DNA of 64,000 nt from Porphyra umbilicalis (lineage: Eukaryota; Rhodophyta; Bangiophyceae; Bangiales; Bangiaceae), in the NCBI GenBank assembly GCA_002049455.2, contig KV918980.1:62001-126000 (forward strand), read 5' to 3'. Below the pieces are notes generated by a model that made no database searches, was not told the origin of the DNA, and worked only from the letters and a program-made list of their open reading frames with translations. Both the position numbers and the translations under genes were made by a program. Of the stretch, positions 1-64,000 are shown piece by piece. The first letter of the stretch is position 1, and each line of letters opens with the position of its first letter.

Positions 1-515
1 ACAGATGCAGCGCGTCGACGGCCATGGCCGGCACTGCAGCGGACCGACCGCATCCCGAATGCAGGCGCCTCGCGTCTGCCTGACGACGCGGCGACGGGCT
101 GGGCGGCCTTCCGAGTGGCGACGCCGCCGCCGCCGCTGCACTCGCGTGCATGCCACGGCTGTGAGCGTGCCCGCCCGCCGCGACCGCCGGCCGGCGCACT
201 TGCCGCCGTCCCCGTGCGCGACGTGCGCAGCGCGGCGAATCGGTCGCTGCCACCGCCGCGGCCGCTGGGCGGGCGGGGGGGGGTGGTGGCACGCCGGTCC
301 GGCTCATGCGCGGCGCCTGCACGGCCCCACCGGGAATGGGGAAGCGCCCGACCGCCAACGTCAGGTCAGCGTTTGTATGTACGGTCTGAATTGGGCACGA
401 GACGTGACGCCGTCTCCCAGATCAGGCAAGTCCCTGCCTGCGTCGGAAACAAGCATCAAAGCACAAAAACTAAAGTTTGATGACACCTTTCACCCCAAAA
501 TGTGTGCAACGTGGC
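1..515. repeat. Upstream module of the ten-Cys gene family, copy at window edge
   Basis: This stretch is closely similar to the reverse complement of about 10131-10633, which lies directly upstream of the ten-Cys gene at 10852. A shorter similar block is found at about 5498-5870, upstream of the ten-Cys gene at 5274. Shared landmarks include the GACGGCCATGGCCGGCAC stretch near one end and the AAACAAGCATCAAAGCA stretch near the other. The orientation here equals that of the module at 5.5 kb, whose gene reads leftwards. I infer that another member of the family may lie just left of the window on the minus strand. Long open frames in this stretch are Arg/Pro/Ala-rich and are not believed to be coding. 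Confidence 0.7.
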
Positions 516-1160
516 CGAAGTCTGACTTCGTCGGCCGCCGCCCCTGCACAGTGCGGTCTAAACCAGATTCCCTGAATGGTAAATTCCAGGCACGTGTGTG
601 CAATACCCTGGCCTTCAGGGCGGTGGCGCGCTCGGCGACGCATCGACACCGGGCACGCCGGCCGGCTCCATGGCCGCGAGCACGCACGAGGGCACGTACA
701 GCCACGTTGCCGTGGCGGGGGGGGGCGTGGGGCGGGGAAAGGGGTGCCGTCGCCGCCACCGCAGCGGCGGCGGCCCGCCGGCGTGGCGCAACGCCCATGG
801 GCGGGGCCGTCACCCCGCCGCGCAGCGCACCTGCGTGCGGCCAAAACGGCGCATGGGCGCGCGGGTGAGATCGACCGCCGCGCGACGGGGCGCCTCTAAC
901 CGCGCCGGTAGATGGCGTCAGCAACCGCCGACGCGCCGCCGCAGCAAAAGCCAGCGCGCAGGCGCGATCACCCGCGGGTCATCGTGGGCGCTTCGAACCC
1001 CGGAAGTCGCTGGGCGTGGTCGCCGCGCGCAACTCGAGGCGGTGGGGGGGGGCAGGGGGGCACGCGCCGTCCGGGCCCTGTGACCCCTGTGGCAGGACAG
1101 TCCTTAGCAGCCACGTAACTTCATTCGCTTTTAGCGTCATCGCGACCCTTGCAACACTGA

Positions 1161-2053
1161 GGCCCTTTCTCAGCAGTTCCTTCGTTCATGTGACTCTTCG
1201 TGTGGCGAGCTCTCAGCTTAGAAAGGTCGCAGTGGGTTGTCCCTTCATGTGACAGTGTGAGGCGGAAAATTTTCGATGAATTTAACGTAAGTGATAGTCG
1301 GTCAAAGGGCTGACTTCGAGCGCTCGGTTGCTGGGCTCGGCACGGGCGCACACCGATGCGGTAAAACACCGTGGTTCAACATATGCTATGAGGGCGACGC
1401 CTTCGTCGCCCTCGCCTCGTTGCCGGCGCCTCGTTGCCGAGCCAGACAGCCTGAAATTGAACCCTTGGCGCCACGTTCGCCGCACCAGGATCGCCTCGCT
1501 GGATGGTCCATGCAGCAGGCTGTGCAGAGCCGGAGCAGAAGTCCGTTGGGGGGTCACCTTGGGCCCGCCATGATACCTGCAGCGTACGCTCATATCGCGC
1601 TGTGGGCGTACTGAGGAATCCTCGAATTTATGTTGTCGTACAGAAACGGGGACGGAGAGGCGGCCATCTGCCACAGAGCAGCATAGGGGGCCAGCTGGTC
1701 GTTCGGACAAGGCTGGGGGGCGTGGGGCGTCGCCGACGAAGGGGGAAGACGTGGCCCGACTCGACTGTGGCGTCGCTTTCGGCTGCAGCCAGCAGGAGCC
1801 GACGGACTCGAATGTCCATCACACCAGTCGATTTGGAATTGGTTGTTTCCAAATTCGCACTTAAAACCGTTCCACAAGACCAGGACGCCGCAAGGTCGAT
1901 GTGATCACATGAAGCAACGTCGGAAAGTTCTTTTCCGACGTTGCTTCGTGTGATCACATGTGATCACATTGTTTCGCGTTGCAGCCAATAGCTGGCCGCC
2001 CCACATCGTCACATGAACCGTCACACAAACCAAGCCGCAGCTAAGAAAGGGCC
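1161..2053. mobile_element. 893-bp non-autonomous DNA transposon (MITE-like), TSD TGA
   Basis: The element starts GGCCCTTTCTCAGC and ends GCTAAGAAAGGGCC, so the termini are inverted repeats with one mismatch in 14 bases. It is flanked by TGA at 1158-1160 and 2054-2056; the paralogous site near 43.43 kb has a single TGA and no insert. TTCATGTGAC motifs recur just inside both ends. No transposase is visible. A 3-bp duplication with GGCC-type ends is reminiscent of the PIF/Harbinger group, but the usual TWA target is not met, so the superfamily is uncertain. Confidence 0.8.
1900..1958. repeat. 27-bp-arm hairpin inside the 893-bp element
   Basis: Bases 1900-1926 and 1932-1958 are inverted copies with one mismatch, separated by five bases. 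The arms contain TGATCACA and AAGCAACGTCGGAAA. The hairpin lies about 95 bases inside the right end of the transposon, a usual place for a subterminal structure or a nested palindrome. Confidence 0.85.
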
Positions 2054-2131
2054 TGACACGCGCTCAGATCCGTGAGGACACGAATGCAGACTGCCACCTC
2101 TGAAACAGAGAGCAAGTCTCTGATCTAAGTA

Positions 2132-2529
2132 TTGCTGATCCCCGAATTTTGTCCTGGTGGACAGAGACTGACTTGCGGACCCACTCTGTCCACCAATCAG
2201 ATGCGCCCCTGGGACTGACTTAGTGCTCCTGATTGCTTACATGTGCCCATACAGCCTGGAAATCAATATCAGCTCCTCTTTTTTTCTGCACTTCTGGGCA
2301 GGAGACAGTAGAAAATCTCAAGATCTCGCGTGGGCCGCTTGCTCCGTGCCAAGAAAAGCGGATCCAGCGGCAATAAACAGTGAGTTATGCTAGATGCAAG
2401 GTCCTGCCACCGAATGCGGGCTTTCTATTGGCTTCGATGCCTTCTTACTGTCGTTTTAGACCAATAGAGTGCTTGTATTCACAGTCAGTCTCTGTCTCTG
2501 TCCCCCGGGACAAAATTCGGGATCAGCAA
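2132..2529. mobile_element. 398-bp MITE with long TIRs and TA target duplication
   Basis: The left end reads TTGCTGATCCCCGAATTTTG and the right end is its near-perfect inverse. Similarity of the ends continues for about 36-46 bases through GACAGAGAC. TA flanks both sides (2130-2131 and 2530-2531), whereas the inverted paralogue near 43.34 kb has one TA and no insert. TA duplication and long TIRs fit a Tc1/mariner-type (Stowaway-like) MITE. It carries no coding capacity. Confidence 0.85.
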
Positions 2530-2569
2530 TATATGTGTGCACCACTACACTTTGAGAGCACCCTGTCCT

Positions 2570-3830
2570 AAAGTCCATGGAATTCGATTGTAGTCCAGAT
2601 TTTCGGGGCCCGCTCCACTCGTCGGCCGTCTCTCGCAGCGGCTCCGGTGACGCGCTCCTCCCCTCTGCGGCGCGGTTTCGCACGCCATCCCCGCCCCCCC
2701 TCTCCCTCTACTCCCATCTTGTCCTAGTGCGCGAGTCCGCGGCGGCTGCCGGCCATGGTGGGTGTTGTTGAAGAGACGGCGGGAGGCGGCGCACGCGCCG
2801 CCGCTGGCGGTGAGGGGGGGGGGGAGCGCATCGGGGGGGGGAGCCGCATGCCACGCACCCGCGTACCGGCAGTGGTGACGCTGCCCGTGTGGAGGGGACC
2901 ACTGCTGGCGCGTCCACGCGGGGACGCTGCGGCCACACGGCCGGAAGCGGCCGCTCGAACCGTCGCCTCGCGCCCGGCCTCCCCGGCCTCTGCAACGACG
3001 GGTGGAAGCGCAGGTTCCCGCCACAATCGTCGGCGGCGGCGGCGACGGCGTCAACCACCCGCGCTCCCACCCGCGCCGGTCGGGGACGCTCGGGGCGGCG
3101 GCGACGGCAGGCGGTGGTGGCGCCCCCGTCGTCGCCGCGGGGGTGGCCACGGGAGCTCCCCCGCCGCCAGTGCCGACGACGGGCGCGCGCGCCCGCGCAA
3201 CGACTGGTCGCGCGGCAGACGCGGCGGGTGCATGACGCCCCTCGTGACGGCGGCAGCGGCGGCGGCCAAGGTGGCGGCGACACGCGCGGGCGCGTCGGGG
3301 CGACCGCGTCGGCTCGGCCGCGGCCGACCGCACGCCGCCCGCACGGGCGTCGCCCCGACCACCGCCGCCCGCCGCACCCGCGGCGAGGCGCGCGCGCGGC
3401 GCGCCCGGCGGCGGGGCGCGACCGCTCCGCCATACGACGGAGCTGTCGCGCCTCACCGCGAGGCCTCGGCCGTGGCCGACGCGTCGGCCGCGGTGCCGGG
3501 CGCGCGTCCGACGGGCCAACACGGGGGGGCGGACGGAGACGGGGAAGGGGCGGGATGGAAAGAGGGGGGGAAGGGGGGGACGCACCCCCCCGCCGCGCCC
3601 GCCGCCAGCACGGTCCCGTGGTCTTGGCGGGGGCGGCACGGACCACGCGTGTCGCCAAGCCGCTGGTGGTCGTGCCTGTAGGGGCCCCCGCACGGGCTGC
3701 CGGCAGCCGCCGCTGGGGCGCCCCGTCGTGCTCCCGCGATGGCGCCGCGGCGGCGTGTTGCGGCTGGCCGGCGGCCAGCGGCCGACCGGCCGTTGCTGGG
3801 CGGTTGCTCGCCGAGAGCGGCGGAAGCGGC
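2570..3830. other. GC-rich stretch, no supported gene
   Basis: Long open frames occur on both strands here, but all are Arg/Ala/Pro/Gly-rich by-products of the base composition. I see no domain, signal peptide or conserved motif. Confidence 0.5.
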
Positions 3831-3949
3831 TCCTCAACGCACAGCAGAGAGAGTGGCACCACGTCGAGGCTGTGGGGGACCAGGAGATTGCCGCCGGTCC
3901 AGGCTACAAAGTCGCAGCCGGCGACGGCGGCGGCGGCGGCAGCGGGGGT

Positions 3950-4340
3950 GTCGGCAGTGTCGGCCGTGGAAGGAGCGCCGGGCAGCATCCTCCCGACGGC
4001 CGAGCGGGCAACGGCAGTACGTCAGGGAGCACCTTCACATCCGTCGTGGATGGTGGCTCCGGTGGGAAGGGCGTAAGAGGTGCCCTTCCAAGGGGCAGCG
4101 TCGGCGCTGCCGGCGGCCATGACACCCACGCCGGCAGGCGGCGAGCCGCGGCAGAGGCGGTCACCGCCAAGAGGCCGACCGCGCCGGTCGTGTCGTCAGC
4201 AGTGTACACGGCACATCCGCTATGGAGCACCAATCCGCCGGTGAGTGTGTCCCTGGCGTCGACGGAGCGACCGGGGCAGAAGCGCCGCGGCTCGGGCGCC
4301 GGTCCGTCTCTGTGTCGACGCGTGGCGGCATACACTGTAG
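3950..4340. other. Conserved ORF block, strand undecided (left copy)
   Basis: The plus-strand frame from 3728 to 4441 and the minus-strand frame from 4392 to 3904 both stay open, and both are preserved in the right arm (minus 12362-11697 and plus 11893-12198). The plus-strand reading keeps HPLWSTNPPVSVSLAST. The minus-strand reading keeps LPAWVSW and SGC.VYTADD (one variable residue). Substitutions between copies hit all codon positions of either frame, so I cannot tell which, if either, is under protein selection. No family is recognised. Confidence 0.3.
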
Positions 4341-4890
4341 AAGCCGAGGCAACACTGACGTGGATTGAGGTTGGACGAGAAAAACAAGCCACGTGTCACC
4401 AATCACGCCTCAGCTCAAATCGCGCGCCGGCGGGCGATTGACCACGGTGCGGCTGGAGCACCGGTAGCTCGCAGTAGACCGCGGTCGCCGTCAGAGTCTG
4501 TCGTCTCTGTTGCTTGACGCTGGCCCTACATTTTCAATTTTTAGAGCTCTTCTACACGCACAAAGCTGCACATCGCTGTTGGCAGCCATCGTGGGTCCGC
4601 ATTGTCCGTGATAGCTCCATCGAGTAAGTTCTTACTTCCTCGGGGACCCCACAATCACCTCGGCACATACCAAAAACAGGCGCTGAGAGGTGCCCATGAG
4701 TGTCGTTGCCACAAACAGAAAATCGTTCTTTGTACTCCGATAACCCCGCGACACAGCTTGCAGTTCTATACACAGAGATGCACCAACAAGCGATGGTCCA
4801 CCAGGCCCGACAGGGCCCGTTGACCTGGACCACCTGAGCAGGTTGGCCACACAGCCACCTCCCCCGCCACCCAAACCCCATCTCAACCAC

Positions 4891-5274
4891 CTACAGCGGC
4901 CCGTTGTAGCGCAGCACCGTGCGCACGTTGCCCACCTCGCACGGGCACACGCCATTGGCCGCCACCGGCCCGGTGCACTCGTGGACCGCCTCGACGCACT
5001 GCAAGTCACAGTTGCCCCTGCCCTCCGCGTCGCAATAGTAGATGCTCGTTTCCGGGGTGGTGACCTTGCACCACGGGTCGTCGCTGGTCGCCGTGAAGGT
5101 GACCACGTCGCGGGGGGCGGTCATGACCGAGCAGCGGCACCAGCCGAGGAAGCGCCCAACGTCGGCGGTGCTGGTGCACGTCTGCTGCGCGGCGACGGGG
5201 GCGGCGGCGAGGCAAAGGAGGGTGGTGGCGGCCATCAGGAGGGCGGCGGGCGCCACGGCGCGGAAGCCGGCCAT
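4891..5274 (-). CDS. Small secreted ten-cysteine protein, copy A
   Basis: 127 residues. The ATG at 5274 is chosen because it is directly followed by a classical signal peptide (hydrophobic core about residues 8-24, AxA-type site near residue 29) and because the same start is conserved in the copy at 10852. The mature part of about 98 residues holds ten cysteines in the order TC, WC, RC, PWC, YYC, NC, QC, EC, VC, PC, so up to five disulphides are possible. No database family is recognised; a secreted wall, matrix or defence role is only inference. It differs from the copy at 10852 by two adjacent residues (TA versus AS just after the first cysteine), so the duplication is recent or homogenised by conversion. 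The upstream and 3' flanks are also shared with that copy. Confidence 0.85.
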   Translation of the reverse strand: MAGFRAVAPAALLMAATTLLCLAAAPVAAQQTCTSTADVGRFLGWCRCSVMTAPRDVVTFTATSDDPWCKVTTPETSIYYCDAEGRGNCDLQCVEAVHECTGPVAANGVCPCEVGNVRTVLRYNGPL

Positions 5275-5497
5275 GATGAGGGGAGGGGGAGCCGCGAAAC
5301 GAAACGTCGGGCGGGGGGTGGGGGCGTGGAGGAGATGGAGACAAGGAGCAAAAAGGGCGTGTTGAGGGTTAAGAGTGATGGGGAGGAGAAGAGGCAGTCG
5401 ATGAAAGGGCTGGCGGGTGGTGTGGGTGTGAGATGAGGGGCAGAGGTGGACGCTCTCGACCACCCCGGGCCGCTTCTTGTACAAACTCTGGCAACGG

Positions 5498-5870
5498 ATG
5501 CAGCGCGTTGACGGCCATGGCCGGCACAGCAGCGGACCGGCTGCCACCCCCCACAGCCGCCTCTCGCCCGCGTCTTCCGGCGACCGCCTCTGCCCGGCGA
5601 TGAGGCGCCGGGCCAGCCGGCCCGTCGAGTAGCGACGCCGCCTCCGCGCTCCATCCCTTTGCGCGGCCGCCACGGCTGCGAGCGTGCGCGCCAGCCGCGA
5701 CCGCCGGCCGGCGCACTCGCCGCCGTCCCAGCGCCCGACGGGCGAGGCGCGGTGAATCGGTCGCTGCCGCCGCGGCGGCCGCGGGGCGGGGGGGAGGGGT
5801 TGGCGGCCGGCCGGTTCAACTCAAACGCGGCGCCTGCACGGCGAACGGGAATCGGCGAGCACGGCCGACA
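5498..5870. repeat. Upstream module of ten-Cys gene A
   Basis: This block is similar to 1-515 and to the reverse complement of 10131-10633. It lies about 220 bp upstream of the start of copy A. Since it precedes each close family member it may contain shared promoter elements, but no specific site can be named. Confidence 0.6.
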
Positions 5871-6056
5871 CGTGGGAATTCTTCTTGTAGGGATTTTCGA
5901 CCGCCCCAACCAACAAAGGTTGCTAAAATTTTCATATGGAAAGACGTGGCAACAAGAAGAACAATGCTTTTAGTATTACTCAAAGACACCCTCAACACAA
6001 CCTCAAGCTTTGGGACGAGGCCACCCCCTCCTTCCGCTGCGTCCCCTCTCAGACAC

Positions 6057-6437
6057 CTACAGCGGCCCGTTGTAGCGCAGCACCGTGCGCACGTCCCCCA
6101 CCTTGCACGAGCACATGCCCAAGTCCACCGGCCCCGTGCACTCGTGGACCGCCTCGACGCACTGCAAGTCGCAGTTGCCCTTGCCCTCCGCGTCGCAATA
6201 GTAGATGCTCGTTTCCGGGGTGGTGACCTTGCACCACGGGTCGGGGTCGGCGGGGTTGAAGGTGATGGCGTCGCGGGGGGCGGTCATGACCGAGCAGCGG
6301 CACCAGCCGAGGAGGCGGCCAACGTCTGCGTCGCTGGCGCACGTCTGCGCGGCGGCGACGGGGGCGGCGGCGAGGCAAAGGAGGGTGGTGGCGGCCATCA
6401 GGAGGGCGGCGGGCGCCACGGCGCGGAAGCGGGCCAT
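6057..6437 (-). CDS. Small secreted ten-cysteine protein, copy B (diverged)
   Basis: 126 residues from the ATG at 6437, with the same architecture as copies A and C: a signal peptide ending near AAPVAAAQ, then ten cysteines at equivalent positions. It differs by about 18 residues and one deletion. The divergent stretches lie between the third and fourth cysteines (ITFNPADPDP in place of VTFTATSDDP) and before the ninth. The central block from PWCKVTTPETS to CTGPV and the C-terminal VRTVLRYNGPL are unchanged apart from one conservative R-to-K change. Only the coding part and immediate flanks align well with the other copies, so B is older than the A/C duplication. It reads the same way as copy A, 783 bp upstream of A's start. 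Confidence 0.85.
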   Translation of the reverse strand: MARFRAVAPAALLMAATTLLCLAAAPVAAAQTCASDADVGRLLGWCRCSVMTAPRDAITFNPADPDPWCKVTTPETSIYYCDAEGKGNCDLQCVEAVHECTGPVDLGMCSCKVGDVRTVLRYNGPL

Positions 6438-6639
6438 CGCGGGGGGAGGGGGAGAGCCGTGAAAAGGGCCTCTTGGCGGGGGTGGGAGTTGTGGGGGTGG
6501 GGAGACGAGGAGCGAGAGGGGTGTGTGGAGGGGTAGAAGGACCGGGGAGGAGAAGAGGCGGTCGATAGCAGAGCGGCTGGCTGGTGCGAGCGTAGGATGA
6601 CGGCCAGACGTGGACGCGCTTCTTCAAGACAAACCGCTT

Positions 6640-7860
6640 TTTATACAGAATCCGGCAACGGAAGCAGCGCCTCGACCACCCTTGGCCGGCGCGGCGGCAA
6701 GCCAGCTGCCACCCCCTCACAGCCGCCCCGCGCCCACGTCCGCCAGAGGACGTGGCAAGGGGCTGGCCGGCCGGTCGAGTGCAGCCGCCGCCGCCGCTCC
6801 CCTCGCGCAGAGGCCCCGGCTGGCACGCACGCGCGGGCAACAACGGCCGCCACCCCGCGCGCACTTGCGGTCGCCCCCCGCGCCCGCAGCCGAGCGCGGG
6901 GCGCGCGGGGGGGGTGGCGGCCACAGCCGGCGGGGCACAAACGCAGGGCGGGGGCGGCCAGGGGGATCGGCGACAGGTGACGGCACGCGCAGGGGGGGCG
7001 GAGCAGCCGGCGCGGCGCCGCGGGGGGCGCTTCCAGGCACATCTGCGCCGCCGGGGTGCGGCACGACCGCGCCTTTTGTGCAATGCATGCCTCTGCCTCG
7101 CCGTCGACGCTTGCGTCGCCCAAGGGCGGGAGGTCGCGGTGGGCACCCGGCAGAGCCGCGCCGGCCCCGTGCAGCCGGCGCCGCGTCAGAGCACGGCAAG
7201 GCCAACGGGGCGCAGATCAAATGCAGCGGGGGCGGCGACGGCCACCAACGCCGCTCCACTCCACCAATCCACGCTGCCTCGCGCATCCGCGCGTCGGCCC
7301 CCCCATCGGCACCCGCACCGCCACCGTCCAGCCCGACGGTGCCACCACGACCGCCCGCGCAGGGGGCAAGGGGAAGGGCGGGGGGATACCGCGCACGGCT
7401 TTGGCAGACGCCGCCGACGCTCGCGCACGACCCCCTCCGTCCCCCCCAACTCCTGCGGCAAGCGCTTGGGGGGAAGCGACCTACGCCGCCCGAGCCCGTC
7501 GCCGAGCCCCACCGCCGCGGCACCGAGAGCGGCGTCGCCCCGCGCGGGCGTCGCGTGCGCGGCGCCGGCAGTGTCGGTCGCAGCTGCGGCGGCACGAGCG
7601 GCCACCGGGTCCCCGTCGCCGGCCGCGGGGCGGCGGTGGCGAGCGAGCAATGATGGCACGGGCGCGACGGCGGCGGGCAACCCGGCGGCGCGCGCACCGG
7701 GTGCGACGACGCGCGTCCCGACCGACACCCCCCCCGAGCCCCGGGGTGCTCGTCCGCGCGCGCCTGGCCCGTCCCCCCCGCCCGGCAGCGGCGCGCCGCC
7801 GCCGCCGCCGGCGCCCCCCCCCCCCCCCCCCCCCTCACCGCGCCCACGGCGGCAGCGGGG
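6640..7860. other. GC-rich stretch, no supported gene
   Basis: There are open frames on both strands, one on the minus strand continuous with the last exon of the pseudouridine synthase gene. I find no recognisable domain and would not call a gene. A run of 21 C occurs at about 7814-7834. Confidence 0.4.
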
Positions 7861-7959
7861 CGACAAAGCGCCACCCCCCCCCTCCGCCGCGTAGGCGGCC
7901 GCCCACAACCAAATCTCGCGGGCGCCCCACACCCCCCCCCCGCGGGCGCCCACCCCCGC

Positions 7960-10001
7960 GCCGGCGCCGGCGCGACCGCGTCGCACACGGTGCAGTCGAG
8001 GGCGGCGCCCGCGGCGGCGAGGCGCCCGCCACCAACCACGTCGCCGAGGCGCAGGGGCGCCGCCCCGCCGTCGGCCCCGCGCGCGGCGGAGCGGGCGTCG
8101 GGCGACCGCAAGTAGCGCGCGTCGTTGGCAACGGGGTGGCCGAGGTGCCGCAGGTGCGCCCGGATTTGGTGGGTGCGCCCGGTGCGGGGGGTGGCGGTGA
8201 CCAGGGAGGTGTGCGTGAGCGGGTCGTACGCCGTGCGGCAAAAGTGCTGTCCCGTGCAAGCACACGGGGGAGGGAGCGGCGACAAGCGGGGGCACGCAAG
8301 ACAAGGAGGCCAGGCGCACGGAAGCGCCACACAGCAAAACCAACAATGGAAAGACAACAGCACTCGCACAGGGAGGTCGACGACCGCACAGCGACAGGTA
8401 CCGGTGTCAGAGAGGAACGGTTCCCACACGGCCGGCGGCGGCCGCCGGCGCACAAGGCGCGCCGCGGGGGCCAACACGGCCGCAACCGCCCGCGGCACGC
8501 GCCCGACGCGCGCGCACGCGGCGACCCCGTGGAGCTCGGGAGCGCGCGCCCACGTACCGTCTCGCACGCCTTGCCGGCGCCGTCGCGCACGCCCATCACC
8601 GTCCCCGTGGCCGGGTGCGGCGCCAGCGCCACCCGGCTGCAGTCGCCGGAAACAGACACGGGCGGTCCCCCGCCGGCCAAAAGTGCGCAAACCAAAGCAG
8701 CCCCCACGTCGAGCGTCAGCAGCAGCGCCCAGCGTTGCGGGCGGCACGTCGGCACGCGCGCCAGTCACCCCCGCGCCCCGCCAGAGGGAAATGGTCGCAA
8801 CGGCACCCCCCGCCGCGCAGGGAGGTCACCGCGCAGCCCGCCAGTCCCGCGGCCCCCCTCTGGTGCCACCCCACGCGACCACGCGCGCCAGTGACGCCCA
8901 CCCCACCCGCCGGCAGTGACCCGCGGTGCACCCCCCCCCCCCCCGCCGCCGCACCACGACTGCCGCGCCGACGGTCGAGCCCCCCCCCCCCCCCCCCCCC
9001 CCTCCCCCCCCACGTACCACACCACGTCGCCGTCGGGAAAGCGCCCCGCAACGCGCGCGACATACTCCTTGCGCACCCGCCGGGCGGCCAAGTCGCGCCC
9101 CGCGCCCGGGTCCCCCCCCCCCCCCCCCGGCGTCAGGAGCACCACCCCCCCCACGTCCATGTCGAGCCGGTTGGCGGCGGACCAGCCCGGGCCGTCGACG
9201 CCGAGGGGCGGGGGGGCGGATGGCCGCCCCCCCCCCCCCCCCCCCCCCCACGACTCACGCACGACGCCGAGGAGGGTGTTGCGCCAGTAGGCGCCCGACG
9301 GGCACGTCGGGATGCCCGGCGGTTTCACAACCGCGACGAGCGCGCCGCGCGTGTCGGCCCACCCGAGGTTGTCGAGGCGGCCGCCGACCCCCCCGCGGGG
9401 ACCCCCCGCGCCACCTCCCCCGCCCCGCCCGCCGCGAGCGCCGCCACCGCCGCCGCCGCAACGGGCGGCTCGTGCGCGTGGGCGGTCCAGCGGAGCTGGT
9501 CCCCCGCCGCCACCCGCGACCGGGCGCCGACGAGGGGCACCGACCGCTCCCGGGGGGTCCCGACGCCCGGCCCCGTGGCGAGGCGGAGGGAGCCCCGGCC
9601 GGCGGCGGCCACCCAGAAGGCGGGGGGGTGCGACGGGATGGCGCGCGAGAGCGTCAGCGCAAAGGGGGGGTGGTCGCCGCCGCCGCCGCCGTCGGCGCCG
9701 GGGGGGGGCGCCGCCCCCGGCGGCGGTCCGCCACGGGCAGTGTGCGGTGGCGTCGACGGGGGGGGGGGGGGGGGGGGGGGGTGACCCACCGCGGCTTGAC
9801 GCCAAACGCGTAGGTGCGCGCGGCGGGGAGGACGTAGCGGAGGCCGCGCGTCGTGACGGTGCCATTGTCGACCGGCAGGGGGGGGGGCGGGGGGGGGGGG
9901 GGGGGACGTGGACGCCCCACGACAAGCAGAGGTGGCACGGCGAGGGAGAGGAGGGCGGGGGCGGGGGGGGGGGGGAGCCGCCGCGGCCGCCAGCGCAACA
10001 T
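7960..10001 (-). CDS. RluA-family RNA pseudouridine synthase, split gene
   Basis: The protein would isomerise uridine to pseudouridine in tRNA or rRNA. In minus-strand order the pieces match the eukaryotic RPUSD/Pus9-like family: TVTTRGLRYVLPAA...KPRW (about 9870-9780), ALTLSRAIPSHP and HAHEPPV (about 9660-9450), VAVVKPPGIPTCPSG (about 9330), the catalytic-loop NRLDMDVGGVVLLT with its Asp (about 9170-9130), RKEYVARVAGRFPDG (about 9075-9035), GAGKACET (to 8558) and PRTGRTHQIRAHLRHLGHP (about 8190). Two phase-consistent introns, 9017-8637 and 8557-8247, join the last three exons. Upstream, the frame changes at C/G runs near 9400 and 9770. The ATG at 10001 is tentative. The 3' end is unclear; the last residues I trust are near 7985, and another intron may follow. 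The gene lies between the two inverted duplication arms. Confidence 0.7.
8247..8557 (-). other. Predicted intron 2 of the pseudouridine synthase gene
   Basis: The 5' splice site on the minus strand is ACG|GTACGTGGGC and the 3' site is GGGACAG|CACTTT. Removal joins GKACET in phase 0 to HFCRTAYDPL, as expected from the order of conserved RluA motifs. The length is 311 bp. Confidence 0.7.
8637..9017 (-). other. Predicted intron 1 of the pseudouridine synthase gene
   Basis: The 5' splice site on the minus strand is TGTG|GTACGTGGGG, followed by a long G run. The 3' site is CGACTGCAG|CCGGG. The phases match: two bases of a codon on the left and one on the right make a Cys codon. The length is 381 bp. 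Confidence 0.7.
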
Positions 10002-10130
10002 GGCACCGGCGGCGGCGCCGGTGGCGGGCGGCCGTCGGCATTGGTGGGGCGGCCGTCGCTCCGCACCGAGTCGCCGGCGTGGGGGGGCCCGAGGGCGGCG
10101 GCGGCCGACCAGGGGGGAGGACTGCCGCCA

Positions 10131-10633
10131 CGTTGCAAACACTTTGGTGAAAGATGTCTCCTGGTTTTATGCTTTGATGCTTGTTTCCGAGGCAGGCAGG
10201 CACGTGCCTGCTCTGGGAGACGGTGCCACGTCTCCTGCCCAATTCAGAACCGAGTGGGATACAGGCTAACCTGACGTTGGCGGTCGGGCGCTTCCCAATT
10301 CCCGGTGGGGCCGTGCAGGCGCCGCGCGTGAGCCGGGCCGGCGTGCCACCACCCCCCCCGCCCGCCCAGCGGCCGCGGCGGTGGCAGCGACCGATTCGCC
10401 GCGCCACGCACGTCGCGCACGGGGACGGCGGCAAGTGCGCCGGCCGGCGGTTGCGGCGGGCGGGCACCCTCACAGCCGCGGCATGCGCGCGAGTGGTGCG
10501 GCGGCGGCGACGTCGCCACTCGAAAGGCCGCCCGGCCCGTCGCCGCGTCGTCAGGCAGAGGTGAGCCGCCTGCATTGGGGATGCGGCCGGTCTGCTGCAG
10601 TGCCAGCCATGGCCGTCGACGCGCTGCATTCGT
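10131..10633. repeat. Upstream module of ten-Cys gene C
   Basis: This block is close to the reverse complement of 1-515 and is partly shared with 5498-5870. It ends about 220 bp before the start codon at 10852. It overlaps the putative 5' flank of the divergently oriented pseudouridine synthase gene. Confidence 0.7.
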
Positions 10634-12310
10634 TTTCAGAGTGTGTACAAGAAGCGGCCCGGGGTGGTCGAGAGCGTCCACCTCTGCCTCCCATCTCACA
10701 CCCACTCCACCCGCCCGCCCTTTCATCGACTGCCTCTTCTCCTCCCCATTCCTCTTGACCCTCCACGCTCCATTCTCGCTTCTTCTCTCCAGCCCTTGCA
10801 CACCCTCACCCCCGCCCGACGTTTCGTTTCGCGGCTCCCCCTCCCCTCATCATGGCCGGCTTCCGCGCCGTGGCGCCCGCCGCCCTCCTGATGGCCGCCA
10901 CCACCCTCCTTTGCCTCGCCGCCGCCCCCGTCGCCGCCCAGCAGACGTGCACCAGCGCCTCCGACGTTGGGCGCTTCCTCGGCTGGTGCCGCTGCTCGGT
11001 CATGACCGCCCCCCGCGACGTGGTCACCTTCACGGCGACCAGCGACGACCCGTGGTGCAAGGTCACCACCCCGGAAACGAGCATCTACTATTGCGACGCG
11101 GAGGGCAGGGGCAACTGTGACTTGCAGTGCGTCGAGGCGGTCCACGAGTGCACCGGGCCGGTGGCGGCCAATGGCGTGTGCCCGTGCGAGGTGGGCAACG
11201 TGCGCACGGTGCTGCGCTACAACGGGCCGCTGTAGGTGGTTGAGATGGGGTTTGGGTGGCGGGGGAGGTGGCTGTGTGGCCAACCTGCTCAGGTGGTCCA
11301 GGTCAACGGGCCCTGTCGGGCCTGGTGGACCATCGCTTGTTGGTGCATCTCTGTGTATAGAACTGCAAGCTGTGTCGCGGGGTTATCGGAATACAAAGAA
11401 CGTTTTTCTGTTTGTAGCAACGACACTCATGGGTACCTCTCAGCGCCTGTTTTTGGTATGGGCCGAGGTGATTGTGGGGTCCCCGAGGAAGCAAGAACTT
11501 GACTCGACGAAGCTATCTCGGACAATGCGGCCCCATGATGGCTGCCAACAGCCAAGTACAGCATTGTTCGTTTACAACAGCTCTAAAAAGATGTATTGGG
11601 CCAGCGTCGAGCGACGGAGATGACGCACTCTGGCGGCGACCGCGGTCTACCGCGAGCTCCGCGAGCTACCGGCACCTCCAGCCGCCCCGTGCTCAATCAG
11701 CGCCAGCCGGTGCGGTCCGTCGCGATTTTGAGCTGCGTCTCGAATAGTGACACGTGGCGTGTTTCTCTGATCCAATCTCGCTCCACGGCCGTGTTGCCCA
11801 TGCGGCGGCGGCACAGAGACTGACCGGCGCCCGAGCCGCTGTACTGCTGCCCCGGCCGCCCCGTCGACGCCAGGGACACGCTCACCGGCGGATTGGTGCT
11901 CCATAGCGGATGTTCCGTGTACACTGCTGACGACGGGACCGGCACGGTCGGCCTCTGGGCGGTGACCACCTCTGCCGCGGCTCTCCGCCTGCCGGCGTGG
12001 GTGTCATGGCCGCCGGCACCGCCGGCGCCGCCCATCGACGGAGCGCCTCGTACACCCTTCCCATCGGTACCACCACCCAAGACGGATGTCAAGGTACCCC
12101 CTGACGTGCTGCCATTGTGCGCTCGGTCGTCGGAAGGATGGAGCTCGCCGCTCCTCCCCCGCCGCCGCCGCCGCCTCTGCCGCCGCCGCCGCCGGTAGGT
12201 GCAACCTGGCAGCGAGGACCGGCGGCACACTTTGTCGTGGCCCCCCACCGCCTCGACGTGGTGCACCCACGCCCTCTCCTGTGCGTCGCGGAGCCGCTCC
12301 CGCCGCTCAC
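10270..12310. repeat. Right arm of the inverted segmental duplication
   Basis: This is the inverted partner of about 3830-5870. It contains ten-Cys gene C, its conserved 3' flank (11236-11590) and the second copy of the ORF block of undecided strand (about 11697-12200). Divergence rises beyond 12.2 kb. Confidence 0.8.
10852..11235 (+). CDS. Small secreted ten-cysteine protein, copy C
   Basis: 127 residues, nearly identical to copy A (two adjacent residue differences). The ATG at 10852 is followed by a signal peptide (AALLMAATTLLCLAAA core, cleavage near AAPVAAQ). The mature chain has ten cysteines and ends in RTVLRYNGPL. Pyrimidine-rich sequence (10680-10850) precedes the start and probably is the 5' leader, because it is also kept upstream of copy A. 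About 330 bp of 3' sequence is shared as well. The function is unknown; a small disulphide-rich secreted protein is all the sequence shows. Confidence 0.85.
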   Translation: MAGFRAVAPAALLMAATTLLCLAAAPVAAQQTCTSASDVGRFLGWCRCSVMTAPRDVVTFTATSDDPWCKVTTPETSIYYCDAEGRGNCDLQCVEAVHECTGPVAANGVCPCEVGNVRTVLRYNGPL

Positions 12311-12909
12311 CGCGCGCGGCCGGCGGGCAACCGGCGGCCGACCAGTGGCCCGCCGTCCCCACTGGCGCTGCTGGCGGGCTGTTTTGTCGGGCGGCGGCGG
12401 ACGCGGCGGTGGGAGTCGGTGCGAGAATGGATGCGGGGGGGGGGGTGACCGACCGGCGGTCGGCGGTGGTCGGTACTGGGGAACGAGGGGGCGGGGCGGG
12501 CGGGGCGGGGGGGGGGGGGGGCGCCCGCCGCCGCGAGTGCTTGGCGTCGCCACGCTGCCGATTGCGTCCGACGCGGGCGGTGGCGTCGGCACGCGGACAC
12601 GGGCGGCGGCGCCCTCAAGGTGCTTTCGCCATTGTCCGCGTCGATGCTGCGGGTTGTGTTGGTGGCGAGCCCGTTGAGCCGACAGGAGGTGCGAGGCATC
12701 CCCGCGGGATGGCAACAACGAAAGAAAGACAACTGTTGATGTGCGCTTTGTACACTCGCTATCGACGACCGCACGCGCGCACACCCGCTCCCAACGAAAC
12801 AGTCCACAGCCAAAACACCGTTGCTAGTTATTCGCCCGTTTGGGCCGGGCGAGTCAAAGTCGGCGGCGCCCGCGGCCGCCGCTCCCGTCCTCCGCTCTTC
12901 TCCGCTCGT
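12311..12909. other. GC-rich spacer, no gene seen
   Basis: This spacer lies between the right duplication arm and the Asn-tract gene. It contains short G runs (about 12508-12521) and low-complexity open frames only. Confidence 0.4.
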
Positions 12910-12946
12910 CTACTTGTGGCCGCCGCCAATCACCACGCTCTGCTGG

Positions 12947-12998
<52 letters not shown>

Positions 12999-13090
12999 CG
13001 TACCAGTAGACCTTGTAGTGGCAGAAGTTCGGGTGCTTCTCGGCCTCGGTACGCGACGTGCCGCCGATCACAACGCTCTGCTGGTTCTGG

Positions 13091-13131
<41 letters not shown>

Positions 13132-13443
13132 ATTGTCATAGTAGCCGAACGAGTAGCCCGCCGCGTAGCCGTCGCCAAACTCCGAGTCCGACTTGGCCTG
13201 GCGGCTGCCAATGGCCACCTGCTGCTGGTTGTCGTTGTTGTTGTTGTTATTGGCGTTGTTGTTGTTGTTGTTGTTGTTATAGTCGTAGTAGCCGTACGCG
13301 TAGCCCTCCTTGTAGCCGTAGTGGCACGGGACGAACTTGGTGTCCTCCTTCAGGGCGGTACGCACCGACGTGGGGGCGGCCGCGGCAGAGGCGACGAGGG
13401 CGGCGGCGGCGACGGTGGCGACGGTGGCCTTGAAGGCACCCAT
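12910..13443 (-). CDS. Secreted Asn-tract protein with three repeats
   Basis: 177 residues from the ATG at 13443. The start is chosen because a signal peptide follows (hydrophobic about residues 6-22, AAAAP). The mature protein has three modules. Each has an aromatic Tyr-rich stretch (GYAYGYYDY, GYSFGYYD, YKVYWYD), then an Asn tract of roughly 8 to 17 residues, then a QQ-V-IG ending (QQQVAIG, QQSVVIG twice). Only two cysteines occur (CHYGYK and CHYKVYW), each opening a His-Tyr motif. The Asn tracts are coded by AAC repeats, seen as GTT repeats on the plus strand, so their length probably varies between alleles. It is likely an extracellular structural or adhesive protein; this is inference from composition. 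No known family. Confidence 0.8.
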
Positions 13444-13743
13444 GGTGAGGGGGGGGGGTGGGAGTGGAAGAAGAGAAGGCGGGAGTGGAGTAAAGGGCGG
13501 AGGAGGAGGAGAGTGTAGGCGGCTGGTGTGCTGCTGAGGAGGTGGGATGAGGAGTGAGAGATGGAGACGAACGGGGCTCTCGCTGCCGCCTTTATAGGAG
13601 GTGAGGAGGGTGTGGGATGGGCGAAGAAGGTCGGCTTGTGGGAGCAGTGGGGCTGCTGCAGCCTCTGCCCGCGCGTGAGCTCGGACCCTCCGAGCCGCCC
13701 AAAGCCGACACTCCATAATCGCTGTCGGTCGGCGGCGGCACAA

Positions 13744-15420
13744 ACGCCGGCTGCGTCAGCCGCGCACGGCCAGTTCATTGGTGCAGCTCCCGTGCCTCGA
13801 CGGGCACCGCCGCGGCGCGTGGCCATATGAGATAACACGCCCTGATACTTGGCGCCGGTGCGTGATAGCGCCGGCACGAGGACCGCGCGGGGGGGGGAAC
13901 TCGGCCGCCATACCCTGACACGCTTGACAACCGGTGAGCGCCAGGTATGCAAGCGCACCGCGGGGGGGGGAACAGCTCGCTGCAGCCGGCGCGCCCGCGG
14001 TGCTCACGACCCCGCGGCAGGGCGCGCGTGCAGCCAGGGGCCCTCTGAGTGCGCAGGATGCAACGGACCCCGCCCGGGTTGGCCACGCGTCCCGCGCGCA
14101 CCAGCAGGGCGTGGCAACGCAACCATGCCAGTCCACCGATGCAAACGCACACAACCTGTCGTGAGGCTCTGCGACCGGCGAACTCCGGCGCGCCTGTGAC
14201 GCGAGCCGACCAGGAGCTGTCGAAACTACTGGCAGCCTTGCCGTGAGGCAACTGTCTTGGGAGACCAGCCCCGCGTGTCTGATTGGTCCGTGGGGGAGGG
14301 TTTTGTTGCTGCTGCACCTGGTCGGGCGCTGCCAGATTTCTCACCGCCTCTCCAGCTGTCAAGCGATGATGCGCCCGTCGTGTACAGGCTGTCGAAGGCC
14401 GCTGTCGGGCACAAGTGCGCGCTGGCTCGGCAGGCGCACAGCGAGACGGCTCGGCGAGGTGGCAGGGCCTGCTGTCAGTGGAGGCCTGCCATCGGAGCTC
14501 ACGCCAGCCCAACACACCTCGCCGGTGGATGGTTTGACCATCCAAACGTCGTATTTGAAACAATGACGGGCTCGCGCGCGCGCTGGTTGGTTGCTGTTGC
14601 TCGCGCGCATGAAACGGCTGGTGGAAAGAGCGCATCATCTGACGAGCCCATTGGTCGCGAGCCGGTGGAGCCTGTGGCCTCATGGCGAATCGTGACAGCA
14701 CACACTTGCGGAAACCCCTCCGTATTGTCTTGTCCGACGGTTATTTAATACCACGGGCGTCGACTAACGCGGGGTGGGGCGAAAGAACTTAGCAACGTGT
14801 TCGGGGGATGGGCGCGTTCCCATTCCCCACCGGGGATATTCTGAGAGGATCGGATCCCACAGGAAATCCGTTTTCTGTGGCACCGAGCTGCCCTTGGCAG
14901 CCCCCCCCCTGTAACCACACAGACGGGGGGTCCTGATCCGCCTCCAGACCGCTTAAGGAGACGCCGCCCGCGGCATCCCTGCGGCTCCCCCGGCTCCCCA
15001 CGTCCGCTGTTTTTCCGCCTCCCTCCCTCCCACCCTGGGTCGGAGCGTGCGCCCACTGGTGCGCACAAACCATTGTTTTTCGTACAAACGAGGGCTCTTC
15101 TTTGTACTGCTTCTTTACTTCTGGACGTTTCCGGATTTTCTTTTTTCGTCTGCAGCTCAACTATTAAATACAACGTCACATGGCATCCGCGGGCCCCCTC
15201 TCTCCTTAGTAGTAACCAAGTACTCTATGGGTCGTATTTACCGTCTAAACTTTGTTCATGTACAAACCCAATCAATGGCGCTGGCAGGGCGGCGCCACCC
15301 GGCGTCGCCCACTACCGAGAAAAAACCGGCGGTGCACGACCAACCCACACGTGGAAGGCAGCGGCGGCGCCAGAGCCCCGCCGCCAAGCGACGCCACCCC
15401 CACCACCACCGACATCATGG
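13744..15420. other. Intergenic, no gene seen
   Basis: Composition is mixed, with a lower-GC part at about 14750-15300. Short frames are present but none shows a domain or signal peptide. It is probably promoter and spacer DNA. Confidence 0.4.
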
Positions 15421-15429
15421 CGGCGCGCT

Positions 15430-16963
15430 CACCCCACCAGCCGCCGCCGCTGCGCGGCTCGGAGCGCGGCCACCTCGGCGACGAGCGCGGCGCGCTCGGC
15501 GAGCAGCCGCCGCTGCTCCGCCGCCTGCTCCGCCGCCTCCCCAATGAGCGCCTCGGCAATCCCCCCAGCTCGTGCACGTCGTCGAGGAGCCGCGCCGGGG
15601 GTTTGGGGTGCCGCCGCTTGCGGCCGCGCCGCGGCCGCCCGTCCTCCGTCGCCGTGCCAGCGAGGATGGCCAGCCGCCGGCGGGCGGCGGCGAGCGACGC
15701 TGCGCCGGGAGGGGGGGGCGGGGGGTGCCGCCGCCGCCGGCGGCGGCCGTTGAAACGTCGGGGGCAGGGGCGGGGGGGGTGGAGGAGGCAACAACGGCGG
15801 GTGCCAGCGGGCGAGCCCTCTGGGGGGGGGGGGGGGAGGCACCCGCGCGCGTCGGGCGGGAGGGCGCGGCCGCGCGAACAAGTGGCTGCGAACGTCGGGG
15901 AGACGGGGTGCCCGCCGGGGAGGGGCACGCGCCTGTCGACCCGTCGACGCCGTCACGGGCACCAGCGGCGTTATCGGGGAGGTTGGCCAGGCGGTACCGG
16001 CGACCGCTGCCTCGTCCGCCACCGCCGTGGGTTCCCCATTGGCGTACGCCGGTGGGGGGGTGTCGCCGGTTCGACCCCGCCTCCGCCGCTGCCACAATCA
16101 CCAGCGGTGAGCGGCCAAGAGGCGCCCCCCCACCGACCAGCAGCTGGTCGACGGCCGTCGACCACGACGCCGTCGCGGCACTGCCCGACGACGTACAAGA
16201 GGCAGACGCATCGTCGGCAGACGACCAGGGCGGCAGAGCAGTACCGAGGTCGGCCGGCATCCAGGGCGCACTCGGGGCGGCGGCGGCAACGGGCGACGAT
16301 GCCGCCCACCAGCCGTCGATGGCCGCGTCAGGGGCGCCCGCCGGCTCTGCCGGCGCCGCAAAGGGGTTTGGCGGCACCACCTCGGCGGGGGCGGGCGTCA
16401 CAGTCACCGCCACCGCCGGCGCACGCACGTCTGGCGCGCGGGCCACGGCGGGGGTGGGCGAGTCCGGCAGCGCCGCCAGTGGTGCCGTGAGCGCCACCGT
16501 CGCCGCTGCCGCATCCGCCGTGAGCGCCGGGCAGTCACCCCCCCGCCGCCGCCGGCCGCCCAGCTGGCCGCCGGCAGCGGCACGGGCGGCGGCGGCGGCG
16601 GCGGCGGTAGCACGTCCCACGCGGCCGCTTCGTCGGGCGCCGCGAGGAGGGCGTCGAGCCACGCAGACACCGACGGCGGGTCGACCAGCAGCGGCGCGTC
16701 GGCACCGGCGGCGGCGGCGGCGGCAGGCGGCGGCGGCAACGGCGGGCGGCCGGCGCCGCCGCCACCGCCGCGGGGCATGGCGGCACCCGAGGGGCAGCCG
16801 CCACCGGCGGGGCAGCCGACCGCGCCCCCTGCGACCGACGTGTCGGCCGCGGCCGGGTGCGGGGCCTCGTCGCAGCAGCGCCACGCACAACCCAGGGGGG
16901 GGGGCGGAGGGGCGGGACCGTCACGGGCGCCCGGTCGCCGCAGGGGATGTACACCCAACACAT
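15430..16963 (-). CDS. Candidate hypothetical Pro/Ala-rich protein, frame-interrupted
   Basis: On the minus strand a series of open frames looks more protein-like than the surroundings. It starts at the ATG at 16963 (MCWVYIPCGDRAPVTVPP), includes VSAWLDALLAAPDEAAAWDVL and DCPALTADAAAATVALTAPLA, and continues through a low-complexity middle part. It ends in a basic patch (GRPRRGRKRRHPKPPARLL) followed by a short Leu/Ala/Glu heptad-like segment (LLAERAALVAEVAALRAAQR) with a stop at 15429. The frame must change several times, at G/C runs. A basic patch plus coiled coil hints at a DNA-binding regulator, but I recognise no family. Real coding status is uncertain. Confidence 0.25.
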
Positions 16964-18600
16964 GGTCGGCCGGCGGCGGCGGGGAGGTGGAGGGCGGAAG
17001 GGGGCCAACGGCGCAGGCACGCCGAGGGTGGGGGGGGGGGGGTGCCGGCGGGGGACGTCGGTACGTGCGGGGGGGGTGGATGGTGGGCGCGTGTGGGCGT
17101 GGAGGAGACGGAAACGTCGACGCTGGCTGCGGCGAAGCGGCGAGGCAGTGTCGAGAGGGTGGGGGGCGACGCACGCCACCGAGACACGACCGGCGGGGCG
17201 CTTGCGCTCTAATAGGCGCCGTCCGCCCGCGCGGGGCGGCGCGTCGGCTCGCCCGGCCGCGGCGCCCCGCGTGGCGGCTCGCGGCGCTCCAAAACGGGGG
17301 CGCCCCCGCGCAGCGGCGGCGGCGGCGCCTGCCCCCCCAGCTGGGGGGGGCGGGCTGCAGCGCGCCGCGCACCCCAACGCGAGCACCCGCCGTTGGTGGG
17401 GAGGCGGCGTGGTGGCCGGCGCGCCCGGTCAGCCCGTGTCCGCAGGGCGACGAACCGGCGCCGGCGGGGGCCGACGCGGCGGACGCACGTGCCCGACGGG
17501 CGTCGGGGGCGGCGCGCGATGCGTGCGAGCTCCCGAGCCCCCCCGCGGGCGCGTTCCAGATAGGCGAGCCAATGGGCCCGCCGGGCGCAGGTGGGCAATC
17601 TCGCCATCTCCACAGGTGTCGATCTTGGGGATGAACCACTTGGCGGCCCAGATCTTGGAGAACCAGGATCCGTCGGGCCAATCCGTGAGTGGCATTTCCC
17701 GGCCGGTAGGCCCGCACCGCGTCGTGGCACCGAATCGCGTGCAGCCGGCTGGATTCATTGGCACTGCTTTCTTCCAACACCAAAACTCGCACCAATCGTG
17801 TTGCGGCGAATGGGCCCTCAAGACCATCAGATGGTCTCGAGATTCTCGAGACGAGTCATCGCGATGACGCGCCTTCCAGCACATAAAAGAGGGCGTCCGG
17901 CCGATCCTCACCCCCCCGCCCGACGGCTTCGGGCGCGCGCCTGAGCCGACGGAGGGTCGCGTTTCACCGTGGGTGACCGCGGGCGCTTGAGCAACCGACG
18001 GGTGGCGCTTGTCCCGTGCCTTTTTGGCGATGCGTCAGCTTCCGGGTGCATCCCCGTCGGCGCGGATACTGTACTGTACTGTACTGTACCCGGTCGGCAT
18101 CGAGGCCGACCGGATCGGGTGCCCGGTTGGAGGACCGATGGGCGCCCGATGGGGTGATTTGCCCCATGGGCCCGGGCTTCATCGGGTTCCATCGGTGGAA
18201 GTCACGAGACCGGAGTGACGGATGGCCTCTGAGAGACCAGTCAGAGGACGAATAGACTGCTCGAGCCTTGGAGAGGGAATGACCAACGAAATTCTCAAGT
18301 GGGTGTTGCCACAAGGACTTAAATGCGGATGGGGAAACCAACAGGAAACAAGCGCCCTTGTCACGGTCCGTGTTCTTGTGTGGTTTCTTCGCCACACATT
18401 GGCAGCTCAGCTATGGCAAACAGCGAACCGTGCGCCTCGTGGTTGGAAAGACAAAAATGCGTACATGAGGATGCATACGCGAGTCATCACAAAGCGGGTC
18501 GTGCAACTGGGACAGGTGCCGCCAAAGAATACCATGGGTAGCTCCAAACAACAGCGTGGCGGCGTTCGAGATGGCCACAGAGGCGGCGACCTGAGCAGTG
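16964..18600. other. Intergenic with a possible coding relic
   Basis: The minus-strand frame around 17911-17560 (segments CEFWCWKKAVPMNPAGC and KIWAAKWFIPKIDTCGDG) has balanced composition unlike neighbouring frames, so it may be a relic of a gene or transposon. No family is recognised. Nothing else is supported here. Confidence 0.3.
18067..18089. repeat. Short CTGTA pentanucleotide repeat
   Basis: The pentamer is repeated about four and a half times in a row. It is a short microsatellite in intergenic DNA. Confidence 0.9.
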
Positions 18601-18940
18601 TCTGGGTTCTCCCACGGCCGCGGGCGCATCCACCTACATGACAGGAGCTTGTCGGCGTTGCCGCCAACGCTGGAAAGAGAGCCCGACCGGGCTGGCCCAC
18701 CCCCTCGCCCCAGACGCAATGGCGGCCCAAACCCCCATCGCCCGCCCCGTTCCTATGGCCCCCCGCCGCCCCCGACGTCGCCCCTATGGCGCTCACACCC
18801 CCCTGCCGCCCCCGCCCTACTGGCGCCCTGCGTACCCGCAGCGCCGCTGCCACCTCCGCCGCCACCGCCATTGCCGTTTGTCCTGCCAATGCCGCCCCCG
18901 CCCCCGCCTCTACGGCGCCTCCGGCACCCCCAAAGCCGCG

Positions 18941-18979
<39 letters not shown>

Positions 18980-19860
18980 GCCGCCGACGCACCCGCCGGC
19001 GCGGCGCCCGTCGACAGAGGCGGCGGCGGCGCCCCCCCCCCCCCCCCCCCCGCGGGGAGAGGGAGAGGAGGCGCCCCCCCCGGCGCCGCCCCGCCACCGA
19101 CGCGCACGGCGGCGGGCGGCGGCCGCGACGGGCGGCGGCGGCGGGCGGCGGCACGGGCAACGCGGGCACTTGCACGGTAAAGACGGGGCGAGGGCGGGTG
19201 CCCGACGCCGCCGCCGGCCAACTGGGCAGCGGCGGGGTGGGCGTCGGCCGCGCCGCCCGCCGCCGCCGTCGCCGCGGCGGTGCCAGTGGGGGTGAGGGGA
19301 AGGCAGGGGGGGGGGGAAGGCACATCCCCTGCCGCCCAAGGACGCGCGTCGTGCCGCGTCGGCGGCGCAGGCGGGCGGGCGCGCCGGTCGGGGAAGGCAG
19401 CCACCCACCACGGCGGCGGGGGGGCACATGGCAACTGGCACCGGGGGCGGGGAGGGGCGGCGCGCCGTGACCCACCCGCCCGACGTCGGTGGGCGGGGCA
19501 CCGCGCGTTGCCGCGCGCGACCGCCGGCGTCGGCGTGGCGGCGGGGGGGGGTCGGACGCGGCGTCGCCCCGTCGGCCCGACGACGGCGGCGCGGCCGACG
19601 CGCCGACCGGCGCGCACTCCCACCCGCCACCGTCGCCGCCTCCGCCCGCCGCCGCCGGCACCCCGTCGCGCCCATACACCGACGCGAGGACGGGCGCCCA
19701 CGCGTCGCGCCCGTCGCCGCCGTCGATGCCGCCCGCGGCGGGCGGGCCGAGGCGCGGCGCTTCGAGCGCTGGTGGTCACCACGGACGATTGCTGCGTGGC
19801 GCCCATGCTGTGGCCCAAATCCAGCTGGTGCGGGACGCTCGGCAACTTGCCGTGGCGGGC
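18600..19860. other. GC-rich region with overlapping low-complexity frames
   Basis: Several long frames on both strands are Ala/Pro/Arg/Gly-rich. The minus-strand one starting at 19845 (MPSVPHQLDLGHSMGATQQS) has a normal-looking first 30 residues and could open a gene whose frame is then lost in homopolymers. I cannot support a gene call. Confidence 0.25.
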
Positions 19861-20159
19861 CTAGGCGGCGGCGGACGCGGCGGTCGGCGCGGGCGCCGCC
19901 GTCGGCACGGGACCCGCGTCCGTGGCAGCGGGCGGGAGGCGGCAGCCCCGACGTTCTCCCCTCTGATCAAAGAGACCTCACCCTGCTCAGTGTCATTGTC
20001 GCCATCGCGTCTGCGTCGTCGTGCTCGCCGTCGTCGTCTGGTGAGGCAAAGGAGCATTTGATCGGCAACTCTGACCACGTTTCCATTAAACGAGCGGACC
20101 GCTCTGTCCTTATTTTAACACGTGGCCTGCTTTTCATCAAATGCCTTGCATGACGAGCC

Positions 20160-20365
20160 TCGGGTTCCAGGTCAAAGCAACCGGATCTCGTGTGCAGGTC
20201 CCATCGGCACCCCTGTCCGGTGGGCGACCGGTGGGCGCTGGATCATCCAGCATGATGGGCCTCATCGGGTCCCATCGGGCCCCATCGGAACGCGGATCCG
20301 ATGGGCAAGTGCACCCGGATGGGGGCCGGTGGGGCCCGATGGGCGATTCACCCGGAAGCTGACGA
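20160..20365. repeat. Degenerate GATGGG/CCCATC minisatellite
   Basis: The hexamer-like motifs CCCATCGG and CGATGGGC recur many times in both orientations. A related shorter block occurs at about 18140-18200, including the same CAGCTTCCGGGTG edge in inverted orientation at 18040. No coding role is seen. Confidence 0.6.
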
Positions 20366-20369
20366 TGGA

Positions 20370-21850
20370 TGGGGTCTCTCTTTCCACGACCGACGCGGTG
20401 TGGAAGGCGCGGCGGAGCGCGCGTTGCGTTGGGCGTCCCGATTCATCGCCAGCTTGCCAGCGGTCTGAGAAGGCAGAGTTTGCCCTGCGCCCAGCCCTTT
20501 TTGGGTGGAGCTAACCTCGCGGCCCGCATTGTCCAAGACAAAGGACAGGGGGTCCCTTCCGACACGGCTCCTCCCCCCAACCACTACAGCCATCGTGCTG
20601 TGTGGCGTTGGGCGCCATCGTCGCCGGGAGATGCCCCGCTCCCACGGTGGGAGCATCATTTGTCAAGTGTAGAGAGGGGTAGGCGAGCAGGAACACTGCA
20701 GTCCAGGCTTTGGGGTCAGGCACACGTTTGTATGTGCTCTGCATCGGCGGAAGCACGCCCAGAGAGAAGCGCCCTGGACGGCCGTTGTCCTTACACCATG
20801 ACGGCGTGCCGTCCGGTTGCTGTTGATGTTGGAAGCCGCAGTGTCAGTGTGGTTCCCGCACGAGCGGGGTGAGCGCGAGTGCGTGCAGCTGTGGGGTGAG
20901 CGTCGCGTGCAGAGTTGTGGAACAGTCGGATCGTCCCTATCGCCGCTCCGGGGCTAGCCCGCAAGGCTCTCCCGCTTGTGCTCTCTTGGGCTTCTCCTTC
21001 CCTCCTCCGCCGGTGCCTCCCGGAGCCCCGCTCAGCTCGGGCCCTCCAGCACGACGGCCCGCCCTCGGCCCCGCCCCGCGCCCCGCCGCGGCCGTCCCAT
21101 CGGGCAGGTGCCCCCCACACTCCCGTCTCTGCCGCGCGGCCGCCGTCGGTGCACCGCGGGATCGGGCCTGCCGCCCAGTTGCACTTGTTCCGCCCCGCGC
21201 CCGCCACCGCCGCCCCCGTGTCGCAAAATGCATAGGGCGAAGAGGTACCCGCTCGCGGCCTCGATGTTGAGCAAACGTGGGCGGCCACGGCGCCAGAGCC
21301 GGTGGGGTACAAGAGCCACCAGCGTCCCAGCAAGCAACTCCGCCGTCCGCCCAAGTGCCAGTCCAGCAGGGGGGAGCACGCGTTGTGGCTCTCCCCGCTG
21401 CCACATCCATTCCACCCGCGCCGTGCGCTGGCGTCGCGACGCAGGACACAGACGGGGACGGTGCCTACGGGGGTGTCGTGAGCACTGCCACTACTCGTCC
21501 AGCGCCCTCGAGCGTGCTGGCAGCGGCGGCGCGGGCGAGCGGCGCGGCACCCAAATGACGCCCGTTCCGCGCACAGACACGCCGGCGCCCCCACCGTCCG
21601 ACGCGGGACGGCGAATGCACCGCGCGCGGCTCGCCCGCCCTGCGAGGCGCGCCGCCGCCGCGGGAGTCAGAATGTAGGCGGCGGCCGCCGGCAGGCCTGA
21701 CTACTGGTCACCGGATTTGTACAAAACGCTGCCATCTTTTGTATTCGTGCGTCTCTCGACGAAGCAAAAAAAAGGTGCGTGCATCGTTCTGGGACTCCAA
21801 GCAAGGCAAACGGGACCGAAATCCCCACACGCATCGCCATTGGCATCGAA
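20370..21850. other. Intergenic, no supported gene
   Basis: A 267-codon minus-strand frame (21594-20791) and overlapping frames are present, but they show no signal, domain or conserved motif. They look like composition artefacts. Confidence 0.4.
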
Positions 21851-21855
21851 GGGGC

Positions 21856-23649
21856 TCACTCGGCCTGGGACAAACGCGCCTCGCGGCGAGCGCGCCTCGC
21901 GGCCGTTGCCGCCGTCGCCTCGGCCGCTGCGGCTGCTGCCGCCGTCGCCGCTGCCGCCCTTTCCGCCGCAGCTGCCGCCGCCTCCGCCACCGCCGCGTCC
22001 CGGTCCGCAACGTACTCGGCGCAAAACTCAGGGACGGTCCCCAAACAGTCGGCCGCCGACGCCTCGCGGCAGCGAATAAACAACTGCTGCGCGGCGGCCA
22101 TGGACCCTCCCCCCTCCCCGCCCCCAAGGCCGTCGACCATCTGCGCGCCAAACGCCGTGCCCATCTCGGAGTCAGCCTTTGGGTAATACGACGCAAAGAG
22201 GCGCGCCAGTTGCGAAGCACAGGGGGCCTCAAACGACCAGCGGCTGTCGACGCGACCGCCGCGCACGAGCGCCTCGTCGAGGGCGGTCACCGGCTTGTTG
22301 GTGGTCATGGCGACGAGGAGGGACTCGGCGGCAATGAGGCCGTCGAGGGCGTTGAGGAGCCCTGAAAATGTCAGTGCGCCGGCCGCCGCCGTCGCGACGC
22401 GGTCGACAGTGAAAAGGGCATCAACGTCCTCGATGACGAGCAAGGAGGCGCGGGGGAGGCTCGCCAGCGCGTCGCCGAGGATCTGGTTGTTGAAGTTGCC
22501 GTTGGTGACGGCTAGAAAGCAGGCGGTGAGGCGGAAGGTCGACGCCAGTGCCCGTATGGTCGACGTTTTGCCTGACCCCGGCGGCCCGTGCAGCAGGTAG
22601 GAGCGGCGATAGGGAACGCCGTGGGAGCGATACCATGCCTTGGTAGGCGGTGAGAGGAACGCCTCCACGTCGGCCTTGAGGGCCTCGGCCATCCCATCTG
22701 GGAGGATGACAGACGATAGAGGGCGGCCGGGCTTGTCGCCCTCGGCGACCCACATGGACTTGGACGCCCGGTCATCGGTTCTGAAGCGGAAGAGGCGAAA
22801 GGCCGACGCTGCCGGCGGCGGCGCGTATAGGGCAAGTGACCAGTCAACTACGCCCGCAATAAAGGTCTTGAGCGGGTCCGCCCCGCCCGCGGCGACAAGC
22901 AGCACGAACCGCTGCATATCCGGTGCGCCCAAGCCGCTGCCGAGCGGGTGGCCCGCTGCCATATGCAAGACATGAATGCGCGCGCTGTCTGGGGGAAAGC
23001 TCGCTTCCGCCTCGCCGTCGCTACCGCTGCCGTCGCCATTGACCTCCGCCGCCGCCGGCTGCGTGGCCGGTGGCGACGCGCCAGCCTCCGCGGCATACGC
23101 CCGACGAAGCGCGTCGGGCGTGGCCGCCGGCGGGGGGGGCCACAGGACGACGGCGGCGCCCATGCCGTGGACGGTCTTGTACGGGGGTCGCTTTTGGTCT
23201 CCCTCGCGCAGCGACGCGGGGCCGTAGCAGCCGTACGGGTCCGAGGGCTTCTTGTAGAGAGGCCGCTTGATGCCGACGTTGCTGGTCCCGGTCGCCTCGG
23301 CTTCTTCAACATCGGCCGCGGACCGCACGTCCACGCGGTCGACGGCGTCGGAAGGATTAACCCACAGCGCTGGTCCGGCGACGGCTTCGGTCGTGGAGGC
23401 GTCGGCACCGCCAGTCCCCGCGCGAGGGCGCACCGGCGGGTGACGCGCGACATAGTCCAGAATGGCCGCAAAGAGCTTGCCCACCCGCGAGTTGACCTCC
23501 AGCACGCCGAGATCGGCGGTCGATACGCCCTCGTCCGCCGCGATGCGGTCCAAGTCGTCGGCATCCGGGAGAAGGCGGGAGGGAGCCCCCGCCGTCGTGC
23601 CGCCAGTGTCGGTCGCGAGAAGAAGGCCGTTGCGTGGCATCGTCGTCAT
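21856..23649 (-). CDS. BCS1-like AAA ATPase
   Basis: 597 residues from the ATG at 23649 (MTTMPRNG). A second Met lies three codons on; the frame also stays open further upstream, but that part is compositionally unlike protein. The C-terminal half is a clear AAA domain of the BCS1/AATP1 type: the lead-in WYRSHGVPYRRSYLLHGPPG, Walker A GPPGSGKT (355-362), Walker B LLVIEDVDA (403-411), sensor MTTN (448-451) and the Arg pair of RGGRVD (463-468). In this family the spacing from Walker B to RGGRVD is as seen here. Yeast BCS1 inserts the Rieske protein into mitochondrial complex III; plant relatives have other membrane-linked roles. No N-terminal membrane anchor is obvious, so the exact role is open. 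The C-terminus is an Ala/Glu-rich helix. The gene is intronless. Confidence 0.85.
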   Translation of the reverse strand: MTTMPRNGLLLATDTGGTTAGAPSRLLPDADDLDRIAADEGVSTADLGVLEVNSRVGKLFAAILDYVARHPPVRPRAGTGGADASTTEAVAGPALWVNPSDAVDRVDVRSAADVEEAEATGTSNVGIKRPLYKKPSDPYGCYGPASLREGDQKRPPYKTVHGMGAAVVLWPPPPAATPDALRRAYAAEAGASPPATQPAAAEVNGDGSGSDGEAEASFPPDSARIHVLHMAAGHPLGSGLGAPDMQRFVLLVAAGGADPLKTFIAGVVDWSLALYAPPPAASAFRLFRFRTDDRASKSMWVAEGDKPGRPLSSVILPDGMAEALKADVEAFLSPPTKAWYRSHGVPYRRSYLLHGPPGSGKTSTIRALASTFRLTACFLAVTNGNFNNQILGDALASLPRASLLVIEDVDALFTVDRVATAAAGALTFSGLLNALDGLIAAESLLVAMTTNKPVTALDEALVRGGRVDSRWSFEAPCASQLARLFASYYPKADSEMGTAFGAQMVDGLGGGEGGGSMAAAQQLFIRCREASAADCLGTVPEFCAEYVADRDAAVAEAAAAAAERAAAATAAAAAAAEATAATAARRARREARLSQAE

Positions 23650-25106
23650 GGTGCGCAAACAAAGACAAAGAGGGGGGAAGAGCCGATTGGGAACCCGATA
23701 GATTGAGTGGGAACCCGATAGAAGCGCGGCTACGCGAGGGGGGCGGATAGAGGGAAGGGCGGAGGACTGCTCCGTGTGGGGTACCCGGGTGGCAGAAGCT
23801 GGCGTGGTGGGGATGTCAGTACCCGACACATTCGCAGACTGCCTGCCACACCGTCTCAAGTGAGAGTCGACGACCCTACCGACGCGACGGTTAGCGCCTT
23901 CTCACGGGCCACTCACAAGCTAGGCAACTGGTGTAGTGGGGCCATGGACAGCGGTGCCAGCAGGGCTCAGCAGGGCTGGCCGAGGGATGCCGTTTGGGTG
24001 GGTACGGCGTGGCCTGCTTCGGGGCCAGAGTGTGTCTGTGTCCCTTCCTTGTTGTGCTGCGGTGGCGGCCGGGCCCGATGAAGCAGACTCGAGCGAGGAA
24101 TGGGCCTGGACGAGGGCTTGGATCAGGTACTGTAATAAACACAGCTCGTGTGAGTGGCGTTGACTTCCTCGCCATCTGCGCGGGGGGTCGCACTCGATCG
24201 AGAAGGAGGGTGCTGTGATGGTCTGGTGTGGGTCCCGTGCAGGGATGTCCAATGGATTCTTTCTGGAATCGGAAAAACTCGATAAAATCTGGTGAAACGT
24301 GTGAGTGGCCTTCAAAGAGGTCGAGACTTCTACAGTACCTGGCCTGAAAATGGCCTACTAATCGATGCGGATTACCGCTGATCCTGAAAAGTCATGCCAA
24401 CCTCACCCAACGTACTGTACCTAACATCTAATTGTGCCGAGAGACGGGCGCTACAAGGAAAGGAGAGCACGAAGAAAGCTGAGAGGACCATGAGAAAGAG
24501 GGCATCACATACAGCCGTTCTCCCAAAAATCCCGCACTCCAACAGTTGCAAAAGAGTTCCAAATCGGCCTCTACGACCCCGCAGACCTACAAAGTCGTCC
24601 TGCCTCAACAAATGAGGTTCCAAAATGAAGCGCCACATATGATCCTGATATTGCTGTCTTCCCAATTTTGGCCGATGCCGTCGATGTCGCTGACGCACGT
24701 GTTTGGTCCAATGGGGTGGTCTGAGCGCCTCAGCATATGCTTACAAAGCAGACGCGTCGGCCTCGGCTCGTGCCATGCCGCGTGTATGTCTCGGGCTTCG
24801 GGGACCCACCGACCCCGCCGGCGCACTTGTCACCGATGCCGTGCTTTGGCATTGCCACCACGTCTCTCTCTTGATCGTATGCTCCAGCTATGGTCTCGGC
24901 TCTCTTGTTTTGTGCTCCATGCCCGTCGTCCACAAGAATGGCGGCGGCGGCAGGGGCATTGCATTTCCTAGCCGTACGCGCCACGCACGCCAATCGAACG
25001 AGGCCAACGGCGAGCCCTCCCAACTTCTTCCGACTGAGCCCCTTCCCGTCAACAGATTGATCCGCCCCCTCCTGCGTTTGCGTCCGCAAATCCACTCCCG
25101 CTCACC
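23650..25106. other. Intergenic, lower GC
   Basis: This spacer lies between divergently transcribed genes. It holds the solo transposon end at 24512-24578. No gene is seen otherwise. Confidence 0.5.
24512..24578. mobile_element. Solo terminal repeat of a Tc1-type foldback element
   Basis: The sequence from CAGCCGTTCTCCC to CGGCCTCTACGACC, preceded by TA, matches both arms of the foldback element at 54831-54961. Only one arm is present here, so the other was lost or diverged. Confidence 0.6.
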
Positions 25107-25715
25107 ATGACGACTACACCAGTCGCTGCCCACCCGTCCACGGACGTGGTGCTCGGCGAGGCTCAGCCGCCGACCCCCCCGTCTTCCACCCAAGAAGCCA
25201 CCGACGAAGCGCCGCCAGCCGGCAACCGCGCGCCCGCCGTCTTGGCGGCCGTCACCACCGACGGCGCGCTCGTCCTCGCGCCCGCCCTCATCGGCATCGG
25301 CATCTACACGGGTGTCCGCATGGTGCAGCGGAGCCACATCGTCGAGGCCATCACCCTCATTGGTGCCGCCGCATGGCCGCTGGTGCTCCTCGTCGCGTGT
25401 GCCGGCTGGGCAACCGGCTGGGTGCCTCCGCCCAAACTCACGACACACCTGCTGCTCAATGTGGCCATCAATACTGGCATCGCGGCGGTGACAGGTACCG
25501 TCATTGCCAAGAGGATGGATGATGGGCAGCTCGCGTCGGTGGCGGGGGACATCCCGTGGTTAATTGCCGACGCATCGGTTAACGGGGTGGCGTTGGCGGT
25601 GGGGATTGCGACTGACGCGTACGTGAAGCGGAGGCTGGCTGCAGCGGCAGAGGCGGCAGACGACGCTGCTGGCAATGGACACGAGGGAGAAAGGGGGGCG
25701 TGTGAGAGTGTGTGA
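25107..25715 (+). CDS. Small multi-pass membrane protein, unknown function
   Basis: 202 residues. The ATG at 25107 is the first in the frame and follows a pyrimidine-rich leader. Residues 1-45 are Pro/Thr/Ala-rich and hydrophilic. Four hydrophobic segments follow: about 48-70 (LAAVTTDGALVLAPALIGIG), 79-102 (EAITLIGAAAWPLVLLVACA), 115-135 (LLLNVAINTGIAAVTGTVIA) and 145-168 (IPWLIADASVNGVALAVGIA). The C-terminal tail is Ala/Glu-rich and charged. I recognise no family; it could sit in a plastid, mitochondrial or endomembrane. Clean composition and a single uninterrupted frame support a real gene. Confidence 0.7.
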   Translation: MTTTPVAAHPSTDVVLGEAQPPTPPSSTQEATDEAPPAGNRAPAVLAAVTTDGALVLAPALIGIGIYTGVRMVQRSHIVEAITLIGAAAWPLVLLVACAGWATGWVPPPKLTTHLLLNVAINTGIAAVTGTVIAKRMDDGQLASVAGDIPWLIADASVNGVALAVGIATDAYVKRRLAAAAEAADDAAGNGHEGERGACESV

Positions 25716-26393
25716 GGATTGTGGGGCTTCGGTGGTAGAATGGTACGGGCTTGCGTTTTGTGTTTCTCTTTTTTTTCGCGGCGAGGGCGCGGTGGGTCGA
25801 CCACGAGACCATTATGACCTTGAGCAGAGGAGAGAGAAGCAGCTTTTGTGCATCACGAGTAGAGGTTTTGTTTGTCGAGGCGTCTGCGTTGTCCAGCCGT
25901 CTCCCTCGTTCTCCTCATCGCACCATGGCTTGCGCGGTACGGCGCCGTGGAAAGGAGATGGTGGACGTCACACGCAGGCCCGTGCACGTGGCGCAGGTCC
26001 CAGCATTGTTGTCGAGCATCGTCGAGGATGTTGACGCATCAACGAACGAAAATGCGTCCTCATTTGTGTAAGCACAAGCAATTTCTGGACGGGACACTCT
26101 GAAATCACCGCGTGGCGCCAGCATTCAGCGTAGGCGTTCGTGCTCTTGCCTTCGCGCCATCCAGCGCGTGGTGTCGTCGTGTGGCAGCGCGCGCCCACCG
26201 ACCACCTCCACCGCGCTCGGCAGATTCTTCTCGGGTGCTCGCTCCGGGGCGCTTTTGTCGCGGCCGTCGTCTTCACCGCCGATGTCGGTGACCTCGTAGA
26301 GTGCTCGACTCCTACCTCTCGCTTTCCTTCCCTCGCCTCACTGGTTCGTCCCGCTGGTCGGTCGTTGGCTCTTTGGTTGCGTCCCACCCAACT
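25716..26393. other. Intergenic
   Basis: Spacer between two plus-strand genes. A short in-frame upstream ATG at 26301 could extend the next protein by 31 residues. No other feature is seen. Confidence 0.4.
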
Positions 26394-27998
26394 ATGGCGC
26401 CCGCCGACAACTCTGGCGGGGGCAGCGGTAAGCATGGGCGGCGGGGTGATGGGTCTGCCCTCTCTGGTTGCAGCAGCCGCGACCGCGACTCCCGTGACGG
26501 CCGTGGCGACTCGCGCGACGGGCGGGACGGGCGGGACGGGCGCGACCACCGCGACGCGCGCGCCCGTGATTCCCGCGATCGGGACCGGGACCGTGACCGT
26601 GACCGCGACCGGGACCGCGACAGGGACCGTGACCGGGACCGTGACCGTGACCGGGACCGTGACCGGGACCGCGACCGCGACGGGCGTGACCGGGACCGCG
26701 GGCGTGGGCGGGACCGGGATGGGCGGGGCCACGGGCGGGACCGGGATGGGCGGTCTGTTGGGCGGGACCGGGACGGCCGGGACCGGGACGGTCGGGACGG
26801 TCGGGACGGGCGGTTGGGGCGGGAACGGGAGCGGGAGCGGGACAGCCTCCACAGCCGCGACGGGGGGCACGGGCGGGACCGGGACCGAGACCGGGAGCGG
26901 GACAGAGACCGGGAGCGGGACCGAGACCGCGACCGCGAAAGGGACCGCGAGCGCGACCGGGACGGGCGGGACCGGGATCCGCGGGACGGGCGCGTCGGGC
27001 GTGACGGGCGTGACGAGCGGGACCGTGACGGGCGGGACCGTGACGGGCGGGACCGCGACGGGCGCGACCGCGACGGCCGTGACCGCGACGGGCGCGACCG
27101 CGACGGCCGTGACCGCGACGGCCGTGACCGTGACGGGCGCGACCGCGACGGGCGCGACCGCGACGGGCGCGACCGCGACGTGCGGGACCGCGACGCCCGC
27201 GACCGCGACCGCGACGGGCGCGACGCGGGGCGCGACGGGCGCGACGGGCGGGACGGGCGGGAGTCGCGGAGCACGTCGGCGCCGCGCCCACCGCCGCCGC
27301 CGACGCGCGTGACGGCGGCGGCGGCGGCGGCGGCACCCCGCTCGGCGGGGTCTGCCAAGTCTGGCGGCGCCGCCAGTGGCGGCGCCGCAGCGTCGGCGCC
27401 CGCGGCGGCCGCCGGCGGCGCCAAGGCCAAGGCGCCCGCGTCGCTGTCGCCCCCGCGAGCGGCGGCGGCGGCGGCGGCGGCGTCCCCACCCCCCCGCCCC
27501 CCCCCCCCCCCCCCTCCCGCGTCCCCCCCGCAGGCGCCCCCCCCCCCATCGGGTGGGGCCGCTGCCTCCCCCGCCACCGCCGCCGCCGCCGCCGCCGACG
27601 CTGCCACGACGGCGGTCGTCATCCCGCCCGTCACGGACCACACGTCGCTGCTCGCCGCCAAGCGGGTGCGCCACATCACGGAGATTAGCACGGCGACGGT
27701 GACCAAACACCGGCGCGGCCGCCGGCGCACCTTCAAAGCCCTCCGCGCGCTGCTCGCGTCGCAGCACTACCACCGCCTCCCTGTGTCGGCGGCAACGTAC
27801 ACGAACATCGGGGCGCCGCCGTCGACGGCGCCGCCGAAAAAGTATTGTGACATTACGGGGCTGCCGGCGGTCGGCACCGACCCGCGCACGCGCCTGCGCT
27901 TTTGGGGGGTGGGGGGGTTTGGCGCCGCGCGCGCCATGCCCGAGTGGCGGGTGGATGAGTTTTTGGCGCTCCGGGGGGCCAACACGCAGCTCAAGTAA
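26394..27998 (+). CDS. INO80C/Ies6-like chromatin-remodelling subunit with giant Arg-Asp repeat
   Basis: 534 residues from the ATG at 26394 ([10 protein letters not shown]). The C-terminal part carries the YL1-C-type motif [20 protein letters not shown] (about residues 482-501), preceded by a basic stretch with [14 protein letters not shown]. This arrangement (basic helix, then KYCDITG.PA..TDP) is that of INO80 complex subunit C (yeast Ies6), a module that in yeast works with Arp5. Unusually, residues about 28-280 are almost entirely Arg-Asp and Arg-Asp-Gly repeats ([17 protein letters not shown]), followed by Ala/Pro/Ser-rich linkers (280-430). RD-rich tracts are typical of nuclear and RNA-processing proteins. 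The alternative start at 26301 cannot be excluded. The C-terminal domain sets the identification; the repeat adds roughly 400 residues to the usual family length. Confidence 0.75.
26500..27260 (+). repeat. In-gene GC minisatellite coding Arg-Asp-Gly
   Basis: The units are permutations of CGGGACCGCGAC and GGGCGCGACCGCGAC. Because units keep a multiple of three bases, the other frames also stay open: one plus-strand frame reads Thr-Gly/Ala repeats, and minus-strand frames read Arg-Ser or Pro-Val repeats. Length variation is expected. Confidence 0.8.
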
Positions 27999-28740
27999 GG
28001 GGCGGGGGTGGCTGGCGGACTGGTGGTGCGACGGTGGACGGCGTCGAGGATCTGCTTGCACCTTTGGTGGCCAGCTGTCGCTGTCTGCCGCGTACGTGGC
28101 GACGGTTGGGCTCGGCTCCTGTTCTCGTGTCGGTTGCCTAGCGTCTTCCGTGTGTTGTCATGTTTGTCTCAACAGGTCGTGCTGCTCCGATGTGCGCGAC
28201 GCTCTCACAGCTGGTCCTGTTGCTTGTCAGGATAGCTCCTTTCTTTCACTGTGGACTCCCAGCTCGCTCTGTTGTCTATCACGGTCGCCAATGCACGTGG
28301 GTCCACGGGTCCTGAGGAGGATAAGCGGGGAAAGCTCGGGTCTAACGAATAAGATACATGCGAAGAACAGCGCTGGTCGCACAGCAAGGGCATCTCTATC
28401 GTGTCTGCAGCTGCCGAGAAGAGTTGGGGCAGCCGACGGCGCCCCCCTCGGGCACCATCGCGCGGAAGGCTGTCTCACCTGCCCGGCGGCTCAACCAGAA
28501 GGCGGGACCGCATCACACTGCGAGCTGCCAAGAGAGGTAAGCGGGAGAGTCCAACGCCCGGTGACCCCGGGGTCACATAACACAAGCGTGGTCGGACATC
28601 GAGACGAACACCGCGGCGGCCGTCACACCGCCGACGACGCCGCGGCCACCGAGGGCGGGAGGCAGGTCTCCAATGAGGACACCCACACACACACAAAAAG
28701 AACGACGGAGAACGGAGGCACCAGCATGCGGACGCCACGC
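27999..28740. other. Intergenic between convergent genes
   Basis: This is 3' flanking DNA of two convergent genes. No RNA gene or ORF with recognisable features is seen. Confidence 0.5.
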
Positions 28741-31638
28741 CTACGCACGCCGGTTCTGTGCACCGTATCCGCGGCCCGCCATGCCCCCCCGACCACCATA
28801 GCCCATCCCCCCCCCCATGCCACCGTAGCCCATTCCTCCGCGGCCAGGCACGCCGCCGCGACCCATCCCGCCGCCGTAGCCGCCCATCCCACCGCCCATG
28901 CCACCACCACCCATGCCGCCGGCCATGCCGCCATAGCCGCCGGCCATGCCGCCGCCCATACCGCCCATGCCACCCCCCATACCGCCCATGCCGCCCCCCA
29001 TACCGCCACCCATGCCGCCCATGCCGCCGCCCATGCCGCCCATGCCGCCGCCAAAGCCGCCGCTCATGCCACCCGCCATGCCACCGCCGCGCCCAAACAT
29101 GCCGCCCCCGCCGCCGCCCGACGGCACAGCACCCTTGGGCCCGACCGACCCCGGTGGTGGCGGCTTGCCCTCCAGCTCCGCGGCCCACACCTCCTGCGCG
29201 TTTTTCAGCTCATCAAAGATTAGCTCGGCGAGCACCACGTCTTCTGTGGACAGCCCCTTCTGCTGGATCTTGTCCGGGTGCACCTGCAAGATTGCCTTGT
29301 GGTAGTTGACCTTGACTTTGGACGACACCGCCAGCGTCTCCATTGTCACGGGCTTCCACGTTGAAGCCGAGTAGAGGACCGAGTCGAGTGTCGCAAGCAG
29401 GGCGCGCAGGTTGCCCCTCCGTTGCCCGCTGGCCGTCCATCGGTTGATCTTGACCTCACAGGAGCTGCGGAGGCCGTCCTTGGCGGCCTGGTGAGCAGCC
29501 TCCCCTTGCTCCCGTTCCCTCACCGCCGCCAGCTTCTCGTCCGCCCTCGCCTTGATCTCGGCCGCGTGCTGCTTCTTGAGCGCCTCGCGCGACAACGTCG
29601 CACCAGTGCCGCCGCCACCGCCGACGCTGGCAGCATCGGACGTGCGGGCGCGGCTTGAAGCAGACGCACGTGACGGGGGCCGCTTTGCACTCTCCCCGCC
29701 AGACCGCCGATCCGAGGCACCACCCCCGGCGGCAGCTCCCCCCATCCGCGGTGCGGAGCGGGACTGCGAGAAGGAGCCGAGCAGGTCCCCATCGGCACCG
29801 GCCTGACCCCCCGTAGGCGCCGCCTTGGACGCCGATGCAGACGCCCCAAACGCCCAATCGTCCAACGGGTTGTGCCCATTGCCAGATGTACTGCTTCGTC
29901 GAGGCCCCGCGCCACCGCCGTTACTCCCAGTGGCCGATGCGTTGCCGCCCATGAGGTCCGCCAGTAAGTCGCCTTCGCTCCCCGACGGCCGTACCGGCGG
30001 AGGGTCGTCCGCCTTGGCGTCGGACCGGCGGGAACGGGAGCGCGCCGGGCGCGACGGGGCCACGTCGGCGGCGCTCCCCCCGCTGCTCAAGTCATCAAAG
30101 AAGGAGCCGCCTGCCGCCGCAGTGGCGGCCGCCGGTGGGTCCGCCCCAAAGATCCGCTCCCCATACGACGGAGCAGCCGTCGTACGGTCCGGGTGGGGTG
30201 GCCGCGAGCGCGACGCGCGCGCCGACGACTCGCGTTTGCCGACGCCCGCGGAGGGGTAGCTCGAGCCGCCGCCCCCACCGCGCGGGGGGGGTACTAGCGC
30301 CTCGTCTTCCGACACGCCCGGCGAGGCGGCTACCGAGCCGGACCGCCGGCGCGACTGTCCACCACCCCCCGTCGGGCCGTCCACGCTGCTTCGGGCGCTG
30401 CGACGCACACCGCCGGCAGCCTTAAAGGAGCGGAAGGAGCCGTCGTCGCCCCCATTGACCGACCCGGCCCGTCCGTCCTTCTCCGACCCACCGCCGCCGA
30501 TGCTGCCCGCGTACAGGCCGTCATCGTCAGACGACGGGCCGTCGCCACCCTCATCCCAGAGGCTCTCCCCAAAGTTGTTGGCTGCGGTGGCAGGCGCGGA
30601 TCGCCGCTGAGCAGCCGGCGGTGGCGCACCCCCACCACCGAGGCCAAACACATCGTCGTCGGCGGGCGACACGTTGGCGGTACTCCCGTACCGCCGGCCT
30701 ACATTCGGTGTGTCTTCCCCAAGGCTGCCGCTGCCACCCCCACCCCCCCCGGCCACTCCCGGCGAGCGCAGCGTGGCCAACGCGTCCGAGCCAACCACCT
30801 CCACCACCTGATCGTACGCCCGGCCGGCGTCGGCATAGAAGCGGCGGCGCATCTCCACCGTCTCTGAGAGCACCGCCCCAAAGAGCGCCGCCCGAACCGG
30901 TAGGGCGCCCTCTAACGCGTCGAGCAACGACGACGCGTTGGCGTCGAGCTCATCCCGCTTGGCCTCGACCTTGGCCCGATCCGCCTCGGCCCCGCCACCA
31001 TTCAGCGGGGAGGTGCCCAGCCCCGGCGACGCAAACGGGTTGGACGCCCCCGCCGAGCGGGCCTCGGCCAGCCGCGCCCGGTACCGATCCAAATCCGCCG
31101 CCGTCCGCCGGCGCGCGTCGAGGCGGGTGGCAACCTCCCGCCCGCGCGACACCTCCTCGTCCAGCGGCGCGAGCACCCGCCGCCGCAGCCGCCGCTCCGC
31201 CCGCCGGAGGGCATCGTCAAACACGTGCGCGTCGGCGGTGGCGAGCGCGTCCGCGGCGGGGCCAATCGCCGAGCCCCCCGCGTCGCCCGCCGCCGACGCG
31301 TCGACGAGCGCGAGGGAGACGGCCTGGGAGGCCGACGCGCTCTTGGCGAGCGCGTCAAACGCGTCCGACGCTTCCGCCTTGAGCCGCCGCAGCGCCGACG
31401 TTTGGCGGACGTACAGGTCGGCGGCGCGGTCCAAGTCGGGGGGGCCCCCATAGCTGCCACCGCCGCCGCCGGCGCCGCCTTCCGACAGGCCGACCGACGC
31501 GAGGACGGTGTTGCGCGTGCGCTCCGCCGCGCGCTTGGCCTCCACGCCAAAGCTCTTTAGCTTGGACGTCCAGGCGCCGCCGCCGGCGGGCGGGACACCC
31601 CCGCCCGGGCCATAGGCGGGGTCAAACGCGGCGTCCAT
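28741..31638 (-). CDS. BAR-domain plus auxilin-type J-domain protein
   Basis: 965 residues from the ATG at 31638 (MDAAFDPAYGPG). Residues about 20-300 look like a BAR domain: SKLKSFGVEAKRA, then DLYVRQTSALRRLKAEASDA, LAPLDEEVSRGREVATRLDA and RRRTAADLDRYRARL, which is the usual l.PL.......RLdaRr....D.dryr pattern. BAR domains bind curved membranes. Residues about 310-690 are Ser/Gly/Asp/Pro-rich and disordered, with DDWAFG and LGSFSQS-like short motifs of the kind used to bind coat or adaptor proteins. Residues about 735-835 are an auxilin-type J domain with HPD at 787-789 (LQVHPDKIQQKG) and the auxilin-like end LIFDELKNAQEVW. The last 120 residues are Gly-Met repeats. Auxilins recruit Hsp70 to uncoat clathrin vesicles. 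In plants a BAR-SH3 protein and an auxilin-like protein interact; here both activities appear in one chain. Confidence 0.85.
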   Translation of the reverse strand: MDAAFDPAYGPGGGVPPAGGGAWTSKLKSFGVEAKRAAERTRNTVLASVGLSEGGAGGGGGSYGGPPDLDRAADLYVRQTSALRRLKAEASDAFDALAKSASASQAVSLALVDASAAGDAGGSAIGPAADALATADAHVFDDALRRAERRLRRRVLAPLDEEVSRGREVATRLDARRRTAADLDRYRARLAEARSAGASNPFASPGLGTSPLNGGGAEADRAKVEAKRDELDANASSLLDALEGALPVRAALFGAVLSETVEMRRRFYADAGRAYDQVVEVVGSDALATLRSPGVAGGGGGGSGSLGEDTPNVGRRYGSTANVSPADDDVFGLGGGGAPPPAAQRRSAPATAANNFGESLWDEGGDGPSSDDDGLYAGSIGGGGSEKDGRAGSVNGGDDGSFRSFKAAGGVRRSARSSVDGPTGGGGQSRRRSGSVAASPGVSEDEALVPPPRGGGGGSSYPSAGVGKRESSARASRSRPPHPDRTTAAPSYGERIFGADPPAAATAAAGGSFFDDLSSGGSAADVAPSRPARSRSRRSDAKADDPPPVRPSGSEGDLLADLMGGNASATGSNGGGAGPRRSSTSGNGHNPLDDWAFGASASASKAAPTGGQAGADGDLLGSFSQSRSAPRMGGAAAGGGASDRRSGGESAKRPPSRASASSRARTSDAASVGGGGGTGATLSREALKKQHAAEIKARADEKLAAVREREQGEAAHQAAKDGLRSSCEVKINRWTASGQRRGNLRALLATLDSVLYSASTWKPVTMETLAVSSKVKVNYHKAILQVHPDKIQQKGLSTEDVVLAELIFDELKNAQEVWAAELEGKPPPPGSVGPKGAVPSGGGGGGMFGRGGGMAGGMSGGFGGGMGGMGGGMGGMGGGMGGGMGGMGGGMGGMGGGMAGGYGGMAGGMGGGGMGGGMGGYGGGMGRGGVPGRGGMGYGGMGGGMGYGGRGGMAGRGYGAQNRRA

Positions 31639-32931
31639 CGGGGCGGCACCACCACCACGGGCGCGGAGTGATGACAGTCACCCCACCGAGGGAAGGACGG
31701 TGAAGGAGGGCAGTGGGGGGATGATGGGGAGAACAAACAAAAGGAGGTTGCAGTGCCGCCGTCCAGACAGACAGAAGCAAACAACTCTATCCCTCCGCTT
31801 GCTGGGCGGCACACGACAAGGTGCGCGCCGGGGCTGCCTCGGTCCCCCCACTCCCCCCCAGAGGCAGCGACGCTTCGCTGACGCGGGGTGCCGGCACTAG
31901 ACAAGGCGCCTGAGCGGTGGCGCGTCCCAAACCACACCGCACCCGCCCGTCCCACTACCAAAGCCGCCGCCTAGTGGACGGAAGCAGCGAACCCCACCGT
32001 AGAAGCAATCAGTGGGGGGGGCGACGTGCCGGACGTCGCCCGCCCGCACGGCACGGAGCGACGCTGCCGTGCGGGGGGTCTGGTGTGGGAGCCGCCCCGC
32101 CTGCACGCGCGACTGGCACCGACGGCAGCGCGGTGAGGGAGGGGCTGCCAGGCGGCCGACGCGTCGCGCTCCCAACCGCTCAGCCGCGGCCGTGCAAGTG
32201 GCCAGCAGAGTCCCCCCCTCCCCAAGGCAGTGTGGGCCGCAGTCCTCCCTGTGAAGGGTGGCAGCCGACCAGCAAATAAAAAGCGCTCGGCTGACGCTGT
32301 GGTGGGGGGGGCTCTGCCCCGTCGTGCAAGCAGGGGAGGTTTGCAAAAAGGCTGACAGTCGACCGGCGGGACCGTCGCCAGTGATGCGTGGACCGAATCG
32401 ATTAACTGTAAATTTGGGTATGTACCGCCCAGGTCAGGGGACCAGACCGCGTGAGGAACCGGTGTGCACGTAGCGCTCGTGAACGTTGCACGCGTGCGCG
32501 AAGGGGCGGGGCGAGGCAGAAGCGTAGCGTCTCCCGCTTCGCCGTACAGTTTTACGTGCCGCTCGGGGCGGCACCGTGCCACCTCCGCAGTGACTGTGGC
32601 CAGGTGGTCAAGCCGCAATCATCACGGTGGCATTGTGTCGTCTGCTTGGCACCTCATCGTGGGTGTCCAACCAGGAACGCATGAGGATGCTCTCCTCTGC
32701 AGTGTATGACAGCGTCTTTTGAATAGTGAGGTGTATTCGTGGCGCACGTGAACGTCGCAGCTTCTCTAGTCCGACGTGTCGCGGTTACTTTCACTCACGA
32801 CCTGCTGAGAAGAAGCAGGCCTGATAGTGTTCCAGGCAAGCAAGAAAAATAACATCATTCGTACCACCAACCTCACGGAGCCATGCGGCCGCCCCCTCAA
32901 CACTTTCCACCCCCCCCACCACACCCACCAC
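31639..32931. other. Intergenic, no gene seen
   Basis: This spacer holds the 5' flank of the BAR-J gene and the 3' flank of the lumen-protein gene. Several short frames are present without support. Confidence 0.45.
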
Positions 32932-33522
32932 TCACTTGTGCGCGGCCATCCACCCCGCCGTGGCCTTTCGCAGGTCGTCCACGCTCTCGACCATCTCCTC
33001 GAGCTCCCGCGCCACGCCCTGCCCCCGCCCGCCGCGGATTTCCCCCACCAGCTCCAAGTCGTGCCCCCGCATCTTTGCCACGACCGTCGCCGCCTCTTGG
33101 CCGCCCACCCCCTCCGCCGCCTTGGCCATGGCGCTCAGGAGCGGGGTGACAATCGCCGCCCGCGCGCGGTGCAGGTAGCCCACGTCGTCGGCCGACAGCT
33201 TGGCGGGCATCTTGCGGACGCTCTCCAAGAGGGGCGTCAGCTTGTCGGCGGCGGTCGTCACAGAGTTGACGGCCTTGACGACGCCCGTTTCCTTGAGGGA
33301 GAGCGACGCGGCGGCGGCGGGGGGGGGGGTCGCGCCGCCGCCGACGCCACCGGCGACCAGGGGGAGCGCCGCCAGCAGGGGGAGGAGGGAACGGCGCGAG
33401 ATGGGGGGGGGGGGCGCCGCCATGACCGGCCCGGCGGGCGCCGCCGTCCGGCCGCCGCGGGTGGCGGCGGGGAGGCGGCGGGGGGTGACGGCGCCGAGGG
33501 CGGGGCCGCCGACAAACGCCAT
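32932..33522 (-). CDS. Thylakoid-lumen protein precursor, PsbQ-like helix bundle candidate
   Basis: 196 residues from the ATG at 33522 (MAFVGGPALG). Longer in-frame starts exist, but this Met opens a typical bipartite plastid leader. Residues 1-38 are Ala/Pro/Arg-rich without acidic residues. Then comes a Tat-type signal, SRRSLLPLLAALPLVAGG (twin Arg at 43-44), and an AAAA-S cleavage region near 72. The mature chain of about 125 residues is helical and charged (VVKAVNSVTTAADKLTPLLE, ELEEMVESVDDLRKATAGWM), fitting a four-helix bundle. Red algal photosystem II has an extrinsic PsbQ-type lumen protein with this layout. The match is by architecture, not by a diagnostic motif, so the identity remains a suggestion. 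A C-rich tract lies inside the leader. Confidence 0.7.
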   Translation of the reverse strand: MAFVGGPALGAVTPRRLPAATRGGRTAAPAGPVMAAPPPPISRRSLLPLLAALPLVAGGVGGGATPPPAAAASLSLKETGVVKAVNSVTTAADKLTPLLESVRKMPAKLSADDVGYLHRARAAIVTPLLSAMAKAAEGVGGQEAATVVAKMRGHDLELVGEIRGGRGQGVARELEEMVESVDDLRKATAGWMAAHK

Positions 33523-34131
33523 GGCGGCGGTGAGGACGGGAACCCGGAGAAGCGATACGACGAGGAACAAAAAAGGAAAGAGAGAGGGGCGTTCTACAGT
33601 GGCAGCGGAACCGTCAGCGGGCGTGGCGACCGTGACACGGGGAAGGGACGGGCGAGACGATGGCCCGTGTGGGGTGTGTGCTGTTGAGCGCCGGCGCGAC
33701 TCGAGAAGGGGGATCGGCCACAGCCTCCACGCGCCCCGATGCGCGCCGATCCCATCCCCGGATCCTGGGATGGGATGGGCGCGCCCGGGCCGACTCTCCG
33801 TGGAGAATTGCTGCCGCGGAGTGGAATCCTCAGCGCACCAATGGCACACAGCCAAGTCCATCCCCTATCCACACCGATACGCCACCGTCGGTTCCCAAAA
33901 CCTGGCCTGCGACCGCCACTGCGGGCGCCACCGCAGCGGCACCGCAACCCCACGCGTCGCTTGCCCTGTCACCACCACCCCCACCGCCGCCCCGCGTGGC
34001 CCCCGCCCCCGGCGGCGACCGCCGCGCCCGCCCCCCTCGGCCGCCGCCGACCGCATGCGGCGGCCGCGCGGCGACGGGCGGCCCGGTGCCGCGCTTCCCC
34101 CCTGACGCACCCCCCTCTCCGCCCTCCCCCC
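33523..34131. other. Intergenic, divergent promoters
   Basis: This spacer separates the minus-strand lumen-protein gene from the plus-strand Popeye-type gene and probably contains both promoters. No specific element is identified. Confidence 0.4.
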
Positions 34132-34154
34132 ATGCTCCGCGCCGCCGCCGCCCG

Positions 34155-34185
<31 letters not shown>

Positions 34186-34652
34186 GCCGCCGCCCGCCCG
34201 CCGTCGGCGGCGCGGGCGGCGGCAGCGGCGGCGGGCGGCGGTCGGTGCCGCGTCGGCGCCCTCGTCGCCGCCGCCGGCGGCGGCCCGCGGGCGGGTGCGC
34301 CGCTGCGCGCGGCGGCCGCGTCGGCGGGCGCGGGCGCGGCGGCCGCGGCGGGGGGCGGGGTCGGCTTGGCATCCGCCGCGCGCGGCGCGGGGGGGGGGGG
34401 GCGCCCCCCCGCCGCCGGCGTGTGGGTGCGCGCCGCCCCCGCGCGCGGCGGCGGCGGTCGACGCGGCGCCACGGGCGTGGCGCTCGGCGGCGGCGGCGCC
34501 GACGCGGCGGCGGGGGGGCCGGGGGGGGGGGCGGCCCCGCCGGCGGCGGCGGGTGGGCGGGGCCCCTCGCGCCCGTTGGCGGCGCCGCCGCCGCCGCCGC
34601 CGGTGGCGGCGCCTCTGGCGCCGCTGGCGCAGCCGCCGCTGCCGCCGCCGGC

Positions 34653-34683
<31 letters not shown>

Positions 34684-36303
34684 GCGGCCGCGCCGGGGGG
34701 GCCCCCCCACCTGGCGTGCCGCCGCCGCCGCGTGGTGCGGTCGCACGCTCGGCGCGGCGCGGCGCGCGCCCGTCCTCCCCCCCCCCACCGCCTCCCTCAT
34801 TGGCAACGGGAGCTTTGTGCTCGTCGCCCTCTCCTTCCTCTCGGGGGACATGCTCACGCTGCGGGCCCTCAACGTGGCCGCGTCGGTCCTCATGCTCGCC
34901 TTTAACGCCTTTGCGCTGGAGCGCCCCGTGTGGCTCGCCCTCCGCTGGGGCGCCCTCTTTGTCGCCATCAACACGGGCCACATTGTCGGGCTGCTCCGCG
35001 ACCGCGCGTCGGGGCTCGCCATGCCCGCCCCCGCCCGCGACGCGTACGACCGCTTCTTTCGGGGGGGGGGATGAGCGAGCGCGCCTTTATGCGCCTCGTC
35101 GCGGCGGGCAGCGTCGTGCAGCTGCGGCGGGGGGACTGTTTGACGACGGAGGGGGCCCCCAATGGGAGCCTGTGGTTGGTGACGGACGGGACGGTGCGGG
35201 TGGAGGTGGGGGGGGCGGCCGTCGCGCGGGGGCTCGCCGCGGGCAGTTGGGTGGGGGAGCGGGGGTTTTTGAGGGGGCAAACGCTCAAGAGCTTGAACGC
35301 GGCGTGTGGGCGGCCGGCGCCGGCGGCAGCGGTACGTTGGGGGGGGGGGGGGGGGGGGGTGCGCGCTCCGCGGCAGACGGTGCGATGGAAACGGGGGGGA
35401 GGGGGGCGGGGGGTGGTGCGGCAGAGTGCGCAAGAGCTGCTGGGCGCGATGGCGGTTGGTGCCTCGGCGCGTGGGTGTGGGCGTGCGGGTGGCGCCCCCG
35501 ACTCTGTGAGCGTCGGTGGTGTGACGTGCGACTGACCACCCCATCTCGCACGCGACCCCCCCTGCCGCCCCTTTCATCGTGCTGTCCCGTGCATGCCGCT
35601 GTCGCTCGCGGCTTGCCCCCCCCCCCCCCCCCCCTCTCAATCCCAGACCGTCCAAGTGGAGAGCGACCGCTTCACGGCCATCCGCTGGTCCCGCTCCGCC
35701 CTCCTCGCGCTCTTCACCGCCCACCCGTCGACGCGCGCGGCGGTGACGCTCGCCATGACCGAGGACCTCCTCCGCAAATCCACCGCCGGCGGCGCCGCCG
35801 TTGCCGCCGCGGAAGCGCGCGCGGCGCGGTGGGAGGAGCACGAGCGCCGCGCCGCGGCGGGGCGGCTGCGCTGGCGCGACGGCGCGCGGAACCGGGCGCT
35901 CTCCGACGCGTGGGCGGAAGACGCGGTCGCGTTTGCAGCCGCGGGGGGGGGGGGGGGGGGGGGTTGCTCCGCGCCGCGCCGCCCCTGCTGCCGCCGCCGC
36001 CGCCGCCGCCGCCGCGTGGGGGGGGGCGCCGCTGCCGCTGCCCCCACCCCCGTCGCCACCGTTGCCGTCGGCGACGCCGCCACCGCCGCAGCCGCCGCCG
36101 TCGGCAGCATCCGTGGCAGCGGCGCGCACGGCGGGCGGTGCGTCGGCGGCGGCGTCGCTGCCGCCGCCGCCGCCGCCGTCGCCAGTGCAACAGCAGGCGC
36201 TGGGTGCTGCCGGCGCACCGCCAGTGCCGCCGTCGTCGCCGCCGCCACGGTCGGCACTGTGGGGTTCCTAGTCCGTTTTTTGTTTTTTTTTCTTTTTTTG
36301 TAG
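34132..36303 (+). CDS. Popeye-type membrane protein with cyclic-nucleotide-binding fold, frame-interrupted
   Basis: The core reads across three frames. Exon part 1 (about 34790-35060) has hydrophobic segments SFVLVALSFLSGDMLTLRAL and WLALRWGALFVAINTGHIVG, then LLRDR and AYDRFF. Part 2 (35071-35331) is MSERAFMRLVAAG, RRGDCLTTEG, LWLVTDGTVRVEVGG and GSWVGERGFL, a beta-barrel of the cyclic-nucleotide-binding type. After the intron 35332-35646, part 3 reads TVQVESDRFTAIRWSRSALL and MTEDLLRKS. This order (three membrane helices, then the cNMP fold with an RW..S.L....L ending) is that of Popeye (POPDC) proteins, known mainly from animals as cAMP-binding membrane proteins. Parts 1 and 2 are out of frame at the G10 run 35061-35070. 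The start at 34132 (MLRAAAARAA) and the Ala-rich N-terminus are uncertain, and the tail after the 20-G run at about 35943 is low complexity. Confidence 0.6.
35332..35646 (+). other. Predicted intron in the Popeye-type gene
   Basis: The 5' splice site is GCAGCG|GTACGTTGGG followed by a long G run. The 3' site is CTCTCAATCCCAG|ACCGTC after a long C run. Both exon borders are phase 0, and the joined protein follows the Popeye domain order. The length is 315 bp. Confidence 0.75.
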
Positions 36304-37972
36304 GGGGGGTGTGCATCACTGGTTTTGTCTCGTGTTCCGCGTCCGTCCGTGTGGCTCTTGCCAGCAAGCGGCCTGGCGCTCGCCTGGGGTGCTGCCACCC
36401 AACGGCGGCTGCTCGTCGCCGCCCCTGGCCGCAGCGCGGCCCCGCGTGGCCGGCCTGCGGCCACGCGGGACCCCGTGGCCGGCCCGCGTGCATCGGCCGC
36501 GACCGCCGCGTCACCCCCCGCCGCTGCCTCTGTGCGCGGGACCGCAACGCGGGCGCGGGCGGCGCGCGCCGGGCGACGTGCGGCCGTCGGCCCGCCGTGC
36601 ATGCCGCCTTCACGCGCGCCCCCCACCCCACGCGGTGGGGAGCATCCCGCTTGGTCCACGCACCGACACCCCCCCCCCACTCACGGGTCGTCTCGCCCCG
36701 CCGTGCCCCCCCCCCCGCAGCCACCGCCGCCGTCTGCGCGCGGCGGGCAGTCGCCGCGACGACCGCCTCCGCCCGCCCGAGGTGCCCCCCCCCGTGCGTC
36801 ACCCTCTGCCCGTCGGCGCAGTACCACGCATGGAACCGCCGCGTCGGCGGCCACGCACGCCCGCACGTTGCCCTGATCGTCGGTTGCCAGCCGCGGGTCG
36901 TTGCCGCCCCCGCTCGCCTCGTCGAGGTGGGACGGCCGCCGTCGCCGCCTCCACCGCCGCCGCCGCCGCAATACATGCCGTTGGTGCAGCGACGGGGAAA
37001 GCGGTCAAAGCGCTACGACCCGACCGGCGCCAAGGGCGCAGGAACCACGTTGGGCCCCGCGCACGCTGATTCGCATCACCAACCTGGCGACGGCCACCAC
37101 CTGCCGCCCGTGCGCCATGCCCGCGCACTCCACGACGGCGAGCCGTAGGTCCGCCCGTGGCGTGACGGCGGCCAGCCGCCACTGCCGCGCCGCCTTGGAG
37201 GGGGCGCCCGCCGCCCGCCGCGGCGGGCGTCGGGCGCCCCCTCCGACGCGGCGAGGGCCCCGCGTCGCAGCCGACAGCGGCGGATGTCCACCACGTGGCC
37301 GGGAATGGGCTCTTCCGTGCACCTGAAGATGGGAATTGCGCGGCGACAGGATTTGGGTTGCCGCAACTTTGCGCCAAGCGCCGCGATCCCGACGCGCGGG
37401 TGAGCTCTGCTCCCCAGATCTGCTCACCCTCGGCAGGCGGCTCGGCAGCGCCACCGCGGCGGTCGCCGGGTTGAGGACAGGCGACCACGCACAGCGTGCT
37501 TTGTCGCGATTCCATTGGGCCGCCCCCGGCGTTGCCGCGCGCGCCCCGAGCCGCTGCCAAGCCGCGCGCGACTGGCCGCACTCACTGGCTGGGTTTGGCC
37601 GCCGCACCTCGCGGGGGCAGCGGCGCTCCAAAGGGGCCCACACCGGACTGCGCGCGGGGTGCCGCCGCTCGCGGGTCTTCCGACGCTGCCGGCAGGTCAT
37701 CCGGTGCCTGAACCTCGCCGTGCGGTGTTGCACTGCGTCCGTCGCGGCGCCGGGGTGCGGCGCGGGGCCAGCGGTGCGCTCGGCTTGGCCCTCGTTCCGT
37801 CGGCGCTCGAGTCACGCGACCGGCCCCCTACGACTCGCCGCTCGGCAAAGGACCGGGCTCCAATCCCTTTGCTTGCGGACACTGACCACCCTCCCCGCCC
37901 CTCCGTCTTCCTTTTGGTCCCCACCCGCGGTATCCCCCACCACCCTTGCATGACCGGCGGCGCCGTGTCGCC
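36304..37972. other. GC-rich spacer with weak minus-strand coding signal
   Basis: On the minus strand, around 37200-36780, fragments such as WRLAAVTPRADLRLAVVECAG and DEASGGGNDPRLATDDQGNV look protein-like but fall in different frames and match nothing I know. I do not call a gene. The near-perfect palindrome at 37197-37244 lies here. Confidence 0.3.
37197..37244. repeat. 48-bp near-perfect palindrome
   Basis: The two 24-base halves are reverse complements with one mismatch. Each arm is a GGAGGGGGCGCCCG stretch followed by a CGCCCGCCG-type block. It can form a long GC hairpin with no loop to speak of. It could be a transcription-termination or transposon relic, or simply a low-complexity accident. 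Confidence 0.85.
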
Positions 37973-39233
37973 ATGGACCCACCGTCGCTAGACGCCCCCG
38001 CGTCCGTTCCCGACTTGCTGGCGTCGCCCCCGGGGGCCCCCCCGCGGACGGCCACCGTCTACAACGCGTGCCGCGCCCTCCTCACCGCCCTCGTGCTCGG
38101 CGGCGCCGCGGCGGCGTCGCCGGCGGGGCGGCTGACGCTTGCCCCCGTGCCGCCCGCCCTCCGAGCGGCCGACCTGTGGGCCGTCCACGCCGCGTCCAAG
38201 GCCGTCGAGGCGCACAACGCCGCCGTCGCGGGGCGCCGACCACCGACGGGCGGAGGCACCTCGCCGGCCGCCGCGGCGGCCGCGCCTGCGCCGTCTGCCG
38301 CCGCCGCCACCGCCGCTGCCGCCGCCACCATCCCCGCCGCCGCCGCCGCCGCCGCCGCCGTCTCGCCGCCGACCGCACCGCCGCGGGTGGCTGTCGCCGT
38401 CGCGCGTGCCGCCGCCCACGTGGCACACGCGTGGCTGGTGGTCGGCCACGTCTTGAAGGCCGACGTCACCGACGGCGGCGCCCCCCGCCTCACCACCGCC
38501 GCCCCCCCTGCGTGTGCCGCCGACGCGTTTGTCGAAGCCGCCGCCGCCGCGGCCGTCAAGGCGGTGCGCACCGAGGCGGCGCGCGCCGTCGCGGGGCCGG
38601 TGGCAACCGTCAACGGCGTCGCGGCGGGCCCCGCCGCGGCCGCTCGGGGGGGGGCGACGGCGGCGCGTCCACCGCGTCGGGCGGCGGCGGACGGGGGCCC
38701 GCCGGCGGTGGGCCCGCCGACGCCTCACAGGGCGACGCGTCGGTCGTGGAGGTGGCCGGCTCGCCGCGCGGCCCCGCCGACGCGCACGGGCGCGCCGGGC
38801 GGGGCGGCGGGGGTGGGGGCGCCCGCGGCGGCGCGGCGAGCGGGCGCGTCGGCCGCCCCGCCCGACGGCGGCGCGTTTGCCCGATGTGCCGACAGGCGCT
38901 GCCGCCCCCCGTGCGGCCGAGGCGTCGCGCGACCGGGTCGCCGTGGCGGCGCCCGCCGCCGCCGCCGCCGCCCGCCCCACCCACCCCGCGCGCGCCGCGC
39001 GCACGTGCGTGCCGTGGTCGCTGGGCGACGTGGACATCCTCCGCCGCTTCCTCCTCGACGGCGGGTGGGGCGACTGGGAGGGCGTCGCCGCGCGCCTGTC
39101 TGCCTGCCGCACGCGGAGGGCCATTGAGGCCCGCGCCTACCAAGCGTGCAATGAGGCCCGGGACGTCAACGCGGCGCGGGTGGCGGTGTTGGAGGAGGGG
39201 TCCGCCCCCTTCCACCGGCGCCTCACCCAGTGA
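37973..39233 (+). CDS. SANT/Myb-like domain protein, frame-interrupted
   Basis: The ATG at 37973 (MDPPSLDAPASVPDLLASPP) opens an Ala-rich, helical N-terminal half with balanced segments (YNACRALLTALVLGGAAAAS, LRAADLWAVHAASKAVEAHN, HVAHAWLVVGHVLKADVTD) up to about 38645. The frame then changes at a G8 run (38646-38653) and again at a C6 run near 38907, after a CPMCRQALPPP motif. The last frame gives a SANT/Myb-like helix set, PWSLGDVDILRRFLLDGGWG, DWEGVAARLSACRTRRAIEA and RAYQACNEARD, and stops at 39233. A single Myb-like repeat near the C-terminus suggests a chromatin or telomere-type DNA-binding protein. The two frame changes sit on homopolymers, so I read this as one gene with miscounted runs rather than three. 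Confidence 0.5.
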
Positions 39234-40932
39234 CGGGCGCGCGCGCGCGGTGTGAGATGTACGGCCTGGAATGACTGTCCCTGGGAGCGCCCGCCGTGCA
39301 TGAGCGCATCTGACCTGGCTTAATGGTTAGTGCGTATTTTTGCTTTCACACGCGGGGTCGATCGGTGGTGGGCTTGGGCGGCGGGCCGTTTGGCTCTCCT
39401 GCGCCGCCGGCTCCATGACGCGACCGCGAGGGACGACACGTGCGGTTGTCCAAAGTGCGCAAGGGACGCGGCAGGGGGCGGTGCGCTGGCCTCCACTGCG
39501 GGGGTAGTGCGCAAGGGGTGCGGCGGGGGGGGCGGCTGGGTGTGGGGCCGGCGCGCTCGCAAACAAGGTATGGCATGGGGAGACCGCCGTCCTTGCCGGC
39601 GATTGACTTGCTCCGTTGGTACGACAACAGTGGTGCTGCCATATGGTTGTGCCTCAGCCTCATCAGTACCACACGGAGCGACTCGATTGCGTCGAGCGTT
39701 TGTTTACCGTACGGTCGCACCAAGGAACGCTACGACTGGAAACCAGACGACCCACGGGCAGAAAATGTGCGGCAGCTGGTCGCTTCGACACGACTGCTGC
39801 GGTGCGGGGGGGACTTGCAGAGTCGGGACATGGCGGTCGCCGCGGTGTCGCGGTGGCATCAAGAGGCGGCTGCGAGTCGGGGATGCGGCACAAGAACAAG
39901 AGGCCGACGTGCCACCTTTTCCTGTGTCTCGTCCCGTCTTTTGAACCGTGGCATCTGTCTCCTCCCTCTCCCCGTTGTGCTGTGGCGGCTGCGTCGTGCC
40001 TTTGGTGCCCTCTGTGCACCATACCCTCAGGACTTGTAGGCCACGGCCGTCGGGCAGTTGTTGCAAGTACAGTCTCTTGGGAGAGCGCAGGATTCCATCG
40101 CCGGGTGCTCGCGTGACCGACTGAGCGCCGCAGCGTCAAGCCGCAGCCGCCGGGAGGGCCGATCCCGCACACCCCCCGCAACGGTTTGCACCGAGACAGC
40201 GTGTAGGGGGTGTTGGTACCGGCGGCTTTGAGCCCGTCTACGTTCCCACCACCGTGTCAGGGATGAAGCAGCGGTCCGCCTCGTCGACGCGTGCGGGGAT
40301 CCACCCCGACCCGACGTGCGCTGCCAGCGACCTTGACACCCCCGCCACGAGCCGCGGGCCGCCGCGGCGCGCGCGGCGCACCAAGTGGCGCAAAGCACCG
40401 GCGGCCGGCGGTGTCCACCACCAGATGGGGGGGGCGGTGTGTCGGGGGTGGGCGGCTTGCCACCGGGGGGGAACGGGCGGCGGGTCGTTTCCAGCCGCGA
40501 CCCGCCAGGCTGGGGAGTGACCGCGCGTTTTCCCACGGACCGCTGTCATGGACGCGGCGGCTGGCAGCCGCCCCGTGGGGTGCTTCTGGCGTCCAACCGC
40601 ACGGGGCCGCCCGACGCTGTCGGCGTCCAAGGCGCGGAGAGCCGCGTAGTGCATCGGAGCACGGCGGGGTGCACCGGGCGGTGGGCGCGCGGAGGACCTC
40701 CTCGAAAGGGACCTCGTCACCCCGCCGCCGCGGCGGTACACGAAGATGGCCGGACTGGCGCAGACGGGGATCCGCCTCGGCTGCCCCTATCCCCAAGCCC
40801 CTTGCCCGTCGCGCGCAGCCACCAGCCACCCAGCCTCTACCCCCTGCCACCGTCTCCCACGGGCCCCCCCCACACCACGGTGTTTGCCCGTGTGCGACGT
40901 GCCACCTCCCCCCCTCCCCCGCACACCCGACC
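39234..40932. other. Intergenic, no supported gene
   Basis: A tRNA-like fragment near 39311 was examined and rejected. Other frames are composition artefacts. The 3' end of this stretch is the leader of the His-rich protein gene. Confidence 0.4.
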
Positions 40933-41898
40933 ATGGCGCAGACCAAGGCCGCCGCGGCGGCGGCGGCGCTCGCGCTCGCCGCTGCCCTCTGGTCGTCGGC
41001 CGTCCACGCGGCGGCGCCCGTCGTCGGGGTTGCCACCAAGGCGGCGGCTGCGGCGGCGGCCGTGACGACCGTCGCGCCGCCGGCGTCTGCCAGAGTGGCC
41101 GCCGCCGCCGCCGCCGCCCGCTGGTCCGACGGCGGTGGCCACGGCGGGGACTGCAAGCACGTCAAGGTGTGCAAGCTGTTTTACAAAAGGTCGCACGAGC
41201 CGTGCGGCCACCCCCACCACTGGTCGTATCGCCGCGCCGTGGCCGGCGGGTCTGGCAACGCCAATGTCGTCGCGCGCCCAGAGGGGTATGGCGGCGGCGG
41301 GTATGGCGAGTGGGGCCACGGCAAGGAGGGCCATGGCCACGGAGAGCGCGGGTACGGCGTCGAACATCACGGGTACGAGGAGCACGGGTACAAGTTTGGC
41401 TATGGCGGGGAGGGCCATTGGGGTGGCGGCCACGAGTACGACGGCCACGAGTATGGCGGCCACGGCCATGGCCACGGGGAGGAGCATGGGGAGGAGCACG
41501 GCCACGGCGGCGGCTACTCGGAGCACTCGGGCGGCGGCCACGACGGAGGCGGCTACTTTTTCGGTGGCGGCGAGCATCACCACGGCTTCGAGTGGGGGGA
41601 AGAGCTCGAGGGCAAGGATGAGTTTGACGGCTTGTGGTACTACGGGTTCGTGGCCAAGCACGGCGGGCGGTACAAGTACTATTCCAAGAAGCACGGCTAC
41701 GTGTGGTTTGACAAGCACCACGGCGAGGGGGTTTGGTGGAAGGGCGGCCACAATGGCGGCTACTATGGCAAGGACGCGTACCGGTGCAAGGGCAACCACC
41801 ACGGCAAGGTCATCTGCCGCTTCCGCCACCACCACGGTTTCAAGAAGGTGTTTTACTGCGCCAAGCGCAAGTGCATCCACGTCAAGAAGTGTTTTTGA
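40933..41898 (+). CDS. Secreted His/Gly/Tyr-rich protein
   Basis: 321 residues from the ATG at 40933. The start is set by the signal peptide (TKAAAAAAALALAAALWSSA, cleavage near VHAAA). An Ala/Val-rich spacer to residue 70 precedes CKHVKVCKLF and CGHPHHWSYRR. Residues about 115-225 are His-Gly-Glu-Tyr repeats (GYGVEHHGYEEHGYKFGY, GHEYGGHGHGHGEEHGEEHG). The C-terminal 90 residues are Lys/Tyr/Trp-rich with paired cysteines (WWKGGHNGGYYGKDAYRCKG, CRFRHHH, FYCAKRKCIHVKKCF). Such composition suits an extracellular structural protein that binds metals through His or cross-links through Tyr; that is inference. Six or seven cysteines outside the repeat may lock the ends. No family is recognised. It is one of several secreted low-complexity proteins in the window. 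Confidence 0.8.
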   Translation: MAQTKAAAAAAALALAAALWSSAVHAAAPVVGVATKAAAAAAAVTTVAPPASARVAAAAAAARWSDGGGHGGDCKHVKVCKLFYKRSHEPCGHPHHWSYRRAVAGGSGNANVVARPEGYGGGGYGEWGHGKEGHGHGERGYGVEHHGYEEHGYKFGYGGEGHWGGGHEYDGHEYGGHGHGHGEEHGEEHGHGGGYSEHSGGGHDGGGYFFGGGEHHHGFEWGEELEGKDEFDGLWYYGFVAKHGGRYKYYSKKHGYVWFDKHHGEGVWWKGGHNGGYYGKDAYRCKGNHHGKVICRFRHHHGFKKVFYCAKRKCIHVKKCF

Positions 41899-43304
41899 GA
41901 GCGAGGAGGTGAGGGCGGCGCGGCGTCCGACTCGCTGGTGGCGAGCTGGGGGGACTGTACCCTCGCACTATCGACAGCGCCGTGCGCGGCACGGTGGATG
42001 CGGCGGCGGCGCTGCGGTGCCTCTTTTCTCAGATGAGTGGAACGCCGCTTCCGTCTGGTCGGCCTTGTGTGGGCGGGAGGGTTGGACCAATCGCCGGCTA
42101 CTTGAGGTGGAGGGCGCGGGCGATCGATTTCAACACAAGCCCGCTGTTTCTCCCATCAAGGCCTGGCCTGTGCCACAATGGGACACAACATTTCATGCCC
42201 TGCGCGCCCATACGCGCATACTCGACCACGCACGGCATCCAGACAGTCGTCAATGCGTGCAGACTCGGAGATGCACACTCTGTGCGCGCGTCGCTGGAGG
42301 ATTTCGGTGCTTGCTGCAGGGCGGTTCCTTTTCTCCGTTTGATGCTGCCGTTTCCCTTCACAGCATCAGGGAGGCGGTTCTAACTCGTCCGGTGCGTGCG
42401 CGTCAAGCCTGTTTTCCGACGGCCCCGTGTGTGTTGGGAGGGCAGAAACGGCACTCGGCAGCCATCGTGTGGGGACGCGGGCCCCGTGTCTGAAGACGGC
42501 CGCCGCCGAGTGTCGCCGTTTCCCTATGCGGTGGCCGCCAAGTGCCCTATCGCCCACTGGCGGCGGCTCCAGCGCACACGGCCGCCCCCACTTTGGCGCC
42601 GCTACCGTCGATTCCGTTGGCACTCGCGATGGGGCCACGTGGCTTCCCGCATGTGATTCGTCGGAGGACGACAGATTCGGTGTCTGTTGGGACGAAACAG
42701 CCACCGTGGCTGTGTGGCAGGGTGACCTTGCCGCGGCCGCCACAACGACCCGCCGACAATGCTGGTCCTGGGTTCGACCCCCCTCCAAATCGGAGCGGAG
42801 TGACGGCGAGCGCGCGCCGCCACCCAATCAAGCCCGCAGGCGACGCCCGATCCCGCGCGCTGGTGGCCCCCTGACCCACAGGTGGTCCCTGGCTTTTGTC
42901 CCCTGCGCCCCTCACCTCCACTTCTTTCACCTCAGGCTGCTCGACGCGGTGGGGTTGGCACTAGCTAGCCTGGTGTAAGATCGACCCCATTGTCGATTGC
43001 CCTGCAAACGACCGTTTGGGCAGATCGAGACGGCGGAACTGGCAGCGGGGGTCGTGGCAGCTTGCCTGGCAAGAGGCTCCAGGATCGAATGGAGGCGTGG
43101 GGGTAGACAGTGAACATAAGTCGGGTGCCACCTGCAGCAGTCGGCCAGGCGTTCCCGATCATCGCATGAGGTGGGTGTGTGGGGTACGTGACAGTCCTCA
43201 CACGTCGCCATATCCCACGAGGCACTGCCCAAATCGATCCTCGTAAGATCCCCATCAAAGCGACGCCAAGCCCATCGTCACCATTTCTTTATCCGGAAAA
43301 TCAG
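41899..43304. other. Intergenic, no gene seen
   Basis: There are only short open frames without recognisable features. A T-arm-like sequence near 42775 lacks the rest of a tRNA. Confidence 0.4.
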
Positions 43305-44017
43305 TGCAGAAAAAAACAGGGTGCCTCAAAGTGTAGTGATACACACATATACTTAGATCAAGGAACTTGCTCTCCGTTTCAGAGGTGGCAGTCTGCATTC
43401 GTGTCCTCAGGGATCTGAGGGCGTGTCAGTGTTAGAAGGGTCGCGATGACGCTAAGAGCAAATGAAGTTACGTGGCTGAGAAGGACTGTCCCGCCACAGG
43501 GGTCACAGGGCCCGGACAGCGCCTGCCTCCCTGCCGCCCCCCACTGTCCCGAGTTGCGTGGGGCCACCACGCGCAGCTACTTTCTGGGATCGAAGTGACC
43601 ACGATGACCCGCGGCTGATCGTGCCTGCGCGCCGTCTTCTGTTGCGGCGGCGCGTTGGCGGTTGCTGACGCCATCTAATGGCGCAGTTATAGGTACTTCG
43701 TCGCGCGGCGGTCGGTCCCACCCGCCCGCCCATGTGCCGTGTCGGCCGCCCCGCCTGCCGCAAGCAGGTGCGCTGCGCGGCGGGGTGACGGCCCCGCCCG
43801 TGGGCGTTGCGCCATGCCGGCGGGCGACCGCCGCTGCGGTGGCGGCGGCGGCACCCCATTCCCCACCCCACGCCCCCCACGCCACGGCAACGTGGCTGTG
43901 CGCGCCCCCCGTGCGCGCTTGCGGCCATGGAGCCGGCCGGCGCGCCTGGTGTCAATGCGTCGCCGCGCGTGCCACCGGCCTGAAGGCCAGGGTATTGCAC
44001 GCACGTGCCTGGAATTG
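43305..44017. repeat. Dispersed repeat, copy 2 (inverted, without transposon insertions)
   Basis: The reverse complement matches 583-1160, 2054-2131 and 2532-2565. Both positions that hold transposons in copy 1 are intact here, with a single TGA and a single TA. This copy defines the ends of both elements. Confidence 0.8.
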
Positions 44018-46958
44018 TATCCATTGGGCGGTATGCTTCATCCTCGGTGAAGATCCCCCAAAGCCCTGTGAGGCCCCCTCCCAAGATGCCCGAAGGGTCT
44101 ACTTTGCATGATATGACCAGACTGCGTCATTTCTGACTTGATTAAATGATAGCTTGATTAACAACTTAATCACAACATTCTCATGCATTGATTTATTCCG
44201 CGCCATCCTTGGTCTGGACGCAGCAGTGGCACCCAAGAGCCCCACAATCATCATGATCGCTATGATAGCTGCGTGCGATGATCAAAGGGCTGCAACGGGA
44301 GAGCGCTTCAAGCACAGATCGAGGTTCGACCTGGCTGTCCCCGTCACCCTGAGCAATAAAGGGAGCTCACACCGGTACCCCCTGTTGAAGCGTGTGGGCC
44401 TCAGGTGTCAGGGTCTCAGGTGTCAGGGCTGAGCCAAAACTATCGGTGAACGCGGACCCTCCACGATGACGGCCCGGAGAGCAGGATATCCAGCAGCGCA
44501 TCATAGTGAAATCAGGGAGGCGGTTGTGAGATTTCCCAGAGCAGCGAGAGGCGGACGGGAAAGAATGGCAGGGCGTGTTGGTGAGGTGCCCTGAACTGTT
44601 CGGATGCGCAATCGGGTGGCCATCCCGAATCAACCCAATCTATTTCAATCACAGTCATTTGTGAAATTCTTATCGATATCCGAGCCTGTCTCCACAAGTG
44701 GATCCACAGCTCGTGCCGAGGCAGGTCTTCCAAGAAGTCCATTGGAAGACCTGACTGGTCTGACCATAATTGCGCAGAGGTTGTGGGCTATTGACAGATG
44801 CTGGACTGGCACCGGGCTCGTCGGCCCAGGGCTGATCCAAGCGACCGGACCAGGGGTAGCAGGCGACGCCGAGAGTGCCATGTTATGGGTCTTCTCGAGA
44901 TGGAAGCGAAGAGTGATGGTCCCACTTCAATGGCCCAAGTGCACAGGCTCACCCTTCTGGTCTTTTGCACAACGCTGTACCGTCCGGGATCGAAGACATC
45001 TCCACCCTGTTTCTTGTGACCAAGGATTAAGAACAAATGAATACACTTCACTGTTCCTCTTGCCTGTAGGCACCAGCGCTGAAAGCATCTTTACGCAGGA
45101 TGTCAGATGTCGCGCGGACCAAGGGGTAGTGCCCTACTCCACCCCGTCGCCGCTCCTGACTTCGACCCTGATGATGGTGGGGGGGGTGTGATGGATGCAG
45201 GGTTGTAAGTTCATGTTGAATATACAGATGGTTCGATGAATCAGGTTGATTTCAAGAAACGAACCAAACCCAACGACAAACGATTTGGTTGTATTTATGT
45301 TTAATTGCCCGGGCCGACAGGAGCTTTCATTGACCACTTCAAATTGATCAGCCAGGTGGTTCGGCGCTGTGCGGCCGCTCTGACTGCCTCGTTGCCATAC
45401 CCCCTGCAGGTCAGTCGCGCTGAGAGTTCCGCTCCCAGACCCTCCTTCATGTCAACTGTTGCCAATCGGCTGTGTAGCACGCTAGCCGCTGAGTACGTAG
45501 ACCGATTCATCTGCTGTCAACGTGTGCGTGAATCATAGCCTTTTTTGCTGGCGGATGGATGGGTCGTGGTCGCACCCAGGATTGCGTGGAGTGCAGCAAG
45601 CTGCTTCTCGTACAACGGGGCATCCACTCGCCCTCAACTCCCCGTCTACACGTATCGGTGTTTGGTCCTTTCTGTTTGGTCCCCCCGTCTCCGTTTCTGC
45701 GCGGAGGCCCAGGCGGTTGTCAACGTCGTCGCCCCGGTGTCGGCTCGTACCAGTCGTTTGGATTGTGTCCCGGTGGTGGGGTAGGCAAGCAGGGCTCTGT
45801 CGCCGGGACTGCAGCAGGCCTGCTATGCACACGCTACATCGGCTTGGCGACTCAAGCTCGATGGAGCTCGAGTCAGACAACCCGACTTCCCCAAGCACAA
45901 TCTCAACTACATTGAACGTGGCACACTAAGTATTACGCGGAACAATTACGCCCTTTGACATGCTGCGTTCAACCTGAACGCTCCAGCGTTCAAGTGAATC
46001 TGGTTGAATTCCGTTCATGTTTGGCAAACCAAATCAAACGCTGACAACCCTGGATGGATGTACCGGAATCTGCGCGAAGAACTGGCATTGTGCTTGGACC
46101 GGCCGCGACTGGTGGGGTGGTCGGGGTAGGCGATGATGGCGCCGTTGTGGCAAGAGGAGTTGACAGCAGCGATGGTGGGAGCCCCGACGATACTGGCGAC
46201 CGGTGCGCTGTTTTCACCAAGCGCTCGCTAGTGTGATACTTCCTTGTTGTGTTCTGCAATTGTTCTCCAGGGCGTCGCTACTGTCAGGGTATTCGTCGTG
46301 CAATCGACTGAACCCGAAGTTGTCGTGGTGAAATGAGTGTTCATTCTGCCCTGAGGTTCATCCTGATATGATAGATATCGACTTCATTCAATAAACTGAT
46401 TTGCCATCCCTGCACAGTGCGTTTTCGTTACAAGAGAATCGTTTACAAGAGAATATGGGTCGCGAGTCTTCTATTCCAGTCCCTGTAGGCCCCTTGTATT
46501 CACATTGAGCTGAATCAGCTGTCTCTTGTAAAGAGAACGCACTGTACTCAACCGTCCGCCTGGGCGTCGTCCGATGGATGGTCCTCGATTTGCAGGAGTT
46601 CTGCCTCTGTCAACCTTGCTCCTCGGCGAGCGAAAGCGGCCCGCGACCGACACCTCTCGAGAAAGCGGCGTGGCACCCCGCGTCGTGGCCATCAGGCATT
46701 CTCTCGATGACCTCGATTGGCCACCCGCTTGGGTGCCTCTTGCCACCTCGGCTGACCTTTTTGGCGGGGTCGGCCGCACCCCAGTCCTGTAGCCCGGCAG
46801 TGTGTCTGGCGTGGCGCGTTCGTTGCCGCCCGCCCCCCCACCCACCCACGGAGGGCGCTGAAGCGCCGTCGCAGCAGCCGCAGCCCCTGCGGCGACACAC
46901 CCGCGGCCACCCACGTGCGTGGAAGGGATGTCGGGGGGCGGGGGGAGGGATTGGGGGC
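44018..46958. other. Long gene-poor stretch of lower GC
   Basis: Base composition is clearly less GC-rich than the genes around. Frames up to about 195 codons exist, for example 44604-45191 on the plus strand, but none has a recognisable motif. It may hold decayed transposon DNA. I see no RT, integrase or transposase signature that I can defend. Confidence 0.4.
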
Positions 46959-46960
46959 TG

Positions 46961-47144
46961 TGGGGTACGCGTCCCGGCTGGCCCTCGGTGGAGGAGACCC
47001 ATGTGGCCGCCGGCCAGCGAGGTGCCGCCCCGAGTGTTCGGGGCAAGGCCTGTGGGGTACGCGTCCCGGCTGGCCCTCGGTGGAGGAAACCCATGTGGCC
47101 GCCGGCCAGCGAGGTGCCGGCCCGAGTGTTCGGGGAAAGGCCTC
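46961..47144. repeat. Tandem duplication of a 92-bp unit
   Basis: The block starting TGGGGTACGCGTCCCGGCTG at 46961 recurs at 47053 with only a few substitutions. Each unit runs through ATGTGGCCGCCGGCCAGCGA to a CGAGTGTTCGGGG end. It lies about 350 bp upstream of the Cys-rich gene at 47497, so it may affect that promoter. Confidence 0.9.
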
Positions 47145-47496
47145 CACGAGCCCGTCGTTGACAGGGGCATGCGGCTCACACGCGACGGCTGGCACCCGGT
47201 GAGGGGGTGTCGGACTGCCGGTCGCGGTGCCGTGGAGTGTGGGCCCCTGGCGAGGACGGGGGGAGTGGGGGGGACCGGAAAACCCGCCTGCCGCGTGGCC
47301 AAGGGGTAGAAGAATCGCCGGCGGCGGACCAGTAGAAGCTGTCATTGCCGGCCACACGACCTCCACCTCCGACGATCATCCGCCACTCAACACCTTTGGC
47401 GCTCGCTTTCCCTGTCCCGCCGACCGCCGCCCCCACCCGCACACACCTTCGTCCTCCCGCACGCGACTTTCTCCCCCCCCCCCCCCACCGGCCGCC

Positions 47497-48183
47497 ATGG
47501 GTCGCTTTGCCACCCTTGCGCTGGCTGCTGCCGCCGTCGCTGCGGCCGCCACCGTTGTGGCCGCCGAGAGCGACCCGAGGCCGCCGCCCAAGACGATGAA
47601 GATCACCAAGGAGTCGGGCGAGCAGTGCATCAGCCGCTGGTACGTGACGGGCTTGAACACGGCGACCGGCAAGTGGATTTGGAAGGACGAGACCACGTGC
47701 TGCCCGCCCCGCATGCCGACCAAAACGATGACCGTCTTCAAGGAGGGCAAGCGCTGCGTGTCGACGTGGACCCAGTGCGACATTAAGCTCAATGACGACT
47801 ACAACTGTGAGCGCACGTGGTGCGACGTGACCAACTGTGCCGAGCCGGTGTGCCCGCCCGAGCCCATGGAGATGAAGACGCGGTATGTCAAGAAGAATGG
47901 GGAGCGGTGTGTCAAGACGTGGACGGCGTGCGGGAAGAAGTTTTCGGGCGGCAAGTGCACCTGGAAGGGCTGCGACATTATTCGGTGCCAGCCGCCATGC
48001 CCCAAGCCGATGGCCAAGACGATGAGGACCAAGACCGCCAACATGACGTGTGTGGACAACTGGTGGCCGGCCTCATTGACGGTCGACACATCCAAGGATG
48101 GGATGGACTGCAGCTGGGCGTGGAAGGACATCAAGGTGTGCCACTGCCGCGTCGGCAACACTGCCAAGTACGTCAAGTGCTAA
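47497..48183 (+). CDS. Secreted Cys-rich protein of four diverged repeats
   Basis: 228 residues from the ATG at 47497 (MGRFATLALAAAAVAAAATV), a clear signal peptide ending near VVAAE. The rest divides into four repeats of about 45-50 residues. Each starts with a KTM or MKT motif and a charged stretch, then C[IV]..W (EQCISRW, KRCVSTWTQC, ERCVKTWTACG, MTCVDNWW), then a C-x-W or W-C pair and a CC/CPP/C.PPCP ending. About 21 cysteines are present. No membrane anchor follows. The family is not recognised. Duplicated disulphide modules suggest a matrix, adhesion or lectin-like function, but nothing shows this directly. The gene is intronless, and codon composition is that of the other well-formed genes here. 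Confidence 0.8.
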   Translation: MGRFATLALAAAAVAAAATVVAAESDPRPPPKTMKITKESGEQCISRWYVTGLNTATGKWIWKDETTCCPPRMPTKTMTVFKEGKRCVSTWTQCDIKLNDDYNCERTWCDVTNCAEPVCPPEPMEMKTRYVKKNGERCVKTWTACGKKFSGGKCTWKGCDIIRCQPPCPKPMAKTMRTKTANMTCVDNWWPASLTVDTSKDGMDCSWAWKDIKVCHCRVGNTAKYVKC

Positions 48184-49037
48184 CCTGGGGGAGTACCAGG
48201 GGAGGCCGCCCCTGGGGCTCGTCCGCGGACGAGCTGTGTATAGGCGCCGTCGATGGGTAGCTGCCATATAAATTAACCCTATGGATACACCTGACCCACC
48301 GCCTGTGCTCAAGCTCGGCCCGGCAAGCAAATAACGACGTCATACCAGCACGGCGTGTGCACGAGTGCTGTTGCGGTCTAGAGGAAGTGTGCTGGACGTG
48401 TTCCCAAAAACACAGATTGAAGGGCAGCGACTGTTGGAGAATGAATGGAGACGGGCGAGCATACAGTGCCATAGAACCCAACAGCACACAACGCGGAAAA
48501 GACAAACCACTCTGTCAACGCCTCCGTGCCGGTTCCGCCCATTGCCGACCGCCGACCCGCGGTGGCCGGAACGGCTTGCGCCATCGTCGCGTCGCAGTCG
48601 TCGGCCCGGCTTGACCGCCGAGCGCAGCGACCGCGAAAACGTGGGAATCCAAGTGCCACGTGCGTCGTATCGATTGGAAATGGTGTTGGGGGCTGCGCGC
48701 CGCCGTGCCGAGCACGGCGGTCACCTGCGCCTCGCCAACCGGCGGCCGCCACGCTCGGCACGTGCCTTGTCCCACCCCGTCGCCCTCCCGGTAGCGGCAC
48801 TTGTACCAACGCCCCGCCCATACACGGCTGCTGCTGCTGTGACTGGTGCCGTTTCGTTTGCTGCCGCCGGTTCCAGCCGACGACCATGGCCACTGGGGCG
48901 GCGCTCGTCGCGCCCGCCGCCTTCCTCTCGGTGCCCACCCCCTTATCAACAAGAGTGTTCTCCACCTCACCCGTCGTGCACTCCCACTGTCCGAGCCGCT
49001 TTGGCCCATCCCCTCTGCGACGCTGTCGCGTCGGCCC
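48184..49037. other. Intergenic
   Basis: A lower-GC part directly follows the Cys-rich gene; the remainder leads into the YlxR-like gene. No gene is seen. Confidence 0.45.
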
Positions 49038-49579
49038 ATGGCCGCCGCACCCCCCACCCCACGCTGGCGGCGTCCCCCCGGTCACGGCGCAGACCCCCCC
49101 CCCCCCCCCGGGGGGCGCCCCCCCCGGCCCAACCGGGGCCCCCGCCAAGGCAAGGACATGCGCCGGTGCGTGGCGACGCGGGGCCTCCGCCCCCGCTCGG
49201 GGCTCCTCCAAGTCACCCGCGTGCCGCTCGCCGCCGCGCTTGCCGCCGCGTCCGCCGCCGCCGCCGGGCGGCGGGCGCCGACGCCCCTCTCCGCCGCCGC
49301 CGCCGCCGCCGCCGCCGCCCGCCGCCCGTACGTGGTCGTCGTGGGCGGGCCCGGCGGCGACGCGACCGCCGCGGGGCGCTCCGCGTACGTGTCCCGGTCG
49401 CCGGCGGCGGTGGCGGCGGCGCGGCGGCGGCGGTTGCTCGACCGGGCGCTCCGCGCGCCCGTGCCGGACAACGTGTGGGCGGCGTTGGAGGGGATGGCCG
49501 CAGACGCGGAGGGGGGGAGGGCGAGGAGGGAGAAGGGGAGGAGGGGGAAGGGGAGGGGGGGGGGGGGGGGAGGGCTTAG
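49038..49579 (+). CDS. YlxR-like (DUF448) RNA-binding domain protein
   Basis: The ATG at 49038 is chosen because the domain starts about 35 residues later. Visible motifs are GKDMRRCVATRGLRPRSGLL (the family's R.C..tR....LlR), then AAGRSAYVSRSPAAVAAARR (the GR.aYv....c...A.++ motif) and LLDRALRAPVPDNVWAALEG. Bacterial YlxR is a small protein encoded with nusA and infB and is linked to RNA metabolism or RNase P. A nuclear-encoded copy in an alga is probably sent to the plastid or mitochondrion; the Arg/Pro-rich first 35 residues, without acids before GKD, would fit a transit peptide. The 3' end is uncertain: a 16-G run at about 49556-49571 separates two frames, one ending at 49579, the other running far on. 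I use 49579. Confidence 0.6.
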
Positions 49580-51170
49580 ATGGGGTAGCGAGTGCGTGAC
49601 GGAAATGTTTGCGGGGGGTCGTTGGCCGGGGGGGGTGAGGCGGAGACAGGCGCCCTGCCCTTCTCGGCGATTGAATGTGATCGGGGAGGAGAAAGACCGT
49701 CACCCTCGGTCACCTAATCGGAACTGCGTCGCCACCATTGCCGCTGCTCCCTCCCCCAAAAGGAGCAGGGCAGGAGCCCCGCACCGATCCAGGTCGACAG
49801 GACGGAGCGGCCGCGCAGCACGGAGAAACACAAGCGCCGCACCCCCCACAGGGCGAGGAGGGGCAGACAAGACAAGAGCAAGACAGGCAACGCAGCATCA
49901 ACAAACACAAACGACCAAGGCGGCGGCTCGGAGAGCAAACACGCCCGTACAATGGCGGCCGCACCTCCGCCCGCCATTCCCTCCCGTGACCCCCGCCAGT
50001 GCCGTCTGCGGCACACCAGGTGAATGGGTGCACCAATCCGCAGACGACGCAACGCCAGTGTCGACCACCGACCGGGTGCGCGCGTGCCCAGGAGCCGCAC
50101 CACGAGCCGCCCCACCAGTGCACACTTCTCGTGTGCACCAAAAGCAATCGCAACGAGGCGACGCCGGCGCCAGTGCGCGCCGCCGGCGGCGCCATCGACA
50201 CCCCCGCAGACGCCCGCCTCCAATCGCCAACACAGCCCAGTGCCGGCCGACGGGGTACCAAGCGGCCGCCCTGCCAACCCCCCATCGACACCGCCGCCGC
50301 CGTCGCGAGCGCGGCCACCGGCGCCTCCCGGCCACAAACGACCGCGTGGCCGCGGCGGCAGAGACCCGTGCCCGCCCGCCGCGACGCCAGCGCTGACCGT
50401 GCGCGCCGCGGCGTCTGCCGGCGACGCGATGGAGCGGCAGCCGGCCGCCACCGCGGCCGCTCCCGCCCCCGCCGCCCCGGCCACCGTCTCCCCCGCCGCC
50501 GTCGCGGCCGGCAGACCTGCCGGTAGCCGCCGCCGACGGGACGGCGGGCGAGCACTCGCGCACGGCAGCCAATGGTCCGCTGCAAACCGCGGGGGACGGC
50601 CACATCGACGGCAGCGGGGCGGCACCACCCGCGACCGACCCTAACCGCGGGCGTCGAGCGACCAGCGTCGCCGCGCGCGGGCACCGTCGGCGCGGACAAC
50701 GTTGGCGTGGGCGCCGACGCAAGCACCGCGGCGGCCGGCGGCGGTCGACCCGTCCGCCGCCGCAGCCGCCGCTGCCGTCGCCCGCCCCCCACCAACCCCG
50801 TCAACAAAAGCGCCCATCGACGACCGCAATGGCGGGCAGTGAGGGGACGCGGCGCCCCTATCCAAACCTCCCACGCATCCGGCATGGATCGCACGCCCGT
50901 CGACGGGGACGTGCCGCGCACGGCGCGGCAAGTGGCCCGACGGGCCGCGCACGCCCATTGTCGGCACCGCCATGGGCCGGCCCGGCGGTGCCTAGCCCGC
51001 CCCGCCCGGCGGGCGCGCCGCCCCCACTGGCGGTGGCGGCGCCAACGTGGCCGCCGCCGCCACAGGCGTCGGCATGGGCATCCCCCCCGGCACGGGCGGC
51101 GGCACGGAGGCGGCGGGCGCCCCCCCCCCGCCCCGCCCCCCCCCACAAAAGTGGGCGTGCAGCTTGCCAT
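49580..51170. other. GC-rich spacer, no supported gene
   Basis: There are large overlapping frames on both strands, with Arg/Pro/Ala composition. A further exon of the cyclin gene could lie near 51090-51191, but nothing else is supported. Confidence 0.35.
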
Positions 51171-51456
51171 TCATGGAGGCGACGACCCCCCCTGCCGCCG
51201 CCGGCGCAGTGTCCCCCCCCCCCCCCCCCCCCCCACATACACGGCGGCGAGGCGCTCGGCCGCTTCGGCAACCTCCCCCCCCTGCGCGTCGGCCAAGCCG
51301 AGCCCCCCCACCCACCCCCGCATGTCCCGCCCCGCGAGGCAGCCGGCAACGACGAGCGCGGCGGCAGCGAGCACAAACGGGGGAAACAGCAGCAGCACGT
51401 CGGCGCCACCGCCCGCGTCGTTGAGCACCGCCCACGCGACGGGGGTGAGGTGGGCG

Positions 51457-51493
<37 letters not shown>

Positions 51494-51992
51494 ACGCCGT
51501 CAAGGCGGCCAAATCCCGGTGCGGCGACCACACGATCAAGTCAAAGTGGATGCCCGACGCGAGCGTAAACTCGGCGCGCACCACGTCGGCAACGGTGTAG
51601 GGGTACTTCTCCCCCCCCGCCGACGGCGTGTAGTGGGCGGCGGCGGCGGCAACGACCGTCTTGGCGGGCACCGTGTGCTCCTCTGCTTTGGCGGCGAGGT
51701 AGAGGGCGACGGGCGCGAGGAGGCGCGGGTCCGCCCCCGCGTACGGGGTGCGCGTGTAGAAGCGCGCAAAGTAGACGGCCGCCGTCGACGCGACGCGGGC
51801 GCGGAGGTTGGCCCGCCGCGCGGCGGTGGTGAGGAAGGCCGCGGCGGTGCGGGGGACGGCCGCCAGCTCGGGGGGGGTCAACCCGAGGGCGCCCGCGTCC
51901 GCCGCCCGCGCCGCGCCGCGGGTGCGGCTGAGCGCGGCGGCGGGGTGGAGCCAGTGGCGGTAGTGCGTCGACGTCCAAAAGTTGGCCGCCAT
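51171..51992 (-). CDS. CCNC: Cyclin C, Mediator kinase-module cyclin
   Basis: The ATG at 51992 gives MAANFWTSTHYRHWL, the diagnostic cyclin C N-terminus (family NFW.S.HY..W). The two cyclin folds follow: RARVASTAAVYFARFYTR, RLLAPVALYLAAKAEEHTVP with the family K-A-E-E, then IHFDLIVWSPHRDLAAL, VAWAVLNDAGGGADVLLLFP and PPFVLAAAALVVAGCLAGRD. Cyclin C pairs with CDK8 in the Mediator complex and acts in the nucleus. A 35-base C run on the plus strand (51458-51492) codes eleven in-frame Gly in a loop between the folds, or is miscounted. Near the end the in-frame reading becomes Gly-rich after RLAAVYV. A GTATGTGGGG donor at 51240 and a CGGCGGCAG acceptor ending at 51192 would remove 49 bases and continue into RRLHEWQAARPLL, closer to the family end. 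Confidence 0.8.
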
Positions 51993-52347
51993 GGCCGCGT
52001 GCGGGCGGGGCGGGGAAGTGGGGAACACAAGGGAGACGACGAGAAAACACACGAAAGGGGGCACACGCGCCACACTGGGGGTGGACGGGCGGCAAGGGCG
52101 GACAGGGGGGTGACCGGGAGGACGGGCGCGGCGCCAAGTCGATTGGGCGCGCCCGGGCCTCGGTGCGCGCGGGGCGAACTGTAAGCCTGGTCCGGACCGC
52201 GCGTGCTCCGCGCCTCGGCCGCGGCGCGGCCTCGGCTCGCGGCCGCCATGACAACGGGGACAGGCGACTATGCGCAAAGCGCTGGTGGCAGCACGTGCGC
52301 ACTACAACAGACACGACACTCATAAGAAGGAAAGAGAAAGCAGGCAG
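51993..52347. other. Spacer between tandem minus-strand genes
   Basis: It is the 5' flank of cyclin C and the 3' flank of the F-box-like gene. No feature is identified. Confidence 0.4.
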
Positions 52348-54144
52348 CTATACCACATTTTGCACCTCTACCGCCGGCCGCTGCCGGGTCAGCGCCTTGA
52401 GCGCCACCTCCATCGCCCGCGCATTCTCCGCGTCTTGGATAGCCTCGTCCATCGACAGGGTGAGGGCGCGCAGGGCTGGCAGGTAGCACATCAAGAGGAT
52501 GGCAGCGCTCATACCACAGGCTGCTCCGCCCGTCCACCCGACCAGCGCCAGCTCCGCGAGCGACGGGGACCGCTCCGTCAGGGCGGCGACGAGCGCGCCC
52601 GCGGCGCCGGCGGTGAACGTCGGGTCGACGAGCTTGAGCGACACCAACTGCCAGAGCGCCACGTCGGCAGCCCCCTCGGCTGTGACGCGCGCGCGCGACA
52701 GGGTGAGCCTGCGGAGGTCGGGCAACGCCGCGAGCGCCGCCCACACCGACGCGATGGGCGGCCTGCCGTCGCCAGCGCTGGCCTCGCCGCCGCTGCTCTC
52801 CTCTTCCCCTGTGCTCGCAGCGTGCGCTGACAGGCGTGGCCATGGCATGGTCAGCTCCTTGGTGTGGTACAAGGCCAAACGCCACAGGGGCAGCGGGACG
52901 CCCTCCAGCCCGAGGTCGCCGCAAAACTCAACAACGCTTGGGGGCTCTATCCCCTGACACATCTGCGATAGGAAGTGGGTGGCCCTTGGCGAGCGCATGG
53001 GTGGTAGCTGCAGGTAGTCGAGGGGGCAGAAAACGCACAAGCTCCCGACCGTCCACGCGCCGACTCCGTGGCTGCCGCCCAGCTCCGCGGCCGTCAGGCG
53101 GGGAAAATGCGGCATCACCCGTCGCTGCCCTCCTGCATCTGGCCCACGGTCGACGTGGTCGTCACAGAGGACGAGGCGGCGGAGTTGAGGGAGCCTGCCG
53201 AGGTCCTTCAGCAACCGCGCCACGTCCCCGTCGCCCTCAAGCCCGACGCTGGCCGCAAACGGGGGCGTCCACCGCAGCACCCGCAGCGTGGCCGCCACGC
53301 CCCGCAGCAGGCCGACCGCCGCGTCCCGTGGGGTGGGCTCCCCCGCCACCGCGGCCACGGCGCCGAGCGCCACCCGCTCGAGCGGCGCGCGCCCGAGCGC
53401 GACCAGCGCCGACGGGTGCACCGCCGCGCCCGCCCACCGCACCTCCCGCAGCGCCGGCGCGGCCGACGCCGCCTCCAACAGCCGCCGGAACAGGAGGGGC
53501 ACCACCCACGACGGCGCCCGCGGGGTGCCTTCGGGTGGGTCCCCGGCCACCGCCGCCGCCGCCGACACGTTTATGGAGCAGAGGTGGGGGAGCTTCGGGA
53601 GGACCGCCACCAAGGCGGTGCCGGCCGTCGCCCACGCTTGGGCCTCCCCGTCCCCGCCCGCCGAGGGGGGGGCGGGGGGGAGGGCCGCCACGCCGCCGCT
53701 GAGTCCGCCTCCAAAGGCCACGTCGAGGCCCACAACGGCGGCGAGGAAGGCGGCGTGGAAGCGCCGGCACGTGGCCGCGGCGGCAGCCGCCGCCGCCCAC
53801 CCGTCGGCGGTGACCAGGTGGTCCTCCGCACTCTCCTTGTCATCGTCCAAGCTGCCCCACGGCTCGGCCCCGTGCGCAGCGGCCGCGCCGTGGAGCAGGT
53901 GCCGACACACGGCGCGGAGGGCCGCCGCGGGTAGCCGCCCGAGCGTCGGGGCGGTCGACGCGGCCGCCGAGGCCTGGGCGGCGGCACCCCCCGGTCGCCG
54001 CCGCTTGACAGCGGGGGGCTCTGTCTCCTCTTTGTCGCCGCCGCGCGCGGCCGCCGTGCCGCCGGTCCCGGCTGCCGCGGTGGCCGCGCCGCGGCGGTCG
54101 CCGCGGCCGCCGTCGCCACGACGGCCGCCGGTCGACAGGGCCAT
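52348..54144 (-). CDS. F-box/LRR-like protein
   Basis: 598 residues from the ATG at 54144 (MALSTGG). Residues 1-65 are Gly/Arg/Ala-rich with a basic VKRRRPGG at 47-54. An F-box-like segment follows: TLGRLPAAALRAVCRHLL (about 67-84), an acidic insert, then [20 protein letters not shown] (about 116-135). The remainder has irregular leucine-rich repeats (LPKLPHLCSINVS, APALREVRWAGAAVHP, LGRLPQLRRLVLCDD, LAALPDLRRLTLSRARVT, SPSLAELALVGWTGG, LPALRALTLSMDEA). F-box/LRR proteins select substrates for SCF ubiquitin ligases. The F-box is split and weak, so a plain LRR protein is possible. No membrane segment or signal peptide. A single uninterrupted frame. Confidence 0.65.
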   Translation of the reverse strand: MALSTGGRRGDGGRGDRRGAATAAAGTGGTAAARGGDKEETEPPAVKRRRPGGAAAQASAAASTAPTLGRLPAAALRAVCRHLLHGAAAAHGAEPWGSLDDDKESAEDHLVTADGWAAAAAAAATCRRFHAAFLAAVVGLDVAFGGGLSGGVAALPPAPPSAGGDGEAQAWATAGTALVAVLPKLPHLCSINVSAAAAVAGDPPEGTPRAPSWVVPLLFRRLLEAASAAPALREVRWAGAAVHPSALVALGRAPLERVALGAVAAVAGEPTPRDAAVGLLRGVAATLRVLRWTPPFAASVGLEGDGDVARLLKDLGRLPQLRRLVLCDDHVDRGPDAGGQRRVMPHFPRLTAAELGGSHGVGAWTVGSLCVFCPLDYLQLPPMRSPRATHFLSQMCQGIEPPSVVEFCGDLGLEGVPLPLWRLALYHTKELTMPWPRLSAHAASTGEEESSGGEASAGDGRPPIASVWAALAALPDLRRLTLSRARVTAEGAADVALWQLVSLKLVDPTFTAGAAGALVAALTERSPSLAELALVGWTGGAACGMSAAILLMCYLPALRALTLSMDEAIQDAENARAMEVALKALTRQRPAVEVQNVV

Positions 54145-54830
54145 CGGTGCGGCTCGGCCGACGTAGTGAGTCTGGAAAGACGCAGCAAACCGCCGATGGC
54201 GCCTTTGGCGAGAGGACAAAGCGAGCAGAAGGGACCCATCTGGCGTCAGCAGCTGCCGGCACCTGCAGGTGCCGGCCTCCCGCTCGTGCAGCCGCGGCAC
54301 GAGGCAGTCCCTCTGGTCTCCCCGTGAAGTCCACGTGGCGCTTGGTGGAGCGCACGTTTCGAATATTATTTTTGCAAGATGTGCCACGTGTTCAGTCTGG
54401 TTCGAAAGCAGGATCCTGAGTGCCGCCATCTCTGGCTGGCTCATGCTCCCGACTGGCGTTCTCTGGGTCCCGTTTTTTGCGCAAATGGCCGTACTCTATC
54501 AGGTCGGCATGGTGGCTATATGGGTTTCGTGGAGCACAGAGGGGTACCTCGTTGACGACCTCGCGGTACAGTTGAGACGGTGATGTCAGTGTCGCCATTT
54601 CGGGACGTGGCGGTCGGAATGAGGGTGGTCTTTGTTGCATCAGTTTCGGATGTCACCACGACTCACGGAATGTTTCGTCCGTGCCGCTGTGGACTGTACT
54701 CCGTGGGGGTGGGATGTGGAACTTGGGATCGAAAGGCAGGTGGATGGCGCCGAGTGTGGTCGAAGGAGGGGGCGCTCACAGGCGGTTCTGACGCTATTCC
54801 CTGTGGCACGCTCACAGCCAGAGGCTCCTA

Positions 54831-54961
54831 CAGCCGTTCTCCCAAAATCCCACACTGCAACTGTCCCGAAAGTGTTCCAATTCGGCCTTTACGGAGTCGT
54901 AGAGACCGATTTGGAACTCTTGTGCAACAGTTGGAGTGAGGGATTTTTTGGAGAACGGCCG
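54831..54961. mobile_element. 131-bp foldback MITE, Tc1/mariner type, TA flanks
   Basis: Two arms of about 64-68 bases face each other with almost no spacer. The outer ends are CAGCCGTTCTCC and GGAGAACGGCCG. TA is present on both sides (54829-54830 and 54962-54963). The arms also match the single copy at 24512-24578. It lies 18 bp past the stop codon of the orphan gene and may supply its 3' end. Confidence 0.75.
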
Positions 54962-54979
54962 TACTGTACAAGAGTTTTG

Positions 54980-55687
54980 TCAGGCCCGGTCCACCATGCA
55001 CGACCGCCACCTGGCGACAATACCATGGATTGATGCAGTTGCGCGGGGGTCACGTCCCTGGCGCGCGGCGGCGACAGTGACGGCGACCGTGGTGACGACG
55101 GCAGCGCGTACGTGCATTGAATTCCAGTCTTCGAACTCGTGGGTGAAGAGGTTGGCAAAGAGCGCCGGCTCTCGGTCGCCTGACTTGCGCATGAAGCGTC
55201 CCTCGTTTGGCAGGTCCGTAGGGTACTGCAAGACGGCCGCCAACAGCTGCTTCAACGAGAAATTGTTGAACACTACCTCAAACGTGTCGTCGCCCAGCGC
55301 GGCGCACAGTTGGCCAGTTTTTCCAACAAACTGCTCGTCCCGCACGCTGAGCAAGAGCACCGAGCCGTCGGAAAGCCATCTGAGCTTTGACGAAAGCTTT
55401 GTCATGGCCGTCTGCAGGAGGAGCGCCCCTCCGCGTCCGGCCGCACCACGCTGCGCAGCGCCGCGTCCCACCGAGTCGCCCGCCGCGGCTTTACGCCACC
55501 GCTCGCCACCCACCTCCAGGTTGCCCTCGTACAAGTAGCTCCTGGCCACGTCGCCCTCCCCCTCCGCACTCCTCTCGTCTCCTTGCCCCAAAACGCCGCC
55601 AGCCCAGCGTCGGTACATCTTTTCGCCGTTCCGCCGCGGGCGGTCTGACCGCGCACGCGGAACTTTTTGCGGCGCGTTAGACGCCAT
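54980..55687 (-). CDS. Conserved-looking orphan protein, unknown function
   Basis: 235 residues from the ATG at 55687 (MASNAPQKVPRARSDRPRRN). The first 35 residues are basic. The middle part is of ordinary composition and likely folded: KLSSKLRWLSDGSVLLLSVR, DEQFVGKTGQLCAALGDDTF, EVVFNNFSLKQLLAAVLQYP, NEGRFMRKSGDREPALFANL. A short hydrophobic stretch AAVVTTVAVTVAAA occurs near residue 202 and may be a tail anchor. No family is recognised. The stop lies next to the foldback MITE at 54961, so the original C-terminus could have been altered by that insertion. Confidence 0.6.
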   Translation of the reverse strand: MASNAPQKVPRARSDRPRRNGEKMYRRWAGGVLGQGDERSAEGEGDVARSYLYEGNLEVGGERWRKAAAGDSVGRGAAQRGAAGRGGALLLQTAMTKLSSKLRWLSDGSVLLLSVRDEQFVGKTGQLCAALGDDTFEVVFNNFSLKQLLAAVLQYPTDLPNEGRFMRKSGDREPALFANLFTHEFEDWNSMHVRAAVVTTVAVTVAAARQGRDPRATASIHGIVARWRSCMVDRA

Positions 55688-56924
55688 CGTAGTGCCAGAT
55701 GAGAAGTAGAATGTAAGAAGGTGGGTAGGGGGCTTGGGTCTGAAGTGCGGCGCTACGTGGAGTGTGGTGGCCTCGGAGGAGCACGCTGTCGAGGAGAGGG
55801 AGGAAGAAATCAATCACCCGATGCTCCCGAAGCTCATTGTCGAGCGAGGGGGAACCACGCAATGTCCGAAGGACAAACAGGCGCAGGGGCGGGAACGGTT
55901 TTCTATCGCGCGGATGAGCCGAGATGATGGTATAACGTTTCACCCCACCTGCTGCCAATGTTCAGCACACCATTACTCGCACGTCCACCCGTAGACCATC
56001 CCCCCTGCACCAACCCCAAAACCGGTTCACTGACGCAAAATTGTGCACAGGCCCTATCACACAGATACCCCCACATGCGCCTCCCGGCTGGCCGGCATCA
56101 TATGGGGTGTCAAAAATTTGCATGCATGCGCTTCGTTTCTTAAGAAACTCGTGCGCGTGTGACAAGGTCTCGCGGGGGTGGGGAGCTGCGTGTTTCCCTA
56201 CGTTTGCAGATTCCGGAAAGGCTCGCGGCATAGCGATGTGGGGCGGGTGGGTGGCTCTGTACCCCAGCGGCGGCCAGCGCATTGCCGTCCCCGCCCCCCC
56301 CTTCCCACAAGCGACTCGGTGCACGTTCACGTGCGTGCGGGACGCCCGCTGCTACCTCGCGCGTGCGGGGGAGGGGAGAGTGCGGCCCCAACCGCGCCGC
56401 CAGACGCGGGACGTCCACAGCCCCGCAACTCCCGCCGCCGGCATGGCGCCGGTGGTGTCGGCGCCGGTGGCCGGAGCTGAAACGCCGCCGCTGCTGCCGT
56501 TGCTGCCATCTTCCACAGCAGTGGCGGCATCGGCAGCTGCTGGCTGCCGCCGCCGTCTCCGTCGCCAGCGCCGCTGCGACCGTCGACCAACTGGCACCGC
56601 CGCCGCCCCGCGCGGACGCGGTTGTCGCCCGTTGCCCGTGCCACGAAGCGGCCGCCGCCGGGCGGGTTTTTGCACCGCGTCCTCCCGCAAGGAGAAAGAA
56701 ATTCCGCTTTCACCCCGCAGCGTCTTGCAACAGTCGTCGTTGCGGTCCGCAACCGGCAAGGAAACGATGGGACGTTCAACAAGACTTTGTGACGCCGCCA
56801 TGTGCGCGTATGTACAGAGAGGTTCCAGAAGGTTACGATTGGATGGGCCATTCCGCCCAGGAACCAGGTCAACCAATCGACACCTGGTCTAGGAAAAGGG
56901 GCCTCTAGAGGCTGCTTATCGCGA
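55688..56924. other. Intergenic, no gene seen
   Basis: Frames on both strands at 56040-56990 lack recognisable features, apart from the C-terminal relic of the transposase at about 56990-56930. Confidence 0.4.
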
Positions 56925-57973
56925 TTGACTTGGTACTTGGTCGAGTGACCACTCGCTACCGCCAGAGCCCCGACCCTCCGAGGCATCCGCTACGTCAAAC
57001 CCGCAAAGAGAGAGTCAGGCAGATGGTCCCACTCCTCTCACAAGGCATCAAGCAGCATGTCCAGCGTGGTGGGTGGCGTCGGGCGGGCACGCAGACGCCA
57101 CTCGAGGACGCTCCAAAAGTTCTCAATTGGGTTCATGTCTGGACTCTGAGGAGCCTAGTCGACGTTCTCCAGTCCGTTTAAAGCCATGTAGAAGCGCACC
57201 GCACCAGCCCTGTGGTGCCTACAGTTGTCGTCGGGCAGCTTGAAGATGCTTGTACCACCGTGCTTGGCTTCCACAAAGGAAAGATCGTGGTCGTGCGAAT
57301 TGTCGATATACTTGTGTCGGTTCAAGAGCCCCTCCACGCGTACCAGGGGCGTCCTGCCGCGCGCAGAGAAGCCCCTTCACACCCACAGGCTCAGACGACC
57401 CGACTTGAAGGATGGGCGGAGGCATGCGGGCAGGTAGTGCTCCGTCAGACGCCGCCAGACGTGTGCTTCGCCTCGCGCTGGTCGCACCGAAACGGTGTTC
57501 TCATCGGCAAAAGTAACGTTGCCCCAGTCCTCGGGTGTCCAGCTACTCTTGTCTCGCGCCCATTTGCGTCGCAGGGCCACGTGACGGGGCGTCAAAAACG
57601 GCTTAGTTACTGCGGCATAGCTCCGCAGGCAGGCTCGGTGGAGGAAGCTACACACGGTGCTCTCGCTCAGCGGGCGAGCCACCGATTGGTTGAAATCTTG
57701 TGTCAGCTGGGCCAGGGACCAGCTGCGGTGGCGGTAGCCCAGCAACTGCAACATGCGGGCGTCACGAGCGGAGAGGAGGCGGGGGCGACTGCTGCGGCGG
57801 CCGCACCCAGCCGTCCCCTCGCGCCGAACCCGCGCGGCAATGGTCGCCACAGTGCTCAAAGGCAACTTGAAATGGGAGGCAATGAAGACATGGGAAAAAG
57901 TTGAGTTTACCAAAACAGCTATGGCCGCCTGGGTGGCGGCGGGCACCTCCTTGAAGCCCTTGCGGCGCGGCAT
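56925..57973 (-). pseudogene. Decayed Tc1/mariner (DD34E) transposase
   Basis: The ATG at 57973 begins MPRRKGF, followed by paired helix-turn-helix regions (AAIAVLVNSTFSHVFIASHF, then RPRLLSARDARMLQLL). The catalytic part carries the first Asp in NVTFADENTVSV. The frame is lost near 57370 and resumes with RHKYIDN, and the second Asp is in LPDDNCRHH. An in-frame TAG near 57168 stands where Trp is usual, before APQSPDMNPIENFW with the catalytic Glu 34 residues after the second Asp block. After another shift the typical end RMPRRVGALAVASGHSTKY is still readable. At least two frameshifts and one stop make it non-functional. Confidence 0.85.
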
Positions 57974-58079
57974 GGTGGCGACTAGGGAGGAAGACAACGG
58001 ATCCCCCCCCCCCTTCCCCCCCCTCAGTGGCATCGAATTGGGCGGATCTCCGGGGGTCGGGCGATCATCTGAGCCTGGA

Positions 58080-58115
58080 AATCCGAGCGATCGTACACTT
58101 TTGGAACCCCCTGTA
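58080..58115. repeat. Probable right TIR of the Tc1 element
   Basis: On the minus strand the sequence TACAGGGGGTTCCAAAAGTG lies about 140 bp upstream of the transposase start and has the typical TA-CAG opening of Tc1 termini. I could not find the matching left end near 56.9 kb, so the element is probably truncated. Confidence 0.45.
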
Positions 58116-60489
58116 CCCTTATCTGCCGCGACCAACGCCCCAGGACGTCCACGTGGCGCAACATGAAGTCAAACTCCTTCCCCATGTTCTTTGTCTGAAT
58201 TTGCTTCGCTTGTTTGACCAGACACGTAGTAACTGACACGTCATCGTGCGAAATTTCCCGGACCCCGAAGAAGCCCACCGCCCGCACGCCTCAACGATAC
58301 GTGACCGATAGAAAGGCGCTCCACGGTTGCATCTTGTCTGCTCGCCACGCACGGTGTGAGTCATCATGTCACGTCAGGGAATGCATGCGTGTATGAATGA
58401 GGAGGCGGCAAGGGGGCTCCGTGAGTCACCAGTACATTGCATGCATATCACTATCACTTTCGCTGCCTGGCAAAGATTCATCGCATGGGTGGCGGACGAG
58501 GCTGACACTGCCGTGTTTGCGGCAAGCGACTGCTCGTGCACTCGGGGGAGGCGCGGGATTGGACCACAGCGAAGGTTGCCTGCAAGTAGGATATTTTACA
58601 AGAATGAGTCTGAATGGGTCGCTGCGCTGTGCTCACGAGGCTTGCTTCACAGAATCGCCTGCTGGTGTTTGTCAGGCACTCAGGCCCATCCCCTTTTCAG
58701 TGAAGCGGATTGGGGTGCTGGGGTGCTCACAGGTCCTTGTCCGTGTGACAATGCCCAGCCTGGGATTGTCGCCAAAGAGCATTCGTGCCCTGGAGTGGGC
58801 GGTCCACGTTGGAGGATCACCTGTCGAGAGACCGGGTCGGTGATGTCGGCGGCGACGAAATCTGTCACTGGTCCGCACCACTGGCCCTGACCCACCAGCC
58901 CACGGTGTGGGCTCGCCCACGTCACCGTGATGAATCAACACTGGTCAAGCGCTACCATTGTGGCCACCGGATCGTGCGCGCGGGAGTGTCCGTACGTGTG
59001 ACGGTGACGCAGCACGCGCAGTCATCGAATCCCCGGCCGTTTGTTGTCAGGATTGAAGCTGTGCCCCTGGGACCTTGTTGCAGTTCTTCCTTTTTCGACG
59101 CTTATGGGCATATCATATGTGCCCATCATGATGATGATGGCCACCCTACGTTATGGCTGGCGGGGTGACGCAGCACTGGCTGTCCACAGCCTGTTGGTGC
59201 CCCAGGGTATCCTCTTCAAAGCGCACGCGTGGCCGAGACAGTTTGGTGAAACCACACCTCGAGGCCACCTGCGACGCCCGGCGGCCTGCGCGCCATCCTG
59301 GTGCCACATTCGGGCCTGCACGCCGCCGCCACGCACAGCGCAGAACCCCGCGCGCTCCGGCGGCCCGCGCCGCCCATCCAGGTGGGTGGGGCGAGTCTTG
59401 CGCCCTGGCGCAGACAGCCCACTGTCAGCGACATTCGATCATCCGCTGGCGGGTCGAACCCGCCGCGCTCTCGGCGCGCCGAGTTTGCAAACGACGGTGG
59501 TGCGTTGGGACTGGGGCCCAGCGGGGCATTGGACCCCCCCCCGCCGCTTCCACTGCCAAGCAAACAAACGGGGAGGCCCCCTGACCATCGCCAATCCAAA
59601 GACGACGGGGAACCCCAAGCGCACCGCCCTTGCTCGGCAACGTCCCGGTCGGGGCCCGTGTCAGGCCTAGCACGGGGCCGGCCGCACTGGGGCGAGGCGC
59701 CGTCCCGCCGCGCCGCGATCGGCCGTGGGTGAGGTCGTCCGCGCCGCTGACCGGGCGCCCCCCGACGGCGGGGTGGTGCCAGGGTTGGCCAAAATGCCGG
59801 GAACAAAGAGCCCACCGGCGACACTGCGCGGGGTGGCTCTCGCGACAAATCGTGGTGTGACGCGTCCCGCCTTTGCGCTCCCACAAGGGGGGGTGGAAGG
59901 AGGCGACACGCAGGGCCAAACGCCGCGCCGAGGGGTCCCGCGAGGCGCCGGTACGCCGCCTTGCACCCCTGTCCGAGCGCAAAACGTCAGTGCTGGACGC
60001 TCGTCCCGCCGCCGTGAATCCCCGATCTGGAAACTGGTGGCAGGGTTAGCACGCGCGCCCCTGCTGATGGTGACACGAGTCGGGTGGCCGCCGGCGTCGA
60101 CGGGTCGGCGCGCGCCGCCTGTCGTGGTGACGGAGCGCAGGCGGTCGCCCCAGACACGCCCAGCAGGCGGGGCGCGCATGGTCCCCCGCCCCCCTCCCGT
60201 GAGCGAGCGTTTGCACATGCGAACGGGGCCGCGGCTGCGGCGCCGCAGCCGACCAGCGGGGCCGCCGCGAGCACGAGGCAGGTAGAAAAGCGGCGGCGGC
60301 GGCACCCAGAGGCAAAACGCACGCGCATTGACGAACATTTTGCTGGAGCCCGTCACCAGACCGCCGGTACAGTATTGTAGCTCGCCCCCGCGTCCCCAAA
60401 GTTGCCACATTGTCTCCTTGGCGCGCACAGACGGGCCGCCACTCGTGCCCCTCTGGCATTCTTCCCCCTCCCCCCACGCTTCTCCTCCC
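58116..60489. other. Intergenic, no supported gene
   Basis: Composition is mixed. Frames at 59216-59884 and 59667-60608 on the minus strand show no domain. The last 200 bp are the probable leader and promoter of the carbonic anhydrase gene. Confidence 0.4.
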
Positions 60490-62105
60490 ATGGCTCGCCG
60501 ACCACTGCGGCGGGCGGCCGCCGCCGCCGTCGCCGCCGCTGCCGTCGCCGCCGCGGCAACGACGGCACTCCTCCCCCACCCCGCCGCGGGCGCCCCCACA
60601 GACGGCACGCCCTGGTTCTACGAGGGCCCCTCGGGCCCCGAGCACTGGCACGCGCTTGACGACAAGTTCACCGCCTGCGGCGCCGGCGACCGCCAATCCC
60701 CCATCAATGTCGTCGTGTCGCCGCCCGTCGCGACGCAATGGACGATGCACAACCTCGCGCGGCCCGGGCCGGGCGCCCTCGCCGCCGCCCCCGGCCCCGC
60801 CAATGTGCCCCTGGCGTGCGACGACGCGGGGCCGTGCGGGGTGCTCCGGTGGCACAATGCCACCTACGCGCTCGTCGACGTGCACGTGCACGTGCCGGCC
60901 GAGCACACGATGAACGGGCGGGCCTACCCGCTCGAAGTCCACTTTGTGCACGCGTCGGCCGACACGCAGGAGATTGCGGTCGTCGGCGTGCTCTTTGACT
61001 TTGTGGGTGGGGGGCAAACGCCGCACCCGGTGCTGCAGCGGCTGCTCGACGCCAAGGCCGCCGCCGCCAACGTGTCGATTCCGGGGGCGGCGCCGGCGGC
61101 GGCGGCGGTGCCGGCGGCAGAGGCGGCGGCCGACGACGACAATGAGGGGCCCCGCGTCGCGATCAACACGACCGAGTGGGAGGCGGTCGTCCGCCCCGGC
61201 AGCGGCTTTTGCCACCTGGAAGGGAGTTTGACGACCCCCCCGTGCACCGAGGGCCTCTCCTGGTTCCTCCAAGCGGAAGTCCTCCCCGTGTCGCGCGTGC
61301 AGGTCAGCGCCTTTACGGCGATCCGCAACGCGGCGCCCACCGAGGGCAACGCGCGGCCGCTGCAAGACACCAACGGCCGCGAGGTGGTGTGCTACGGGCC
61401 CGTGGCAGAGTTGGCCGCCGCCGGCGCCGCCAGCCGCGCGTCGCCGTCGCCGTCGCCGTCGCCGCCGTCGTCGGGGGCGGCGGTGGCGACGCGGCCGCCT
61501 GCTTCCCCGCGTCGGCGGCCGTGACGACGGCGGCGGGGGCGACGGTGCGGATGGCCGACGTGGCCGTCGGCACCGTCGTCCGCACGGGGCCCGCGTCCAC
61601 GTCGGCGGTGTACACGTGGTCCCACCGGCTGCCCGCCGGCCGCCACCCGTTTGTCCGCCTGACGACCGCTGACGGGCGGGCGTTGACGGCGTCCCCCGGG
61701 CACCTGGTGTACGCCAATGGGGTGCTGACGGCCGCCGCCGACGTGGCCGTGGGGGACACCCTGCCGGCCATTGCCGCCAACGCGTCGCTGACGTCGCGCT
61801 CCTTGTCGTCGTCGGCGGCGGCGGCGGCGGCCGTGACGACGCCCGCCCACGTCGTGGCCGTCGACCGCGTCGTGGCCGACGGCTTGTTCCACCCCCACAC
61901 ACTCGACGGCGACTTGGTCGTCGACGGGTTTGTCGTCAGCACGTGGACGACGGCGGTGCCCGTGGCGGCGGCGCGCGCGGCGCTCGCGCCCGCCGCCGCC
62001 GTGTACCGGTGGACGGGGTGGTCCGCGTCGGTGCTGCACGGGGGGGGGCGGGGGTGGGTCGACGCGGCGCGGACGCTCGCCGTTGCCGCCCTGTCGGTGT
62101 TTTAG
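60490..62105 (+). CDS. Secreted alpha-carbonic anhydrase fused to a hedgehog-type Hint (Hog) domain
   Basis: The ATG at 60490 starts an Arg then Ala-rich signal peptide (RRAAAAAVAAAAVAAAATTA). The alpha-CA domain (about residues 38-310) has WHALDDKFTACGAGDRQSPI, the zinc ligands His132 and His134 in VDVHVHVPAEH and His151 in LEVHFVH, Glu138 (gate partner), Thr248 in GSLTTPPC, and the Cys63-Cys252 pair. The enzyme would hydrate CO2 outside the plasma membrane or in a secretory compartment. After a Ser-Pro linker the first frame stops at 61524, but from about 61440 the frame one base back reads AAACFPASAAV with the Cys at 61500-61502, then VRMADVAVGTVVRTG, HPFVRLTTADGRAL, SPGHLVYA, AADVAVGDTLPA, VVAVDRVVADGLFHPHTLDG and DLVVDGFVVSTW, and ends at 62105. 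This is a complete hedgehog-type Hint domain with CFP start and SPGH in place of T..H. One base missing from the GGGGG at about 61474 would fuse both; two separate frames are the alternative. Confidence 0.8.
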
Positions 62106-62410
62106 CGGGGGGGGGGGCTGGGAGCGGCATCATCAGAGGCGGCAGCAGCGTGTGTCAGCGCGACGACGCAGTGCGTAAAGCAACATTGTACCAACGACGA
62201 TTGCAAGGGTGCCGCGGAGCAGAAACACAAATTGGCACTCACAGGACATCCGACGGGGGCTCTGGCGGCGCCTTTGCAGGCGCTCCGTCACGGCGCGCGC
62301 CTGCGCGTGAGCGCCACACCCCCATTGGCACAGCACCACCCCCCGCCCGCGGCGTCACAGCGGCCGCCACGCGCCTGGACAGAGCCGCCATAGCCGACGG
62401 CGGTTACCCC
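62106..62410. other. Short spacer between convergent genes
   Basis: About 300 bp of 3' flanking sequence, with no element recognised. Confidence 0.5.
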
Positions 62411-63104
62411 TCATCCCCCCCCCCCGTAACCCGCCCCCCCCCCCCAAGTCAATCCCCGCCCGCCGGTAGCGGGCGACCATGGTCGGCACCCCCCCCATCC
62501 CCCCGCTGTGGTAGTAGACGAGGCGGCACCCCGCCCACCGCCCCCCGCCACCGCCGCCCACAGCGCGCGCCACGTGCGCGGCGCGTAGACGAGGTCGACG
62601 GGGAGGCCCGCGGCGGCAAGCGCCGCCCACGCCGCCCCGTCGGCCGCCGACGGGGCGCCAAACGGGGCGGCCGGCGTCGCGGGGGGCACGATTTCGGGGT
62701 AGGCCCCGCCGCCGCCGCCGCCGCCGCCCCCCCCGCCGCGCCGTCGAGCGACCGCATCTGCGCCGCCGCGTACGCGACGCCCCCGACCGCCGGCACGACG
62801 GCGACCGACACGGGTCCCCCCGCCGCCGCCGCGGCGGGCGTCCCCGCTGCCAGCGCGCGCGCCAAAAACAGGGCCGTCGTGCACGTGCCGCCGGCCACGA
62901 CCACCACCGTCCGGGGGGGCTCCCCCTCCCCCCCCCCCCCCCCACCGCCGCCGCGTTGAGCGCCCCCAACGCCGCCCCCAACTCTGCCGCGAGCCCCGCC
63001 ACCCCCCCGCCGCCGCCGGCGACGCCCCCCCCGGCGGCACCCACACCGCCGCCCCGTCGGCCGCCGCATCCGCCGCCGCCGCCGCGGCGGCGGCCGCTGC
63101 CCCC

Positions 63105-63147
<43 letters not shown>

Positions 63148-63760
63148 GGGCCGCCACGGGCGCCACCTCCATGCCCGCCGCCAGGGCGGCGCCAAAGTTG
63201 CCGACGGGGTGCGCCACCAGCCACGCCGGCGGCGGGGGCGTGTGGTACGTGAAGCGCCACCCGCGGGCGGCGGCGGCGGCAGCGACGGCGGCCATGGCGT
63301 TGGATTGGGTGCCGCCCGACGAGACGAGGCGGGGGGGGGGGGGGGGGGGCGCCCCCGCCCCCGCCCCCGCCCCCGCCCCCGCCCCCGCCCCCGCCCCCGC
63401 CCCCGCCGCCGCCGCCACCGCCGCCGTCGTCAGCGGCGGCACTGCCGCCCGCCCACCCGGGGGGGGGGGTATGGTGAGGAGGTACCCAAGCTTGCGCGCC
63501 TTGGAGCCGGCGAGCGCGCCGCCGGCGAGCGTAAAGGCGTCATCCCGCTTGACGTACACGTCGACGCCGGCAATGGTGAAGAGCTCCAGGGGGGGGGGGG
63601 GGGGGGGGTCCGCGCGACCGCCGCCGCCCACCGGGGGGGGGGGGGGGGCGCCCCCGCCGCCGCCGAGTGGCGGCGGCGTGGGGGGAGCGGCGCCACGGGG
63701 GGGGGGGCGCCACCACCCACGCCGGGGGGGGGGGGGGGCGCCGGAGCGCGGCGGCCCCAT
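62411..63760 (-). CDS. PLP-dependent ACC-deaminase/D-cysteine desulfhydrase-like enzyme, frame-interrupted
   Basis: Minus-strand order of motifs: LFTIAGVDVYVKRDDAFTLA and ALAGSKARKLGYLLT with the Lys that would hold pyridoxal phosphate (about 63580-63475), then RLVSSGGTQSNAMAAVAAAA (about 63330-63270), GWRFTYHTPPPPAWLVAHPV, PPRTVVVVAGGTCTTALFLA (about 62920-62860) and VSVAVVPAVGGVAYAAAQMR, and finally LPVDLVYAPRTWRALWAAV and CRLVYYHSGGMGGVPTMVAR (about 62610-62470). This is the order in fold-type II PLP enzymes that split ACC or D-cysteine; the sequence does not decide between them. G/C runs and a GCCCCC repeat interrupt the frame at least three times; some may be introns. Low-complexity Ala/Gly tracts are inserted. 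The 5' end is unclear and may lie beyond 63760 or outside the window. Confidence 0.6.
63353..63410. repeat. GCCCCC hexanucleotide repeat
   Basis: About nine consecutive hexamers lie between the PLP-Lys motif and the GGTQSN motif of the PLP enzyme gene. Read on the minus strand they code Gly-Ala repeats. They are G-quadruplex prone. Confidence 0.85.
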
Positions 63761-64000
63761 GGCGCCGTGGGGGGGGGGCGCGCGGCACGGCGGCAGCGGC
63801 AGGGAGGCGGGGGGGGGAGGCTGTCGCGCGCCGCCGCCGCGTCACGGGGGGGGGCGGCGGCGGGCGCGGGGCAGCGACGGGCGGCCTCCCACGTGGGAGG
63901 CCCGGTGGCCACCGGGACGACCGGGTCGGCCCGCCAGCCTGCAGCCGGCTGGCGGCGCGGATCACGCGGCCGCCGCCGGCGGGGACCCCACGCCCGCCGT
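63761..64000. other. Window edge, probable 5' part of the PLP enzyme gene
   Basis: Minus-strand frames starting at 63965 and 63912 run towards the enzyme. One or the other could be the organelle-targeting N-terminus, but G runs prevent a decision. Confidence 0.3.

Follow-up and report, generated by a model that had tools for sequence, protein, structure and literature searches.

Sequence evidence for an alpha-carbonic anhydrase joined to a hedgehog-type autoprocessing module in the red alga Porphyra umbilicalis

A stretch of 64,000 nucleotides of the Porphyra umbilicalis genome (the window, C220:62001-126000) carries an alpha-carbonic anhydrase (CA) followed on the same strand by a Hint domain of the kind found at the C-terminus of hedgehog proteins (Hog). 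At the level of sequence, both domains, their fusion (intact in a paralogue on contig C455), the catalytic residues and the expansion of the family are evident, as is the Hog fold in a structure model, and we regard the CA-Hog fusion read from these sequences as almost certainly a real architecture. We also favour, with some reserve, the reading that the product is a secreted CA that would cleave itself and be released bearing an adduct at its C-terminus; a sterol is the likeliest candidate, and would hold the enzyme at the outer membrane or the wall.

The CA half lies in frame 1, in an ORF with an ATG at 60490 and a stop at 61524. Its start (60490..60597, plus strand) consists in translation of a Met, a basic stretch and a long hydrophobic stretch rich in Ala and Val, which by eye resembles a signal peptide and suggests that the window CA may be a secreted protein. 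The alpha-CA domain itself (60634..61389, plus strand) matched PF00194 over residues 49-300 with 88.6 bits (cut-off 27, E 6.8e-25), in agreement with alignments to PDB chains and to other CAs. The motifs HVH and EVHFVH, together with the SLTTPPC signature, were retained, and the HxH and HFVH motifs, whose His residues are presumably the zinc ligands, aligned across all three CA-Hogs of the genome and with solved CAs. In the PDB alignment, the usual proton-shuttle position of the window CA was occupied by an Asn, opposite a His of 6eki that we take to be the proton shuttle, and no His was present in that stretch. Since the usual shuttle His is absent, the turnover of the CA-Hog enzymes may be modest.

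The Hog module follows in frame 0 (61500..62102, plus strand), with its stop codon at 62103-62105. The frame-0 ORF ending at 62105 matched PF01079 with 68.3 bits (cut-off 29.7, E 9.2e-19), and the assignment also draws on alignments, a structure model and a fold match. The core holds the catalytic Cys1 at 61500, a His (His42) at the position of Hedgehog D303/D46, and Ser65-x-x-His68. Intein splicing needs a C-terminal Asn; the window protein terminates with the module, whose last residues before the stop codon are ...ALSVF, leaving no C-extein, and the modelled fold of the module was nearer to that of the Hedgehog C-terminal domain (HhC) than to inteins. An intein identity was rejected on the missing C-extein and the lower fold match. 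There was no Hedge signalling domain either, as the N-terminal part is the CA and Pfam gave no further family at or above its cut-off. The C-terminal tail (61962..62102, plus strand) contained two predicted helices, a confident one at Hint residues 155-172 and a second at 184-200 (pLDDT about 60-75); the pair is comparable to the helix-loop-helix that has been put forward for the sterol-recognition region of Hedgehog (PMC9163320; this and the other papers are cited from excerpts).

The preliminary description of this locus had claimed that the CA keeps all zinc ligands and SLTTPPC, that a full Hint module lies downstream of it, and that this module is of the Hog autoprocessing type. The motifs and alignments bear out the first claim, and the profile searches of both halves that it had proposed gave scores far above the cut-offs, in line with the second. 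The third gains support from the intact paralogue, the roughly 77 Hint places in the genome, the conserved catalytic residues and the predicted helix-loop-helix tail.

Two further regions of the window were examined on the minus strand. An ORF at 57377-58135 encoded a helix-turn-helix domain of the Tc3-type transposase (PF01498, E 4.3e-9), and 62411-63760 was a gene-like region with several frame changes by eye. An ACC-deaminase-like or PLP-dependent deaminase identity of the latter, suggested by eye, was not upheld, as 0 Pfam families matched in three frames.

The assembly (83.8 Mb, 665 contigs) has 11 phycobilisome protein matches on contig C665, 8 of them near full length, and one of them also matches solved allophycocyanins, in keeping with a red alga. 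A profile search of the whole assembly returned 16 CA matches, and in three places, on C220 (the window), C439 and C455, a CA was followed closely, on the same strand, by a Hint. The C455 copy is one uninterrupted Met-to-stop frame of 547 aa, in which a CA (92.5 bits in Pfam) is linked to a downstream Hint (55.1 bits) by a stalk of about 84 residues rich in Thr, Pro and Asp. The C439 linker consists of near-identical repeat units, the first of them in the CA frame and the last in the Hint frame, and the G-run after CAC was 8, 7 and 8 long over three successive units. Hence the linker frame changes in two of the three CA-Hog copies, both times as a -1 (or +2) shift.

When a tree was built from the 47 Hint domains (46 different rows), the three CA-linked Hints formed a clade with support of 97/87 and stayed together in 95% of the 200 bootstrap trees. 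For the CA trees, C38, C537, C563, C8 and C101 had been excluded beforehand as partial, broken or duplicate. In the tree of the eight rows kept, the CAs of the three CA-Hogs were not one group (2 changes; together in 39% of bootstrap trees), and C227 sat among them on a very long branch. In the seven-row tree without C227 they made up one side of a branch with support of 98/99, and a single clade for them with C227 kept was not rejected (p-AU 0.54). On these sequences, the simplest reading would be a single fusion followed by duplication. Searches of outside collections gave 56 pattern matches of the C455 protein to viral contigs and 82 matches of the Hint alignment to prokaryotic contigs, none of which was confirmed.

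Other CAs of the genome were also noted. On C537 and C227 (L037 and L038) the CA had an identical translated sequence over the whole domain, and for this reason the assembly may hold duplicate haplotypes. At C145:135500-137368 (L039 and L045), tandem alpha-CA domains were found within a single frame about 1100 codons long, with a fasciclin-Hog gene about 3 kb upstream; these tandem domains resemble the multi-domain alphaCA15 of Pyropia yezoensis, a Bangiales protein with several CA domains in tandem (PMC7423979).

The CA-Hogs belong to a large set of Hog genes. The genome held at least 80 Hint matches, 77 of them over the cut-off, in about 77 places, three rows being second pieces of a neighbour, and these counts are lower bounds; seven matches were clustered within about 20 kb on both strands at C243:31984-51783. 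We examined 47 of the 77 places, a non-random sample made up of the 30 best-scoring, 14 further down and the three CA-Hogs (L001-L030, L047, L048, L058-L071 and the window), with two identical or near-identical pairs among them (L013/L014 and L018/L030). Cys1 and the His of TxxH were present in all 47 domains, while the first position of the latter motif was Thr in 21 and Ser in 26, including the window copy. The tail columns A152, P155, A158, L162 and P164 were conserved in at least 90% of 31 rows, and the stalks before Cys1 were often rich in Ser, Thr, Pro, Asp or Glu. A Pfam scan for cargo domains in the 44 non-CA Hog loci identified fasciclin in two (L026 and L029) and imelysin in one (L019), with a DOMON match below the cut-off in L066, and the remaining 40 yielded no cargo family above the respective cut-off; among the 47 Hog proteins, nine are cut at the upstream end by the locus border, where a cargo farther upstream could escape such a scan. 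By eye only, L017, L021, L027 and L028 looked DOMON-like.

A profile built from 31 of the 47 Hint domains matched fly hedgehog with E 2e-22 and Sonic hedgehog with E 4.2e-18, and in the fly chain 6td6_B the match ran past the Hint. The residues associated with sterol transfer in Hedgehog were nevertheless altered. HhC (PDB 1at0, 6tyy, 6td6, 7e2i) has an Asp as general base, a Gly before Cys1 and Cys400, whereas the Hogs of this genome had a His at the D303/D46 position in 47/47, no Gly directly before Cys1 (0/47), and Cys400 in only 4/47, with Thr there in 29/47. According to PMC2362128, the Cys of motif J is replaced in red algae. Compared with HhC, their tail is also short, at about 50 residues, the Hedge domain is lacking and the N-terminal part is a CA. 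The best single-sequence match in the PDB, although weak (E 0.0015), was the D46H mutant 6tyy. This engineered D303H (D46H) Hint (PMC9163320) has its His general base in common with the Hogs described here, but it is a laboratory mutant of the fly protein, while His is the natural state in all 47 domains examined. D303H preserves structure, activity and cholesterolysis and widens the range of sterols accepted, and several D303 mutants show faster thiol cleavage (PMC9163320).

We propose that the window gene is a member of a small CA-Hog family whose products would comprise a signal sequence, an alpha-CA, a flexible stalk and a Hint with a helical adduct-recognition tail. The precursor would enter the secretory pathway, where Cys1 would attack the preceding peptide bond in an N-S acyl shift aided by Ser/Thr-x-x-His. 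The resulting thioester would then be opened by a small nucleophile, which the tail would recruit and His42 would activate as a general base. That the Hog module cleaves itself in this way is, in our judgement, probable. The likeliest nucleophile would be the alga's own sterol, giving a CA with a C-terminal sterol that could hold it at the outer membrane or wall, a location that would suit a role in bicarbonate use. Red algae have mainly cholesterol as their sterol (PMC10817344), and although its content is lower than in green and brown algae, it is among their major sterols (PMC4584343), which makes a sterol the natural candidate. The nucleophile could nevertheless differ from cholesterol because of the three departures from Hedgehog described above, and for the identity of the adduct we lean only slightly towards a sterol.

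The same fusion might also cleave itself without attaching a lipid, the thioester being hydrolysed or opened by another nucleophile, so that a soluble CA would be freed into the wall or the medium. We consider this outcome rather unlikely, if a serious competitor. The alteration of the sterol-linked Hedgehog residues, from Asp to His in all 47 domains, with Gly in none and Cys400 in four, is in its favour, as is the accelerated thiol cleavage of several D303 mutants; on the other hand, D303H keeps its cholesterolysis (PMC9163320), and both the helical tail that follows the Hint in the model and the conserved tail columns would be superfluous in a pure hydrolase.

In the window itself, the CA is read in frame 1 and the Hint in frame 0, the two ORFs overlap, and no single frame reads both. 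The preliminary description had taken the locus for a CA-Hint fusion; the architecture stands, given the intact C455 paralogue, but a single frame does not exist in the window, where the frame change had been overlooked. The 110 bases between the CA domain and the Hint (61390..61499, plus strand) form a low-complexity linker with Ser-Pro repeats in frame 1 and a G5 run at 61473-61477. Codon usage was scored in 60-base intervals with a table of 4200 codons drawn from 30 of the genome's Hint loci. Frame 1 was preferred in all intervals from 61100 to 61400-61459, the last with 2.1 vs -5.4, and frame 0 in all intervals from 61430-61489 on, the first with 5.5 vs 1.4, which places the switch of the coding signal at about 61430-61489. 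Frame breaks look common in this assembly, because 11 of the 40 assessable Hog genes had unusually long tails (>70 aa between motif J and the stop codon), some of which may be true extensions. We conclude that the frame change is most likely a length error or a variant in the GC-rich linker and not the border of a separate gene.

Slippage in the G-rich linker could instead produce two isoforms from one locus, one a secreted CA without a Hog, terminating at 61524, and the other a CA-Hog. The G5 run and the recurrence of the change in two of the three CA-Hog genes, both as a -1 (or +2) shift, fit such control, which we nonetheless judge improbable: the C455 copy needs no shift, frame 1 contained no slippery heptamer (X-XXY-YYZ) from 61390 to 61524, and the long Hog tails, even if some are true extensions, suggest that breaks of this kind are frequent in the assembly.

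The two halves might also be joined by splicing. Between 61390 and 61560, AG occurs only at 61407, 61409 and 61432, so that an ordinary intron linking the two frames would have to take out conserved CA residues. The sole frame-compatible GT-AG intron that spares them would have 32 bases (61402-61433, with GT at 61402 and AG at 61432-61433), and 32 bases are too short for an ordinary spliceosomal intron. Moreover, the codon usage backs frame 1 over 61400-61459, and many relatives have Ser/Thr/Pro/Asp-rich stalks before Cys1 that are like the frame-1 reading, making this intron very improbable. A sigma-70 promoter scan of the linker gave nothing, the sigma-70 model not being apt for a eukaryote. 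Finally, two adjoining genes, a CA and a separate Hint gene, would account for the different frames and for the CA frame stopping at 61524, but this equally improbable reading was rejected, since the Hint frame contains no Met (0 ATG) between its upstream stop and Cys1 and an intact fused copy exists on C455, to which the gap of 110 bases and the clade of CA-linked Hints can be added.

Hog genes have been reported from red algae before. Burglin (2008) described Hog ORFs in red algae, among them two in each of two Porphyra species, found no known counterpart for the sequence upstream of the red algal Hogs, and named GmGIN1 and Hoglet alone as fused to other known domains (PMC2362128). Diverse N-termini precede the Hog in the non-Hh proteins of protists and red algae (PMC2362128), as they do in the alga studied here, and kelch-Hog fusions occur in Cyanidiophyceae (PMC9812998, PMC13353863). 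Cargos of the CA, fasciclin and imelysin families are absent from the accounts excerpted from these three papers, and the word 'carbonic' occurs 0 times in the excerpted text of PMC2362128. Conversely, alpha-CAs are expanded in the Bangiales Pyropia yezoensis (PMC7423979) and Neoporphyra haitanensis (PMC8752119), two of those of P. yezoensis having been validated as secreted (PMC7423979), and 'hedgehog' appears 0 times in the main texts of both papers. The excerpts of PMC12803021 deal with Hint-domain genes of a diatom and, separately, with carbonic anhydrases, and contain no CA-Hint fusion. We found no prior description of such a fusion in the excerpts of open-licence papers cited here.

The CA, fasciclin and DOMON-like families have GPI-anchored members in plants or animals. 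All five GPI families searched (PIGA, Peptidase_C13, Gpi16, Gaa1 and Mannosyl_trans, which we take to be PIG-M) were without a match in the genome, a weak result given that the control genomes had PIGA only below the cut-off, Peptidase_C13 over the cut-off, and no match anywhere for Gpi16, Mannosyl_trans and Gaa1. Of three positive controls sought in this genome, two (STT3 and Alg6_Alg8) were found and ALG3 was not. GPI-anchor biosynthesis is apparently missing in Rhodophyta, according to excerpts of PMC3797821. This suggests that the role of GPI anchoring may be filled by Hog processing. More broadly, and only tentatively, the Hog could be a general tag by which proteins of this alga are anchored to the membrane at their C-termini, as GPI does elsewhere. 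About 77 proteins, CA, fasciclin and DOMON-like ones among them, would then carry a Hog where a GPI signal might be expected and be released with a sterol, the natural His general base allowing a broad sterol range. The Patched family (PF02460), which also covers NPC1-like proteins, had three matches in the genome (C190, C5 and C3), two of them strong, which could be NPC1-, Patched- or Dispatched-like.

If the module works, hedgehog chemistry would serve here, in a non-animal and apart from signalling, to bring a carbon-acquisition enzyme to the cell surface. The CA would provide a cargo with an assayable activity for asking what protist Hog proteins do, and the Hogs of this alga would be a natural family in which the general base is exchanged as it was by engineering in the fly protein. 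The fusion would also offer a testable answer to how proteins are tethered to the surface in red algae, which are said to lack GPI anchors (PMC3797821), and may bear on bicarbonate use and on shell boring in the Bangiales.
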